A stretch of 64,000 nucleotides of DNA from Hyaloraphidium curvatum (Eukaryota > Monoblepharomycota > Hyaloraphidiomycetes > Hyaloraphidiales > Hyaloraphidiaceae). The position numbers and the translations under genes are program-made. Shown here piece by piece: positions 1 through 64,000 of this stretch; positions within the stretch are counted from its first letter, which is position 1; each line of letters starts with the position of its first letter. Where the stretch lies: the NCBI GenBank assembly GCA_025558095.1, contig JAIVFI010000023.1, positions 248,001 to 312,000 on the forward strand. Direction: 5' to 3'. The notes beneath the pieces were generated by a model, which saw only the letters and a list, made by a program, of their open reading frames with translations, did no database searches and was not told the origin of the DNA.

Positions 1-1343
1 AACCCAGAAAGGCAACGCTGCGAGACTATTCCCTGTTTTACGCCAGGAATCTGCGCTAGTTGGTGCAGCAGTTCTGTTGCACTTGACTTTGTAGGTCTTT
101 GCGATTCTTTGACCGAGTTGGGCTCTCATCCTCGGCCCGAGCCTGCAACCATCTGCGACGGATCTCTGGCGGATGTTTCTGACGTCCATGGCACCGACGG
201 TCGGCCCCAAAGCCATTTTGGGGGAGCTCGAGGTTGGTGCGTTCGAAACGGATGCACGAATGCGTGCGATCAGCTGTGCTATGTCAGGAGGTACACGAGA
301 GAAATCTGCAAGCCTTCTACTTGTGCGTCGTGGCTTTGCTGGCGCATGCAAAAGAGCCCGATGTCGCGATGGAGCTTCGAGGAGAGGCATTGGTGCACCG
401 CCTGGTTTCCCTCATCGATCCGAAGACAGTAGGTTCTTTCTGATGGGTGCGACACCTCGCGCTTACCGCCGCCGGACCTCCAAGTTGCATTACTTGTTCT
501 CGAAGCTGTCCATGGGAGAGGTTCAGCTCTTCGACGATGGCCGCAGCATCGCCTCCATGACGAGCGAGTACCATCTGCCTTTCCTTGTGAATCCCTGACC
601 TGACGGGTTTGTGCAGGAACGAGCCTTTCCTGGGACTCGTACGAGCAGCGCTGCTTCTGGGAACTCGTCCGGTGCGACCTCCTCGATCGTCAGAAAGAGA
701 TTGAACAGCTCGTCGAGCAGCTCACGGACATGGACTGGGGAGGTAAGAACAGCGATCATTTTCACGTGTGTAAGCGTCTGACGCCACGATGGGCTAGCAA
801 ACATTGAAGTCAGCGAGGGCGTCCTGCTCCTCCTGCAGAACAGCAAGCCGTCGACGGCTGTCGTCCGGGCGGTTTTGGGGAGCCCCTGCCCGGAAGCCGC
901 GCTCGACGGCGTGTCCCCGGACGCGGCCGTGCCGTTCCAGATCCTGGCGGTGAAGCAGTGGTGCCGCAACTTCCCGAAATCGTTCGTCGAGGTGCTCACG
1001 GGGCTGCTGCAAGAGGGCGTAAAGGCCGCGGAAGCGGAGCGGGCGGAGGCGGCAGCGATACCAGAGCTCGGATCGGGGGCGAGGAGACAATCCAAGGAAA
1101 TGGCTTTGCTGGAGAACGTGCTTGCGAACCTTGTACTTTGGAGGTCGATGGCGCAGCGGCTCGGTTTCCGAGGTACGTCACCGGCCCGAAACCCTTTGCT
1201 GCACTCACCAGCGCCCTCTGATTGCAGATCCCGTGCTGAGCAACGAGGGCGTTCGCACGGCCTTGCAACCGCTTCTGAGCGAGGAATCCTTCTACACGAA
1301 ATACCAACGGCTCGTAGTGGCGCTGGCTCCCCGGGCAGAGTAG
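1..1343 (+). CDS. INTS3: Integrator complex subunit 3 (SOSS-A), C-terminal part, 5' end outside window
   Basis: INTS3 scaffolds the Integrator (snRNA 3'-end processing, transcription attenuation) and the SOSS single-strand DNA sensor complex. Three visible exon blocks follow the family's C-terminal helical repeat order: a stretch ending near 428 (motif LRGEALVHRLVSLIDP), one near 486-560 (LHYLFSKLSMGEV), and the best conserved one at about 610-730 (SWDSYEQRCFWELVR, matching the family's DWETFEQYCAWQL). The next exon (about 800-1170) has LLLLQNSKPS and ILAVKQWCRNF, again family-like. A last intron ends near 1227 and the protein closes with VVALAPRAE at 1343. The start lies before base 1 and the exact exon edges in the first 300 bases are unclear. 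Dikarya lack Integrator, so this supports an early-diverging lineage. Family assignment is fairly sure; exon borders are not. Confidence 0.7.
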
Positions 1344-1632
1344 TTCGGCGAGCGTGGGACCTTAGCCACGGTGGAAAGACGGTGTGCTCGCACAGGGTTG
1401 ATGAACGAATACAGGATTGTCCAACGGCCCGACGTACAACGAATAAGTACTAACTAGATTACACGCCTCGCAGCAGAAGGAGATTGGCATCGACAGATGC
1501 TGTTGTGCGCACGTCGCCGTGCACGAGCGTCAGGAATTTGCCGGGCGTGGCCGCGGCGTGTCCGGAAGGGGGAAGGATGCGGGACCGTTGGAGCGGCTTC
1601 GGCCAGCAAGAGCTCTCCGAGGTCCTGCGGCC
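1344..1632. other. Short convergent intergenic spacer
   Basis: About 290 bp lie between the plus-strand INTS3 stop and the minus-strand cyclin stop. I see no coding signature or repeat here; it should hold the two 3' UTRs. Confidence 0.5.
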
Positions 1633-3289
1633 TCAGTCGGAAGACGGCTCCTCGGACGAGTCGGAGTCCGCCTCGTACGCGCCCTTCTTGGCCTGCCGCT
1701 TCTTCTCCTGCTTCTCGATCCAGTCCTTGACGAAGATGCTGGCCTTCATGAACTTTTTGCTGGCGTACTTCTTGAAAAGCGCCTCGTGCTTGTTGGGCTT
1801 GCCGAGGTAGTCGAGCATGAGGTCCACGCACGGCTTCATCTGCTCCTCGGTGTAGCCGGAGTAGTGCCTCAGGTTGGCATCCTGTGCATGCATCGCGCAC
1901 GTGAGCATTGCCATCGGACACGGCGCATGCGAGTTACGCACCCATTCCGGCCTGTCGAGCATCGTCCGCGCGAGGTAGAGGCTCGAGGCGGCGACGTTGG
2001 ACGGGGGATAGGGGAGGAACCTGTGGTCCACCAGCGCGACTTCCATGAGGTACTTGGCGAGCGTGCGGGTCTGGATGTCGTAGTTGTCGGCCTTGGAGCA
2101 CCGGCGGAGGAAGTTGAGGGGGTTGGGGTAGTGGAGGCCGAAGTCGAGGACCTGGAGGATGTAGCGCTCCGCCTTGAGGATCTCCTCGTCGGTGTAGCCA
2201 CCGTCCGCCATGTAGATGAAGTTCTGGATCGACGGCGCCATGACCTCCTCGTACTTGGACGCGATGAACATCGAGGTCAGGCCGACGAGCTGGAGCTTCT
2301 GGAGCGACACGACCCTGAGCGAGAGGAAGCGGTCGATGATGTTGATGGCCAGGAAGAGGGTCTCGGGCAGCAGCCGGAACTTGTAGTGGACCTCGATGAG
2401 CCAGTCGACGAGGATGCCGCGCATCTTCCACTGCAGGTCCTTCTGGTCCTCCATGTAGTCCGGGTTCGGCATGGTCTGGGCCTGCGCCGGTACCAAACGG
2501 TGAGCAACCGACCCGGAATGCGCGGGATGCATGCGCGGTGCACGCGCCATGCACGCATACGCACCTCGAGCTCCTGCAGGTACTCGAAGATCTCAACGAC
2601 GTACTCCGAGACCATGAGCGGGTCGCACTCGTCCCCGGCGTCCAGGTCCTCCCAGTCCCTCTCCTCCTCGACGGCCGTGCGCGCACCGGCCTCGTCCTCC
2701 TCCTCGGTCCTGGCGGCGGTCTTCTCCTTCTTGGCGGCCTTGGGAGCGTCCTTGACCGCGTCGACCATCCGCTGCTTCTTGACCTTCTGCTCGGCCTCGG
2801 GCGCGGGGCGCTTGGTGGTGGCGTTCTTTGCGGCATTCTCCTTGTCCTTGGCGGACGTCTGCGGACGGCGCAGATGGGTGAGTAACACGCGCATCCGTGG
2901 CCGGGTGGGACCCGGCCGCCACGCACGCCACGCACCTGGTGCGACTGCACGTTGCCGACCTCGCCGAGCGGCTTCCTGCCGGGGGCGGCAGCGGGCTTTG
3001 CTGCGACGGCGGGCTTTGCGGCGACGGCGGCCTTCTTTGCGAGCGGCGCGGGCGCGGCCCCGGCGTTTGCGGCCTTGGGCTGCAGCGCGGCCTTTGCGGG
3101 CGCCTTGTCTGCCAGCGCGGGCTTCAGCGCCGGCTTCTCGTGCAGCACGGCGAGCTTCTTTGCGGCGGCGGCCTTTGCCATGGGCGGCGCGGCGTTCTCG
3201 TCGCCGTCGGGCCGGTCGGTGCGGCGGGCGGCCGTGGCGCCGGTGCGCGCGCGGGTCTGCGGGCTGTCAGCGGGCGCCTGCGCGGCCAC
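1633..3289 (-). CDS. CLB: G2/mitotic-specific B-type cyclin
   Basis: Regulatory subunit of the mitotic Cdk1 kinase. The exons are 2936-3289, 2565-2858, 1942-2481 and 1633-1881; all splices keep frame. Intron 1 starts gtgcgtgg and intron 2 gtgcgtat. The N-terminal region is Ala/Lys/Pro-rich and disordered. It has a perfect destruction box RKPLGEVGN (RxxLxxxxN) at the end of exon 1 and a KEN box (DKENAA) at the start of exon 2. The cyclin box follows with MRGILVDWLIEVH (family MRAILVDWLVEVH), then the C-terminal cyclin fold, and an acidic tail DSDSSEEPSSD. Length about 478 residues, normal for the family. The paired degrons imply APC/C-driven turnover. Identification is certain at family level; which B-type paralogue it is cannot be said. 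Confidence 0.93.
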
Positions 3290-3625
3290 CAGGAGGGCGC
3301 ACCATGCGGAGCATCGTGGCGGGGCCGCGGGGGGCGGGCGCGGGCGCGCGGGCGGCAGCCGCCTGTGGGCCGGCGGCCGGGGTGCGCCGGGAAGCCGCGC
3401 GGCGGCGGCGGGCAGGGAAGGCTGCAGAGAGCGCGGGCGCGGAAGGCGGAGGCGGCACCGGGCGGGGGAGCGGCGCGGTGGGCACTGTATTCGGAGTAGC
3501 GGTCTGTTGCGCGTGCGACGGGCGCGACCAAACAGTTGGGCTGCCTCCCCGGATCTCTCAAGTGTTGCCGTGCACTCGAAAGCATCTACATGCCACGCCG
3601 AAGCAAATAACTAACGCATCAATCA
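3290..3625. promoter_or_regulatory. Upstream region of cyclin gene / 3' flank of DNA2
   Basis: This very GC-rich 336-bp gap lies between the cyclin start and the DNA2 stop on the same strand. It must contain the cyclin promoter and 5' UTR. I could not point to a clear cell-cycle box. Confidence 0.4.
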
Positions 3626-6600
3626 TCATAGAATCTCATCGAAAACGTTTTTCAGCACCGGCTGCCCCCGGCTCCGCGCATGCAGCCGGGACAGCGCCAT
3701 CTCGCGCTGCTTCTCAAACCGAGCATCCTCGGTCACGACGGGGACCACGCCACTCGGGCCGGTGTGCGTCGGTGTCTTGACGTTGGGCGAGGAGTTTTCC
3801 TTGTCGGGGGGTCGGCCCGTCGCCCCCGTCCGCTGCGGGGACGCATGCTCCACGAACGAGTGCATCGCGGGAGCCCCGGGCGGAAGGTCCAATATCTGAT
3901 GCGAGTTTTCGATGAGATAAAGAAGCGCGAAAATGCCGGTAGTATCAACCCACCCAGTCCCGACCGGAAAGAAAAGAGAAAAAGTCCTGGAACAGGGCTG
4001 TCGAGCCGAGCGTGGACCGGCTCCCCAGAATCAGCAGCTTCTGCCGCGCGCGCGTGACGGCCACGTTGACGCGACGCCAGTCACGGAGAAGGTCGCCGAC
4101 GTTGTTCTTGGCGTTGGACCGCACCAGCGAGATGATGATGCAGTCCTTGTCCCGGCCCTGGTACTTGTCGACAGTGTTGATTTCTAGGCCGCGCCGCCGC
4201 CGGAGCCGGTGATTGATGAGCTTCAGCTGCGAGCGGTAGGGAGAAATGACGCCGATGGATCCTTCCTCGATGCCGCAGGCCAGAAGCGCCTCGGCGATCT
4301 GGAGCGTGCCATCGCGTCAGTAGAGCCAGAACGGCTTGAGAAAGGGGAGCGAACCTGGAAAACGAGATCCGCTTCGACCTCGTTCTGCACAAGATCCCCG
4401 TGTCTGGCCTCGGTGGCAGGAACGGCATCCGTGTCAAGGAAGACAACCTTGTTTCTGCATGTCCGAGTCAGTCCGACGCTAGCAGCACACTACACGCCGA
4501 AAGACTCACTTGGGACTCAGCACGTGCTCCAACCAGCACGAAGAACCCTTTTCACCCTCCTGGCTGGGAAACCTCCTGCCCGAGCCAGGGCAGGAGGACG
4601 CGAGGGGATGCAAGTCCGCGACCCGATCGAGCCTCGGCACGTGCAAGGAGCCCTGCGCGACATCCTCGGTCCCGCAACGCAGCCGATGGTTGTAGATGAG
4701 GAAGTTGGATACAGACATGATGTCGCGGTTCATGCGGTACTGGTACTGCAGGTTGCACATCGCCTGCGGATGCGCTTCCGAAAGGCGCTTGAAGAGGCTT
4801 TCGCTGAGGCCCTCGGCCTCCGGATTTCGAATCTGCAAATCCACTTAAGCAGCTGGAGAGGGTGAAGGAGGCGAATTACCCACCACGGGAGGGAGCTGAT
4901 AGTGGTCTCCGACCAGGATGAAGGTATCTGCGTAGCGCAGCGGCCCCAGGCATGCCGGAAGGGTTATCTGCGACGCTTCGTCGACGATGCAGTAGTCGAA
5001 ACGCCGGGCGGTGAAGACGCCGCTGCCATGCATTGCCCGGTTAGGGCATGCGCTGTATGCAACACCAGACTGAACGCACTGTGTGATTGAAAGGCAGGTC
5101 GCGCCGACGACAGAGACCGATTCGTAAAACTCCCTGACGTCCCCAACCGTGCGGAAGGAGCCGTCGTAGTTGGGCGTGTGTTCCAAGACCGCGGGATGCA
5201 CCTGTCCAAGGGGTAAGCGTTTTCAACCTCGTACTTCAGCCGACGCCTTGCCTTGTCCCGGTTTCCAATGCGCGCAAAGCGCACACCCGATTCCTTCAGC
5301 TTGATAAGCACATTGTCCACCGCAGAATGCGTGTGCGATGTCAAAAAAACGGACTTGCCCTTGCCGACCAGGGCTTTGATGATTGTGGCAATCGTAGTCG
5401 TCTTGCCGGTGCCCGGCATGCCCAGAATGAGGGCATAATCGACCGCTGCTCGGAAAGTCAGGCAGCAATCGCGACGGCCAGCAGGACTCATCACGCACCG
5501 CTTGTGACTTTCTTCAGGGCCTCTCGCTGGTCCGGGTTCAACTCGTCCAGGAGCTCCCGCGGTGCCATGTCGTCAAGATCAACATTGGGCAGGAAGCGCG
5601 GCGCCCTAAGATCCACGACCAGCTCCCTCCTCTTGTGGTCGCCGTTGGAAACGAAAAGCTGGACGAGGTTGTTGCGCAGCGTGCCCATGGCTCCCTGCAT
5701 CTCGTCCTTGTCGATCCGGTACATGACCGGTTCCGCACCTCCGGCATTGCCGGCCAGCTTCTTGCCCGTTCCGCCCTCCACGTTCTCGAAGGCCGCGATG
5801 CCTTCGATGTCCTGGTTGTCAAGCGCGGAGAAATGCTCGGCTCGACCACGGTTGCCGGTCAGCGGATGGTCCAATGCGAGCGTGATTCGGCGGGTCGAGA
5901 TTTCGATGACGAAGCCGAGGCCCAGGGCGTACTGGCCGGCCTCTGTCGACACGACGACAGGGTCGCCGACGACGAACTGCGATTGAAGAAGGTTCTGCTG
6001 GCTTCCGCTCGCTTGGCTGGCGCCGGATCCGACTTCAAAGACGCAGCGGTAGCGGCTCACAGCTCCGACAATCTTGCCCCTGTCCGTTTCGCCTCCGACC
6101 AAGCGCATGTTGGGAAGACACCTGGCCGAGGGGACGAGATGAGCCCAAGTCGCGCCACCAAGCCGTGAACTACAAACCTGCCGAACTTGGCGCGCTCAGC
6201 GCTGTTGAGGTTCCAAATCTCTCGCCGATATCGTAGAGCATCCCCTTCCTCCAGGTTGATGAGCTGTTCCCACGTTTTGAAGAAACTGTCGTGCAGCGGA
6301 GTCATGTCCTTGGTCTTGTCTTGGAAGATCAGCCCGAGCCCGCTGCTGGCATCCGTGCCTTTCTCGAGAGCCTGCTGCGCCGTTAGGGGTCTCGCATGGA
6401 AACCGTGCATGGGAGCTCACCTTGTGGTAGACGGTGCATGCATCGATCGCGAAGCACCTTTGGCACTTCCGCACGTCTTGCAGCATGGGAGGCAGTTTCT
6501 TGGACTGGAGCCAGGAGGCCATCTCGTTCCGGCCCATGATTATCGACCTGAGCTCGTTGCGCGCTTTGGCGACCCTTGTCGTGTCGCCGCTCTTTGCGTA

Positions 6601-8954
6601 ATAGAGGACCCCGGAGTCGACGTCGAAACCTACAAGACGGTCAGATCTGTGAGCACCATCGAGAACACGAACTCACCGTAGCGATCCGTCATGAGCAGGG
6701 TGTACATCATGGTCTGTGCCAGATGGCTGGCCTGGTTGGACGCACCCCCGGCCTTGATCTCGAGCGGTGCCACAAAGGTGTCGGCGAGAAGCTTGGGCGC
6801 TTTCGTAACGCGGATGCACACCGAGGCGTCGATCTTGCCCTTGATGCCGAACATAGGGGACCAAATGTTCTCTTCGATGTCCAGCACCTTCCAGATCGAG
6901 AACGCTTCGGTGTGCTTCGACTTCCACGTTTGAGCAGGCTTGACAATCGGGGGACGCTGGAAAGGCGGGGACAATCAGCCTGTGGCAATCGTGTTCAATT
7001 GCACGCCGCACCGGGAAGTCGGTCAGGTACGTGCCGGCCCATTCCTTGTACGACTGCGTGAGCTGCGCCAGGTGCGCGGTCGCGGCATCCTCGCTCTGAC
7101 CCAGGAAGTAGAGCTGCTCGATCTTGTCCGCGACGACACGGTCAGTCTCCCTCGAGAGGAAATCATCCGAGTAGTCCGCCGCTCGCAGCGAGGTCTGAAT
7201 GATCTCGTGCATCATTGTGCCAAAGAGGGCGGCGACGTTGGAATCCCCGGCCCGCTTGATGCGGTCGTCGATGACGGCTTTGCGCATGCAATTTACGACT
7301 TCGGCAATCTGCGTCGAGCTGATCAGGACGTCCGGATGCAGAATCAGAAAGTTCTTGCTGTCGTTGACGACGAACTTGAGGACTTTCGAGTCGTAGCTGG
7401 GCTCGGGATCTCCGACAACGTTGATGAAATCGCCTGCGATCACAAGTCAAGAAACCAGGCAGTAAGGAGGCTGTGGCCGCTCACCAATGCCGACAGGGCT
7501 CGAGACCCAAGACTCGCGCAGCACAACGGTTGCCTCCTGACTCTCGGTCTCGTCAAACACACGCAGTATCTAGGTGTTTCGGGAAAGGCTTAAATCGCCC
7601 CACAAGCAGTCCGAGCAGTGGCTGCTCACAATATCGGAATTCCGGAACTCGCCCGCCCCATGGCTTTCGAGCACAAGGAATCGGCGAAACTTGAAAGTCT
7701 GCGAGGCATTAGCCTTGAGCTCGCCGACCGGAAATCGGGCGAACCTTTCGCGTGGGTAGCTTCTCAATGTCCTCCGCGAGCTCGGCCTCGAGATCCATGT
7801 TGGCAAGGTCGATGTCAAAGTCGAAATCAAACTCCTCGGGCGCGGCTTGCTTCTTGTCTGGCGATATCCCCTTGGCAGCGGAAGACGATCGAATGTCGGG
7901 AATCCAGGAAGTTGAGGCCGAACGCTCAAACGGACTCCGCGTCGTCTTCTTGGCCGATCGCACTGGGCTCGTTGGGACCGACGCACGTTTCGGCGTGCTG
8001 GTGAGCAGCTTCTGCGCGCGCGAAATGATGTCCGACAGCTTCGAAGCTCCCGCGCCGCCGTCCGATGGCGCTTCCTCGGGCGATTGGTTCGCCCAGTGCT
8101 GCCGCTTGGGCCGTTTGGCGCCGGCAGATTCCGGCTTCCCGGCAAAGAGATTGTCCAAGCTCAAGAAACGCTTCAGTCCGGAGCGCTTTGACGGCGTAGG
8201 GCCTGTCGCATCGACTTCGACGTCCGCATTTGGCGGACTCGGCCCGCCGCGGCTCCCTTCCTCTGTCGACGCAGCCTGCGTGGCTGGATCGCGACACGGC
8301 GTAAGGAAAAGATCAGCCAATTGCAGAGCTCGTCTCACCGGCCGTCGCCCTTATCCTGCTGGACATTTCGCGCCGCAGCTTCAGCGATGTAGGACTCGTC
8401 TTCCAGAACACGCCCGGCTTCGCCAGACCGCCGAAAGAGAGCTCTCCCAGGGGCGAGTTGGGAACAGGGAGCTCCTGCATCGCAGCCGCTGTTGACGCGG
8501 AGCGGGTGCCCGTGGGGTCCCTTTCCAGCGGAGACAGCGTCATGAGGGCGAGGGGTGGACGCCTGTCAGTGGGCTGCTCGGCATGCCCCAGCGGTAGTCC
8601 GTCCCTCGTTGGCGAAGCAGACACGGCAATGCGTCCAGCTGGTCCCAATCCCACAGATCCGAGTGCTTCCCGAGTCCCCACATTGCCTCCGCCCCGGGGT
8701 GGAGACGCCGCGGGCGGACCGGCCACTGTTCCGGGATCTTGGCGGCCGCCATGCCCCGCAACTACGTCCGAAGGCAGGGCATTGACATGAGCAGGCGGCC
8801 GCAAGAAGTTTGCCAACGACGTTTGGCCCTTGAGGCCGCCCTCGCGGGCAGAGCGCTGCGACGGTTCAGACGGCGTGGCCGCCACGAAGGCGCGGCTCCG
8901 GCTTACCTTCCGGCCGCTCGGAGCGGCGCCGCTCATGCTAATCACCGCATACAA
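3626..8954 (-). CDS. DNA2: DNA replication ATP-dependent helicase/nuclease DNA2
   Basis: DNA2 cuts and unwinds 5' flaps during Okazaki-fragment maturation and resects DNA ends. The gene has about 12 exons. Exon 1 (8339-8954) and exon 2 (starting 8283) encode a disordered tail with a PIP-box-like QTSLANFL at residues 44-51. The RecB-type nuclease core follows: [16 protein letters not shown], the first Fe-S cysteine in VNCMRKAV, metal-binding GKIDASV (near 6830) and APLEIKAG (near 6760). The remaining Fe-S cysteines are in [16 protein letters not shown] (near 6460). The SF1B helicase has Walker [11 protein letters not shown] (near 5410), DEAS (near 4975), [10 protein letters not shown] (near 4900) and motif [16 protein letters not shown] (near 4040). 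The C-terminus contains DKENSSPN, a possible KEN box. An alternative start is the Met at 8936. All catalytic elements are present. Confidence 0.93.
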
Positions 8955-9170
8955 ATCGGCATTTGTCCGGGCGTCCTGTGCCGGAAGCGCGTTCAGCTTC
9001 GGAGAGCGATGGAGGGCATTGCGGGGTGTCGTTGTCAGATCACCCCCGAATCACGACGTGCCACCGACGCGTGGCCGCGGCGGGCAGGACTTCTGAGCAG
9101 TCAGTCGCGAATTGCGGAGCGAACGCAGGAGATCCGGAGGGCGGCGGCTCGGTTCCAGGGCCGCAAAGTC
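8955..9170. promoter_or_regulatory. Divergent promoter between DNA2 and Dia2/Pof3
   Basis: Two replication genes start 216 bp apart and point away from each other, so they probably share a bidirectional promoter. I saw no canonical TATA box. This is inferred from layout only. Confidence 0.45.
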
Positions 9171-11043
9171 ATGAGCCTCGCCGCCGGAATCGAAGCCTTG
9201 AGGAAGCAGAACTATGCGGACGCGGAGAGACTCCTCACCAAAGTGTGTTGCCGGCTACGCTTTCACTCGACTTCTCTCAAGCTCCTTCGGAATGGCAGGC
9301 CCTCGCCGCCGACCCCAAGAACGTGACCATACACGACTACAGGGCGAGACTCTACATGAAACTGGATCAGCTTGACAAAGCTCTGGACGACGCGTCGTCG
9401 ATTGTGAAGCTCGAACCGGAGAACGCCCTCGTACGTCGTCGTGCCTTTTGGACCAGTCGCCGAATCTCTGACTTGCCAGCAGGGCTACGTGCGGACGGGT
9501 AGGATCCTGTGGAAAAAGAACGATAAGGAGCGGGCTTTGAAGGTGTTCCGTCTCGGGAAGACAAAAGCAACCCCTTCGGCCAGTGGGAAGTACCTCGAGG
9601 TGCGTTTGCGAGGAGTCCGCTGCACGGGGTTTCTCACTCTGATGTCGGTGCCCAAAGGAGCTGCAAAAGTGCTTCAACGATGCAGCGGCGCAGGTCAACA
9701 AGACAGCCCCGGCCGCGGCAGCTCCGTTGGCCGCTGCTGAGGTCCCCGCCGGCCCAAGTGTGGGAGACCTGCCCCCCGAAATCCTGGTGTCGGTTTTCGA
9801 CATGCTGCCCCTCAAGGATAAACTTCACTGCGTCCGTGTCTGCAAGCGCTGGCGCACTGCTGGCTTGGAGGACAAAAGGCTGTGGAGGACGTGGGACCTG
9901 GCCGCATTTGCGAAGCCCACGGGGAACCCTGCGGTGCAGCTCATTGCCACACGCGCAAAGTCCATGCTGCAGACGCTGCTGATCCCCAATGCCAAGCATC
10001 TGGACGACAAAGGCATGACCTGGCTCATGATTCAGAAATGCACTTCTCTATCGAGCTTGGCTGTGAGCGACAACACCAGGTTGTCTGCGAAATGTGTCGG
10101 ATCCGTCATCAAATTGGCGGGCTCTGCCATGCGCAGTGTAAAGCTCCATGAGCTGCGAGCCGCCGACGACGTCCTTCTCGGAGCCATGTTCCGCTTCTGC
10201 CCTCTGCTGGAGAGCCTGGAGATTTCGGGGAACTGCCCCTACACGGCGGCCGCTTTCGAAGTCAAATCCAAGGTTCCGCTTCACAGGCTATCAATCCACG
10301 GCAGTGGCACGTTCAACGACGCCGCCCTGGCCTCGCTCTTACGGTCATGCTCGCTGGAGCTTCGTGAGCTGGCCATCGTCAAGTGCAGGAACGTCACTCG
10401 ACTGTCACTCGTGAACCTCGCCAACGCCGTCAGTTTGGAGTCGCTCGAGCTGACAGAACTCGATTTCTCGGGGCCTGCCACGATATCCATCGAGGACGCT
10501 CTGCTTTCCCTCAGCGACCGTCTCAAAAGCTTGCGTACGTTTAGGGCCGGGGTCTGCAGGCAGATGACGGACCGAGGATTGGAAAACCTGCTCTCCTTTG
10601 CCGGGGAGAAAATGGTCGAGCTCGACGTGAATTACAACGGCAGGCTTGGAGATGCCGGAGCACGCGCCATTGCAACGCATTGCCGGGCGATCGAGACGCT
10701 GAACATCAGCTGGTGCCCAGGGATCACCTCCGACGCCCTCTTGGACCTCGTGCTTGCATGCGGACCGACGCTGCGCAACCTCTCCATCAAGGCCAACACC
10801 GGAGTGGGGGACGGCCTCCTGCAGACAATCTGCTCCCAGTGTCCGAGGCTGGAACGGCTAGACGTGAGCAAGTGCACATCCATCACGACCCTTGGGGTGT
10901 CTGCTTTGGCGAGATCCAAAGCCGGGGTCCCGTGGTCTTTCATATGCCTGGATGGCTGCAACCGCGTGGCATCGGAGGTTCTGCAGCTTCTGGCACAGAA
11001 CCTGAAGCGGACGGGGGGTGCGATCTCGGCAACCGCCGGGTAG
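9171..11043 (+). CDS. POF3: F-box protein of the Dia2/Pof3 type (TPR + F-box + LRR)
   Basis: Substrate receptor of an SCF ubiquitin ligase that, in yeasts, acts at the replisome (CMG disassembly, genome stability). The exons are 9171-9242, 9299-9430, 9483-9599 and 9658-11043, all in phase, giving 568 residues (fission yeast Pof3 is of similar size). Residues 1-100 form TPR helices (YADAERLLTK, ARLYMKLDQLDKALDDA). An F-box starts at about 128 (LPPEILVSVFDMLPLKDK). The rest is a leucine-rich repeat fold (LKSLRTFRAGVCRQMTDRGL, LETLNISWCPGITSDAL-like units). The order TPR, F-box, LRR is specific to Dia2/Pof3. It is divergent to DNA2, another replication factor, and convergent with SAM50, 77 bp away. 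Confidence in the family is high. Confidence 0.88.
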
Positions 11044-11120
11044 CGGGTAGTCATTCACAGGGTATAGAGGAAACAGTTAGCTAGCACTAATGCAACGGGT
11101 ATCGATAGACTCTTGTATCG

Positions 11121-13165
11121 TCAGAGGAAGGTGATCCCAAGTCCCAGGTTCCATCCCTTCCGGTACTCGTCGCCCTGTCGGACCGTCAAAGGAACGCAGA
11201 AGTTGATTTCCAGTCGCAGGATGCTGAAACGCAGCACGAAGCCTGCCCCGGCAGATGACGACGGCTGTGTTGCAACGTCCCGAATGGTATTGTGCAGACC
11301 TGGTCCAGAAAGTCAATGACAAGTCGAGGTTAGGTATGATCGCACTGACCGTTCTGCATCGCGCCCAGCCCGCCGGCATTCACGAAAATGTGTCCCTTCA
11401 GAGGCTTGTCGACGAGATATGGCAAGGGGGTGAACAGAGATATCCCTGCCGCCCAATACGCGTCGCCTCCGAGAGAATCGACTAAGGATCGATCAATGCT
11501 TGCGGAGCTTGATTTGGCCACGAGATTCCTACCACCATCCTTGGGCCCTAAGCCGTGGTATCGGAATCCTCGGACCGTCTGCGGGCCCCCCAGGAAGAAC
11601 CGGTCATTGACCCTCGACCTTTGCGCAAAGGACTGTAGAAGTCCAGCCCTCATGCCGGCCGCAATGCTGAAGCCATAACCCAGGTACTTTGCCCAGCTGC
11701 CTTCGCCTTCCCAACGAAGAAAGCGCACGCGCTCATCAGCGAGGCCCGCCGCTTCACAAGCGAGCCTGTAGTAGTGGCCCTTCGTCGGCAGAAGCGAATC
11801 GTCACGCCGATCGGCTGAAAGTGAAGCTTGGAGTGAGGATTTGAGGGTGTGACCAACTTCGTTACGGATCCTGGTGGTGGACAATCGATTGGTAAGAGGG
11901 AGGGAAGTCGAGCACAGCAGCCCAAATGACACGAACGAAAGGGAGGCATCCTGCGCAAGTTTGTGGACGTTGCGCCACGCAACATTGCCCGCCACTTCAG
12001 CGACGCTGCCAGACAGGGGCCACTGTGACGGGCGTAAACGGCGCTCGCAGTGTCGATGCAAGTGCAGAACCCACTCTGTAGCGTGCGAACGCGCCGTTCA
12101 CGAGTTCCATGTGGCTCGAATGGATCATGTGATTCCGATCCACGCGTGAAGCTCCGATCTCGAGGCGTCGATCTGGATCCACGTTCCAAGGTTTCCCGAA
12201 GACGAACTGGCACCGAGGGGAACCGTGAGCACATGGCCGGCACCAACCGCTAGGTGAGAGTTACCGAGAAGGAAGAAGACGCCGTGCTTCCGAACGGCAG
12301 GTCCGTGTCTCTGTTCAAAGCCGCTTCGGCCTCCACCCCGTACGACGCGCTGGCTTCGATCGTCTCCGCCATGCCGAAAGCGTTCCGGAAATTGACCGAG
12401 GTGTTCTGCACAATGGAGCAGCTCAGGTCCCCGTGCCCTGTCCCTGTTTGCCTCCTACTGACTAGGTTCCCGCCGGAAGTCCCGACCTCCGTCCCGGTCT
12501 TGGCCCATAGCCTCTTCCTCTCCTTCACAACCAGCGCCACATCCACCAGTTCCTCCTCCCTCTCCAAGGGTACGACTCCCCCTTTGCTGGAATCCAGCAC
12601 CACCCCGACGTCCTCAAAGATTCCCAGGCGACGCAACCGGTTCACGAGCTTCTGCGTCTCCGCCACCACGGCGCCAAGGGTGCGCGCGCGGTAGAGCGGT
12701 TCCAGGGCAATGTCGAAGAGCGATTGCGAGGTGTACTCGGCACCGGTGACGTAGACCGTGCGGACGCGGAAAGGGGAGGCGTCCTCGCCCGCCATCTGGA
12801 AACGACGATCAGTTGGGCCAGAGGAAGGGGCCACACAAACCCACTGCGGCGTACAAGCGACCCTTGATGCGAGATATCCGGGATTCCCAAACCTGGTCTC
12901 CGCGGACCGCGCCGCCCTGTTGTCGCCGGACTGGAGGCCCGCCCAGGAACGGCGAAGTGGGCGCCGTGGGAGCATCTCCGTCCCATAATGGCTTCTCGAA
13001 CTGTTCCTGAAGCTGAAACGCGCGTGGAACAAAGGGTCCGTGACCAAGGAGAGGAAAGACGCGGAGAGGCGGCGTTGGCGAACTCGACCCGCGGGACCAG
13101 ATCTTCCACGCGCCCACCTGCTCATCGAACAAGCTCGACCCTCCCAACGCGTCGCCAGAAGCCAT
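11121..13165 (-). CDS. SAM50: SAM50/Tob55, mitochondrial outer-membrane beta-barrel assembly protein
   Basis: Central Omp85-family pore that inserts beta-barrel proteins into the mitochondrial outer membrane. A POTRA domain begins just after the Met at 12795 (RVRTVYVTGAEYTSQSLF, ARTLGAVVAETQKLVNRLRRLGIF). The beta-barrel follows in several exons, joined in frame through introns beginning gtaactct, gtgggttc, gttcgtgt and gtcagtgc. The Omp85 signature region reads DRFFLGGPQTVRGFRYHGLG. The C-terminal strand is WNLGLGITFL, stop at 11121. The start is uncertain. An upstream exon beginning MASGDALGG at 13165 can be joined in phase across a ~130-nt intron to the Met at 12795, but that Met could itself be the start. 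It lies on the same strand just downstream of LCL3. Confidence 0.85.
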
Positions 13166-13345
13166 ATCGTTCCCGTCAATTGGGCTTTGCCGCCGCCCGC
13201 ATGACGGGACGCGTGTGGGGTCGTGGTTTGTGTGTTTGTCCCGGTGGCGTCCCCTCCACCGAATCATCTCGTCAGGACCGGCCTGGAGGCGCTGGAATGG
13301 CTAAATGGTCATCGCAGACGGGCATCACAAACTGAAAATACAGGG

Positions 13346-13395
13346 AGCAACTACCGCTTCCCAAGACTGCGGCCCAGAGCCTCGACACGAGCCCC
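13346..13395. repeat. Degenerate tandem copy of the LCL3 3' coding end
   Basis: Bases 13346-13395 repeat 13407-13456 with only a few substitutions and one single-base indel. The second copy is the last coding stretch of LCL3 (including its stop codon at 13412-13414). The first copy lies directly downstream of that stop. It looks like a small tandem duplication of the gene's tail. Confidence 0.75.
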
Positions 13396-13411
13396 GCGGA
13401 GGGAACAGCAA

Positions 13412-14252
13412 CTATCGCTTCCCAAAGACTGCTGCCCAGAGCCTCGACACGATCCCGCCCGAGCCCGGCGCGGGCGTCAGGTCCTCTTTGTGCTCCTGGC
13501 CCGCCGCCGCGGCCCGCAGCTTGGCCTTGTGCTCTCCCGGCAGCACGATCTTGCTCTGCGACCAGATACCCCGCTTCGCCACCCTGGCGAAACGTGTCAG
13601 AGCGCGACGGGGTGGAAGAGGGAGAAGATGCCTACTTTGCTGCTTCCTCCGCGGCGAGAAGTTGTTTTTCCAAAGAGCCATACTGAGCGCCACCCTGTTT
13701 GTACACGACCGCAAGCCCCTGCTGCACCATCTCCAGGTTGATGTTCCGCCGGCGGAACCCCGTCCAATCTCGCGTCGAGACCATGCCAACAATCCTGCCG
13801 TACTGATCCTTGCTTAGGGGCTGGACCTCGACGTCCTTGCCCACGACGGCCTTTTCGAGGAAGCGCCGGGCCTCTTTGTAGAAGGGCTGCTCGGTTGCTC
13901 CGAATGCGGCTCCTTCGGGGGCGTCCACGCCCGCCAGGCGCACGTTGATCGTTCCGCCCTTGAGATCGACCTTGTCCAAGCTCCGCGGCCGCCTCCGGAA
14001 GGCTGGTACGTGGTACAGCCTCAACCCGTCCGCGTCCCCGACGCGAACAGCGACGCCGTACAAGGGCCGCTTCTTCGCAGCCATCTTCTTGACCGTGTCC
14101 TGGGTCAAGTGCTCGTGCGTCGGATACCGCGAGAATCCTTTGCGGAACGCCCCGCGGCCGTAGATGACGGCTGCTGCGGAAGCGATGCCGACAAAGCCCA
14201 GGAAGTACGCAAAATCGATATCGTCCTCCGTCCAGGTCGACGTCTTCCCCAT
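13412..14252 (-). CDS. LCL3: LCL3-type membrane-anchored endonuclease (staphylococcal-nuclease fold)
   Basis: Fungal mitochondrial/ER membrane nuclease family with an SNase-like (TNase) domain. Exons are 13636-14252 and 13412-13583, joined in phase, giving 262 residues. One hydrophobic N-terminal segment (FAYFLGFVGIASAAAVIYG, residues 14-32) is the membrane anchor. The domain has VRVGDADGLRLYHVP, VRLAGVDAPEGAAFG (catalytic Asp/Glu region) and SKDQYGRIVGMV (conserved Arg). The ending AKRGIW after the intron matches the family. The enzyme activity in fungi is poorly defined, so the biological role is open. It is divergent to SCS7, 266 bp away. Confidence 0.85.
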
Positions 14253-14518
14253 TCTGATCCGTGGACGAAGTCCCGTGCCGGGGTTCCAGATGACCGGGCA
14301 GCAACCGGGCAGAGAGGAATCCCGTTGTTCCGGCGCTCGAGCCCGGTTCCAACTCCGGCAAAGTGGTGCTGCTCCGCGACCTGCTTCCCCGACGGATAGA
14401 AGAACGGAGGGATGACGGCGCGAAGGGATTCCCCAATTTCACAGGCGGCGTCGGTTAGGGCACATCCCCGGACATTGCTCATTGATCGCCTCCCTGCCCC
14501 GACTCCCCCCGGTCCGCC

Positions 14519-15685
14519 ATGCCGTTCGGCGGGTCGCCCGGGCTGCGCACCGTCAGCGCCGCCGAGCTCGCGGCGCACCGCACGCCGCGGTCGCTGTGGG
14601 CGGTGTTCCGCGGCCGTGTTTTCGACCTGACTGCGTTCCTCGCGGATCACCCCGGCGGGCCCGACTTCATCGTCGATGCCGTGCGCGAGTGCGGCGGCGA
14701 CGTCGGCCCGCGCATGCTGGACCCGCTGCTGCACGCGCACTCGGACTCGGCCTTCGAGATGCTGGAGGGCATGTGCATCGGCGTGCTCGAGGGCGCCGAC
14801 GGCGCGAAGGGCGCCCCGCCCGCCAAGGTCCCGGCGCCGAACGCCGATTTCGACGCCCCGGAGGTTGCCCTGCGCGAGACGGCGCCGCAGCTCGGCGTGG
14901 CCTCGGCCAAGTTCGTCGACCCGGCCAAGCCCATGCTGGCGCAGGTCTTCTTCGGCAACTACTCCAAGCGCTTCTACCTTGAGCAGGTGCACATCCCGCG
15001 CCACGTCAAGGGCTCGGCGCCCATCTTCGGCAACTTCCTCGAGGCGCTGACCAAGACGCCGTGGTGGATTGTGCCCCTGGTCTGGCTGCCGTTCGGCCAG
15101 GCCCACACGGCCTACGCCGCCTGGCGCGGCCTGTCGCTGGCCGAGCTGGTCGTGTCGTGGTGCCTGGGGCTTGTCGTGTGGACCGTGATCGAGTACTCGC
15201 TGCACCGATGGCTGTTCCACATCGACCGCTTCCTCCCGGACAACCGGTACTTTTTGACCCTGCACTTCCTGATGCACGGCATCCACCACTTTCTGCCAAT
15301 GGACAAGTGGGTTTCGCGCCCCTTGGGGCCCTACGGGGCGCGTTGGAGCCGGTGGCTAACGCCGATCCTTGTTCGCAGGCAGCGCCTCGTCATGCCCCCG
15401 GCGCTCTTCACCATCCTCATGATCCCCATCTACAAACTCTTCCTCCTCGTGTTCCTCGAAACCCCGCTCGAGGCCCACGGCTACGCCGTCGGCGGGGGCA
15501 CGCTGTTTGGCTACGTGCTGTACGACTGCATGCACTACTACCTCCACCACGGCCGGGTTTGGGGGGCGTACGCGCGGGAGATGAAGGGGTACCACCTCGA
15601 CCACCACTACAAGCAGGCGGAGCGGGGGTTCGGGATCACGAGCAAGGTGTGGGACTGGGTCTGGGGTACCGGGTTCACCATCTGA
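14519..15685 (+). CDS. SCS7: Sphingolipid fatty-acid 2-hydroxylase (cytochrome b5 fusion)
   Basis: ER membrane di-iron enzyme that hydroxylates the very-long-chain fatty acid of ceramides. Exons 14519-15306 and 15379-15685 give 364 residues. An N-terminal cytochrome b5 domain carries the heme-ligand motif HPGG (residues 43-46), but the second heme His lies in the less typical HAHSD. The hydroxylase domain has the family His boxes: HRWLFH, HFLMHGIHH, HYYLHH and YHLDHHYK, with hydrophobic segments between them. Removing the 72-nt intron restores PMDKQRLVMPP, which matches the family; reading through it would insert 24 unrelated residues. Fully intact. Its location next to mitochondrial genes appears coincidental. 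Confidence 0.93.
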   Translation: MPFGGSPGLRTVSAAELAAHRTPRSLWAVFRGRVFDLTAFLADHPGGPDFIVDAVRECGGDVGPRMLDPLLHAHSDSAFEMLEGMCIGVLEGADGAKGAPPAKVPAPNADFDAPEVALRETAPQLGVASAKFVDPAKPMLAQVFFGNYSKRFYLEQVHIPRHVKGSAPIFGNFLEALTKTPWWIVPLVWLPFGQAHTAYAAWRGLSLAELVVSWCLGLVVWTVIEYSLHRWLFHIDRFLPDNRYFLTLHFLMHGIHHFLPMDKWVSRPLGPYGARWSRWLTPILVRRQRLVMPPALFTILMIPIYKLFLLVFLETPLEAHGYAVGGGTLFGYVLYDCMHYYLHHGRVWGAYAREMKGYHLDHHYKQAERGFGITSKVWDWVWGTGFTI

Positions 15686-15941
15686 GCGAAAAAGCGGGAG
15701 CGAACGGAAAATCTTAGAGCTGCTGAATTGTATAGACGGTGTACTGTCTACTGTTTCTAATCATGGCAATCTTTCTCTTGCCTTTGCCGCTGCGCGCTTG
15801 GCGGGGTCGCCCCGCCGTTTCGGCGGGAGGGGGAAAAGGACCGCATCAACCACTCGGCTCGGCCAGCCGCCTTAATCCCCATTCCATGCCATCAGTCCGT
15901 AAGTATCTACACAGAGCGACTGCCTCTGGCGCCCCGAGCCC

Positions 15942-17238
15942 ATGTTCAAGCCCACCACACGCCTCCCCGCCGATGCACAGCTTGCCCTCGACGAAATCGG
16001 CTCGTACAGCGTAGCCAACGGGATGAAGCCCAACGTTGGACCGCGGAAGACCACGGCGCTGGTCATCAACAAGCCCGAGGGGGAGACGAGGCGGTTGACG
16101 CTCCTCGATCAGGAGGTACCCGAGGTGACGGAACAGTCACCTGGGAAAGCGAACCCGCGAACACGACGCGACGTTGACTGACCTACAGGCACGGCATGGC
16201 CGACTGATGCAGGCGTCGCGCGATTTCGCCGGGCTCTACAACGATCACCGAATTCTCCCGACCAAGATCGGCTTGTTGCTTTACCGGAGCGCGGTAACGG
16301 CTACTGGCACGTACGGCGCGGCGCTCACGGTCCAACTCCCGATAGATCCCTCCTCCTTCCTGGACGCCACCCCCACCTCCGTCAACGGCGTCCACGTCGC
16401 CAGTCTGCGGCGCTACCTCGGCCTCCCGTCGGTGGTATCGGCGGCGATCGTCTTCGGTCTGACCGGGGAGATGCCGATTGTGGTCACCGACCACATTGCG
16501 GCACTGGGGTTTTACGGGCACGTGATGAGGGTGGAGCGGGGGGACCCGGTCCGCGTGGTTTTCGAGGAGGAGCGGCGGGCGTTCGAGGAGGGGGAGACGG
16601 GGAACTTCGCGGCCTACACCCACGCCTTGCTGAAGTACTACGGCGGGCTGGAGCACTGGGCGGCGAGGACGTGCTAGAAGCAGCAGGAGGTGCGGATGAT
16701 CGTGCAGGCGTCTTTCGTGGCCAAAGTGCTGCGCCCTGCGCTTCTGAAGCATGGGAAGCTGGACTTTTGGCGCTGGCTACAGCTGGAGGACTCGGAGTGG
16801 ATCTTTGGCCGGCACCCGGTGCTGGATCTCGTGCATCGTACACAGCGGACAGCGATGCTGCGGCTCCTCACGAGCACTCATTGCCTCCGCGCGGAGACTG
16901 GCCGGCGCGAACGCAACCTCGACGGCTCCGCGGTGCCGCGCTACCAGCGGGTGTGCAATTGTGGATGGAGGATTGGTGGCACGGATGAGCATGCCGTGGA
17001 TGACGAGCTGCACCTGCTCTTCGAGTGCACGCACGTGGCTGCTTCGCGGGCGGTGCTCGTCGACCGCCTAGCGACGGTTGGGCGCACTTGGTCGCCCGCC
17101 TTGTTCAAGACGACGTGGCAGGACCCTTCGACAATGCTGGAGGATGAGCGCCTGCCCCCCCGGACTCGGAAATGGGTAGCGTCCTTCGTGGCTTCGGCCT
17201 TGAAGGTGCGCGAGAAGAAGACCGATCCGGAGCTCTGA
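15942..17238 (+). mobile_element. 5'-truncated, frame-broken LINE-type (non-LTR) retrotransposon remnant
   Basis: The translated pieces match the C-terminal half of a non-LTR reverse-transcriptase polyprotein. Frame 1 (15942-16181) has LALDEIGSYSVANGMKPNVG and KTTALVINKP, as found just after the catalytic YADD box, which is missing. Frame 2 (16174-16677) has the RT thumb region: LPTKIGLLLYRSAVTATGTYG and RYLGLPS. After an in-frame TAG at 16675 the same frame continues (16690-17238) to a C-terminal zinc-knuckle-like CNCGWRIGGTDEH...HLLFEC. One frameshift plus one stop and the lost 5' half show a dead copy. A short (CCAGA)n tract at 17361-17377 lies downstream and could be its tail. Confidence 0.7.
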
Positions 17239-17412
17239 AACGCCAAGCGGCGATGGCGAAATGGATTTGACGGAAAGGAATTGACGGCGGACACAGCGCT
17301 TTGGCGCGATAACCTAGTGGCATCGATCTACCTCGTGTATTGCGACGCCGACGGAAAATACCAGACCAGACCAGACCTCCCCGTCCCTCCATCACCGCTC
17401 CCTGTCACCCGG

Positions 17413-17967
17413 TCACCGCTCGTCATCCCCCGTGCCCTGAACCGGCCGCTTCACGACGAAAAAGTCCCGATCCAACTTCGATGCGTGCCTTAGGAGGTCC
17501 GTGCCCGCGTGCTCCCTGCGCGGCGGCGCGTCGGCCAGCGGCTCGCCCTTCCAGTCCTTCTTCGGTCCGCCCCCGTCCTCCTCGTCGTCGCGCAGCCACG
17601 CGCCCTCCGCGTTGCGGCCCTCGCGCGCGAACGACACCAGCGGCTCGACGCCTCCGACGTCCGCGCCGCGCACCGAGCCGACCAGCCGCGCCAGCGCGTC
17701 GAACTCCCTCGCCAGCCGCGGCAGCTGGTCGCGCGGCACGGCGATGCCGGCGAGCTGCGCGAGGTGCGCGACGTGGTCGGCGTCGGGCGCGCGCCGCGCG
17801 TCGTCGGGCGGCAGGAAGTGCGCCGCGATGCTCCACGTCGGCGCGGGCCCGAGCGCCGCGTGCAGCCCCGCCGGCGGTCGCGGGCCCCGCCGACCCCCCG
17901 AGCCCGGAGGGGCCGCTAAGCCCGACACGCCGCGGGCTCCGCGCAGGCGGCACGCGCCCCGGATCAT
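17413..17967 (-). CDS. GATC: Mitochondrial Glu-tRNA(Gln) amidotransferase subunit C
   Basis: Subunit of GatCAB, which converts Glu-tRNA(Gln) to Gln-tRNA(Gln) in mitochondria. 184 residues from the Met at 17967. The first 40 residues are Arg/Gly/Pro-rich, as in a mitochondrial presequence. The core matches GatC: DHVAHLAQLAGIAVPRDQL, LAREFDALARLV, ADVGGVEPLVS, and near the end DRDFFVVKRPV. A Met at 18018 would give a longer N-terminus but would nearly reach the divergent neighbour's start at 18039. A moderately long insert between the helical core and the FFVV tail is eukaryotic in style. Confidence 0.8.
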   Translation of the reverse strand: MIRGACRLRGARGVSGLAAPPGSGGRRGPRPPAGLHAALGPAPTWSIAAHFLPPDDARRAPDADHVAHLAQLAGIAVPRDQLPRLAREFDALARLVGSVRGADVGGVEPLVSFAREGRNAEGAWLRDDEEDGGGPKKDWKGEPLADAPPRREHAGTDLLRHASKLDRDFFVVKRPVQGTGDDER

Positions 17968-18038
17968 TGGCAGTTGGTCCAGGAGTGGATGTGATCGAGT
18001 CTTCGCGCCTCCGATCATTCCCTCGCACTCACACCGAA
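17968..18038. promoter_or_regulatory. Very short divergent promoter
   Basis: Only 71 bp separate the GATC start from the start of the DUF6544-like gene, so the two probably share one promoter. Inferred from layout only. Confidence 0.35.
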
Positions 18039-19032
18039 ATGCGGCATGTGGCGGCCGGCTTGGCCGCCGCTGCGGGCGCGTTGTACCTCGCAGCTTTGTA
18101 CGGAGCGCATCGCTTTCAGAGGGAGACGGCCGAGCTGGTGGAAAGGCTCCTTTCCGACTCTGCCGAAGCCGGAGATTCGGGGCACAACGACACGGAGAAG
18201 GATCTCCCGCCCGCCGTGGCAGAGTACCTGGCCAAGGCTGTCCCCGCATCGTCGACGTCGGCCCCGAGCTATGCCCGGATTTGGCAGCGGGGGCTCATAG
18301 CCTTGGCCCCGTCGTGGGCGTCCTTCGAGACTTGCAAGGTCGTCGCCCTGCTGCCGGGGCTGCGGAGAGGCTACGTTTGGACCTGCGTTCTGACGATGGG
18401 GGGCTTCATCAAGATTTGCATTCGCGATTCTTTGGTAAGTGGGGTCTCTCGCTGTGCGGTAGCACCGAATGACGTCCGTTGCGCTGATAGGTGAACGGGA
18501 AAGGCGAGAGCACGGGCAGCATATTGTAAGCGGCTCGCCGGTTGCTTGGGAGCTCCGTCTCACAATGCGCAACGCCAGCGGGCTGTTCTCCCTCGGCCGG
18601 ACCTACGCGACCCCGGAAGTAACCCGCTCCTCCCTCCTGCGCTACCTGGGCGAGGGGGTGTGGTCGCCGCAGGTCTACCTCCCCTCGAACGGCGCTGCCT
18701 GGGAGCCCTCGGGCGAGATCGAGGGCAAACCCGCGTACAAGGTTTCCATCCGCGATCCGACCTGCTCGACAGCGGCCGAGGCCCTCCTCACCTTCCACGC
18801 CGAGACCGGGATGCCGGAGCACTTGCTTATGCGGGACCGGCCTCGGCTCGAGGGCAAGGCGATGGTTCCGAGGGACATGGGCGCCCTGTGCTGGGAGCCG
18901 CGGGATTTTGGCGGCGTCGCGATCCCGGCCCGGCAGGAGGCGTGGTGGGTCGTGGACGGGAGGAAGGAGGTGATGTGGAAGGCGGAGATCTTTGGCATCG
19001 ACTGGGACTTTCGGTCTGGGGGCGGCAAGTAG
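18039..19032 (+). CDS. DUF6544-like protein with N-terminal membrane helix
   Basis: Exons 18039-18434, 18491-18525 (35 nt) and 18579-19032 join in phase to 294 residues. The N-terminus is a likely signal anchor (AAGLAAAAGALYLAALYG). It then resembles a family common in bacteria (DUF6544): LPPAVAEYLAKAVP, ARIWQRGLI, LLRYLGEGVWSPQVYLP, AALTFHAETG-like and GVAIPARQEAWWVVDG. Function of the family is unknown. The bacterial look in a fungus suggests transfer, but the gene has two spliceosomal introns and local base composition, so it has been resident for long. The family call comes from motif memory, without a search. Confidence 0.6.
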
Positions 19033-20573
19033 CCTCTTGACACGGCGACCACGAAGGGCCCCGGGAGCGGGGATTGGCGTGACTGTACTACAGACAGAAG
19101 CTAAGTCACCGGTAAACAAGTCCATGGAGAGCTCAAAGGATTAAAAGAACAGATTCATTCGCTTGATGTTTGAAGTTCTGGTCCCGCAGAAGGCATGGCC
19201 GCAGCGTTTCGCTGCTCAAGGATGCAACAGGCCAACAAAATGCCCGACCGAGGCCCAGAGCACGTGGTTCCGCGTCTTCCAAAGCAGCAGAATGAACGTA
19301 GGCCGCCGTTTTCGGGCCGCCGCGCGAGAATTCGCCGGTCCCGTAAGCGACCTCCTCCGTAGGAGCTTTACCAGCCCGGCTAGCCAAACACACCGTCGCC
19401 CTCCGGCTCTTGGTCCGGTGGCGGGCTGCCCCGGCGTCGGCCGCCTGCGCCGGGCTGCGGGGGTCGAAGGGCCCGACGCTACGCGTGTGGGAGCGGTGAG
19501 AGCGGGTCCGCCGGGTTCCGGAGAGCTGCGGCGCGCCGGGGGAGCCGAAACGGCGGCCGCCGTGCGCAGCCGCGTGGAAACAAACGCCAACGACCGTGGG
19601 AGCCTCCCTGCTTGTGCAATCCGATCTCGGTGGAGCCGGGATGGTGCCGCGCACGCCCGGTACCAGGATTCGAGCGGGCGCACGGTTTGCCGCTGGGCCG
19701 CCCGCGGCGCGCTCGGAGGCGATATCTCGCAGCCAGTGAATGCCGCCAAAAATGGAGCGAGGGGAATATTTGCCGCGGCAGACGAGTTCCACGGTGCGGG
19801 GATGCAGGGAGCGGTGACGGTGCGCTCTGCGGGCAGGAGCCGGGAGATTCGGCCCCAGCCGTCCATGGGCTTTCGAGTCATGGTCATGGTCGGCGAAGTC
19901 GGCGGGAGCCGAGCTGGGGCTCTGCGGCGCGATGTTGAAAAAAGTGGGGTGCACCGGGAAGCGGGTTTGGAACTTCGGACGCGCGGTTTCCGGCACCTGC
20001 GCCGCCGCCGCCGCGGAGCGCGTCGCGGGAGCGCTGCGTCAGCGGTGGGTGCCGGTGCTCCCGGGCCCGCAACGGGGCGGGTGCCCGCGGGGTGATTGCA
20101 GCAAACAATGGAGGTGCCTTGGCTGTGCCGGAACGCGATTTTCAAAGTCGCCGCCGGGCCTCGCCACCCCGCGGAGTAATGAGGTACCGGCCTCGGCGTG
20201 CTGCCTGCGCGGCGCGGCGGCGATCGGCCGGGAGGGAGCGCGGGGACGGGGACCCGGCCGGTGCGCTCCCGCTCTCGGGCTGCGCGCCGCCCCGCACCCT
20301 CCGCCCCGCGCCGCGGCCCCGCCGGCCGCTGCGGAGCATTTTTCGGCACCTCCTCCTGCGCGCGGCGGCCCTCCCGACCGCGCGCGGCCGCTCTACGGGC
20401 CCGGAACGGACGGGCGGCTGCGAGCCGTGCGGAACCCGGACGGATATTTAACGAGGGCGTCTGGCGGCGTCTGAGCCCCCACCGCGAACTCCAACCCGAG
20501 TGCCCAACAGCACATCGAAGTCACGAGTGACCGGTTTCTGCCCCCGCCAACACCTGCACACACCTCGATCGTT
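19033..20573. other. Long GC-rich intergenic region
   Basis: 1.5 kb with no recognisable gene. Long open frames exist on both strands (for example 19216-20349 minus and 19163-20095 plus), but they overlap, are Arg/Pro/Ala-rich and show no domain, as expected by chance at this base composition. A TATA-like stretch (gatatttaac, 20443-20452) sits about 125 bp before the next start codon and is a candidate core promoter. Confidence 0.5.
20443..20452 (+). promoter_or_regulatory. TATA-like element before the 20574 gene
   Basis: An AT-only core (atattta) stands out inside more than 70% GC surroundings, about 120-130 bp upstream of the ATG at 20574. A C-rich leader follows. Candidate only. Confidence 0.35.
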
Positions 20574-21614
20574 ATGGCCCCCGGTGGTCTGCGCCCGCCG
20601 CTCCTCGCCCTCGCGGTGCTAGCGCCAGTGTTTGGCCTGCCCGCGGCGGTCGCGGAGCAGCTGTCGCGGTTCCTCCGGACCTACGTCCTGGTGCTCATGC
20701 TCGCTGTTGGAAAGATGCAGAAAGCACGGCTCATCGCCGCGCTGCCTGCGGCCCGAGGGTTCGGCGTGCGGGGGCGCAGGGTGGTGGGGCCCCGGCCCTA
20801 CCCCCTCGCCGTCGCGCCCAAGCCCGACGGCACGCCGGACGATACCCGAACGCTGAGCCCTTGCGAATCTGTCCTCACGCTTGTGCCCTTCGGTGCTGAC
20901 GATGCGTCCCCTGCAGAGCCTGCCGCCGCCGCCGAGCCCCCCTCCCCGGTCGAGACTCTGTTCACCGAGGCGACCCCTTCCGCCCCTGTGCTCGACGCAG
21001 GCAAGCCCGTGCCCCAGCTCTCCGACCGCGACCGCCGCATCCTGGTGGCCGAGGCCGAGGACAGGGTGCGGGCTTTCGCCATTGCCGAGCGCAGGCGGCT
21101 GGAGGGCGACCCGAGGTGGCGGGTCCTCTCCGTCGACCCCGAGCACCGCCTGACCTTCGACGACCTCCGGTCGCTCGCGGCCGAGGACCAGCTCCTCATG
21201 GAGTTTGGCCTCTGGGAGGCGGTGCCGGAGTTCGACGACTGGGACCGGGACACGCTCGACCGTCGGGCCTTTGGGTCCATGTGCGACGACGCTGCGGTCA
21301 TCATCGAGCGCCGGAAGCGGGAGCAGGACCCGAGGATGACGTGGTGGGCCGTGCCCGCCGGGCTGGCCGAGGAGCTCGCCAACGAGGACTTCATCCTGGA
21401 CCACACAGGTATGGGGGACCCGTGGGCGCCCGCTAACCGCGAGCCCGTCTACAGGACGGGCGAGCCCCAACCCGACCCCGAGGCAGCCGCGATCCGCGGC
21501 CACTTCGAGTCGAGGTCGGGGCGCCGCGGGCGGCCAATCGAGGCGGTCAAGGCCAAGCTCGGGCGGGCCAAGGCCAAGGTCCAGGGCTGGGCGCGGGGGC
21601 TGAGGCGGAACTAG
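20574..21614 (+). CDS. Predicted secreted or membrane-anchored protein of unknown function
   Basis: A 346-residue open frame (or slightly shorter if a small intron sits near 20680). The first 27 residues look like a signal peptide (LLALAVLAPVFGLPAAVA), possibly followed by a second hydrophobic stretch (YVLVLMLAVG). The middle is Pro/Ala-rich and disordered. The C-terminal 200 residues are charged and helical (DRDRRILVAEAEDRVRAFAI, IERRKREQDPRMTWW), ending in a basic tail (KAKLGRAKAKVQGWARGLRR). I recognise no family. Strong third-position GC bias in this frame supports a real gene. Confidence 0.55.
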   Translation: MAPGGLRPPLLALAVLAPVFGLPAAVAEQLSRFLRTYVLVLMLAVGKMQKARLIAALPAARGFGVRGRRVVGPRPYPLAVAPKPDGTPDDTRTLSPCESVLTLVPFGADDASPAEPAAAAEPPSPVETLFTEATPSAPVLDAGKPVPQLSDRDRRILVAEAEDRVRAFAIAERRRLEGDPRWRVLSVDPEHRLTFDDLRSLAAEDQLLMEFGLWEAVPEFDDWDRDTLDRRAFGSMCDDAAVIIERRKREQDPRMTWWAVPAGLAEELANEDFILDHTGMGDPWAPANREPVYRTGEPQPDPEAAAIRGHFESRSGRRGRPIEAVKAKLGRAKAKVQGWARGLRRN

Positions 21615-21936
21615 AGGCAGGAGCGGGGCTGCGGCACGGTAGCAGTAGCACTTTGTCATATGATCATTATAGACTTGCTTTACCTCACACATCCGATTTG
21701 CATGCTTATCATTGAGATGGTCCCGGTCCCCATTGTCGTCCTTGTCCAATACGTTGGCAGATTTCAGATCGGCGCATGAAGCTGATGCTCGGAGTCTGCT
21801 CGGCTGGCGCTGGTGATTGATTCGAAAGTTTGGCTCTGAGGACAGGACGCCTTGGCGACCACTCCGAATTGGCCCCCCGCCGCGGCCCAAGCGTTCTTCT
21901 TCCAGGGCAGCTGCCTCCTGGCATTGCCAAGCCAAG
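21615..21936. other. Spacer before the NEK kinase
   Basis: 322 bp between two plus-strand genes. It is clearly AT-richer than its surroundings (21660-21720) and probably holds the 3' UTR of the unknown gene and the kinase promoter. No gene seen. Confidence 0.4.
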
Positions 21937-24043
21937 ATGGACGCGTACGAGCCGCTGGAAGTCATCGGCTCAGGTCCGCCCGCGCGCCGCACCGGGCCGG
22001 CGACAGGGCTGACGCGCCGCGGGCAGGCTCCTTCGGCATGATCAGGAAAATCAGGCGCAAATCCGACGGGAAGGTGCTCGCGAGGAAGGAGATTGACTAC
22101 CGGAAGATGAGCGACCGCGAGAAGCGGCAGCTGGTGGCCGAGGTAGCTCTGCTCGGCGACCCGTCGTTCGCGGTTACGAACACCTCGCAGGTGAACATTC
22201 TGCGCGAGCTCCGTCATCCGAACGTCGTTCGGTACTACGAGGTGGCTGCATTTTGAGCTCCTGAACCTTCTGCCATCTCATGTTGGGCTGCAGCGCTTCG
22301 TGGACCGGGAGAACTGCCTCATCTACATCGTGATGGAGTACTGCGAGGGAGGAGACCTTGCAGCCATCATCAAACGGTGCCGGAAAGAGGGGTGAATGGC
22401 CTGTCGCGTTGCGCCTGGATCCCATTGAGACATCTGCTCTGTCGCCGCTCCAGGCGGATGGTGCCGGAACACATCGTGTGGAATCTGTTCACGCAACTCG
22501 TGCTCGCCCTGCACGAATGTCACCATCCTACGCCCGGCAAAGACGGACACACACGGCAGGTCATCCTGCACAGGGACTTGAAGCCTGACAATGGTGGGTC
22601 CGACGACGTTCGACATTGGAAGCATGCGCTTACTTCTATCAACATCAGTGCTCCTCGACGCCGAGCAGAACGTCAAGCTGGGGGATTTTGGCCTTAGTAG
22701 AGTCATGGACAACCCGGAAACCGAGTTTGCCAAGACCTACGTTGGGTGCGTGTCTTTCGCGTGATGAGTTCTTTGGAACTTCATTGTTCATGCCTGCGTG
22801 CTTCAGTACCCCCTTCTACATGTCTCCGGAGCTGGTCACGGAAGCGCTCTACAATGCCAAATCGGACGTTTGGGCGCTCGGCTGCCTCATTTACGAGCTT
22901 TGCGCGCTGGAGTTTGTGTTCCCATTGTTTGGTCTCGGCGTCAACTAAATCGGCCTCCGCACAGGCCTCCGTTCCAGGCCAAGTCGCAGGCGGCACTGGC
23001 CGCGAAGATCCGCCAAGGCAAGGTTCCGGAGCTTCCGCGGCAGTACTCGAACGACCTGCGGGCGGCGATACGGGCTATGCTGCAAACAAACGTGGGAGGC
23101 TGTCAGGAGGCGGCATCATCGAAGTCTCTGACCTTTAGCTGCCAGCAACACAAGCGTCCTTCAACGGCGGAGCTCTTAAAGCTGGACCGAGTGCGGCTCG
23201 CTGTGAGGGAAAGGGAGCTTAACCAACTGTGTGTTGCACTTTGACTCGCGAACTTGCCCGAGCGCTGACCAAGTACATCGCAGGCATGCTGATCTGAAGC
23301 GGAAGGAGGCTGATCTCGCAAAGAGGGAGGAAGCATTATGCGCACGAGAGGCAAATGTGGCTGCACGGGAGAGAATGCTTGGTGGCGGACTCGGTACGCC
23401 TGCAGCATGTTGGTGGAAGTTCTCGTTTTCCCTACCCTGGCTCACTTGTCTACATCCTCACACAGCGGTGATGGACATTCCCGAAACTCCGCGGGAAAGC
23501 GCCTACCAGGCGTCACAGTCGTTCTCCGCTGCGTTCAGATCCTCAAGCAGCATCCAACCTGCGGATGCCGCCATGGCCGGTAGCGAGACTCCCGATCCGT
23601 TTGGTGTCTCGGGCATCGCCGGGGGGACTCCTGCTTCGACGGTCAACTCGACTCCGGCCGCTCGACTCTCCAAGGGAAGCAGCGATCTCGTGGACCAGAT
23701 GAGGTCGCCGGACCCCATCGACAGCGTCGTGCGCAAAGCCACCCCTTCGTCGGCATTTCTGGCGAAAGCCAAGGAGAACCGCGGGCTACACGGGGGCCGG
23801 CCGCTGGCAACGGGCAAGACGACCCCGGCGATGCCCAGCCCATTGAACCCTGCTCGCGCAAAGCCATCATCCGGCTTGGCTACCCCTGCATCCCGAGTTG
23901 GGCTTCGGACGCTCCCGCGGCACATGCAGCTGGCTTCGGCTGGTGGTTCGGCAGCGAGCTCAGCGGCCACGACACCGCTCTCGACGCTGGCGAAGCAGAT
24001 GACGCGGATGACGCTAGCAAGCCCGATGCAGATGTCTCCATGA
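21937..24043 (+). CDS. NIMA-related protein kinase (NEK2/Fin1-like)
   Basis: Mitotic Ser/Thr kinase of the NIMA family. About ten exons; the first is 21937-21973, whose intron removal gives VIGSGSFGMIRKIRR (Gly-rich loop). Then catalytic Lys in VLARKEID, AEVNILRELRHPNVVRYYERF (restored only by removing two introns), HRDLKPDN (catalytic loop), KLGDFGLSR (DFG) and the activation segment TPFYMSPELV. After the kinase domain come a coiled coil (DLKRKEADLAKREEALCARE, near 23290) and a Ser/Pro/Thr-rich tail with a KEN box (AKAKENRG). The coiled coil plus KEN box is the NEK2/Fin1 layout. The Ser/Thr-Pro sites in the tail suggest Cdk control. The catalytic residues all appear intact. Confidence 0.88.
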
Positions 24044-24134
24044 TCTCCTGTCTTGTACCATTCTAGTTCTAGCATTCTATTTGTTCAAGAGATCCATCTG
24101 ACTGCTTCTCAGCAAAGAAGGTCACTTTCGTCAA

Positions 24135-26714
24135 TCACTTGTACTTTGACGTGTCCCGTCCGGCAACGAAACTGACGAACCAGTACCAGGGAATCAGCAG
24201 CTTGTTCCGGAGGGAAACGGACATAGTCAGATACGCCGATCGCCAGGTGATCCACGCCAAATAGCTCGCGGCGTACAATGTCAGCACTTCTGCGTCGCCA
24301 AAAGGATCGAGCGGACTTACCCCCGAATGCCCTTGAACCAACTGTTCTCAGGAACGTTGCGTGACAGATCGACGATGGAGCTCCAGCTGCCGAGATAGAC
24401 CATCGAGCTTGGATACGCAGGCAAGTCAGCACGAGCTCATCAGAGCCAATCAGCGACGCACCCTCTGTGACCGTAGGAAAACGGCTTCCCGGCGTCTCCT
24501 CGTCCCAAGCTGTTGAGGTGCTTGGAGAGCCAGACCGCTTTCTGGCTGGCGACCTGAGCTGTCTGCGGCAGCGGGAAGCCTTCCACCGTCGCACAGTCGC
24601 CGATCGCATAAATGCTGCCAGCCGGATCGGGTCCATCCTGCGCCGCCCGCGCTCGGCAGAAATCGTCCGTGACCAGGACTCCTCTCCGATCCTTTTCGAG
24701 CCCCAGCTTGTCCACGAGCGGATTGGGCTTGAGTCCGGTCGACCACACGCACATCCCGAAGGGAAACTCCTCGCCCGACTCCAGCACAAGCCGGTCCTCC
24801 TTCACTTCGCGGATGCGGGTCTCGGTGCGAATGTGCATGTTCTGGCGTTGGAACTTGCGGACCGCGTAGTGCGCCAGGTTCTTGTCGAAGCCGGGCAGGA
24901 TTCGCGGGGCCACGTCAAACACGGTCAGGGACGTGTGTTTGACGAGATCGGGGTAGAGCTTGTGCAGATCTTCGGCGACAAGATCGTGCAGTTCTCCGGC
25001 GAGCTCGATACCAGTCGGACCGCCTCCGACGATCGCGACCGACAGGAGGCGCCGGCGCTCGTCATCGGAAGTCACGGTGGGCTCGGCCGCTTTTTCGAAG
25101 CACGAGTAGATTCGAGAGCGAATCCTGCGCGCGTCGGGCACGTCCCGCAGCGGAATGGCGTGCTGTTCCACTCCAGGAATGCCGAACGTCTGTCCCAGGC
25201 AGCCCACAGCAACCACGAGTTTGTCGTACGACAAGCGGAACTCCTCCCCATCCCCGTCGTCGACGGTCGTCCGGCAGACCAGCGACTTGTCGGCAATGTC
25301 GAGGCCCGTTGCGCTCGCATGGTAGTACACTACGCCGGGTGCGTAGGCCCGCAGGGACTCTGTAATCGCGTTCCACTCAAGGGTTCCCACCGCAGATGAT
25401 GCATCACCTACCGCTGCGCCGCACGAAGGCTTCCACCATCCTCTCAACAGGACAAGGCAGCTTCGGATTGAGCCAAATGATGGTTCCAGCTTCGTATTTT
25501 CTATTGAGATGAGCGCCTCGCCACTGTTATTTTCGAAATCGGACGAGAAATGGCCGAGATAGCCTTGGTTCTCGAGTTCACGTGCTCTAGGTCCAACTGC
25601 CGCGCCGCCAGAGCTGGCAACGGCGGCAACATCTCCGTGCAAAACGATGGCACCTGGAATTCTGTGATTGTGATCGGGTTCAGCTGGAGCTTGCCTGTGC
25701 GAGTCGGAGAATCGCCATCGTTTTGCTGAGGGCGACTCGAATCGATTCACCGATTCGGCCGCGCTACAAATAGCCGCCCCTCCGCGTCTGCCCGCTCCCC
25801 ATCACCGTCCGCCCCGCGGAGGGGCGGCGGCGGCGTACGGCCCCGCCGGCGACGGCGGTGGTCCACGCCGTGCCTCTCGCGGTCCTTCCCCCGCGCGCCG
25901 CCGCGCAGCACGGCGGCCAGCGTGGGGGCGCGAGGGCAGGATCCCCGGCCGATCGTCAAGCGAGGAGTCGTCGTGCTGGCACGTGCGACGACATGGAGTG
26001 AGTTGCGCTGAGCTCCACATGGTCTTCATGCGGGCTCACCTTCTCCCGCCCCGCAGCCTCGCTCGCTGGAGTCGGGCGCGTCCAGGGGACGCCGCCGTCA
26101 TGTACGGCTCGGGACACTGCTGCAGGGGTTGGTCAACTGCTCCGTCGTCCGTCTTCGGCGCTGATTATGTTCTCCTTCGCAGCCTTCGACGCCCGCTATA
26201 GCTTCTGGTCCGGATGCCGGGCCTTGCCCCCATCTGGTGCCTCGAATCGCCCATTAACCTGATGGTGTATCAGCTCTGGTGGACGATGAAGGGGTGCTGG
26301 TCGGGACGGGGCGCACGGACGGGGCGGGGAGAGCGCGGATGGCATGCTGAGGAGCGTGGCGGCCGCTGACCATGGGAAGGGGAGTCGGATTGGGTGAGGG
26401 CTCTATTGACTCATGGGAGTGCTAGCTTTTGCTGTGATGTACGGATTCTGCAAAGATGATGATGCGAGCAACGGCGTGAACACGAAATAGTTCCGCGGGG
26501 ATATGGACACCACGTCGTAAAGTCTGCGGTCCAGTGAAGATGCGACCTTGAAGCCGGCCCAGCCCGTTCCGAGCACGACAACACGGGGCTTTGGAGCAGT
26601 GCTCCGTGCCAGGTCAGTGAAGTTGCGACAGCAAGGCCTTGTACGTAGAGCGGCAGACGACGCAAGCAAAGGCTTCGCCAGCCCAGCAAACGATGTTGGC
26701 AGAAGGAATCGCAT
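24135..26714 (-). CDS. NDH2: Alternative (type II) NADH dehydrogenase, interrupted by an insertion
   Basis: Rotenone-insensitive, non-pumping FAD enzyme on the mitochondrial inner membrane that passes NADH electrons to ubiquinone. Exon 1 (26714 down to about 26454) has a basic presequence and the FAD fold [18 protein letters not shown]...[12 protein letters not shown]. The coding sequence resumes at about 25401 with [10 protein letters not shown], then the NADH fold [46 protein letters not shown]-like segment and C-terminal membrane-binding helix [15 protein letters not shown], stop at 24135. Between the two halves lie 1,052 bp flanked by 8-bp repeats. Joining across the repeats restores the family sequence exactly in frame. 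Whether the insert is spliced out or inactivates the gene cannot be decided from sequence. Confidence 0.85.
25402..26453. mobile_element. ~1.05-kb insertion inside NDH2 flanked by 8-bp direct repeats
   Basis: agatgatg occurs at 25394-25401 and 26454-26461, at the exact points where the NDH2 reading frame stops and resumes. Introns elsewhere in this window are mostly 46-80 nt. I found no terminal inverted repeats and no transposase; only short open frames are present. It could be a non-autonomous transposon, an intron made by one, or simply a long intron. The repeat falls in a GAT-rich stretch, so chance similarity is possible. Confidence 0.5.
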
Positions 26715-26837
26715 TCTGCATCGCCGATTCCGAGCAAAGCAGGGGAAAATCGGGCGGCGGAAGAACTCAACGTGGCCGCGGGTCCCAGGCTTGGTGCCGT
26801 CTCAAAAGGATCATCGTAGACACCCCCTTCGTGCCAA
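26715..26837. promoter_or_regulatory. Divergent promoter between NDH2 and ATG7
   Basis: 123 bp between two divergent start codons; probably a shared promoter. No clear element seen. Confidence 0.35.
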
Positions 26838-29447
26838 ATGGCGCCAAAGCCGCTCCAGTACGAGCCTTTTGCCTCGGCAGTGGACTCCACGTTCTGGCAT
26901 GCGCTCGCCGCGCTGAAGCTGAACGTGTTCAAGCTCGACGACGCGCCTGTCCCGATCGAAGCGCGATATGGCCCCGGGAGGCTCGTGGCCAAGCAGTCAT
27001 TCGGAGATCAGGATGTGGCGTTGCCCGCACGATTATCTTTATCCGGACAGGAGGCGTTTGCTGCGGTGGACTCCGCGGATCCGGGGAGCGAGAGCACACC
27101 AGCGGACCCCGAGGATCCCCTGTCGCGGAACTGGACCCCGCTCGAGTTTGACAGCTCGGGCACGCTGCACAATAAGAACACGGTGGAGGATTTCAAGGCG
27201 GTCGACAAGGCGGCGTTGCTGAAGGAAGCTGGCGAGAAGGTCCGTCTTCCCCCCGCCTGCACCTCGAAAAAACGTCATCGAACCTCTTTCAACGGTGCAG
27301 ATGTTCTCTATCATCGCAAACGACCCCCGTGCGATCATGACCCGCCCATCGTTGCTTGTGCCATTCGTTCTCCTTACTTTCGCGGACCTCAAGAAGTTCA
27401 AGTTCTTCTTCTGGTTCGCGTTTCCCGCTTTGGTTCCGAAGGAAGCCTACACCGTCTCGCGGACAGCCTCGGTTAAGGAGGAATGGGGCCTCGTGCACCT
27501 CCAGTCCCTCCGTGAAAAGTTCTTGGCTATGCGCAAGGCCAGCGGACACGGCGATGTCGGATTCTTTCTTGTTCGGAGGCGAGGAGGTTCAGATCCGACG
27601 GACATCATTGTCGCTGCGCTTAGCGAGTACGATTCCATCCTATCGTCTCTACAGCCCGATGAAAGAGTGGGTTATGATCGCTCGCCGGTGTCGCTTCTTA
27701 GCTGACTCTCTGACGCGCCCGCGGGCACAGCTGCACCTTGGATTCGTCGATCCCTCCGGCCTTCCGCACAATCCTGGTTGGCCACTGAGGAACTTCCTCT
27801 TCTTTGCGGCCAATGTTTGGGGTCTGCGGTCGGCATCCGTCGTCTGTTTCAGGGATCTTTATGATCGACCGGACATGCCCGGAAGCGTTGTTTGCGAGGT
27901 TCAAATGAGCGAGGAGCCCGCAGGCAAGGTCTGTCCAGATGTCGTTGGATGGGAGCGCAATGCTGCAGGTCAGCTCGCGCCTCGACTGGCGGATCTGGGC
28001 CAGGTCATGGATCCGCGGCGTCTGATGGACTCTGCCGTCGACCTGAACCTTCGTCTGATGCGATGGCGGGCTGTGCCGTCACTTCGGCTGCGGGAGATTT
28101 CGGAAGCTCGCTGTCTGTTGCTTGGAGCAGGGACTCTTGGGTGCTACGTCGCCCGGACGCTGATGGGCTGGGGAGTGCGAGACATCACGTTCGTCGACTA
28201 TGGCCGTGTTTCGTACTCCAACCCCGTGCGGCAGCCGCTTTTCGAGTTCGATGATGCCAAAGGAGGTGGAAAGGAAAAGGCCAAAGCCGCCGCGGACGCC
28301 CTGAAGAGGATATACCCTGGAATGGTTGGTTGTTGCTGCATTGCCGATAATCCGTCTCATGAACCGCTTCCGAATGCTTTAGAACGCTGAAGGACACAAC
28401 CTGTCTATACCCATGCCAGGCCACCCTCCGTCGGATACTGCGAAGACGGGGGAGGAGGTGGCCAAGCTGGAGGCCTTGGTGGATGCCTGCGACGTCATTT
28501 TCCTGCTCACGGACAGCAGGGAAAGCAGATGGCTGGGAACGGTGCTTGGTCGAGCCAAGGGGAAGGTTAGTCTCGGTACCGTCTCGCCGGCAACAGTCTC
28601 ATCTTGTCCTGAAGATCGTTATCAATGCGGCGCTTGGTTTTGACTCGTATCTGGTCATGAGGCATGGCGGTCAGGCCGCGGACTCGAATCCTACGGTTGG
28701 CGGAGGAAGCCATCCGCCGGGTCTCGTCCCGGGCTCTGAGCTTGGCTGCTACTTCTGCAATGACGTCGTGGCTCCTGCAGACGTGAGTTGTTGCGTGGCT
28801 GCGCGCCCGACGTTTGACTCATCGGGACCCTCTAGTCGCTAAGCGACCGAACGCTTGACCAACAATGCACGGTAACTCGTCCGGGAGTCGCTGCGCTGGC
28901 AGGGGCGTTGGCTGCCGAGCTCCTTGTCTCTGTCGTCAACCACCCAGACGGGTAAGCGCCCAGGTGCAAGCGACCACAATTGCCGATCGGCTGACGTTGA
29001 CCGCGCCCTCCAGAATCTTCGCGCCAGCCTTCGCGTCTTCCGATCCCGCAGCGGCTGTACCTGCCAGCGCGACCACGGCGCTCGGCGTGGTGCCGCACCA
29101 GATTCGCGGGTTCCTAGGCCAGTTTTCGACCATGTCGATCGTTGGCAGACGATTCACCGAGTGTACCGCGTGCTCGGACAAGGTGAGCAGCGGATTGCGT
29201 CGGTTGACTCGAGCGGGAGCGAACCTGACCCGTTGCGGCGCAGGTCATCGAAGAGTACCTTCGCAATGGCTATGGCTTCTTCCTGAAGGCTTTCCAGGAT
29301 CCCAAGTACATCGAAGAGCTCACGGGCCTGGCGGAGCTCCACAAAGCAACGGAGGCCGCGGACGCAGGTGACTGGGACGTGGACGACGACGAAGATCCGG
29401 ACTTTGAGGACCTCGGCAGCGCGGGGGAAGCGGCCGACGAGGAATGA
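26838..29447 (+). CDS. ATG7: Autophagy E1-like activating enzyme ATG7
   Basis: Activates Atg8 and Atg12 with ATP and hands them to Atg3 and Atg10. The N-terminal domain starts [19 protein letters not shown] and has the family's [14 protein letters not shown]. The adenylation domain has the nucleotide loop [20 protein letters not shown] and [19 protein letters not shown]. The catalytic Cys lies in [19 protein letters not shown], as in yeast Atg7. The C-terminus has [17 protein letters not shown]...YIEELTGL and an acidic tail. Roughly ten exons with short introns; the start at 26838 matches the family's N-terminus. Complete and probably functional. Confidence 0.93.
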
Positions 29448-29565
29448 TGGTGCGGACGATTCTCCGTAGCAGGCGGGACCTCAGCAGAGAATGCTCCTCT
29501 ATATCCTCTACATCGGTGGGATGTCAAAGCGTCAGATTGTTTGCCATAGATAAGCATCCGTTTCT

Positions 29566-31166
29566 TTACGGGTGCAGGAGCACCTGCTCCTCGCCCGACT
29601 GCACCGCCTTGCTGCCAGCTTTGCCTGCAGGATATAACGAGAGGATGAGCATTGCCGGCGCCACGCCACCCGGCCGACACTCACGCTTGAGCATGTTTTC
29701 GTACGCCTTGATGCGGATGCTCTGGACCTTGATGAAGCCCTCCGAGTCCGTCGGCTCGAAGCCGCCCGCAATGTCCATGGACACGAGGTCCTTGTCGTAC
29801 AGGGAGACGGGGGAGTGGCGTCCGAGGATGCTGATGGCGCCCTTGAAGAGGCGAACTGTCGCGACGTCGTCCATCAGCTCCCAAGGCCGCAGATGAAGCG
29901 TGCCCAGGACACAACTCACGCTTGACGGTGCCATCGATGCCCTCCTGGCTCTTGTTGACCGCCGCCATGATGACGTCCCGCTCGGGCGAGAACCAGAAGC
30001 CGTTGTAGATCAGCTTGGCCAGCCGCGGGGCCAGCGTGTCCCGGAGCTCGCGGACCTCGCGGTCCATGGTCAGGCCCTCGATATCCACGTGTGCGGCGCG
30101 GAGGATGGTGCCGCCGGGGGTCTCGTAGCAGCCGCGCGACTTGACGCCGATGAAGCGGTTCTCGACAATGTCGATGCGGCCGATGCCGTGTTTCCGGCCG
30201 AGCTGGTTCAAGTACAGGAAGAGCTCGAGTGCGTCGGTTTTCACTGGCAAATCGTCCGGGCGTCAAGGAAGGTGGCACCTCGACGGGAATAGGCGTGCCC
30301 ACCGGTGCCGTCCTCGAGGTTCTTGACCTCGATCGGAACGCCGTCCTTGAAGACGATCTCGATCTTTTCCGGCGTGTTGGGCGCGTCCTCGGCGTTGGCG
30401 GTCAGCTTCCACATGCCGTCCGGGGGCGAGCAGTCGGGGTCCTCGAGGATGCCGGCCTCGAACGAGATGTGGTACAGGTTCTCATCCATGGACCAGGGGG
30501 CCTTCTTGGTCTGCACGACCGGGATGCCCTTCTCGGCGGCGTACTCGAGCAGGTCCTGGCGACCCTGGAAGCGGTTGTAGAAGGCTGGGAGGCGGTGGCG
30601 CGGTCAGAGCGTGATCCTGCCCCCATGCCCGGGAATCGGGCCCACCAGGGATGCGCCACGGGGCGATGACCTTGATCGAAGGCTGCAGCGCGTAGTAGCC
30701 CATCTCGAAGCGGACCTGGTCGTTGCCCTTGCCCGTGGCGCCGTGCGAGACAAAGTCGCAGCCCTCCTTCTGGGCGATCTCGATCTGCTTGCGCGCGATG
30801 ATGGGGCGGGCCAGCGAGGTGCCGAGCAGGTAGATGCCCTCGTACAGGCAGTTTGCCTTGACCGAGGCGAACACGGTCTCCTCGACGAACTCCTTGCGGA
30901 TGTCCTGGGGCGGCGTCAGGCGGCGCATCGCGGGCGGGGGGCGGCGTGCGCACCTCGACGTAGACCTTGACTGCGCCGCATTTCAGGCCCTTCTGGCGCG
31001 CGGCCTCGAGGTCCTCCTCCTGGCCGATGTCCGCGATGAAGCACACGACGTCGTAGCCCTCGTCGATGAGCCACGCGAGGATGCACGACGTGTCGAGCCC
31101 GCCCGAGTAGGCGAGGCACACTTTCGGGCGCTTCGCGGCGGCTCCGTTGGCGGCGGCGGCGGACAT
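29566..31166 (-). CDS. ARG1: Argininosuccinate synthase
   Basis: Joins citrulline and aspartate with ATP in arginine synthesis (cytosol). The N-terminal ATP pyrophosphatase motif AYSGGLDTS is present at about residues 18-26. Further family stretches are [86 protein letters not shown] and [18 protein letters not shown]. About six exons. A strong donor gtgagtgt near the 3' end starts a final intron of three-fold length; both spliced and unspliced forms stay open, and I prefer the spliced one. The C-terminal extension of about 20 residues (ending EEQVLLHP) is longer than usual. It is divergent to RPS11 (157 bp). Confidence 0.94.
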
Positions 31167-31323
31167 GGCGGCGGGATCAGGGGAGAAGATAAAGGCGGTT
31201 GTGGCGGAGATTGGCAGCGTCGCCCGCTTTGCTTGCCCCCAGAACGGGCTGTGCTAGGTTGAGCCAACCTAGAATTTCTGTTCGACCTTACCCCCCCTAA
31301 CGCTCAACACCGCAACCGGCACC

Positions 31324-32279
31324 ATGGCGGAACAGGTGATTGTCGGGGGCCTGGGCACGCGGCGTGCTGAGATGGAGGGCTCAGGAGGATGCCGCGGCGT
31401 TGGAGCAGGGCCTGGGGCGCCGGGCTGCCGGCGCGGACGTCGGGCACGATTCCGTGGATCGGGCCGGGGCGGCGACGGCTGCTGGTCCTTCGCCCGAGGG
31501 ACTGGCAGTCTTCGTTGGCATCGCGCTGGACGTGCGCCCTCTCTTCTCTCGGCTCGGATGCGGTGCGGGCAGCGTCTACTGGGGACGGTCTCTGACCATT
31601 CGTCCCGGCATGTGCCTACCACCCACCTCCCCGCTCCCCGCCGCCGCTTGCGCACCGCAGGTCGAGCGCGCGTACCAGAAGCAGCCACACATCTTCCAGA
31701 ACACCAAGGCCTCCATCAAGCGTGCCTCGGCCGGCGGTGCCCACCACCAGAAGGACAAGCGGTGGTACAAGGAGGTCGGGCTGGGCTTCAAGACGCCCAA
31801 GGAGGCCAGCGAGGGCACCTACATCGACAAGAAGTGCCCCTTCACCGGCAACATCTCGATCCGCGGCAGGATCCTGACCGGGGTCATCGTCTCGACCAAG
31901 ATGAAACGCACCGTCATCCTGCGGAGAGACTACCTCCACTTCGTGCGGAAATACGACCGTTACGAGAAGAGGCATAAGAATGTGGCGGCCCACCTCAGCC
32001 CCGCGTTCATCGGTGTGGAGGAGGGCGACTCGGTGACCGTCGGCCAGTGCAGGTTGGTATCGTTGGCTCGAAGGGGCTGGACTGTACTTGGGGCCGTCCG
32101 GGGCGGTCGCGGGCGGCGATGCGGGCTCGACTCGGACGATGGAGCTGCGGGAAGGTCACGCGAAGTTCACTTGCTTACGCCTCTCCCCCGCCAGGCCTCT
32201 GTCGAAGACCGTGCGGTTCAACGTGCTGAAGGTGTCGAAGCGCGCGCAGAAGGGCGCCAAGCGGTTCGCCAAGTTCTGA
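31324..32279 (+). CDS. RPS11: 40S ribosomal protein S11 (uS17)
   Basis: Small-subunit rRNA-binding protein. Exons are 31324-31335 (only MAEQ), 31661-32052 and 32195-32279; they join in phase to 162 residues, the usual length. Family stretches include [63 protein letters not shown] and [15 protein letters not shown]. The first intron is 325 nt, far above the local norm, and follows only four codons, a layout typical of ribosomal-protein genes and often linked to transcriptional enhancement or a hosted small RNA. Confidence 0.96.
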
Positions 32280-32350
32280 GCACTGTACAAACTGGACTGT
32301 AGATTCATTGCGGCAATATCAAGCCGAAAAACGAAAACATCCGACTCCCG

Positions 32351-34006
32351 CTACTCGTCCGCGGGGAAAAGCCACATGAGGCACCGCCAGATGCGGTGCG
32401 ACCAGTAGCGTTCGTTGTGCTGGTTGCCCCTCGCCTGGTCCCACTTGTCTTGCGGCACCCCTGCCTTCCAAAATTGCTCGTCCGATGTCCAGACCTCGTC
32501 GTCGACGTGGTACCAGAGCGACTCGCCATCGCGCCACCCGAGGCGGCGCAGCTCCCGCACGGCGAGATCGGTGGACTTTTTGTCGTCGATGCCAAAGCCG
32601 CCGATGTGGTCCGAGAGGATCCCCGAGTCCACGTAAGCCTTGAAGGGCACGCCGGTCGAAAACTCGGGGAACGAGGGCTCGATCGGCAGGTGCGGTACCG
32701 GATCGGTGGGCCGGGGTGCGGCAGGGGAATGCGGGCGGAAGGAGGCAAAAGCTGCAACAGAAGAGAGCGAGTTCACTGTCGATCGCGACGGGCGCAAATC
32801 AAAGTCCTCCGACCGCGCTGGTTCCTGGGAAACCGTCAAAGACGGAAGGTCCGTTGAAGCACCGGTCTTGCTTTCTTCCCCAGAGTTCAAGGCCTCGAAA
32901 GGCGGATGCCGCATGAAGAAGCGCTGTATGAGCCACCTTTCCTCGCGCCCGAACGCCCCGCTGATGATGCCGGCAAGGCCAAAGACGTCCGGCCGCTGCC
33001 AGCACAGGGCCGCCGACACGACGCCGCCCATCGAGCTCCCGAGCACGCCCGTGTGCCGGGGGTCCTTCAAAGTCCGGTAGTGCTTGTCCACCTGGGGCTT
33101 GAGCTCCTCGATCAGGAACCGCCGGAAGGCGTCGTACCTCGAGTCGTCGCCCGGGTGACGGAAGAAGTTGCTGACGTAGTTGGGATTATCCCGGAGCAAT
33201 TCGATGTGCCTCCTTGAATAGGGAAATGCGGGACCGCGGTACTCGTGATACCGCGACCGGGGGTGACAGTCGATGCCGACGAGGATGACTTCCCGCATGA
33301 GGCCCGCGGCGATCAGCCTGTTGCACCACGTGTCCACCTGCCAGTTGCCCCATCCGAAAGCAGCTCCGTCGCCCGACGTCGAGAACATGTTCTGCCCGTC
33401 GGTGCAATACAGAACGGGATAGCGCTTGTCCGCGGAAGTGGGTTCGTGGTAGCTCGGTGGCACCCAGATGTGCACGTGCCGTTCCCCGTGGAAGATGTGG
33501 GAGAAATAGGAGCCCTCGTACGCCATCCTGCCCGTCCGCTCGGGTTGTGACCGCCGCACGGGCTCGATGTCCACGTCAAAGGGGTCCACGAGGCCCCGCT
33601 CCCTGCGGACCGAAGTGCCCCGGCCGCTTGCATACGACGTCGGCTCCAAGTCCACGTCCATGACAGCAATGTCGTTGGTCGGATGCCCACGGGCACCCCC
33701 GTGCCCCGGCAGTCGGGGCGCCGAGCTCCGGCTCCTCGCGCCCAGGCCATGCGAATATGCCTCGGGCCCCCTGCCCCCGGCCGGCGAGTCCGCGAGCGGG
33801 CTCTTGCCCCTCCCTTCCCGGGCGTGCGACTCCGGGGACCGATGGGCGGTCCATGCCTCCGTCGGGAGCAGGTAGTGCGGCTTCGAGCCGGACTCAGATC
33901 GCGTCGTAGTCGCCGAGCGGACTTTGGGGCGTCCCGGGGGCGTCCCGCCGGGGCGCGTGACGTCCCCCGTGAGCACCGGCGGGAGCTCGATGTGCTTGGC
34001 CTTCAT
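32351..34006 (-). CDS. Alpha/beta-hydrolase, putative esterase (esterase D/IroE-like)
   Basis: 551 residues from the Met at 34006. The first ~230 residues are Ser/Pro/Arg-rich and disordered. The C-terminal part matches the 'putative esterase' alpha/beta-hydrolase family: HVHIWVPPSYHEP, RYPVLYCTDGQNMF, nucleophile elbow LGSSMGGVVSAALCWQRP, then an Asp-bearing stretch near FKAYVDSG and a C-terminal HVDDEVW. The family includes enterochelin esterase and bacterial tributyrin-type esterases; the substrate here is unknown. A ~70-residue Ser/Pro insert after FFMRHPPF interrupts the fold and could contain an unrecognised intron. The frame is open further upstream, but the Met at 34006 leaves room for a divergent promoter. 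Confidence 0.75.
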   Translation of the reverse strand: MKAKHIELPPVLTGDVTRPGGTPPGRPKVRSATTTRSESGSKPHYLLPTEAWTAHRSPESHAREGRGKSPLADSPAGGRGPEAYSHGLGARSRSSAPRLPGHGGARGHPTNDIAVMDVDLEPTSYASGRGTSVRRERGLVDPFDVDIEPVRRSQPERTGRMAYEGSYFSHIFHGERHVHIWVPPSYHEPTSADKRYPVLYCTDGQNMFSTSGDGAAFGWGNWQVDTWCNRLIAAGLMREVILVGIDCHPRSRYHEYRGPAFPYSRRHIELLRDNPNYVSNFFRHPGDDSRYDAFRRFLIEELKPQVDKHYRTLKDPRHTGVLGSSMGGVVSAALCWQRPDVFGLAGIISGAFGREERWLIQRFFMRHPPFEALNSGEESKTGASTDLPSLTVSQEPARSEDFDLRPSRSTVNSLSSVAAFASFRPHSPAAPRPTDPVPHLPIEPSFPEFSTGVPFKAYVDSGILSDHIGGFGIDDKKSTDLAVRELRRLGWRDGESLWYHVDDEVWTSDEQFWKAGVPQDKWDQARGNQHNERYWSHRIWRCLMWLFPADE

Positions 34007-34205
34007 GATGCGGCGATGCTGGTGGCGAGGCGGGGGCACTCGACTTGAGATTTGGAGAGTTGTAGGACCCCTTCGCGTGCTTGCACGCGCGGGCGGCTGG
34101 AGAGACGGCCATTTTCCCGACCCTCCGCACATCGCCAAACTGCTGTAAGTTTGGACATTCGGCCCCGCTGCGAGGCGAGCCGAGACAGAGAGCCGGCAAC
34201 AGTGC

Positions 34206-35472
34206 ATGATCCGAGCCATCCCACGCGTCCTCTCGCAACCCAACACCACCGCACGCGTCAGGATGGCCAGCTCGAGCGCCGCACCCAACGGCAGCGCCCC
34301 GCAGAAGGACATACAGGGCTGGGCGTCGAACGATGGCGCGTTCCGGAGGCTGCCGTCGAGCTTCCGCAACTTCATCGAGAAGGGCGGCGAGTTCCCGCCC
34401 GAGTCGGGACGCTACCACCTCTACATCTCGCTGGCCTGGTGGGACAACCCCTCGGACGCGCCCGGAGCGATCGCGGACGCTGACCGTATCAATCAGCCCC
34501 TGGGCGCACCGCACCCTCATCGTGCGCAACCTCAAGGGCCTTCAGGACGCCATCTCGCTCTCGGTCGTGCACTGGAACATGGGCCCGCTCGGGTGGCGGT
34601 TCCTCGCCGAGGGCGAGGTGGCGGAAAAGGTCACCACCGACCCCATCTTCGGGGCCAAGCACCTCCGCGAGGTGTACTTTGCCGCCGAGCCCGAGTACGC
34701 GGGCAGGTTCACCGTCCCGGTGCTGTTCGACAAGAAGACGAAAAAGATCGTGAACAATGAGAGCTCCGAGATCATAAGGATGCTGAACGACCAGTTCGAC
34801 GAGTGGAGCTCCAAGCCGGGGCTCACGTTCTACCCCGAGGCGCTCCGTGACAAGATCGAGGCCGTGAACCCGTGGATTTACCACCAGATCAACAACGGGG
34901 TCTATCGGGTGGGCAGCGAGGGCGTTCCTCTGTCGACGTTGACGTGCTGATGCCTTGGCTTGTTCCAGAGCGGCTTCGCGACGTCCCAGGACCAGTACGA
35001 GCTCGCCTGCTTCGAGGTCTTTGAGGGGCTGGACAAGGTCGAGGCCATCCTCTCCAAGAGCGAGTTCCTCGCCGCCGACACATTTACCGAGGCAGACGTG
35101 AGGTTGTTCACCACTATCGTGAGGTTCCAGTCCGTCTACCACGGGTGCGTTGCCCACCTTCGGCGTCGCTGCTCTCAAAGCTGACGGACCCCCACAGGCA
35201 CTTCAAGTGCAACATTCGCACCATCTACGACTACCCCTCCATCCTGCGCTGGGTGAGCTTGCTCTCTTCCCCGCGAACCGCAGCGCAATCTGACGGCGTC
35301 GCTGCAGGCCCGGCGGATCTACCAGATGCCCGGCATCGGCGAGACGGTGGACCAGCAACACATCAAACATCATTACTACGAGAGCCACACCAAGATCAAC
35401 CCAACTTCGATCGTGCCGCTGGGCATGGGGCCGGACTTTAGCATGCCGGTCATTAAGCCCGGGCAGATCTGA
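34206..35472 (+). CDS. Glutathionyl-hydroquinone reductase (Xi-class glutathione transferase)
   Basis: Removes glutathione from glutathionyl-hydroquinones via an active-site Cys. Starts MIRAIPRVLSQ, a possible mitochondrial presequence; a second Met at 34263 could give a cytosolic form. The active motif CPWAHRTLIV appears only after removing the intron 34439-34496, which splits the catalytic Cys codon (TG|C). The thioredoxin half continues with FTVPVLFDKKTKKIVNNES, and the helical half has YELACFEVFEGLDKVEAIL and FTEADVRLFTTIVRF. The C-terminus carries YQMPGIGETVDQQHIKHHYY, typical of the class. Five or so exons. Intact. Confidence 0.9.
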
Positions 35473-35559
35473 TTCCGACTCTTTCCATTGGCACGGTGCT
35501 CCGTCCCAAGATTGTACATCTGGAAACTGCAAGATAGACGACTGCTCCCGCTGCTTTCG

Positions 35560-36630
35560 TCAGATGACAAGGCCCGTGAGGTCCACCTCGTTGCCCTCCT
35601 CGGGATTCATTCCCCAGTCAATGGCCTCGATCCTCCCGCCCGACGAAGCCACCCTCGCCTCCAAGGTCCTCGGCACGCCCGGCGCCTGGCGCTCCCACCC
35701 CGCGCGCACGGCTTCGAGCAGCATGTCCTCTGCGAGATGCAGCGTCCTGGCCCGCAGCCGATACCCCTCCCGCTTGATGGTCTCGAGGAAGCCCAGCAGG
35801 GTCAGGAAGTACGCCGCGCTCTCCTGCTGCGACGCGTTCATCCCCGGCGCCACCCCCGGCCGCGCGGGCAGCTCGTCGAACGCAAACGCCAGCCTGCCCT
35901 CCCCGCCGTCCGAGGCGGCCTCGGCGGCCAGGCCGTCCTTGAACGCGTTCCAGTCCAGCGCGACGGCGCCGGCGGGTGCCCAGCGGGCGCCGTCGTGCTC
36001 CTCGATCGCGAGCTCCAGGCGCACGCCGCGTTCCCAGAGGTCGGAGCGGGTGTCGAGGATGGGGATGATGGCGGCGACGGCCTCGGCGCCGTCGCCCTCG
36101 AAGGCGGCCAGCGGGGAGACGGCGGCGGCGGGGGCCCCGTCTGCCCCGGGCGGTGCAAGACCCCCGGGGACGTCCTCGTCCTCGATGGGCGGGGCCTGCA
36201 GCATGGCCTCGAGGGGCCCGGGTTCCTCCGCGTCCGCGGGCGACAGGGCGTCGATCCAGTGCACGTGCGTCGGCGGGTCCGGCCGCGGGCGCCGCTGCCT
36301 GCGCGCGGCGTGCAACTTCAGCCTATTTGCGCCGGCGGCGTCGTCGGGGTCCCCGGCCGACGGCGCCGGGGTCAGCGCGAGGCCGGTGCCGGCGCGCTCG
36401 GCGAGGAGGGGCCACCCGCCGAGCGGCGCGCCGCGGTCGTCGAACACGTCCAGCCGCAGTCGGAGCGCGCCGGGCCCTCCACCCAGCGCGATTTTCGCAC
36501 GCACGGTCTGCCTGAGCCTGAACACGCGCAGTTCCCGGTTGAGGTGCGCCGTCACCCGGAGGGGGAGAAACGGCGCCATCGCGTAGAGAACGTCGGGGTT
36601 CAGCGGCCCCGCCGGCTCCTCGGAGGCCAT
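35560..36630 (-). CDS. Conserved-looking protein of unknown function
   Basis: 356 residues from the Met at 36630, no intron needed. Ala/Gly/Leu-rich with strong third-position GC bias. N-terminus PDVLYAMAPFLPLRVTAHL could be an F-box-like helix pair, but I am not sure. The middle has acidic loops (IEDEDVPGG, FEGDGAEAVAAIIPILDTR). The C-terminal helical part (YFLTLLGFLETIKREGYRL, RTLHLAEDMLLEAVRAGWE) ends in NEVDLTGLVI. I recognise no family. It is divergent to GPALPP1 with 139 bp between starts. Confidence 0.6.
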   Translation of the reverse strand: MASEEPAGPLNPDVLYAMAPFLPLRVTAHLNRELRVFRLRQTVRAKIALGGGPGALRLRLDVFDDRGAPLGGWPLLAERAGTGLALTPAPSAGDPDDAAGANRLKLHAARRQRRPRPDPPTHVHWIDALSPADAEEPGPLEAMLQAPPIEDEDVPGGLAPPGADGAPAAAVSPLAAFEGDGAEAVAAIIPILDTRSDLWERGVRLELAIEEHDGARWAPAGAVALDWNAFKDGLAAEAASDGGEGRLAFAFDELPARPGVAPGMNASQQESAAYFLTLLGFLETIKREGYRLRARTLHLAEDMLLEAVRAGWERQAPGVPRTLEARVASSGGRIEAIDWGMNPEEGNEVDLTGLVI

Positions 36631-36769
36631 CGCTTTGCAAGCGGATTCGGAGGTCGCTCGGGGCGCAGCGGCAGAATGGCGGCCCGCCTGAAACTCCGTG
36701 GGCGGCGATATCTCGGTGGCGGCGACGGTTCGATCACGCCGCGCCCTCCCCAAACAGTCGGACTCCGCG

Positions 36770-37835
36770 ATGGCCGAGATCGGGCCGGCGATCCCGGCGC
36801 ACCTGCTAAGAAAGAGCAGTGACGACGGGGACGGCGGCGGCGGCTCCCCCGGGTCCGCCGACGGCATCGGCCCGCAGCTGCCCCCGTCGCTGAAGCGGAA
36901 GCTGGACGACCGCGACGCGTCGCCCCCGCCGAAACCCGCCGCGGAGGACAGCGACGACGACGACTACGCGCCCGCTCTGCCCCCGGACCTGGCCGACCGC
37001 CCCCCCGCGCCGAAACGCCGCGTCGCGGGGCCCACGCTGCCCCCCTCGGACTTGCCCGCGCCCTCCCCGGCGCAGCACCCGGCCTACGGCTACGCTGACG
37101 ACGATGACGTGGTCGGGCCCAGCGCGGCGTTTGCAGCCGCGGGCCCGGACGACGAGGAGGAGGCGCTGAGGAGGATGGAGGAGATCGACAGGCGCGCCAG
37201 GGCCGCCAAGGAGGCGGCGGAGGGGGGCCGGGGGAAGGAGGAGAAGCTGGAGAGGGGCGAGTGGATGCTGGTGCCGCCCGAGGCCAAGCGGTTGGGAAGT
37301 GGGTGGCTCCAACCGGCCCCCTCGGAGAGATCTGACCCTCTCCTTGCCGGCCCCGTTGTCGTACCCCCTCGTCGCCCCCCTTCTTCGTCTCCCTTACCTC
37401 TCCCCGTTCCTTCCTCCCCGTTCAGTGACGGTCGAGATGCAGAGCAGGGGCTTCTCCAAAACGACCAAGGAGTACGACCTGGACCGCTCGTCGTGGACCG
37501 ACACCCCCGCGGACAAGGAGCGCAAGTTCAAGGAGGAGCTGGCCTCCCGCGGCAAGAAAAAGGCCAAGGAGGAGGAGCCGCAGCTGACGATGCGGGACCT
37601 GGAGCAGGCGAAAATCGCCGAGGAGCTCAACAAGTCCCGCGGAAAGCCGCTGCTAGAGAGCCACACTTCTAGCTACGTGGGCTCCAGGGATTTCGAGAGG
37701 GACGACGCGTCCAAGCGCAAGTTCGACAGGGACAAGGACCTCGCGGCCCGGCGCATCGACCCGAAGAAGCGCCAGGACCTGATCAACAGCAGCCGCGAGC
37801 TGGACTCGAAGTTTGGGCGGGGCCAGTACCTCTGA
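36770..37835 (+). CDS. GPALPP1: GPALPP-motif / DUF3752 protein
   Basis: Exons 36770-37298 and 37426-37835 join in phase (ATG of residue 177 is split) to 312 residues. The N-terminal half has repeated GPxxPP-type motifs: IGPAIPAHL, IGPQLPPSL, YAPALPPDL and VAGPTLPPSDL. A WMLVPP motif follows. The C-terminal half is the charged DUF3752 domain: SWTDTPADKERKF, then lysine-rich helices and KKRQDLINSSRELDSKFGRG. A nuclear protein thought to act in RNA processing in other eukaryotes; its precise job is unknown. The motif arrangement is diagnostic. Confidence 0.88.
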
Positions 37836-37882
37836 CCAAAGGTGTATCGGGGGTATCGGCGCACATTACACGCACTAATCAA

Positions 37883-38549
37883 TCACACGTCATACTTGAG
37901 CCACATCATCCGCTGGAAGTCCTCGAAGCCTGCAAGGGGCATGAGACGGCGCCGGGTAGAGCTCGGCGAACGACCCACCTCCGACGTACTTGAGCTCGGC
38001 CTCGCCGCACCCCATGTACACGATCGGGCTCGTCCGATGGTCCTCCGCCCCATCGATCTCCTTCTTCAGCTCCACCAGCCGCTCCTGCCACTGCCCCCGG
38101 TGGTACGCCGACGCCAGCAGCCTCACGGGCGGGAACGGCCTCCCGTCCTTGTCCCTCGCGCTCTTCCTCCGCGTCCCCTGGATCCCCAGCTCCGCCTCGG
38201 CCTTCTCGCCGAGCTTCACCGCGGCGTTGAAGTACCCGCACCCGCGGTAGCCCTCCACGTTGAAGCACAGATCGGTCGACGGCGGCCCGCCCTTGCGCTT
38301 GCGCGCCGGGCGGGCCCGCGGGGGTCCCGTGGCGTTCCGACGGGACGGGAGTTCGTCGTCGTCCTCTGCCGGCGCGCCGCCGGGGTCGCCGAGCGGCGGG
38401 GAGAGGTTCTGCGAGCGCGAGGCGGCGACGTCCTCCACTTCGAGCTGCACGCTGTCGGGGGGCGGTGGCGCGCCCCGCCGGAGGACAAGGAAGAGGAGGA
38501 GGAGGACGGCGCCAGCGATCGCGGCTACCGGACGGGACCCGGCTCGCAT
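37883..38549 (-). CDS. Single-pass membrane protein with thioredoxin/glutaredoxin-like fold
   Basis: Exons 37979-38549 and 37883-37929 give 205 residues; removing the 49-nt intron yields KYVGGFEDFQRMMWLKYDV, which fits a glutaredoxin-type end. A hydrophobic segment at residues 8-24 (AIAGAVLLLLFLVLRRG) is a signal anchor. A disordered acidic linker follows. The domain begins CFNVEGYRGCGYFNAAV, where the redox site would be CxxxxxxxC rather than a normal CxxC. A cis-Pro motif follows in TSPIVYMG. Possibly a Golgi/ER redox or SELT/fungal glutaredoxin-like protein. The lack of CxxC makes classical oxidoreductase activity uncertain. Confidence 0.65.
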
Positions 38550-38675
38550 CGCGGCCTGATCGACGTCGTCGCTCGATCCGCGGTGCCGCCCATCTCAGCG
38601 CTTGCGCGATCGACCCCGCCCACACCGCCGACCGCTGAACGCCTCGTAGCCTGCGGAGGCTCCCGGCAGCTCAGA

Positions 38676-39438
38676 ATGCCGATCATCTACGCCGTCATTG
38701 CGCGGCAGGACGCCACCGTGCTCGTGGACTACGCCACCTCCACCGGCAACTTCCCTCAAATCTCCGCGCACATCCTGGAAAAGATACCCCCCGGCGACTC
38801 CAAGATGACCTTCGTCTACGACCGCTACCTGTTCCACTACATCGCCTCGGGCGGCGTGATATACATGGTCATGGCGGACGACCAGTTCGGGCGGAGGGTG
38901 CCGTTCGCGTTCCTGGAGGACGTGCGGGGCCGGTTCGAGGAAGAGTACGACGCGGGGAGGATCGAGACGGGGATCAACTTTGAGGATTTCGCGGACGTGC
39001 TGGCGGAGCGGGTGGTCGGTGTCCTCGCCGTGCCGAACGCGCGCCGCAGCTGAAACCCGGCTCTCAAGAACTACTTCAATTCGAACCCGAGCGCGGACCG
39101 CGTCCGGCAGGTGCAGAACGAGATTGACCAGGTCAAGGACGTCATGGTGTCCAACATCGAGAAGGTGCTGGAGAGGGGGGAGCGGATCGAGATCCTGGTG
39201 GACAAGACGGACACCCTGAACCAACGGTCGATCGAGTTCAAGAAACGCAGCGTCCAGCTTCGGAGACAGCAGTGGTGGAAGAACACGAGGGGTGGGCGCG
39301 TTTGGCCGTTTGCTGGCCTCGGTCGCTCATGTTCCGCACCCAGTCACGGTACTCGTATTCTTCACTGCGGTCCTCCTCCTCTACTTCCTCATCGCCGCGG
39401 GTTGCGGCCTCGACATGTCTCGTTGTCGCCATGGTTAG
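38676..39438 (+). CDS. VAMP7: Longin-type R-SNARE (VAMP7/VAMP72/Nyv1-like)
   Basis: Membrane-fusion protein of the endosome/vacuole route. Exons 38676-39011, 39069-39291 and 39344-39438 join in phase to 217 residues. N-terminal longin domain: IIYAVIARQDATVLVDYA...FPQISAHILEKIP, YLFHYIASGGVIYMVMAD and RVPFAFLEDVRGRF. The R-SNARE helix has VQNEIDQVKDVMVSNIEKV, zero-layer Arg in LERGERIEILVDKT, then WWKN and a C-terminal membrane helix (VTVLVFFTAVLLLYFLIAAG). The tail is short and has two Cys. Complete. Confidence 0.93.
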
Positions 39439-39538
39439 CTCACAGCATCTGCATTATCTGAATGTACATCGTTCAATTGACATCACATCACGAAATCGCG
39501 GGAATCGACGCAGTCCGTGCCAAAGCCCAACAATCCGC

Positions 39539-40554
39539 CTACAGGAAGAAGCGACGCCTGTTCTTTTCCATGGCGGGTTTGTACTCAAACACCTTCTCCC
39601 CCGTGGCCAGCTCGAACGTGCCCTTCTGGAGCGACATGAGCTTCAGCGTGAACCGCGGCCCGAGCTCCTGCAGGTCCGCCCGCTTCCCGTCCTTGAAGAT
39701 GTACCGGTGCCTCCGGAAGAAGATAAAGTCCCGCTGGTTGTGGAACGTCGCCACCTGCCGCCCCTGGAATTCCGGCTGGTGCGGCATGAGCGCTGCGAAC
39801 ATGCGGCCGACGGTGTGCCCGAGCCGCGTGGAAAAGTTGTTGAGGATCAGCTCCGGCAGGTGCGCCGTCGCCCGGCCGTGCCCGTGGATCTGCTTCGAAG
39901 GCACTATGCTCGAGAGCCGGAACTGCGCCGTGGGCCCCTCGGGGAGGTGGATGACGGTAACGGTGTCTGCAGACGGCGTGTCAGCCACAACCCTCTCACA
40001 GGCGCATACTAACACGCACTCGGCACTTTTCGGTGCTCGCCGATGATGATGAGGTCCGTAAAGTCCCGCTTCTTGGCAATCTCCACCAGGTGCTTCACCA
40101 GGAACTGCTTCCCGCGCTTGACAAACTGCGCCGACGGGAAAATGTCGCAAAACTCCTTGCAAAACTCGTAGAGCTCCGCGGAGGGCTGCTTCGTGGTCGT
40201 CACGAGGATCTTGGGGGCCACGCCGTCCGTGAAGTAGGAGGCGAATTCGTCGTGCTCGATTTGCTGCAGGACCTGCAGCGAGCCCGCGCGTCAGCCCCGC
40301 ACGGCCGCCGCATATTCCAGCCGACCCACTTCCTCGTTGTCGCCGACAGGTTGGAAATCCGGGTCGTACTCGCGGGTGTTTTCGATGGTCCGGGGAACGT
40401 TGGCCGCCAGCCGTTGCTCCTTGAGCTCCGGGTGCTCCGCCTCATCCTTCTTCAGCTTCAGCCGCCGCGCCCGCTTCTCTTTGGCCTTCTCAACCTTCAG
40501 CTTATGGGCGACGAGCGACCTCTTCTGCTTGTTCCCGATTTTGGAGGTCTCCAT
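39539..40554 (-). CDS. RPF1: Ribosome production factor 1 (Brix domain)
   Basis: Nucleolar factor needed for 60S subunit assembly (27S pre-rRNA processing). Exons 40303-40554, 40020-40272 and 39539-39966 join in phase to 310 residues, normal length. The N-terminus is Lys/Arg-rich (KEKRARRLKLKKDEAE). The Brix domain has DEFASYFTDGVAPKILVTTT, FVKRGKQFLVKHLVEIAKKR, TDLIIIGEHRK, VTVIHLPEGPTAQFRLSS, GRMFAALMPHQPEFQGRQV and HNQRDFIFFRRHRYIF. The start was chosen at METSKIGNK, which matches family N-termini, instead of the longer open frame upstream. Divergent to POL2 (258 bp). Confidence 0.94.
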
Positions 40555-40812
40555 GTTGGCGCCCAGGAAAAGCGGAAGAGTTGGCAGGAAACGTCCCAAG
40601 AGACCCGGAACCGCCGTCAAGGACCGGCAGGTCTTCAAGCAGGGGCAATTCTAAAGGACCCAGGTGGGAATTTGAGGCCCCGCCTGCCCCGATTGCCTCG
40701 GCGGAGGGCCACCAGTTTCGATTATTTGCAAGCGTCGTCTCCGATCACTCTGTTGGCCGAAGGTCCCCTCGTCCCGTCGAATTCGTGAGCTCGCCGGCGG
40801 GCCAGATCCGCG

Positions 40813-43800
40813 ATGGCCAACACGCACGTGCGGCGTGGCCGTGGCGGAGGCTTCCGGGGCGGTCGGGGCGGTGGCGGCCGGTCGTGGAATGACCGCCAGG
40901 CCGGTGGGGCGCCCCCGCCCCTCCCGCCCCGCGAGGCGGAAGATGGGGCCAATACGGCCGCCATCAGCGAAGGAGGATACCGCGATGATTTCGGGGACAG
41001 CGCCGCCGTGGACCGTCTGGAGGAGATTCGGCAGATTGACGCGATGGACCTGAAGATGGGCTTCGGGCGTTACTCGGACGGGCCGGAGAGGCTGGGCTGG
41101 CTTGTCAACATGCACCCGGTGAGGATCTTTCAGGATCTTTCGTTCCTCGTCGTCTCCGCGTGGCGGGTCATGTTTCTGGAGTCTGGGGCTGAACGACGCG
41201 TTCGCCTCGCAGACCACCGTCACAGACAAGGACGGGTCCAACAGCAGGGCCGCGTTGGATCTCTACTTCCTCGAGGATTCGGGAGAGCGCTTCAAGGCGA
41301 CGGTGCTGTACGAGCCTTACATCCTGCTGTGCTGCAAGGTGGACCTCCCGGACTCGCGGTGGCGTCCTGAAATGACCTTTGGCGCCAGGAAAACACCGAA
41401 GCTGACATCGAGGACTACCTCCGGCGGAAGTTCGATCGCCTCATCGTCAAGATGACGCGAATCAAGAAGGAAGACCTGGATTTGGCACGTCTCCCTCTCG
41501 GTGCCCTCTCTAGACGGCCGAGCTGACTCACGCTCGACAGAGCAACCACCTCCTCGGAATCCAGCGGACCGTGATCAAGCTCCAGTTTGCCAACGTCCGC
41601 GATCTTCTTTCTGTGCGGAAAGCGCTGCTTCCGGCCGTGATTCGGAACAAGGAGCGACGCAAGGGCGAGGAGGTTTACGGAGACAGCTTGGCTGCGAACG
41701 GGACCCTCGTCTATGAGCAGAACGGCGAGGCCAGCAAGATCGCCTCCAAGCTCAAAGGATTCTCGGACGCTCTCGACAACCTGGAGGACATTCGCGAGTA
41801 CGACGTCCCGTACTACGTGCGCGTCGCCATCGATTTGGGTAAGTTCCTCAGCGCAGTTCTGTCGTGCTCTTTCCCGAATGCTCTGCAGACTTCCGCGTAG
41901 GCCTGTGGTACAGCTGCATTGCCGACCCCTTGACGGATACCATGAGGATCTCGCGGCGGGACGACATCCTCCACCGTGCCGAACCGGTGGTTCTGGCTTT
42001 CGATATCGAGACCACCAAGAGCCCGCTCAAGTTTCCCGATGCGGAGATTGACTGCATCATGATGATTTCGTACATGATCGACGGCCAGGTGCGTTGTTTT
42101 GGAGCGATTTGTTGGCCTCGAAAGTGAACAAGATCCCCGCGGCAGGGCTATCTCATCACCAATCGCGAGATCGTGTCGGAGGACATCAACGATTTCGAGT
42201 ATACACCGAAACCGGAGTACGAAGGCCCCTTCACGGTCTTCAACGAAGAGAGCGAGGTGCGTGTGCCTGTCCTCACTTTCGGCGGGTCCTGACTCGATAC
42301 CGCGAGCAGAAGGCAGTCATAATGCGCTTCTTTGAGCACATCAGCGCTGCCCGGCCCACCGTCATCGCCACTTACAACGGTGACTTCTTCGATTGGCCTT
42401 TCGTCGAAGCCAGGGCAAAAGCAAACGGACTCGACATGTTCCAAGAGATTGGTGGGCCGCTTTCGGTGCCGCTCTCCGACAAAATCTGACGCAAAATCCG
42501 CAGGGTTCAAGAAGGATGAGCAGCAGGGCTTTTACCGCTCGACCTACGCCATCCACATGGACTGCTTCTGCTGGGTCAAGCGCGACAGTTACCTTCCCCA
42601 GGGTAGTCAGGGCCTCAAGGCCGTGACGTCGGCCAAGCTCTCGTACAACCCGATGGAACTCGATCCCGAGGACATGACTCGCTTCGCATCGGAGCAGCCG
42701 CACAAGCTCGCCCAGTACTCGGTTTCCGACGCCGTCGCCACGTACTACCTCTACATGAAATACGTCCACCCCTTCGTGTTCTCGCTCTGCAACATCATCC
42801 CTCTGAACGCCGACGACGTCCTGCGTAAAGGTTCGGGAACACTCTGCGAGATGCTCCTGATGGCAAGTTCGGCCCCCGATATAGCAAGCCTCCCTCTTAC
42901 ACTGATCTGCAGGTCCGGGCGTACAAGGCCAATGTGCTTATGCCGAACAAGCACATTGACGAGCGAGGGAAGACTTTCGAGGGCCACATCCTCGCTTCGG
43001 AGACCTACGTCGGAGGGCACGTCGAAGCGCTCGAAGCCGGCGTCTTCAGGTCGGATCTGGACACCAAGTTCCGCATTGGGGTGGAGCAAGTGGACCAGGT
43101 GAGTTGCTTGTCTACAATTGTGCTCTGCCGTTCCTCACGCCCCACTCGTACTAGCTTATCGCCGAGCTTGACCAAGCTTTGAAGTTCAGCATCGAAGTCG
43201 AAGCCAAAACGTCGATCGATCAGGTCGCAAACTACGACGAGGTCCGGCGCTCTCCACGGGCTGAAATGTGGCAAAGTCTGATTGCGAACATTGCAGGTCA
43301 AGGAAGCCATCCTGTCGCGTCTGCAGAATCTGCGCGAGACACCCAATCGGCTCGAGCGGCCCCTCATCTACCACTTGGATGTTGCGGCCATGTACCCCAA
43401 CATCATCCTCACGAACCGCTTACAGCCGGATGCAATCGTGGACGAGACCGTTTGCGCATCATGCGACTTCAACCGGCCCGGTTCCGACTGCCAGCGGGAG
43501 ATGACGTGGTCGTGGAGGGGGGAATACTACCCGGCCAAGCGAAACGAGGTCAACATGATCCGCAACGTCCTCGAGAACGAAAAGTTCAAGGGACGCTTCC
43601 CGGAGGACCCGATGAGGTCGTGGCACGAGCTGTCGGAGGCGGAGCAGCACAAGATGCTCGAAAAGCGCGTCGGAGACTACTCGACCAAGGTCTACCGCAA
43701 GAGGCACGAGAACCAGGTCATGCCGAAGCAGGCCACGGTCTGCCAGCGCGAGAACTCGTTCTACGTCGACACGGTGCGGAACTTCCGGGACCGCCGGTAC

Positions 43801-46800
43801 GAGTACAAGGGTATGCACAAGCAGTGGAAGAAGAAGGCCGACGATGCCGCCGAGAAGGGTGACCTCGTCGAGCTGGACCGCTGCAAGAAGATGGTCGTGC
43901 TGTACGACTCGCTGCAGCTCGCGCACAAGTGCATCCTCAATTCCTTCTACGGCTACGTCATGCGCAAGGGGTCGCGGTGGTACTCGATGGAGATGGCGGG
44001 CATCGTGTGCCTCACGGGGGCCACCATCATCCAGATGGCGCGGCAGGTCGTGGAGAAGATCGGCCGCCCGCTCGAGCTGGACACGGACGGCATCTGGTGC
44101 ATCCTGCCGGCGACTTTCCCCGAGAACTTCAGCTTCCAGCTGAAGAACGGCAAGAGCGTGCACATTTCGTACCCCTGCTCCATGCTCAACCACCTGGTGC
44201 ACGCCAAGTTCACCAACCACCAGTACCAGGATCTGGTGGATGCGGAGTCGTTCGAGTACCGGAAGAAGTCCGAGAACTCGATCTTCTTCGAGGTCGACGG
44301 CCCGTACCGCGCCATGATTCTGCCTTCGTCGACGGAGGAGGACAAGCTCCTCAAGAAGCGCTACGCCGTATTCAATGACGATGGGACCCTCGCTGAGCTC
44401 AAGGGGTTCGAGGTCAAGCGCAGGGGTGAGCTCAAGCTCATCAAGACCTTCCAAAGCGAGATCTTCAAGGTCTTCTTGGAGGGCGGCACGCTCAAGGAAT
44501 GCTACCAGGCTGTTGCTTCGGTCGCGGACCGCTGGTTGGATGTCCTGTGGGTTCTCCGTTCCCCCGCACGCTGCAGTCCGGCTGAACTTCTTGCAGCCAC
44601 ACGCGTGGAGCCGATCTGGACGACGAGGAGCTCATCGAGCTCATCTCGGAGAACCGCTCCATGTCCAAGACGCTCGAGGAGTACGGAGGCCAGAAGTCGA
44701 CCTCAATCAGCACGGCGAAGCGTCTCGCCGAGTTCCTCGGGGACCAGATGATCAAGGACAAGGGCCTGAACTGCCAGTTCATCATCTCGTCGAAGCCTGC
44801 CGGGATTCCTGTGTCCGATCGTGCGATTCCGGTCGTCATCTTCCAGACCGAGATGAGCGTGCGCAAGCATTACCTGAGGAAGTGGCTGCGGGATCCTTCG
44901 CTCAACGACTCGGACCTGGACATCCGCTCGATCATCGACTGGCACTACTACCTCGAGCGTTTCGGCTCCGTGATCCAGAAGCTGATCACGATCCCGGCGG
45001 CCATGCAAAAGGTGGAGAACCCCGTGCCAAGGGTCAAGCATCCAGACTGGCTGGCAAAGCGGGTCACGGCCAAGGAGGACCTGGTCAAGCAGCGCCGGAT
45101 CACCGACATGTTCGGACGTCCGTCGAACCAGGCCGGAGACGGTGCTGAGGACGTCGACATGGATGATGCGGACGAGGGCGCCGCAGCTGGAGGCGGCTCT
45201 CTGGACATGGAGGACATCGCCGGCGGAGGGAGCCAGGCGGCAAAGGCGGCCTCCCGCCTCATGCCTGCGCTCGCCAGGGTGACGAAGATGGCATCACAGC
45301 AAGGAAAGGACTCGCAGGCGCCGCCACCAGCCGTCGATCTCGGCCCGGTACCGGACATCAACGAGGACTACGGCGAATGGCTCGAGTACCAGAAGAAAAA
45401 GTGGAAGCAGCAGCGTGCCGAACGCGATCACCGGCGCCGGCTGTACGGCAAGGTGTCTGGCGGGCCGGGGTCCCGCCAGGTCTTTGGCGGCGGAGCGAAC
45501 GCTGGACGCATGTCCAAGTTCATCAAGCGCCAGGCCGAAACTCTCTTGAGGTATCCATGGCAGGTGCTGCACATTGCAGAGACGGATGTCCCCGGGGAGT
45601 ACCGGCTCTGGGCCCTCGTCGACCGCAACCTGCACTCCATCAAGGTCAACATTCCCCGGGTGTTCTACGTCAACAGCCGCATCCCCTACCCCGAGGAGAA
45701 GCTGAACGACCAGAAGAAGTACACCGTGACCCGGTGCGTGCGCACCTTGCCGCGCTCGCACAAGTGCGAGTACCTCTACGAGTTCGTCATGCCGGAATCG
45801 GTCTACCGCGAGAACGCCAAGCTCATCTCGAGCTTCGTGAGCCACCCTTCGATCGAGGGCGTCTACGAGATGCAGGTGCCGCTGCTGTACCGAGCCCTGG
45901 TCAGCCTTGGTGCGACCGTGCTGGTCGACAGCAGCCAGCGGGCCACGTACCTTAAGGACGGCATGGAGAAGGGGTTCCAGCTCAACCACCTGAGGCGGGA
46001 TGCATCCAGCAAGCCCTACGCCAACCTCATCCGCGATACCCGCAACTTCCTCAACTTCATGTTCCTCTACCACGCCGGCACCGAAACCCGGCACATCTTT
46101 GCGCTCTTGTCCACCGTTTCGAACCGCTGCCACATCTTTGTCGTCGACCGCACCAACCAGATGCCCAACGTGGGCAAAATGTACACGGACGTCAGGAATC
46201 GTGCCGCTGCGGGCGGAGACGACTCGCCGCCGGCGACTCAGGCTCCACAGTCCGAGGCCTTCCCCTACTTCGAAAGCCTGGACGTGAGGACTAACATGTT
46301 TGCGACGATGCGCGACGCCTGCAGGGCCATCCAGAAGGACGTCGTCGAGTACCAGCAGGGCCGCCACGGGCCGACGGTCGTGCTGATCCAATCGCCCCGC
46401 TCGCAACGCGAGCTCCTGGAGCACATCCCTGCCATTCACGAGTTTCCCAACCTCTCCATCCCCTCGCACCGGAAGGACAGCGACTTCCCCGCCCTCGACT
46501 GGCAGCGCTACGCCGCCAAGCGCATGGTCGGACACTTCCTCAACGTCGATCGGTGGCTGCGCGAACGCCTCGCCCTCGCGCGTTACGCCGATGTCCCTTT
46601 CTGCAACATCGAGAGCGACTTCCCGGTCTTCCTCAGCGACCTTTTCTACGCGCGCAAGCTCCGGAACAACGACATGCTCCTGTGGCTCTCCCTTTCGGAT
46701 CGGCCGGACCTCGGCGGCAGGGAGGCGGACGAGAACTTCTACTTCTCGGAGGAGCTGCAGAACCCCGAGATCAACGAGCCTGGGGCTTATGGCAACATCT

Positions 46801-48491
46801 GCGTGCAGCTCGATATTGCCAACCTCGCGGTCTCGTCCCTGCTACGGTCGAACCTGATCAACGTGCTTGAAGGGAGCACGGGTGCGGTCGGATTCGACGC
46901 CGTTTCGGCGTCGCTGGATGCGCACGTGAAGACGGGGCGGGAGGAGGAGGACCCCTCTGCCGAGGCGCAGGCGGCACTGGACCTGTCGAGCACCTCGGCG
47001 GACGCGCAGGCCATCTCGCCGCAGCACTTCCTCCTGCTCAAGAGCATGGTGCTCGAGTGGTCCTCGGACGTGTTCCGGACGCAGAGCAAGTTCGCGGACA
47101 TGATGCTGCAGAACGTTTTCCGGTGGCTGACGAGCTCGAGCGCCAAGCTCTACGACCCGGCGCTGTACGCCCTTGTGCAGGGGCTGATGCGCAAGGTCTT
47201 TGCGCAGCTGATCGGCGAGTTCAAGCGGCTGGGCTCGCAGATCGTCTTTGGCAGCTTCGAGAAGCTGGTGGTGGTGACGAGCAAGCCCGCGCTCGAGGAC
47301 GCGGTGCAGTACCTTCGCTTCCTATTGCGCAACATCCTCGCCAAGCCGCTGTTCGAGCTGCTCGAGGTGGTCCCGACGGCGTACTACGAGAACCTGCTGT
47401 GGATGGACGTGGCCAACTACGGCGGCATGCTGCGGCGCTTCCCGGACCCCGCCCAGATCGCGCCCGAGGATCTGCGGCCTCCGCCAGCGGCGGCGGCGGA
47501 CATGCACTGGAACATCAAGGAGTACCTCCCTCCGGCGGTCCAGAAGCAGTTCACCAACCTGGTCGCCGAGTTTGTCATCGAGCTCTTCAAGCGCAAGCTC
47601 CGGTGGGCCAAGAAGGGCCTCTCGCAGCAGATTCGGGAGCGCGCGGCGGTGGCGGCGGAGCAGGAGCTGGACAAGGAGAACCACCTGCAGGGCGCCCCGA
47701 CCGCGGACGGCCGGGTGCTCGGGGACGTGGAAGAGGAGGACGAGACGGCCGACACCGAGGTCCGGGCGCGGCGGCAGTACGTCTCGTCGGTGATTGCGCC
47801 CAAGCTGATGCAGCTCGTGGCGGACATCGAGAAGAACGTCAACCCGGCGGCCAACACGGCCGACAGCGAGGAGGACCGGCGGGCGGCGTCGTTCCCGCGG
47901 CTGCCGGGGTCGCACCTGGACCTGACCAACCCTGCGCTCGAGTTTGCAAAGACCGTCTGCGCTGCGCTCGCCCTGGACACGTCGATCGAGAAGCAGGTCC
48001 GCGTGCTCAAGAAGAACGCGCTGAAGCTGATCAACGTCGCCGAGTTTGCCCCCGAGGCGCGGTGGGAGAACCCGTGCGAGACGGTGCGGCTGCCGCGGGT
48101 CATCTGCGACTACTGCAACTCGTGCCGCGACCTGGACCTCTGCCGCGACCCGGCCTTCATGCCCGACCCGGGGAGCTCCGCCCCCGCGCCGTGGAAGTGC
48201 GCGTCGTGCGACGCCGAGTACGACAAGCGGGTGATCGAGGAGGCGCTGGTGGACATTGTCGCGCGGCGCATTGCCGGGTGGCAGATGCAGGACCTCGTGT
48301 GCCGCAAGTGCCGCACGGTCAAGGGGGACAACCTGTCGACGGTGTGCGAGCGGTGCGGGAACGAGCTGTGCTGCACGCAGAGCCGAGAGGACGTGATCCG
48401 CAAGACGAGGGTGCTGGCCAACATCGCCGAGCTGAAGCGGTTCGAGCTGCTGCAGATCGTGGCCAACTCGGTGCTCTCGAAGCTGGGGTAG
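40813..48491 (+). CDS. POL2: DNA polymerase epsilon catalytic subunit
   Basis: Leading-strand replicative polymerase. About 2,200 residues in roughly a dozen exons, most of them before 44660; the last exon runs 44640-48491. The exonuclease motifs are intact: [24 protein letters not shown] and [13 protein letters not shown]. Polymerase motif A is [17 protein letters not shown], motif [21 protein letters not shown] and motif [10 protein letters not shown]. The CysX Fe-S cluster cysteines are present ([13 protein letters not shown] and VCQREN). The inactive C-terminal polymerase-like half follows. The end has two zinc/Fe-S modules: [17 protein letters not shown] and [19 protein letters not shown], which bind the B subunit. 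Unusual: the N-terminus has an RGG-rich tract ([17 protein letters not shown]). Confidence 0.96.
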
Positions 48492-48654
48492 CGGGAAGGA
48501 TAGCGGGAAGGGGTGGTAGCGGGAAGGAGGGGAAGAAGACTGTATGTATCTGCTTGCACGAGGAACCATGCCGCCTCATGGCGCGCTGCCACCCAGGCCG
48601 ACCAGTTCCCAGCTCCATCCCCAGTGCACCCCGTCAATGTCCCCGGTCCCGCCT

Positions 48655-49170
48655 TCACCACTTTGCCTTTCGCCGTATTCTGTCCAGGATGGTTGCCTTT
48701 CGCACCATGCTGGCGTGTTCAAAGGCCCTGTCCTGCCGCGTGACGTGCGCCTTGCGCTGCGGGTGTTCCCGCCCCAGCGGCGCCAGCTGCATCACCACCG
48801 TCGGCGGCACGTCGAATTTCTTCGCCAGCTTGGTCGCTGTCCACGACACAGCGTCCTCCAGCCGCATCTGCCGCATTTTGTCGACCTCCTCGCGCGACAG
48901 CCGCTTCGTGTACGAGAAGCGGCGGCCCCAGCGGGTGGGCAGCGGCGGCGGCAGCTCAGCCAGGGGTGCGGGTGCGGGGTTCCTGTGGATGAAGAGCGAT
49001 CCGTCGTCGAGCTCGTGGCGCGGCGTGTTCGGGGGGATGTCGCGCGAGTAGTGCTTCGCGCGCGCCCATCGCGGGGCGGCGCGGTCCCGAAGCGGTGCCG
49101 CGCTCCGGGCGAGCGCGCAGAGGCCGCCAACGGGCCGCGCGAGGCCCAGGCGGGGGAGCAGAGTGGCCAT
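48655..49170 (-). CDS. MRPL20: Mitochondrial large-subunit ribosomal protein mL58 (MRPL20)
   Basis: 171 residues, intronless. The Arg-rich N-terminus (LARPVGGLCALARSAAPLRD) is a mitochondrial targeting sequence. The family core is PPPLPTRWGRRFSYTKRLS, then SREEVDKMRQMRLEDAVSWT, TATKLAKKFDVPPTVVMQLA and a basic end (RKATILDRIRRKAKW). The protein belongs to the fungal MRP-L20 family, which supports a fungal host. Its ATG lies only 84 bp downstream of the Fanzor stop on the same strand. Confidence 0.88.
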   Translation of the reverse strand: MATLLPRLGLARPVGGLCALARSAAPLRDRAAPRWARAKHYSRDIPPNTPRHELDDGSLFIHRNPAPAPLAELPPPLPTRWGRRFSYTKRLSREEVDKMRQMRLEDAVSWTATKLAKKFDVPPTVVMQLAPLGREHPQRKAHVTRQDRAFEHASMVRKATILDRIRRKAKW

Positions 49171-49206
49171 TTCGACTTTGCTGGTGTTCTACTACTACTC
49201 AAGAAT

Positions 49207-49220
49207 GCGACTAACGTCGC
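49207..49220. other. Perfect short hairpin just 3' of the Fanzor stop
   Basis: gcgac-taac-gtcgc forms a 5-bp stem with a 4-base loop, 34 bp after the Fanzor stop and 37 bp before the mL58 start. Guide (omega) RNAs of this family are usually encoded at the 3' end of the nuclease gene, so it could be part of one; a chance hairpin or a 3' UTR element is equally possible. Confidence 0.3.
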
Positions 49221-49253
49221 GAGGCTTACAGCCACTCTAACTAAAACCCCCAC

Positions 49254-52200
49254 TCACTCGACCTCAACGAAAAACCCCTGAGGCCTGTCACCGTTGTTGA
49301 GGATGGTAAACAAGAAGATCCAGAGGATGTTGAACGCTGCGCTGATGTCCCTGCTCCACATCACGTCGCAGAGCTCGCAGTCTGTAACTATAGGTCAGCT
49401 CATCCTCTCTTTCCCGCGGCGGACATACTCACATTTAACACCCCAGATCGTCTTGTTGTTCTGCAGCAACACGCACTCCCTCCCCTTGGCCTGCTTGAGC
49501 ACGGTGATGTGGCACTCCCTGCACATCCGCGAGGTTCGGAACTCGCGGACGAACGAGAGGCACAGATCCTTGCGCCAAGCCGGCAGGTGTTGGTTCTTGT
49601 GCGGGTCTTTGCCTTCCTCCTCGAGGCGCCGAAGAGATTTGACGAGCTGCGCACGAATTGATCGTTAGTGATCTCAATGAATGTTTCCAGTTCCCACGTA
49701 CCTGACGGTTCGGAGTGGGAGCCCTTCCCCGGATGTTGGTCGAAAAATTCGCGTCGCCGTATGGAAGTACGGTCCCAACATTGCTCTGAAAAGAGATCCA
49801 CTCCTTGCCGTCCTCGCCACGGATAATGCCGATCACGCCCGGCGTGCCCACTTGCTTGCCGCCTCCAGGATCATACGGCTCGACAAGCACGTTGGGCGCA
49901 AAGTAGACCTGAGCGATCGTGGCCATCGTGTGGTCTCCCCGGCGCTTGCTTGTCATGCGCAGCTGCCTGTTGGATCCCGTGGTTGAGCATGGCATTGGAC
50001 GGCAGTTGTCAAAAGCTCACCGTTCACGGTAGCGTCCGTAGTGATCTACCGATCGAGCGTCAGAACGTCGTCAGGATTCAACGAAGAGGATTCGCTCGAC
50101 CCACCCATAAGCCCGGGGAGCGTGCGCAGCATGCAGACTGCGTGCCTCTCGAACTCCTCGGGGTCCGCGGTCCGGGGCGTCGGCAGCTTCGACGACCACT
50201 CCTCGACGGAACAAGAGCGCGTGACAAAGTCCTTTTTCTCCGGATCCCAAAAGCAGGCCTCCTGTCACGATGTGGGAAGTTCAGAGATCGATTCAGGCCA
50301 CATCCCGCGCAATGGTGCTGACCTTCAGGACCCCAGCCTCCTTCCGCCACCCCTCGCGGCGCTTGTTGTTCCGCGGGATGCCCTTCGAACGCCTCACATA
50401 GTCGCTCGGACACATCCTCTCCAGCTCGTAACGCGCCGTGCCCGGCAGCATCCCAAGCTTCCTCCAGATCTCGTCGGCCTCCTCCTGGGTCTTGCCGGCG
50501 ACCCTGATAAACTTGGCGCGGCGCTGCTCGAGCAGCTCCTCGCACTGCTGCTCGGTGAGGTCGCAGGGGAGCACCTCGCCGGGGTCCAGGCGGCGCCGTC
50601 GCTGCCGCTGCTTTTCGGGCGACAAGTTGCCCATGATGGACTCGATCGACGAAAGCGACTGCTGCTTCCGCTTTGCCTCTGCGGGGTCCTTGGCCGACGG
50701 GTACTTGTACTGGCGGGTGTAGAACTTGTTGTTGTGCACCCGCGGCTCGATGTCCATCTCCTTGGCGGGGATGAGGTCCCACTTGACGATCCGCCCGTTG
50801 TCGAAGGTGTACGAGAACGTCCACTTGAAACGCCGGCCGTCGGCAAAGATCTGTGTCACTGCAGTGTTGAAGGGGTTTGGGACCAGCTTGCTCCCGGGCC
50901 GCCGCGGGTCGTCGAGCTGCAGCTGCGCCATCCTGCGAATTGCGTTGAACTGCGCCTCGGAGATGATCGCCACGGAGGTGGTAATGGCCTTGTTTCCCGG
51001 ATCCGTCGCGGGAATGAAAGGCTCCCGAATGAGGTCGTCGAATTCGAGGAGGTCCTTTGGGAGCGACTCGAGGATCCGTTCTGAACGGGGGATCAGATCA
51101 CTGTGAGGCCGCTCGAGCTCGCTGCACTCACTAGAGAGAACGCCGAACTCTTTCATCTCCTCCGCCTCCAGCTCCTCCTCGCGCAGACGTTGCTGCTGCG
51201 CAAAGTCCCGCTTCTGCTGGTCACTCAGCGGCCCTCCGGCCCTCTTCTTGGCCTCTTCCTTCTCCTCGTTCAGCAGCTTTTCCGCCGACTTTTTGACCCA
51301 TTCCACTCGCGTCATGACGAAACGGAGCTCCACGCCGTTCGACTGCACCCCGTTGATGTGGGTGATGGTCGGAGTGCCGCGCACGACACATCCGCGAAGC
51401 AGATGACTGAAGTCAGAAAGATCAAATATCCATCCGAGGTAGAAGTCGCGGTCGGCTACGAACGCCTTCCTGGCCGCGGAGACCGAGGACGATCGCGTGG
51501 GGTCGAGCTTGAGTCTGTCGGCACGAAACTGCGTTAGACGACAAAGGCGGCGGCGCGGGAACGAGCGCACCGGCAAAGCAGGTCCGAGATGGCAGAAACT
51601 TCCCGGAAGTAGAAACCAAAGCGGTGCGACACGAGCGGGGTGAGCTGCGGAATCTTGATCAAGCGCAGAGGGCGCTTCGGCCGCGAAGGTGGCGCAGGAG
51701 CCGTCCCGGATGGCTTGGCGGCCGTGGAGGCCTCCGCGGCTGGAGCGGCAGCGGGTTCGGCGGCCGCCGACGACTTTGCAAGGTTCCTTTTCGGGCCAGG
51801 CGGAGGTCCAGGGGTGCGTGCTGCGGCGCCAGCAGACTTGGCGGCGAGGCGCTCGCTGCGTTTGCGAGTGCTCTTCCCCAGGTTCTCCATGAACTCGAAC
51901 TCGTCAAAGGGGCCGCCGCCGCCCGCGTCCTGCGAATCAACCGGCACAGACGTGCCTGCTGGACCCATGTCCTCGCCGGCAATCACACGCGGCGAGACCC
52001 GCGGTTGGCCGTGGGCCTGTTCGGTGGCCGTTGCCGCGGCGGACCCTGCGGCAAGAGCTTCCGACAGACCGCCCTCCGTCGCCGTTGGCTGAGGCTTCCG
52101 AGCCTTGCGGTACTCGTCGAAGTCCTTCTTGTACTGCACCAGCGCCGGCAAGCGGGCTTTGTTGACGTCCATCAGCGCCTTGATGACGGCGGTGCGCGCG

Positions 52201-52824
52201 GGGTGCACGACGTTCCACGAGACGTCGAACTTGGACTTGGTGCGGCGATTTCCTCCGGCATCCTGTGGCGCGGGTGCCGCGGCGTTGGCTGGCGGATTAG
52301 CGCCGCCGCCAGCGGCCGCAGCCTCCCCATCTCCGTCCTCGGCCTCTGTCTCCTCTTCCTCCAAGTCCTCCATCTCCTCATCCTCCGCGTCTTCGGCATC
52401 CTCTGCTCCCTCCTGTTCATCAGCATCCGCCACCGCGCCTTCGACGGCTTCCTGGGATTGGCGATGGGCGTGAGAGTGTGGAGGGGAACGTCGGAACAAA
52501 GCGAAAGCGAACCTCTGCCTTTTTCATCCGCTTCGTTGGAACCCAGCGCGGAACGATCTGGCCCCGGTCCGCCAGCTCGCGGACCGCGAGATGTTGCTCG
52601 AGGTAGTCCGGCGCCGCCTCCAGCATGTCGAGGTATGAATACAGCGGTTGCCTGAAGCCGTCCGAGATTCCGCGCCTTGCTGCGGTGTGCGCATCCTCGA
52701 AATTCTTCCGATCGTCGCGGTAGTTTGCCTGTAGGGTCTGCAGAAGGCAGCTGATGAGGCCTTGGCCGCGGATCGGAATGCAGCAAGCTGTACTTGCCTC
52801 CCGGTGCTCCTGATCGGTGATCAT
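49254..52824 (-). CDS. Fanzor-type RNA-guided DNA endonuclease (eukaryotic TnpB homologue)
   Basis: Seven exons (52513-52824, 51600-52451, 50323-51528, 50050-50261, 49702-49966, 49433-49646, 49254-49381) join in phase at every splice to 1,062 residues. Residues 1-390 are helical, then acidic and Ala/Pro-rich. Family landmarks follow in order: FYLGWIFDLSDF and HINGVQSNGVELRFVM (equivalent of the Fanzor TDGVSV segment, near 447), RuvC-I in IPATDPGNKAITT (Asp564), NNKFYTRQYKYPS (matching the reY-H segment), VLPYGDANFS with RGRAPTPN, then REFRTSRMCREC (Glu984; Cys991, 994), and YCELCDVMWSRDISAAFNI (Cys1022, 1025; RuvC-III Asp1032). The start Met directly follows a stop codon of the upstream gene, so the true N-terminus is not certain. 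All catalytic residues appear intact. Confidence 0.85.
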
Positions 52825-55800
52825 CTAAAGAAGCTCGTCGTCCGAAAGCTTCTCCCAGTCCGCTCGAAACTCCGCCTGCCGAAGAACGGGTCACGCACGG
52901 CCCAAAGAACTCCGTCCCGAGCGCAGCCACCCACCGCGAGGGTCTTGAACTGCTCGATGGTCTCCGGAGTTCGACTGCCAGGCTCTTCAAAGAAAGAGAC
53001 GGCTTGCTCCTCGATCAGATGCTCGATGACGACGCGGCGCAAGGGCCACGGTGGCACGGGCAGGTACTGCGGCCTCGGCATTAGCGTTACCGTTGGCCGC
53101 GTCGAGCGCAAACCTACCATCATCTTGGCCACTCCCTCCAGTTGCTGGCGCAGCTCCGCCAGCTTTTCTTCCCCGCCCAGACGTTCGAGGACAAAGCTTC
53201 GGATCCGCTCAGCCTCGACCACCTGGTTGTCCGTGAAGACGCGTCGGCCTGTTGCAGTGCCAGCCGCGGCCTGCGCCGCAGGTTCCGCGAGGTCCCCCTC
53301 CGTCTGGTCCGCCGCGGCCTCGGCCTCGAGCTCCACCTCGTCCTCCTTGTCCTCGGCCGGTATCCGCCGCTTCTTCCTCTTCCCCGCCCTGCCGCTCGCC
53401 CCCGTGGCCTCGGCCCCGGATCCCGTGGTGCCGGCCGCCCCGCCGGCGTCGGTGGCTCTGGAGCCGACCTTTGCCTTGGCCAGGAGGAAGGCGGCACCGA
53501 GTTCCAGTTGGTGAGCCGTGAGGATCATCGAGTCCCAAAGGCAGTCCCAAATCCTCATGGATATGTGGTTCTGCGCCTTCGGCACGAAAAGGATAGCGCC
53601 GTCGGCGGTCCGCGCATCCTGGACCTTGGCGCGGATCAAGGTGCGAATATTCTTAGCCGTCTCCCAGACGACCACTCGTTTGGCATCCTTGACCAAATCG
53701 CGGACGACGGAGTCGATCACCTGCACGAAGACATGCGTCAAAGACGACGGATACCGGGAATGCGAGAATGAGCTCACAGAGCCAGACAGATGAGGTAAGT
53801 ACGACTTGCGGTCGTCCTTTCTCAGCGAGGGCAGAAACTGCTCAATCACGGTCTTGAACATGGCCTCGGCCGTCGCTCTGCGCTCGGCTGCGAAGTCGCC
53901 CGACTCGAGGCCAGCCCCGGAACGAAACGTGTCCAATCGCTTTGCGGTTTCAAACTGCAGACGGCTGGCGACTGACAGAGTGTGGTTCGGGTGAGCAGTA
54001 CTTACCGCCGCACCCAGCCGCAAGGCTTACCCATTGTCGCCATCCGCTTTACCGTTGAAAGATCAAGCACGTATGTCTCATCCGCGCTCCATCTACGCTG
54101 GAACATGCCGACCGCGAGACACAGCTCCTTGCGGAGTTTTTCCGCGTAGGTCTCGGCCTCGAATGCGTGCACAAGAATGTGGCGGAGGTGATCGTGGACC
54201 GCTGAGTTCACGGGTTTGCCGTGGGCCGTGTGAGTGATCTGTGCGAGCCACGATGGGTCAGGAAGAAGCATCCATGCAGATATTCCGACGGACCTTGGCC
54301 TCGTGCGACTTGCTGTCCTTGCCGCCGCGGATCTGGAGGTTGACGAACCGCCGGACCTTCTCGGAGCAGAAGGCGCGGTGCCTCGTGTTCTTGGCGATCG
54401 GAGCCTTCGAGGCCCCGCAGACGGTGCAGGCGCCGTCCTCGGTCCAGCACTCGGACCCGGACGACGGCGGGGCAGGACCACCGCGTTCCCCACGTCCGCC
54501 GGTATCTCGCGCAGTCCGTTCGGGGGTCGCCGGGGCGGAGGCAGAGGGCGGGGGCAGGTCCGCCGGAGCTTGCTGCTCCTCCAAAGGTGCCGGTTCCGTC
54601 GGTGTCGCCTGGCGTTGCGTGGTCGATGCAGCACCGGCCGTGTCCGGGATCGTGCGGCCGGCTTGAGAGACGGGCTTTACATCCGGCGCGTCGAGTACAA
54701 CGCCGAAGTCCACGCTTTCCGAGGCGTCCGAGAACCAGCCTGGCAGGTCCGTTAGTTGGATTCGCAACCACGATGCGCTCATTTGCCTACCGAATGATTG
54801 GGCAATCTGCCGCGCCCGAAGCCAAGCTTCTGCGTCATACAGAGCCGGAAACGCGCGTGCTTCCGGCGAGATTCCCTTCTTGCACGCAAACGTCGTCGTG
54901 ACTCGCGTGCCGAGGATAGACCTGAGCCATATGAGAGTGAGCACATGTTGCCTGCGCGAAACAGGAGACCCACCAGTTGTTGGTTCGCATCCAGTCGACG
55001 CTGTAGCCAGCGCGGATCGGCGCCGTCATCATCTCGGTCATGGATCCGAAGCCAATGATGACGTCCTGCTCCTTCAACTCCACTCCCTGGTGTCCGAGTC
55101 CCTTCCTCCATGGCTCCACGTTCTGGTTGAAGAACACGTCGGGCACCTTGAGCCTGATCTTGTCCGCGACGCTCCGATCCGTGGCAACCCAGTAGTGGTT
55201 CCGGGCGTTGTGCAGCTTCAGCGCAGCCTCCGGCTCGTGCGGCATCGCCAGCCGCGAGTTCTTGACGAGCTCGCCCGCCAAGGGGCTATCGCACAGGCTG
55301 CCGCCCGCATCGGGTTCAGATGAACGCCTGCAGATGCGCAGATCCACTCACTGGCACGCATGCGTCACCTCCACCTTCCCGCCGAACTCAATACCGCAGT
55401 GGATCCCGCCGCGGTCCGCGATGGAAAGTATAAGAGCGACGACGTCGCCCGGGACGGGCAGGTCCTGCAGGATTTCGCTGAAGGAGGTCCTCGGGCGGCG
55501 GAGGACGAAGGAAGCGGGTTGCTCGCTGTCGCGGCGGGAATGTGTCAGTTGCGGCTTCACTTTGGTTCGACCGGCCCTCCACCCACGCGTCGAGATCGAT
55601 GCCCTGGGCCATCATCACGTGCGCGACGCGGTCGACCGTTCTCCTCTCCTCGTCGTCGGCGGCGAGTGCCGAGAAGGTGAATAACAAATCCCGCAACGTT
55701 CGGAAATCTCGCCAACCGTACGGCCGCAGGGCATGGCGTCCGGGCTTTGCTGCGTCCGACGGCGATACGGCGACCTTCAAGGGCCGCAGAGAACGGGCTT

Positions 55801-58800
55801 GAAAGATGGGGAGGGTACGTAGGTCCGCGTCGGGGGATTGATGATACGGGAGGTGAGAAGTCGGGTCGAAGTCGTCCTGCACGATGGTGTCGTGTCAGCT
55901 TGCATGATGGCGAGCTGTCCCGGCGTCAACTCACGGAGTAGTCGAGCATTTCACCCTTCCAGCGGAGGTGCCAGATCCAGCACCACGCCCGCCTCCGCTC
56001 GTTTCCGCCCCTCGGCAGGAAGCTGACGACCTCGTTGAGCTTGTTGACCTTGGTCTCGGAGACGAGCAGGCGCTTGGCGGCCTCGAACGGCTGGCCGAGT
56101 CCGGGAGCACCGTCACCCCACGGTCCTTTGGACAGCAGTTGCCAGAGACCCGGCGCCGGCGGGGACCGCGGCTCGAAGAGCGCCGGCCGTTGGTGCGGGC
56201 GGTCCCGGCCGTGTTGGGGCTTGGAGTCCACCTCGATGGCCTCAGGCGGCTCGGAGCCCGTGGCGAAGCGATAGAAGCTCGTCGCTAGCTCCGCAGCCGG
56301 AATGGTATCGAGAATCTGCCGGACGCTCGGGATCGGCAGCCCGGGGACATGGCCGCCCAGAGGCTGGTGGGAATGATCAGCGTCGCCCAGTTGCGTGCCG
56401 CGAACGGTGTCACTCACGTAGGTGAAGGCGGGCGCTGCCGTGGCACCGCGGTCGACGTCCATCTGCACGCGACGCTGCGGCGTTCCTGGCGCAGGTTGCG
56501 GTTGACCTGTGGCCGAGACGACAGCGTCAGCGGCAATGCAGGAGACATGGAGGCCGAATGGCTCGCCTTCCACGGCAACGCGCTTTGCCGCCGGGGACGC
56601 GGCGCCTGGCGTCGGTTTCGGGTGCGCCGGCGATTTCCCCTTGACCGGCGTTTCACCGGTCGACATCCTGGCGTCCGCCTGCTGCTTGCGCTCCTCGTTC
56701 TTGCGGGCTTGCTTGGCGGAAGGGAGGCGACGTTGCTGGGGTGCCGCGTCAGCACATGGAGGAAAAGGCGTCGGGCATTGCTCGGAACCCACGTCGGACT
56801 TCCGGGGAGGTTGCGGCGGCACGGAGGTTATGGAGTAAGCCCCCGGCTGTCCAGGGAGCTTTGTGGTCTTCCTCTCCGCGATCCCGCCCTGGCCGATTTC
56901 GATCTTGGTGCGGGGCCCGGGAAGGTGGCCGCTGGGCGGGTTGTTGAGGTCGGGAGGTTTGTCGGGGGAGCCGACTGCGCGGGCGGCATCGTCGTAGCGG
57001 TGATACTGCGAGGGCGGGCGAGTCAGGGGTGGCATCGACCGGATGCAGCCGGCCGAGTACCAGTCGGAGGAATCGGGAAAAGTCCGTGTCTTCGTTCCGG
57101 AAGACGCGCTCGAGGCGGGTACGCTCGTTCCCTTGAAAGAACGTGGGTGCCTCGGGAAATGTCACCAACTCAAGGCACGGATGGATGCCAGCGGGGTTAA
57201 TCATCCACGAGGCGTAGATGCGGTGATACGCCGACGTGATCGCCTCCCAGCCCCGCGAAACGAACTCCTCCGCCTGCGTTCCCTCCAACCCCTCCACACG
57301 ACCATACCGATCTGCGAGGAGCTTTGCCGCGGCCTTTGCGGCGGCCTCGTCGACCTTGGGGTAGACGCTCGTGAGGCAACGGTACACGAAGCCCTGGACG
57401 GCGCCCATGGGGGCTTCCGAGATCGTTGGCGCGGGAGCCGGGGGAACGTAGTCGGCGGGAGGGTTCTGCGTGGTAGAGGTGAGATGCGCACACGGCTCCG
57501 CGCCGAACCGCTGCGGACCTTGGTGAAGGCGAGGGAAAGAACCGAGTGGTGTTCCTTGTTACCCTTGATGAGGTTCAGGACGCTCCGGAGCGGCCCCGTA
57601 TCCTCCGCGCGGAGGACCGCAGTCTTCTGGATCAGGCTGTACATCCTGTCACAGGCTTGGGCTGGCGATCGAGTCGAAGTTGCCAATACGTGCCGGTACA
57701 GGCGAAATGCCGCGCCGTACGAGCCGCAGCACATCACGACAGCCCATGAGAAACTGTTGATGGCCGCAACGTTCTTAGCCGGCGCCACCATCATCTTGAG
57801 CTTCTCGACGTCGGAGCGCAGTTCGGCGGGGACGTCCTGCTGGCGGAGGTATGCCGGCCGAATCTCGGCCGTCTGCCCCGTGACCGTCTCCCACCAAGGT
57901 CCTCCATCGGCGGCCGAGACGACGGTGCGGTCGGCGGGGTCCACGACGGCGTTCGGGTCCGGCGTGGCGTTCTGCAGTTGAGGACGGCGTGGTCATGCCG
58001 CGCCCGTGGACCACGGCAAAAGCATGCGCGAGACCCACCGCGCGCACTCGAAGGGAAAACATGGATTCGTCGAAGGAGCTGAACACCGCGCCAAAGGCCG
58101 TGAGCTGCGAATAAAAGTGCGCCTGCGGCGCGAGGTTGTGACGGAGAATCGCGTCCTTCACGGCCCTAAGCGGCTGCGGGCCCGGCGGGTGGGGGAGCAG
58201 GAATTCGCGGAATGCCGCGTATTCTCCGAAAAGCCTCACTATGGCCCTGCCGATCGCGAGGGCCTTTCCCGCGATCTCCTTGTCCCTCTTGGTCTTGGGG
58301 TCCGCAGATGGCGTGCCTCGAACCAACAGCACCCCAAGGAATCCGGCGTCGGCGGCCTCCTGCGGTCCGAGGGCCGTAGCTGCGGAGATCATAGGGCGTT
58401 CGGGTACTGCTCGAAGGCTCGGCCGCGGCTGGTCCGCAAGTGGGTCCCCCGCAACGTCGTCGCCGGCCGTCGGTGCCCCACCGCGCCCGCGGATGCGCAC
58501 GTGGAGCACCGTGCCGTCCGACGGCACCTCGTCGGGGTGAACGAGGCGGCCGGCCGACGTTTCGAGGCGGAAGTCGTCCACGCCGAAGTCATCTGCACCA
58601 AACGCGTCCGCTACGATCCACTGCGAGGCTTTAGGTCAGCAACATGCCGGACTGGACAGATCGGCCACGATCCTTACCTGTACGTCGAGGTAGGTGGCAG
58701 AGGCGGGGAGCGCGATTCGGTAAGTGTCGCTCGGGCCAAAGGAAACCATGATGCACTTGTCGGGACGCGCGGAGTCCGTGCCGAAGCCGTGGATCCCCGA

Positions 58801-61104
58801 CGGGATCGGTTGGTCCGCGGGCTGCCGCAGCAGCGCTGCCAGCTCCTTGAGGGTGCCGGGGGGGAGGTGAGGCAGGAACCGGGTACGGGACTTGTGGTGC
58901 GTTGAGGGTTTGAAGTGCGGGTCTGGGATGGCATAGTGGCTCCCGTGTGCAAACACGATGCACTCGATCACTGCGGAGGAAGCGTCGCCGTGAGATCTGG
59001 CAATACCTGGAGCATCGGGAACGCCCACCAGTCGCGATCTCGGAGAGCCGGACTTGAGGAAGCGGGGGGAGTGGTCGTCCCTGGAACCATCTCGGCTGTC
59101 CGCTGGACAAATGGCGTGGTGGCAGGGGCTGTCCGCTGGCGGCGACGAAATGCTTGACCTCGTCGGCTGGAAGCGCTGCGTCAGAACTCTGCGAGCCAAA
59201 CACAGTGCAGCGGCGCTCACGGGTGGGGTATCCTCCGCGCTCGTTTCCAAGGTCCCGCGCCGCTTTTGCCACCAGGGCAGGGACCAGGAGCTCGGGACCG
59301 ACCACTGCGGGCGGCCTGGCGTAGCGGTAAGTCCTCCAGTCGAGTCGCACCAGCCGGAATCGCGTGGCCGCGATGATCCATTTGTGGCGCTCCTCGTAGT
59401 CCAGCAAAGTGACGGGGCTTAAGGGCCGGATTGCCGGCGACGGCGTTGCCGGCATCCGAGCCAGGTAGTCCGCGGCGGCGTCGGCCTTGGCTTGCTCCTC
59501 GGCGTCCTCCCCTGACGCAGCGGCCCGCTTCCGCCGAGCTTTTTCGTTGGCTTCCTTCAGCGCCGCGGCGGCACGGGCCCGCGCCTCCACCCGAGCTTCC
59601 TCCAGCGCCGCCAACCGGTCCACCTCCGCGTCGACGGCCGCCACCGCGCCGTCCACGTCCTCCGGGCCGTCCAGCACCGCTTGCGCCCGGGCAGCGGCTG
59701 CCCTGGCCTTGGCGGCTTTGGAGGCCGCAACGTCGGCTTGCCGCCTGGCCCTACCCGCGGCCGCGATCGACGCGCGAAACTTCTCCTCGGCTGCACGGGC
59801 CTTCCGCCATTCGCGCTCCTCCGTCCAGGACTTCTCCTCCAGGCACCGCCCGAGGAGGACCCGGATCCTTTCTCGGGCCTCTTCGTCGGCGGAGGCTGCT
59901 TCGGCTTCGGCTTCCATGATTGCGTCTGCCTTCTCCTCCTCGACGCGGGCCGAAGTCTGGATCGCGTATGCCTAGATATGCGGATGCACGCCGGATTGAG
60001 AACCACGCCCGAGGCTGCAATGTCGAAGGGGACGTACCCGTGCCCGCTTGCAGCACCACCTGTCCACGTTGACCTCGCTCTGCGCCTGCCGCGCCTTGTC
60101 CTGCAGGTAAGCGGCCCAGCCGTCCCAAAAAGCAGCATCGTCCTCGGCTTCCCATACGGCCCGACGGGCGGAATCCGAAAGCAGCGCCTCTGCCTTGCGG
60201 CGGCAGCGCGCGACACCTTGCTTCACCGCATCCAGCGTCGAGCCTGTGCACGCGCCCTTGCCGAGCCCTTTACGAACGGTGAGTCGGGCCTAAAGCCATC
60301 GCGCAGGAGTGCACTACCTCTTGCCTGCTCCTCCGCCTGCCTCCTCGCCGGCGCAAAGACAGTCCGCAGGTCCTTCTTGATTCGCCGGCCACCCTCCAGT
60401 CCAGCAACGGAATCCTGCATCACCTTTGCTTGCTGCTGCATCCGCACAAAGTCTCTGTCCTGCTTGAGGCGGTCGGACGGAGCGGCGCTGGAATCGCGAG
60501 ACATGGCGGGCGTCTTGGGGCTGACCGACGTGCGCGGCGCCTGCTGCTCGACGACGAACTCGCCCGAGCGGGATCTGATGCTGCCGACCAGTTCCGCAGA
60601 TCCGTCCTCCGTTGCTCCAATCCACGCCTGGCGGAGGAAAGGGCAGGTTGGATGTGCGCCAGCGTCGACGACGTTCCGGTGCCACGTACCGCTTTGCGGT
60701 TCGAAGCCGGCGCCCTCTTCCCCTTGACCTGCTCCATCTTGAACACCCGCGCGACCTGATGCGGGTGTTTGCATGAGCTGGCCGCCGGAGCCGCGGTGCT
60801 CGGGGGTGAAACCCACCTTGTCCTCGTTGTTCGACCTGAACCCGATTAGCTGCTCGTCATCGGTGCCTCCGAGCACCGTCGCCTTGATGGTGGTCGGCTT
60901 GCTCTGTCGGATGGCAAAGGATCGCGAAGGGTCAGCTTCTCTGCCCCGCTCGTGCGACGGCCCCGCCGCCCCGTAGATCTCCGGTGCGGAAGCCCGTGAT
61001 GCCCCCACCTTTGCCTTTCCTGGCTCGTTCAACGCCCGCCGGACGGATACGCTGGCCGCCTGGCCGCCGGGCGGGCCCCGCAGCGACGCCGAAGGCTGCG
61101 CCAT
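52825..61104 (-). CDS. Large multi-exon gene with internal ubiquitin-like domain, function unknown
   Basis: A chain of exons with good splice sites on the Fanzor strand; the exact model is incomplete. In order: a Ser/Arg-rich start (61104, MAQPSASLRGPP), a basic helical part (60700-60230), an Ala/Glu/Arg coiled coil (59917-59450; EEKSWTEEREWRKARAAEEK), then a ubiquitin-like domain (58755-58477). Next come helical segments (58300-57100; GKALAIGRAIVRLFGEYAAF), a Pro-rich disordered region (57035-56150), more helical parts, and a CTVCGASKA...HRAFC zinc-like motif near 54400. Further on are MATMVASRLQFETAKRLDTF (joined across an intron near 54000) and a basic/acidic linker GKRKKRRIPAEDKEDEVE (near 53360). 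It ends DWEKLSDDELL at 52825, touching the Fanzor ATG. The 61104 start is a guess. It could be an element-encoded partner, or the N-terminal half of one giant Fanzor protein. Confidence 0.45.
58477..58755 (-). other. Ubiquitin-like domain within the large upstream gene
   Basis: After removing an intron (donor gtaaggat after DVQ, acceptor ctcgcag before WIVADAF) the reading is 74 residues with a ubiquitin beta-grasp pattern. Strand 1 is CIMVSFG, strand 2 TYRIALPASAT, the helix is YLDVQWIVADAFG, strand 3 DDFRLETSAGRLV, and the last strand TVLHVRIRGRGG. Ubiquitin has 76 residues and ends LHLVLRLRGG. The Gly-Gly is followed by further protein, so it is internal. Confidence 0.55.
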
Positions 61105-64000
61105 GGGGGCGCACGGGTTCTCGAAACAGGCGCGGCCGCGCGTCCAAACGACCCGTAGCCGACGAAGAATGGCAATAGAACGCTCCTTGACCTACGCGGA
61201 GCCGGCGGCGGTCCCGACGAGGCCGCGCCGAGTCGGTGGTCGGTCCGCTAAAGACGCGTCTGCCGCACAGCCGCCCTCCACGCGCCAAGTCAAAGGGCGC
61301 GGCCACTGCAAACCACACGAGCCAAAACCGAGCACGTCTCGGTCCCGAATTCAGCGAAACGCGTGTTTCCGAAGCCGCTTAGGCCTTTGCAGCCTGCGCC
61401 GGCCTGCCTCAGCCCGTCGGAGTTTGCCGAGCATCTCCCGTTCCCTACGCACGACGCTCTGGAACCCGAGATCCCGATGTTATCCCTGGCCCGAGCGCGC
61501 CGGATGGCCGTTCCTGCCGTGGCTGAGTGACCGGGACCCCCCTGGTCACGTCGACCGGGGGTAGCCCCGATCCGCCGACCGCGCCCCGCGCTCTACCTTC
61601 GCCGCGCGACACACCGGTGCTCCTCGGTGCCCATTTCACTCCTTTGCCTGCGAGCTCCCTGGCCGTGTTCCTTTCCACGGCGACTTCCGCCGGCGAGGCA
61701 AAGCGTCGTCCTCGCGGGATCCGAGGACGCTTCCCTTGCTCCCGACCCAAAGCGGTTTCCGCGACGAACACTGTGAAGAGGCTCCGTTGGATGGTCTCGG
61801 CAAGTTTGGATGAGAGGTAGCCGCGGCAGCCGAACTGTGCCGCGCGGCGGGGCAGCGCGCAACGCCGCCTGCGTGCGACGGCCGCCGCCGCCGCTGCGCC
61901 GGCAGCGGCAGAGCAAACTGTGCCCGCGATGCGCTGTCTTTTGCCCGCCGTGTTGGCCGGACGGTGCGGCCGCCGGATGGCCGTGGTGTTCGTCGGCGAG
62001 TCCGGCGCCCTTTTCCGCGCGCGCCAGTTCATCTCGGGTCGGGCGCCACCGATCGGAGACTGGAGACTTTCCAACGCGAAGAATGTTCACGGCGCCTTGG
62101 CACGCGCGGTGGGAGCGCGGTGGGATGGGCGAAAGGTTCGGCCGACCATCGTCTGGCGACCGCGCTCGCCCGCGGTTGATTCTTTCCGCGATCCAGGTCG
62201 ACTGTGCGCGGATTCATCCTCCTTTCCCCCCGATCGTCGTCACCGGACCTGATTACGTGACCTCGATAGCGCGGGCCCGTGGACTTGGCGTCTGGAGAGC
62301 CGGACGCTCGAAGTTGCTGGACGAGTGTGAAGTGGAGCCTATTGCTGTGTAGGAAGGCCTCCGATCGCCCATCGGTTCGCCGTTCTAGCTTTCCACGTCC
62401 ATCATCCGCCGAGATTGGCCGGCTTCGGCGCGTTCCGGGTACTGCGGGACCGTCCTCGTGTGTGAGCTGCTGCGCCTGCGAAAGAATCCGCGATACGACA
62501 AAGATTTTGTTCCATCGCCAACCGTCGCGCATCCCACAACCCCTGGCCTCTCGCGACGTCTTTGAGCCCCGGAAAGCGTGGTTCTGCCCAAGATCAGCTC
62601 CCTGCTTGCGCTGCTGGTCGCCGTCTGGGGCTGCTCTGCAGCCGCATCGCGACACGCGGGAACATGGTCTGGGGCGTGGCATCACGGCACGGCGTCGCAC
62701 CCCTCATGGCGGCAGCCCGGGACCACGTCGAACAGGACCTTGTGCTTGCCATCTGCCTTGAGCACGCACGAGACGTCCTAACTGGCGTCGAACCGAGGGA
62801 TCAGAATACCCGAAGCACGCCATTGCCGAGCAGGCACCGAGGCGCGGCGATCGCCTCGACCACTTCAGTGGTCTTCATCCCGCGCGAGTGTACGCAGAGC
62901 AAGTTATACACCTCTACAGCGGTTTCTTGCCCTTCAAGCTCGAGAAACCCCCACAGGATTGATGATGCAGGTGCTTGACCGTTTTGGCTGGCAGCATTCC
63001 CTGCCCTCATCCACCGCCAACTCAATCGATACATCCATTCCGACATCCCCGATATAATATAGCACCCAAAAACTCGTGATAACCGGGCGGACATGGTCGG
63101 GAACGTGCTGTACTTTGCCCAGTCGTTTGTTCCATCACAGGGAGTCGCGCATCTGGACGATCCCTGCAGATACAAGCACTAGCAGTACAAGCAGTACACG
63201 CTTGCTTGTTGTCATCGCCCTGACTTGCAGAATGGATCTCAATCTCCATAGCTTTTGCCGTTCGGCCGGGCAACTCCGACCCTCCCCGAAGCATGGAGTA
63301 CGTACTTCCATGCTGGGTAGATCTACAATGGCGATAGTCAGCCAAAATGCTGTTACAGACATGCTGTATCTTTTTCGGGGCCCGTGGTGGCCGCAGCTTC
63401 TCACTTTCGGCTTGTCAAGTCGTTTCCGGTCCAACTCGCGCAATTCTAGCCGCCTGCGCGCCCCTCGGCAGAAGCGGGTTCCGCTTCAGCAAACTGCATT
63501 GTGCTGCGGTCATCCTGCGTTGGTAACCGAATCTGCATTGCATTTCCCTCGCCATGCTGCTTCATGCGTCACGCATTTTGCCACACGGCTCGAACCCGTT
63601 CCTGTCTGCGCCGTTACGTGCATCAGACCTGGACAAGGCCTCCCGATGCTCGATTCTGCTGTACCGTTATGTGGACGGTCCACCTCAATGGAGGGAATGA
63701 TGGCAGGTGTCATGATCAGGCGAGGAAAACTCAAGTTGTGGTTCAGAAATCCGAGCTACCGTCCCATCTATGCGTCTTGCTTGGTGCTGCACGCCTCCTT
63801 CGATTGCGTTGTAGGCACTTGGTTGATGATTTCTTCACGTTCAATGCGGCTGGAAGCAAACTCTGGGGCATGTCAAGACTCTGGTAACGTTGCCTACGAG
63901 AGGCGGAATTGGAGGCCATGAATACGGCACTTAACGGCAAGGAAGCCAGGAATCAGTCCCAACATGGATCATAATGACGCATAAAAATGGCTTTTTGAAC
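61105..64000. other. Gene-poor flank
   Basis: I recognise no gene in this 2.9 kb. The part up to about 62,300 is GC-rich with overlapping Arg-rich open frames on both strands. From about 62,800 onward it is distinctly AT-richer. A weak minus-strand candidate exon at about 62,801-62,965 (SSILWGFLELEGQETAVEVY) could join to another ending near 62,690, but no family was recognised. The region may include the 5' part of the large gene, its promoter, or the right edge of a mobile unit. Confidence 0.4.

Follow-up and report, generated by a model that had tools for sequence, protein, structure and literature searches.

Fanzors are eukaryotic relatives of CRISPR-type RNA-guided DNA cutters and are sought as compact RNA-guided nucleases. 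An earlier note described an intact Fanzor gene at 49254..52824 of the 64,000-nucleotide stretch of DNA analyzed here (the window), which comes from Hyaloraphidium curvatum, a chytrid-grade, early-branching fungus. The question raised by this locus is whether the gene is a Fanzor, whether it is intact, and where it begins. The Fanzor call stands; the description as intact and the proposed gene limits fall. We consider it fairly likely that 49254..52824 makes up the C-terminal portion, the Fanzor nuclease, of a very large gene that is rich in introns and carried on a low-copy mobile unit. In this reading, the minus-strand gene spans about 3,250 codons, with its ATG at 61104 (possibly 62032) and its stop codon ending at 49254. 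Judged from sequence, the Fanzor probably occupies the final ~680 of the protein's ~3,250 residues. Homology, active-site residues, a stop codon, a common 3' end, truncated copies, and low Ka/Ks were all directly observed. The parts of the locus are listed in Table 1.

Table 1. Parts of the Fanzor locus and its surroundings, in window coordinates.
Feature	Position	Strand	Content or basis
Host mitochondrial ribosomal protein L20 gene	48655..49170	-	Pfam PF12824, 1.9e-12
3' terminal segment of repeated unit	49187..49253	-	67 bp from Fanzor stop to sharp end (...GCGACGTTAGTCGCATTCTTGAGTAGTAGTAGAA on coding strand)
Collinear homology with C15:365333-378820	49187..62554	-	
Last exon	49254..49381	-	CELC of zinc finger, RuvC-III WSRDISAAFNI (D963 of 993-aa scripted model), stop; splice agrees with P0074
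Exon with REFRTSRMCREC	49433..49646	-	Rearranged RuvC glutamate E915 and first CxxC
Exon with RQLRMTSKRRGD...YGDANFSTNIRGRAPTP	49702..49966	-	Scripted model, paralogue alignment
Small exon completing HYGRYRE	50021..50045	-	Modelled in both copies; residues identical in P0074 and P0075
Exon EACFWDPEKK...SVEEWSSKLPTPRT	50105..50261	-	Model; deposited proteins compared
Exon with RuvC-I TDPGNK (D505) and start of large RuvC insertion	50323..51080	-	
Exon with HINGVQSNGVELRF	51132..51514	-	Aligned with YDG/SDG of C2 paralogues
Exon with acidic low-complexity linker, then start of conserved core (RPKRPLRLIKIPQ...)	51571..52451	-	
Exon TLQANYRDDRKNFEDAH...KRMKKAE	52513..52737	-	225 nt, same length as C15 exon 375259-375483; 993-aa scripted model uses 52585-52728 instead
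GC-AG intron	52738-52797	-	Upstream bound of exon 52513..52737; common to C15
In-frame TAG inside exon (AEFRADWEKLSDDELL*)	52825..52827	-	AAC in C15 copy
Upstream gene part	52825..61104	-	ATG 61104 (or 62032), 24 predicted exons, 2,262 codons before TAG; exon limits are predictions
CxxC...C finger-like exon	54294-54739	-	Within upstream gene part

Fanzor Signature of the Core

All five landmarks named in the earlier note were recovered in the stated order (residues 450, 550, 918, 971, and 1019 of our first spliced version), and frame was kept when the minus strand was spliced from 52824 to 49254, with seven introns and 1,052 aa here versus six introns and 1,062 aa in the original model. The landmarks are beyond chance. 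A paralogue at C15:375253-378752 (hereafter C15, the sister copy, elsewhere in this genome) matches exon by exon. The internal splices of the original model did keep one frame, but its tail should read ...WGVKYCELC... and the small HYGRYRE exon was overlooked; both features match P0074 and P0075, two deposited H. curvatum proteins. With splices corrected, the open frame from ATG 52824 encodes 1,020 aa in 10 exons.

The RuvC triad is complete in the window (D505, E915, and D963 of the 993-aa scripted model, together with a C4 finger) and intact in the C15 model (D2737, E3159, D3207). The RuvC-I aspartate lies in a DPG context (TDPGNK) in both, and two further paralogues, C2a and C2b, have DPN. 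In all four proteins the rearranged glutamate stands six residues ahead of the first CxxC (EFRTSRMC in the window), the arrangement described by an expression in PMC10711439. The succession of [TS][TS], C4 finger, and RD (5-50 residues required) was found as TS, CREC...CELC, and RD after 5 residues. For the TDG motif of the WED domain, the candidates are SNG in the window and TNG in C15, which line up with YDG and SDG in C2a and C2b.

Two spacings fell outside published ranges. Bao and Jurka's D-X(125,275)-[TS][TS] spacing was exceeded in the window (412), the C15 model (424), C2a (323), and C2b (317); because C2a and C2b exceed the range yet pass PF07282, we read the long spacing as an insertion and not as grounds for exclusion. 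The CxxC pairs lie 27 residues apart in the window and C15 and 14 apart in C2a and C2b; the 12-18-residue range belongs to an expression that PMC10711439 gives for TnpBs.

The earlier note had proposed a profile search of the spliced protein. PF07282 did match (E 4.1e-4), but at 20.9 bits, below the gathering cut-off of 26.3 bits. C15 was likewise below (24.9 bits, E 2.3e-5), and C2a (32.3 bits) and C2b (28.0 bits) were above. When compared by hhalign, the window and C15 profile matched the C2a and C2b profile with 98.3% probability (E 2.3e-14, 241 columns). A profile of all four sequences then found the Guillardia theta Fanzor1 (GtFz1, PDB 9cer) as its best PDB match (E 3.5e-5, 168 positions) via the YG, E..TS-CxxC, and W.R.. 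blocks. C2a and C2b alone retrieved LaTranC first (1.1e-3) and GtFz1 only at 0.054, and no Fanzor was found in the PDB by the spliced sequence of the earlier note alone (in our own version), by the window and C15 profile, or by P0074; the match at 3.5e-5 therefore depends on joining both pairs. Fanzor identity in this fungal genome is thus supported indirectly, by the active-site signature, the homology to C2a and C2b, and the four-sequence profile.

Of 8,000 candidates scored in a protein database, none matched our version of that spliced sequence at E <= 1e-3, in part because a length filter had left out the 456- and 413-aa entries discussed below. In NCBIfam the window protein had no match, and P0074 drew TnpB/Cas12f models with E values of 0.03-0.24. 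No Rfam family matched the window at gathering scores, and a scan of viral contigs with A1 gave 12 pattern stretches and no relatives.

Extent of the Gene

The start proposed in the earlier note did not survive comparison with the sister copy. Its N-terminus (MITDQEHREASTACCIPIRGQ...) runs into the GC-AG intron common to C15, and conserved sequence lies further upstream. An in-frame TAG, AAC in C15, immediately precedes the proposed ATG at 52824. The same comparison led us to reject the original model as a whole gene. The note was right that the protein is larger than usual and probably understated the size, as what it modelled is the C-terminal portion of a product likely to reach ~3,250 aa.

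The C15 model has 31 exons, one of them only two bases long, and encodes 3,236 aa without internal stop. At 20 of the 32 window introns, position and phase are identical in C15; three more lie within 6 columns and nine have no counterpart. These coincidences are not independent because the two DNAs are homologous. Ka/Ks between window and C15, with gapped columns excluded, was 0.20-0.48 in seven segments, several of which have an unreliable Ks (>1); over the core it was 0.20 with a Ks of 0.88. Protein blocks continue in a single frame from about 58.3 to 49.3 kb. Blocks above 58.5 kb prove little, since DNA identity between the copies is 89% there. The start codon varies with the prediction setting (61104/366784 or 62032/365851, window/C15).

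A single gene would imply one transcript across 61104..49254. We consider it somewhat unlikely that the region instead holds at least two adjacent genes on the same strand. The upstream gene (about 61.1 to 55 kb) would then be unrelated, and the Fanzor, roughly 1,500-1,900 aa long, would begin close to the finger-like exon (54.3-54.7 kb). DNA identity does shift abruptly, from 89% at 58.5-62.5 kb to 65-76% in the aligned pieces below, only a 456-aa fragment is deposited for C15, and no known domain unites the parts (no Pfam family exceeded its cut-off in C15 residues 1-2100, which are homologous to the upstream part). Against such a division, the coding part of C15 was one gene under three of the four penalty settings, including start/stop penalties of -1/0, although the most permissive setting (+1/+1) broke both window and C15 into many models. 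Conserved introns also run along the entire length, with one near 55.3 kb seen by eye in both copies, and the N-terminal 1,879 residues were matched at C15 and C23 only, with a Fanzor at both.

The Stop Codon in the Window Copy

We read TAG as a stop codon here because the neighboring Pol epsilon ORF ends in TAG. The full-length product of the giant gene is therefore most likely absent from the window copy, unless the codon is spliced round; it could also be an assembly error. Splicing could skip it: the AG of the TAG (CTTTAG) can double as the acceptor for an in-frame intron of 110 nt (52825-52934), whose removal costs ~17 residues, and this intron was chosen in the window by our first scripted model and by the strictest setting of the second. 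Two other settings favored a shorter intron and the stop, and the residues skipped (AEFRADWEKLSDDELL) have a counterpart in C15, so that a near-full-length product from the window is in our view doubtful.

The TAG might otherwise mark a family decaying throughout the genome, in which no copy is a nuclease. The copies at C12 and C29 are truncated and just four 3' ends exist, which fits such a relic; the uninterrupted C15 model, the Ka/Ks of the core, and the intact triads of window and C15 argue against it, and we regard it as rather unlikely. It is improbable that the short product starting at ATG 52824 is itself the working protein. Its 1,020-aa frame is open from the TAG to the stop and holds the full RuvC domain and finger with all catalytic residues, but of the two copies the window alone has this ATG (GAG in C15), and C15 reads through the position from conserved upstream exons.

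The Probable Mobile Unit and Its 3' End

The window gene lies on a unit whose sharp end is common to window, C15, C12, and C29, with unrelated flanks outside. A 32-base pattern from this 3' end occurred four times in the genome and not at all in a reversed control, and each of the four copies carries a 14-nt hairpin (GCGAC-GTTA-GTCGC) 20 nt from the end. The ATG of the L20 gene is 16 bp beyond it. At the opposite side, positions 62,554-64,000 of the window are another repeat.

C12 and C29 retain the exact 3' end and are 5'-truncated, which suggests one-ended transposition, like that reported for Fanzor-bearing Helitrons and possibly driven in trans. The window unit may be a non-autonomous Helitron-type element. 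No target-site duplication was seen by eye at C12 or C29, and a search for an inverted repeat (ATIR) near the 5' end gave nothing clear, only 9-12-mer matches upstream. No RepHel protein was found in the unit; the Helitron N-terminal family PF14214 was found at three places elsewhere (C2, C35, C8). Domestication as a host gene that plays no part in transposition would suit the low copy number, the many introns, and the great size, but is very improbable given the sharp end shared amid four unrelated flanks and the 5'-truncated copies, of which C12 matches the window at 143 of its first 144 bases.

The segment 49187..49253, with the hairpin at its core, is a candidate for the 3' part of a guide-RNA scaffold. 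If the window unit is mobilized through a guide RNA and DNA cleavage, as in proposals for TnpB and Fanzor, the Fanzor core would bind RNA made from its own gene's end together with the unit's conserved 3' end, which bears the hairpin, and the guide would be taken from sequence just outside that end. The core would then cut matching sites, and repair would copy the unit back. The upstream ~2,200 residues might serve to tether, recruit, or regulate.

Comparison With Known Fanzors

GtFz1 differs from the window protein at the third catalytic residue, which is Asn according to PMC11423790 and Asp in the window. Its solved chain has 1,100 aa, maltose-binding-protein fusion included. SpuFz1 of Spizellomyces punctatus shares the D/E/D triad (D383, E541, D606; PMC10432273) and a chytrid-grade fungal host. 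SpuFz1 has 638 aa in a single ORF within a ~2.1-kb locus bounded by 30-nt inverted repeats; the window gene, in contrast, has ~3,250 codons, about 30 predicted introns, and no inverted repeats that we found. The Chlamydomonas Fanzor1 elements CRe-1, -2, and -3 (Helitron2-type; PMC3627910) resemble the window unit in their intron-containing genes, mostly 3'-intact and often 5'-truncated copies, and hairpin near the 3' end. They have 5 or 10 exons, many copies, frequent target-site duplications, and 5' ends that match Helitrons, unlike the window unit with its four ends and no duplication seen.

Large Fanzor1s have ~800 residues according to PMC10711439. Fusion of the core to some 2,500 additional residues, with low Ka/Ks throughout, would mean that eukaryotic Fanzors have added modules, and a giant Fanzor would offer a natural case in which to ask what role such a protein plays for the element carrying it. 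Tentatively, and as a nearly even call, H. curvatum may hold a radiation of giant Fanzors: at least four lineages, with models of about 1,260 to 3,240 residues and the window family the largest, in which large multi-domain proteins carry the nuclease core as their C-terminal module. The upstream parts of some might resemble an OTU protease or an XPG nuclease. These resemblances are leads only, as the OTU match in C2a (Pfam E 0.028) and the XPG match in C5 (E 0.035-0.043) were below cut-off and had no PDB support.

Two deposited H. curvatum proteins, both annotated as hypothetical, were found for the window family: DFJ74DRAFT_94870 (456 aa) from the C15 copy and DFJ74DRAFT_767092 (413 aa) from the C12 copy. 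Both are C-terminal pieces without the RuvC-I aspartate. Annotation can thus leave no more than a small hypothetical protein of such a gene, and surveys of predicted proteins may miss the remainder.

Fanzor identity of the core

Repeating the splice model of the earlier note, a minus-strand Fanzor gene of 1,062 residues, gave small differences (1,052 residues), and all of the motifs named there were present in the claimed order. In Pfam searches with the raw window exons, PF07282 (E = 0.095) ranked behind a cytochrome model (0.0028), itself also below its cut-off. On the spliced proteins, PF07282 reached 4.1e-4 for the window and 2.3e-5 for the homologue on contig C15, both under the curated cut-off, which is passed elsewhere in the genome at two places on C2 and on C5.

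Relatives of the window gene in this genome comprise a full paralogue on C15, a fragment on C12, and remoter ones on C3 and C2 (two, C2a and C2b). The landmarks line up in an alignment of the window, C15, C2a, and C2b cores, with identities to the window of 76%, 22%, and 25%, respectively. The profile of this alignment matched Guillardia theta Fanzor1 (GtFz1, 9cer) in the PDB at 3.5e-5, followed by LaTranC, a transposase chain, and TnpB-like L79 (6.7e-4 to 2.1e-3); zinc proteins of the ribosomal S29/uS14 kind made up 13 of the 18 matches listed, none scoring better than 0.064. As controls, a window and C15 profile alone found no Fanzor in the PDB (six unrelated matches, 0.45 or worse), P0074, a deposited C-terminal piece of the window family, had zero PDB matches, and a C2a and C2b profile matched LaTranC (1.1e-3) and GtFz1 (0.054). 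The two pair profiles matched each other at 2.3e-14, and the window protein matched C2b at 8.3e-14 and C2a at 5.5e-12. Fanzor identity thus runs via C2a and C2b, together with the active-site signature.

Six residues separate E from the first C of the window core, and five the last C from RD. The CxxC pairs lie 27 apart and D lies 412 from TS, both beyond the ranges published in PMC3627910 and PMC10711439. We therefore class the core, on its sequence, as an enlarged, divergent Fanzor of Fanzor1-like kind, with these two spacings out of range.

Extent of the gene and the in-frame stop

When the two copies were read side by side, window ...WEKLSDDELL*MITDQEHRE corresponded codon for codon to C15 ...LQGLTDDQLLNEIADEQAQE, with TAG in the window against AAC in C15. 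The ATG chosen previously directly follows this stop, and a GC-AG intron common to both copies had been translated. The proposed N-terminus is therefore an artefact, and the gene can no longer be called intact: the window copy, as its sequence reads, is interrupted by the TAG, with the caveat of a possible in-frame splice removing it. CTTTAG at the stop is usable as the acceptor of an in-frame 110-nt intron, the solution picked by the first of our two scripts and, in the second, at its most stringent setting.

DNA homology between the window and C15 reaches past the gene first described; its pieces are collinear and span 49,187 to 62,554. Minus-strand protein-level blocks, mostly in a single frame, continue up to about 58.3 kb; those above say little because the DNA there is 89% identical and every frame matches. 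This identity (58466-62554), against 65-76% in aligned pieces of the remaining unit, suggests that the unit's 5' part underwent gene conversion or was exchanged.

Gene models were built with a basic spliced-gene dynamic programme (GT/GC-AG introns of 40-159 bases, four start/stop penalty pairs), with codon usage trained first on the previously described exons plus Pol epsilon and then on the programme's own first output. The C15 coding part was one gene under three of the four pairs (-8/-6, -4/-2, -1/0); at +1/+1 both copies fragmented. The window start is given as 61104 or 62032 because models differ with the penalty setting.

Features and gene models (excerpts are of the contig named)
Feature	Location	Strand	Details
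C15 model, -1/0	C15 366784-378755		31 exons, 3,236 aa
Window model, -8/-6	window 62032-49254	-	single model, TAG skipped
Window model, -4/-2 and -1/0	window, ATG 61104	-	two pieces, 2,262 + 993 codons, TAG between
In-frame TAG	window 52827-52825	-	
Shared GC-AG intron	window 52738-52797	-	
MRP-L20 gene	window 48655-49170	-	ATG 16 bp from unit's 3' end
Different repeat	window 62600-64000		
C2a	C2 excerpt L029 4236-9998	-	large Fanzor
C5 model	C5 excerpt L031 about 4467-8750	-	1,264 aa
C3 relative	C3 excerpt L028 4410 upward, on into L056	-	1,895 aa, 5'-open
VVHG/WSTA-like words	L051 C15:362001-365400		
VVHG/WSTA-like words	L047 C5:416501-420500		
VVHG/WSTA-like words	L050 C3:885001-888000		

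Of the 32 window introns, 20 share column and phase with C15, three more lie within six columns, and nine are without a match; one of these nine (before EACFW) is missing from our C15 model yet present in the deposited C15 protein. Ka/Ks between the copies in seven segments along the gene was 0.40, 0.31, 0.20, 0.30, 0.31, 0.48, and 0.20, with Ks of 0.31 to 2.2. Among the genome's contigs, the N-terminal ~1,880 residues matched C15 and C23 (the window's contig) only, and no Pfam family scored above cut-off in the homologous upstream residues of C15. A single large gene is most likely, as predicted from two homologous DNAs whose introns are non-independent evidence.

A probable mobile unit and its ends

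Read along the coding strand, the window, C15, and C12 agree almost base for base over the ~50 bases leading up to ...GTAGTAGTAGAA, and their flanks are unrelated; C29 has only this 3' end. A 32-base end pattern occurs at four places in the genome and at none in a reversed control. The unit ends at 49187, 67 bp past the stop codon, and includes a hairpin (GCGAC-GTTA-GTCGC). The C12 copy begins abruptly at window ~50,843 (its opening 144 bases agree with the window at 143 positions) and matches at 94% over 1,676 columns, introns included, and therefore arose without passage through spliced RNA. Such 3'-intact, 5'-truncated copies follow the pattern that PMC3627910 reports for Chlamydomonas Fanzor Helitrons. 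Helitron replication-initiator domains occur at three places elsewhere in the H. curvatum genome; no target-site duplication was seen on inspection by eye.

We regard it as reasonably probable that the H. curvatum gene is the C-terminal Fanzor part of a very large intron-rich gene on a low-copy mobile unit, our confidence being held down by the control profile searches and the possible splice around the TAG. Fanzor proteins bind RNA from their own element's end and cut guide-matching DNA (PMC10432273, PMC11423790). The conserved end with its hairpin, directly beside the gene, would be a natural candidate for the guide RNA scaffold, and the first flank bases past the unit end could serve as guide.

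Beyond 62,554 the window and C15 bear different repeats. Pieces matching that of the window occur on C5 (97-98% identity), C3 (85-98%), and C40, C26, and C21 (79-84%), with short pieces on C32 and C10.

Host genome and other large Fanzor-like loci

The assembly to which the window (C23:248001-312000) belongs comprises 31.9 Mb in 55 contigs. Its description as a fungal genome was borne out by the NCBI placement (Fungi, Monoblepharomycota) and by the adjoining Pol epsilon gene, whose top named relatives come from early-diverging fungi such as Mortierella and Jimgerdemannia (43-45% identity).

We found no report of Fanzor in Hyaloraphidium in the literature searched, which includes few subscription journals, and no giant Fanzors among the titles listed on Fanzor fusion or domain architecture in fungi. 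When a protein database was queried with the Fanzor-core alignment, only two short pieces, both from H. curvatum, reached E <= 0.01 among the 7,991 length-limited candidates that were scored. A radiation of giant Fanzors in Hyaloraphidium, with the Fanzor core as C-terminal module of large multi-domain proteins in at least four lineages, is a tentative proposal at near-even odds, likewise tempered by the control searches and the possible splice.

The C2a core passes PF07282. Upstream of it, in the same frame, is a stretch resembling an OTU protease (GDCLFES ... HYDLL), which the Pfam OTU model scores below its cut-off (E = 0.028); the upstream part of C2b (excerpt L030) is related but lacks these OTU-like residues. 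In the C5 model, an N-terminus resembling XPG/FEN lies near a PF07282-passing stretch; its match to Pfam XPG_I_2 (E = 0.035) is below cut-off and gained no support from the PDB. The PF07282 match is lost in the spliced model, so the XPG-like/Fanzor junction is uncertain. The C3 locus, a remote relative of the window family, carries REYHTSMMCYSC...WNRDVSASLN. VVHG/WSTA-like words recur in reading frames on three contigs, as may be expected from a short repeated DNA unit.
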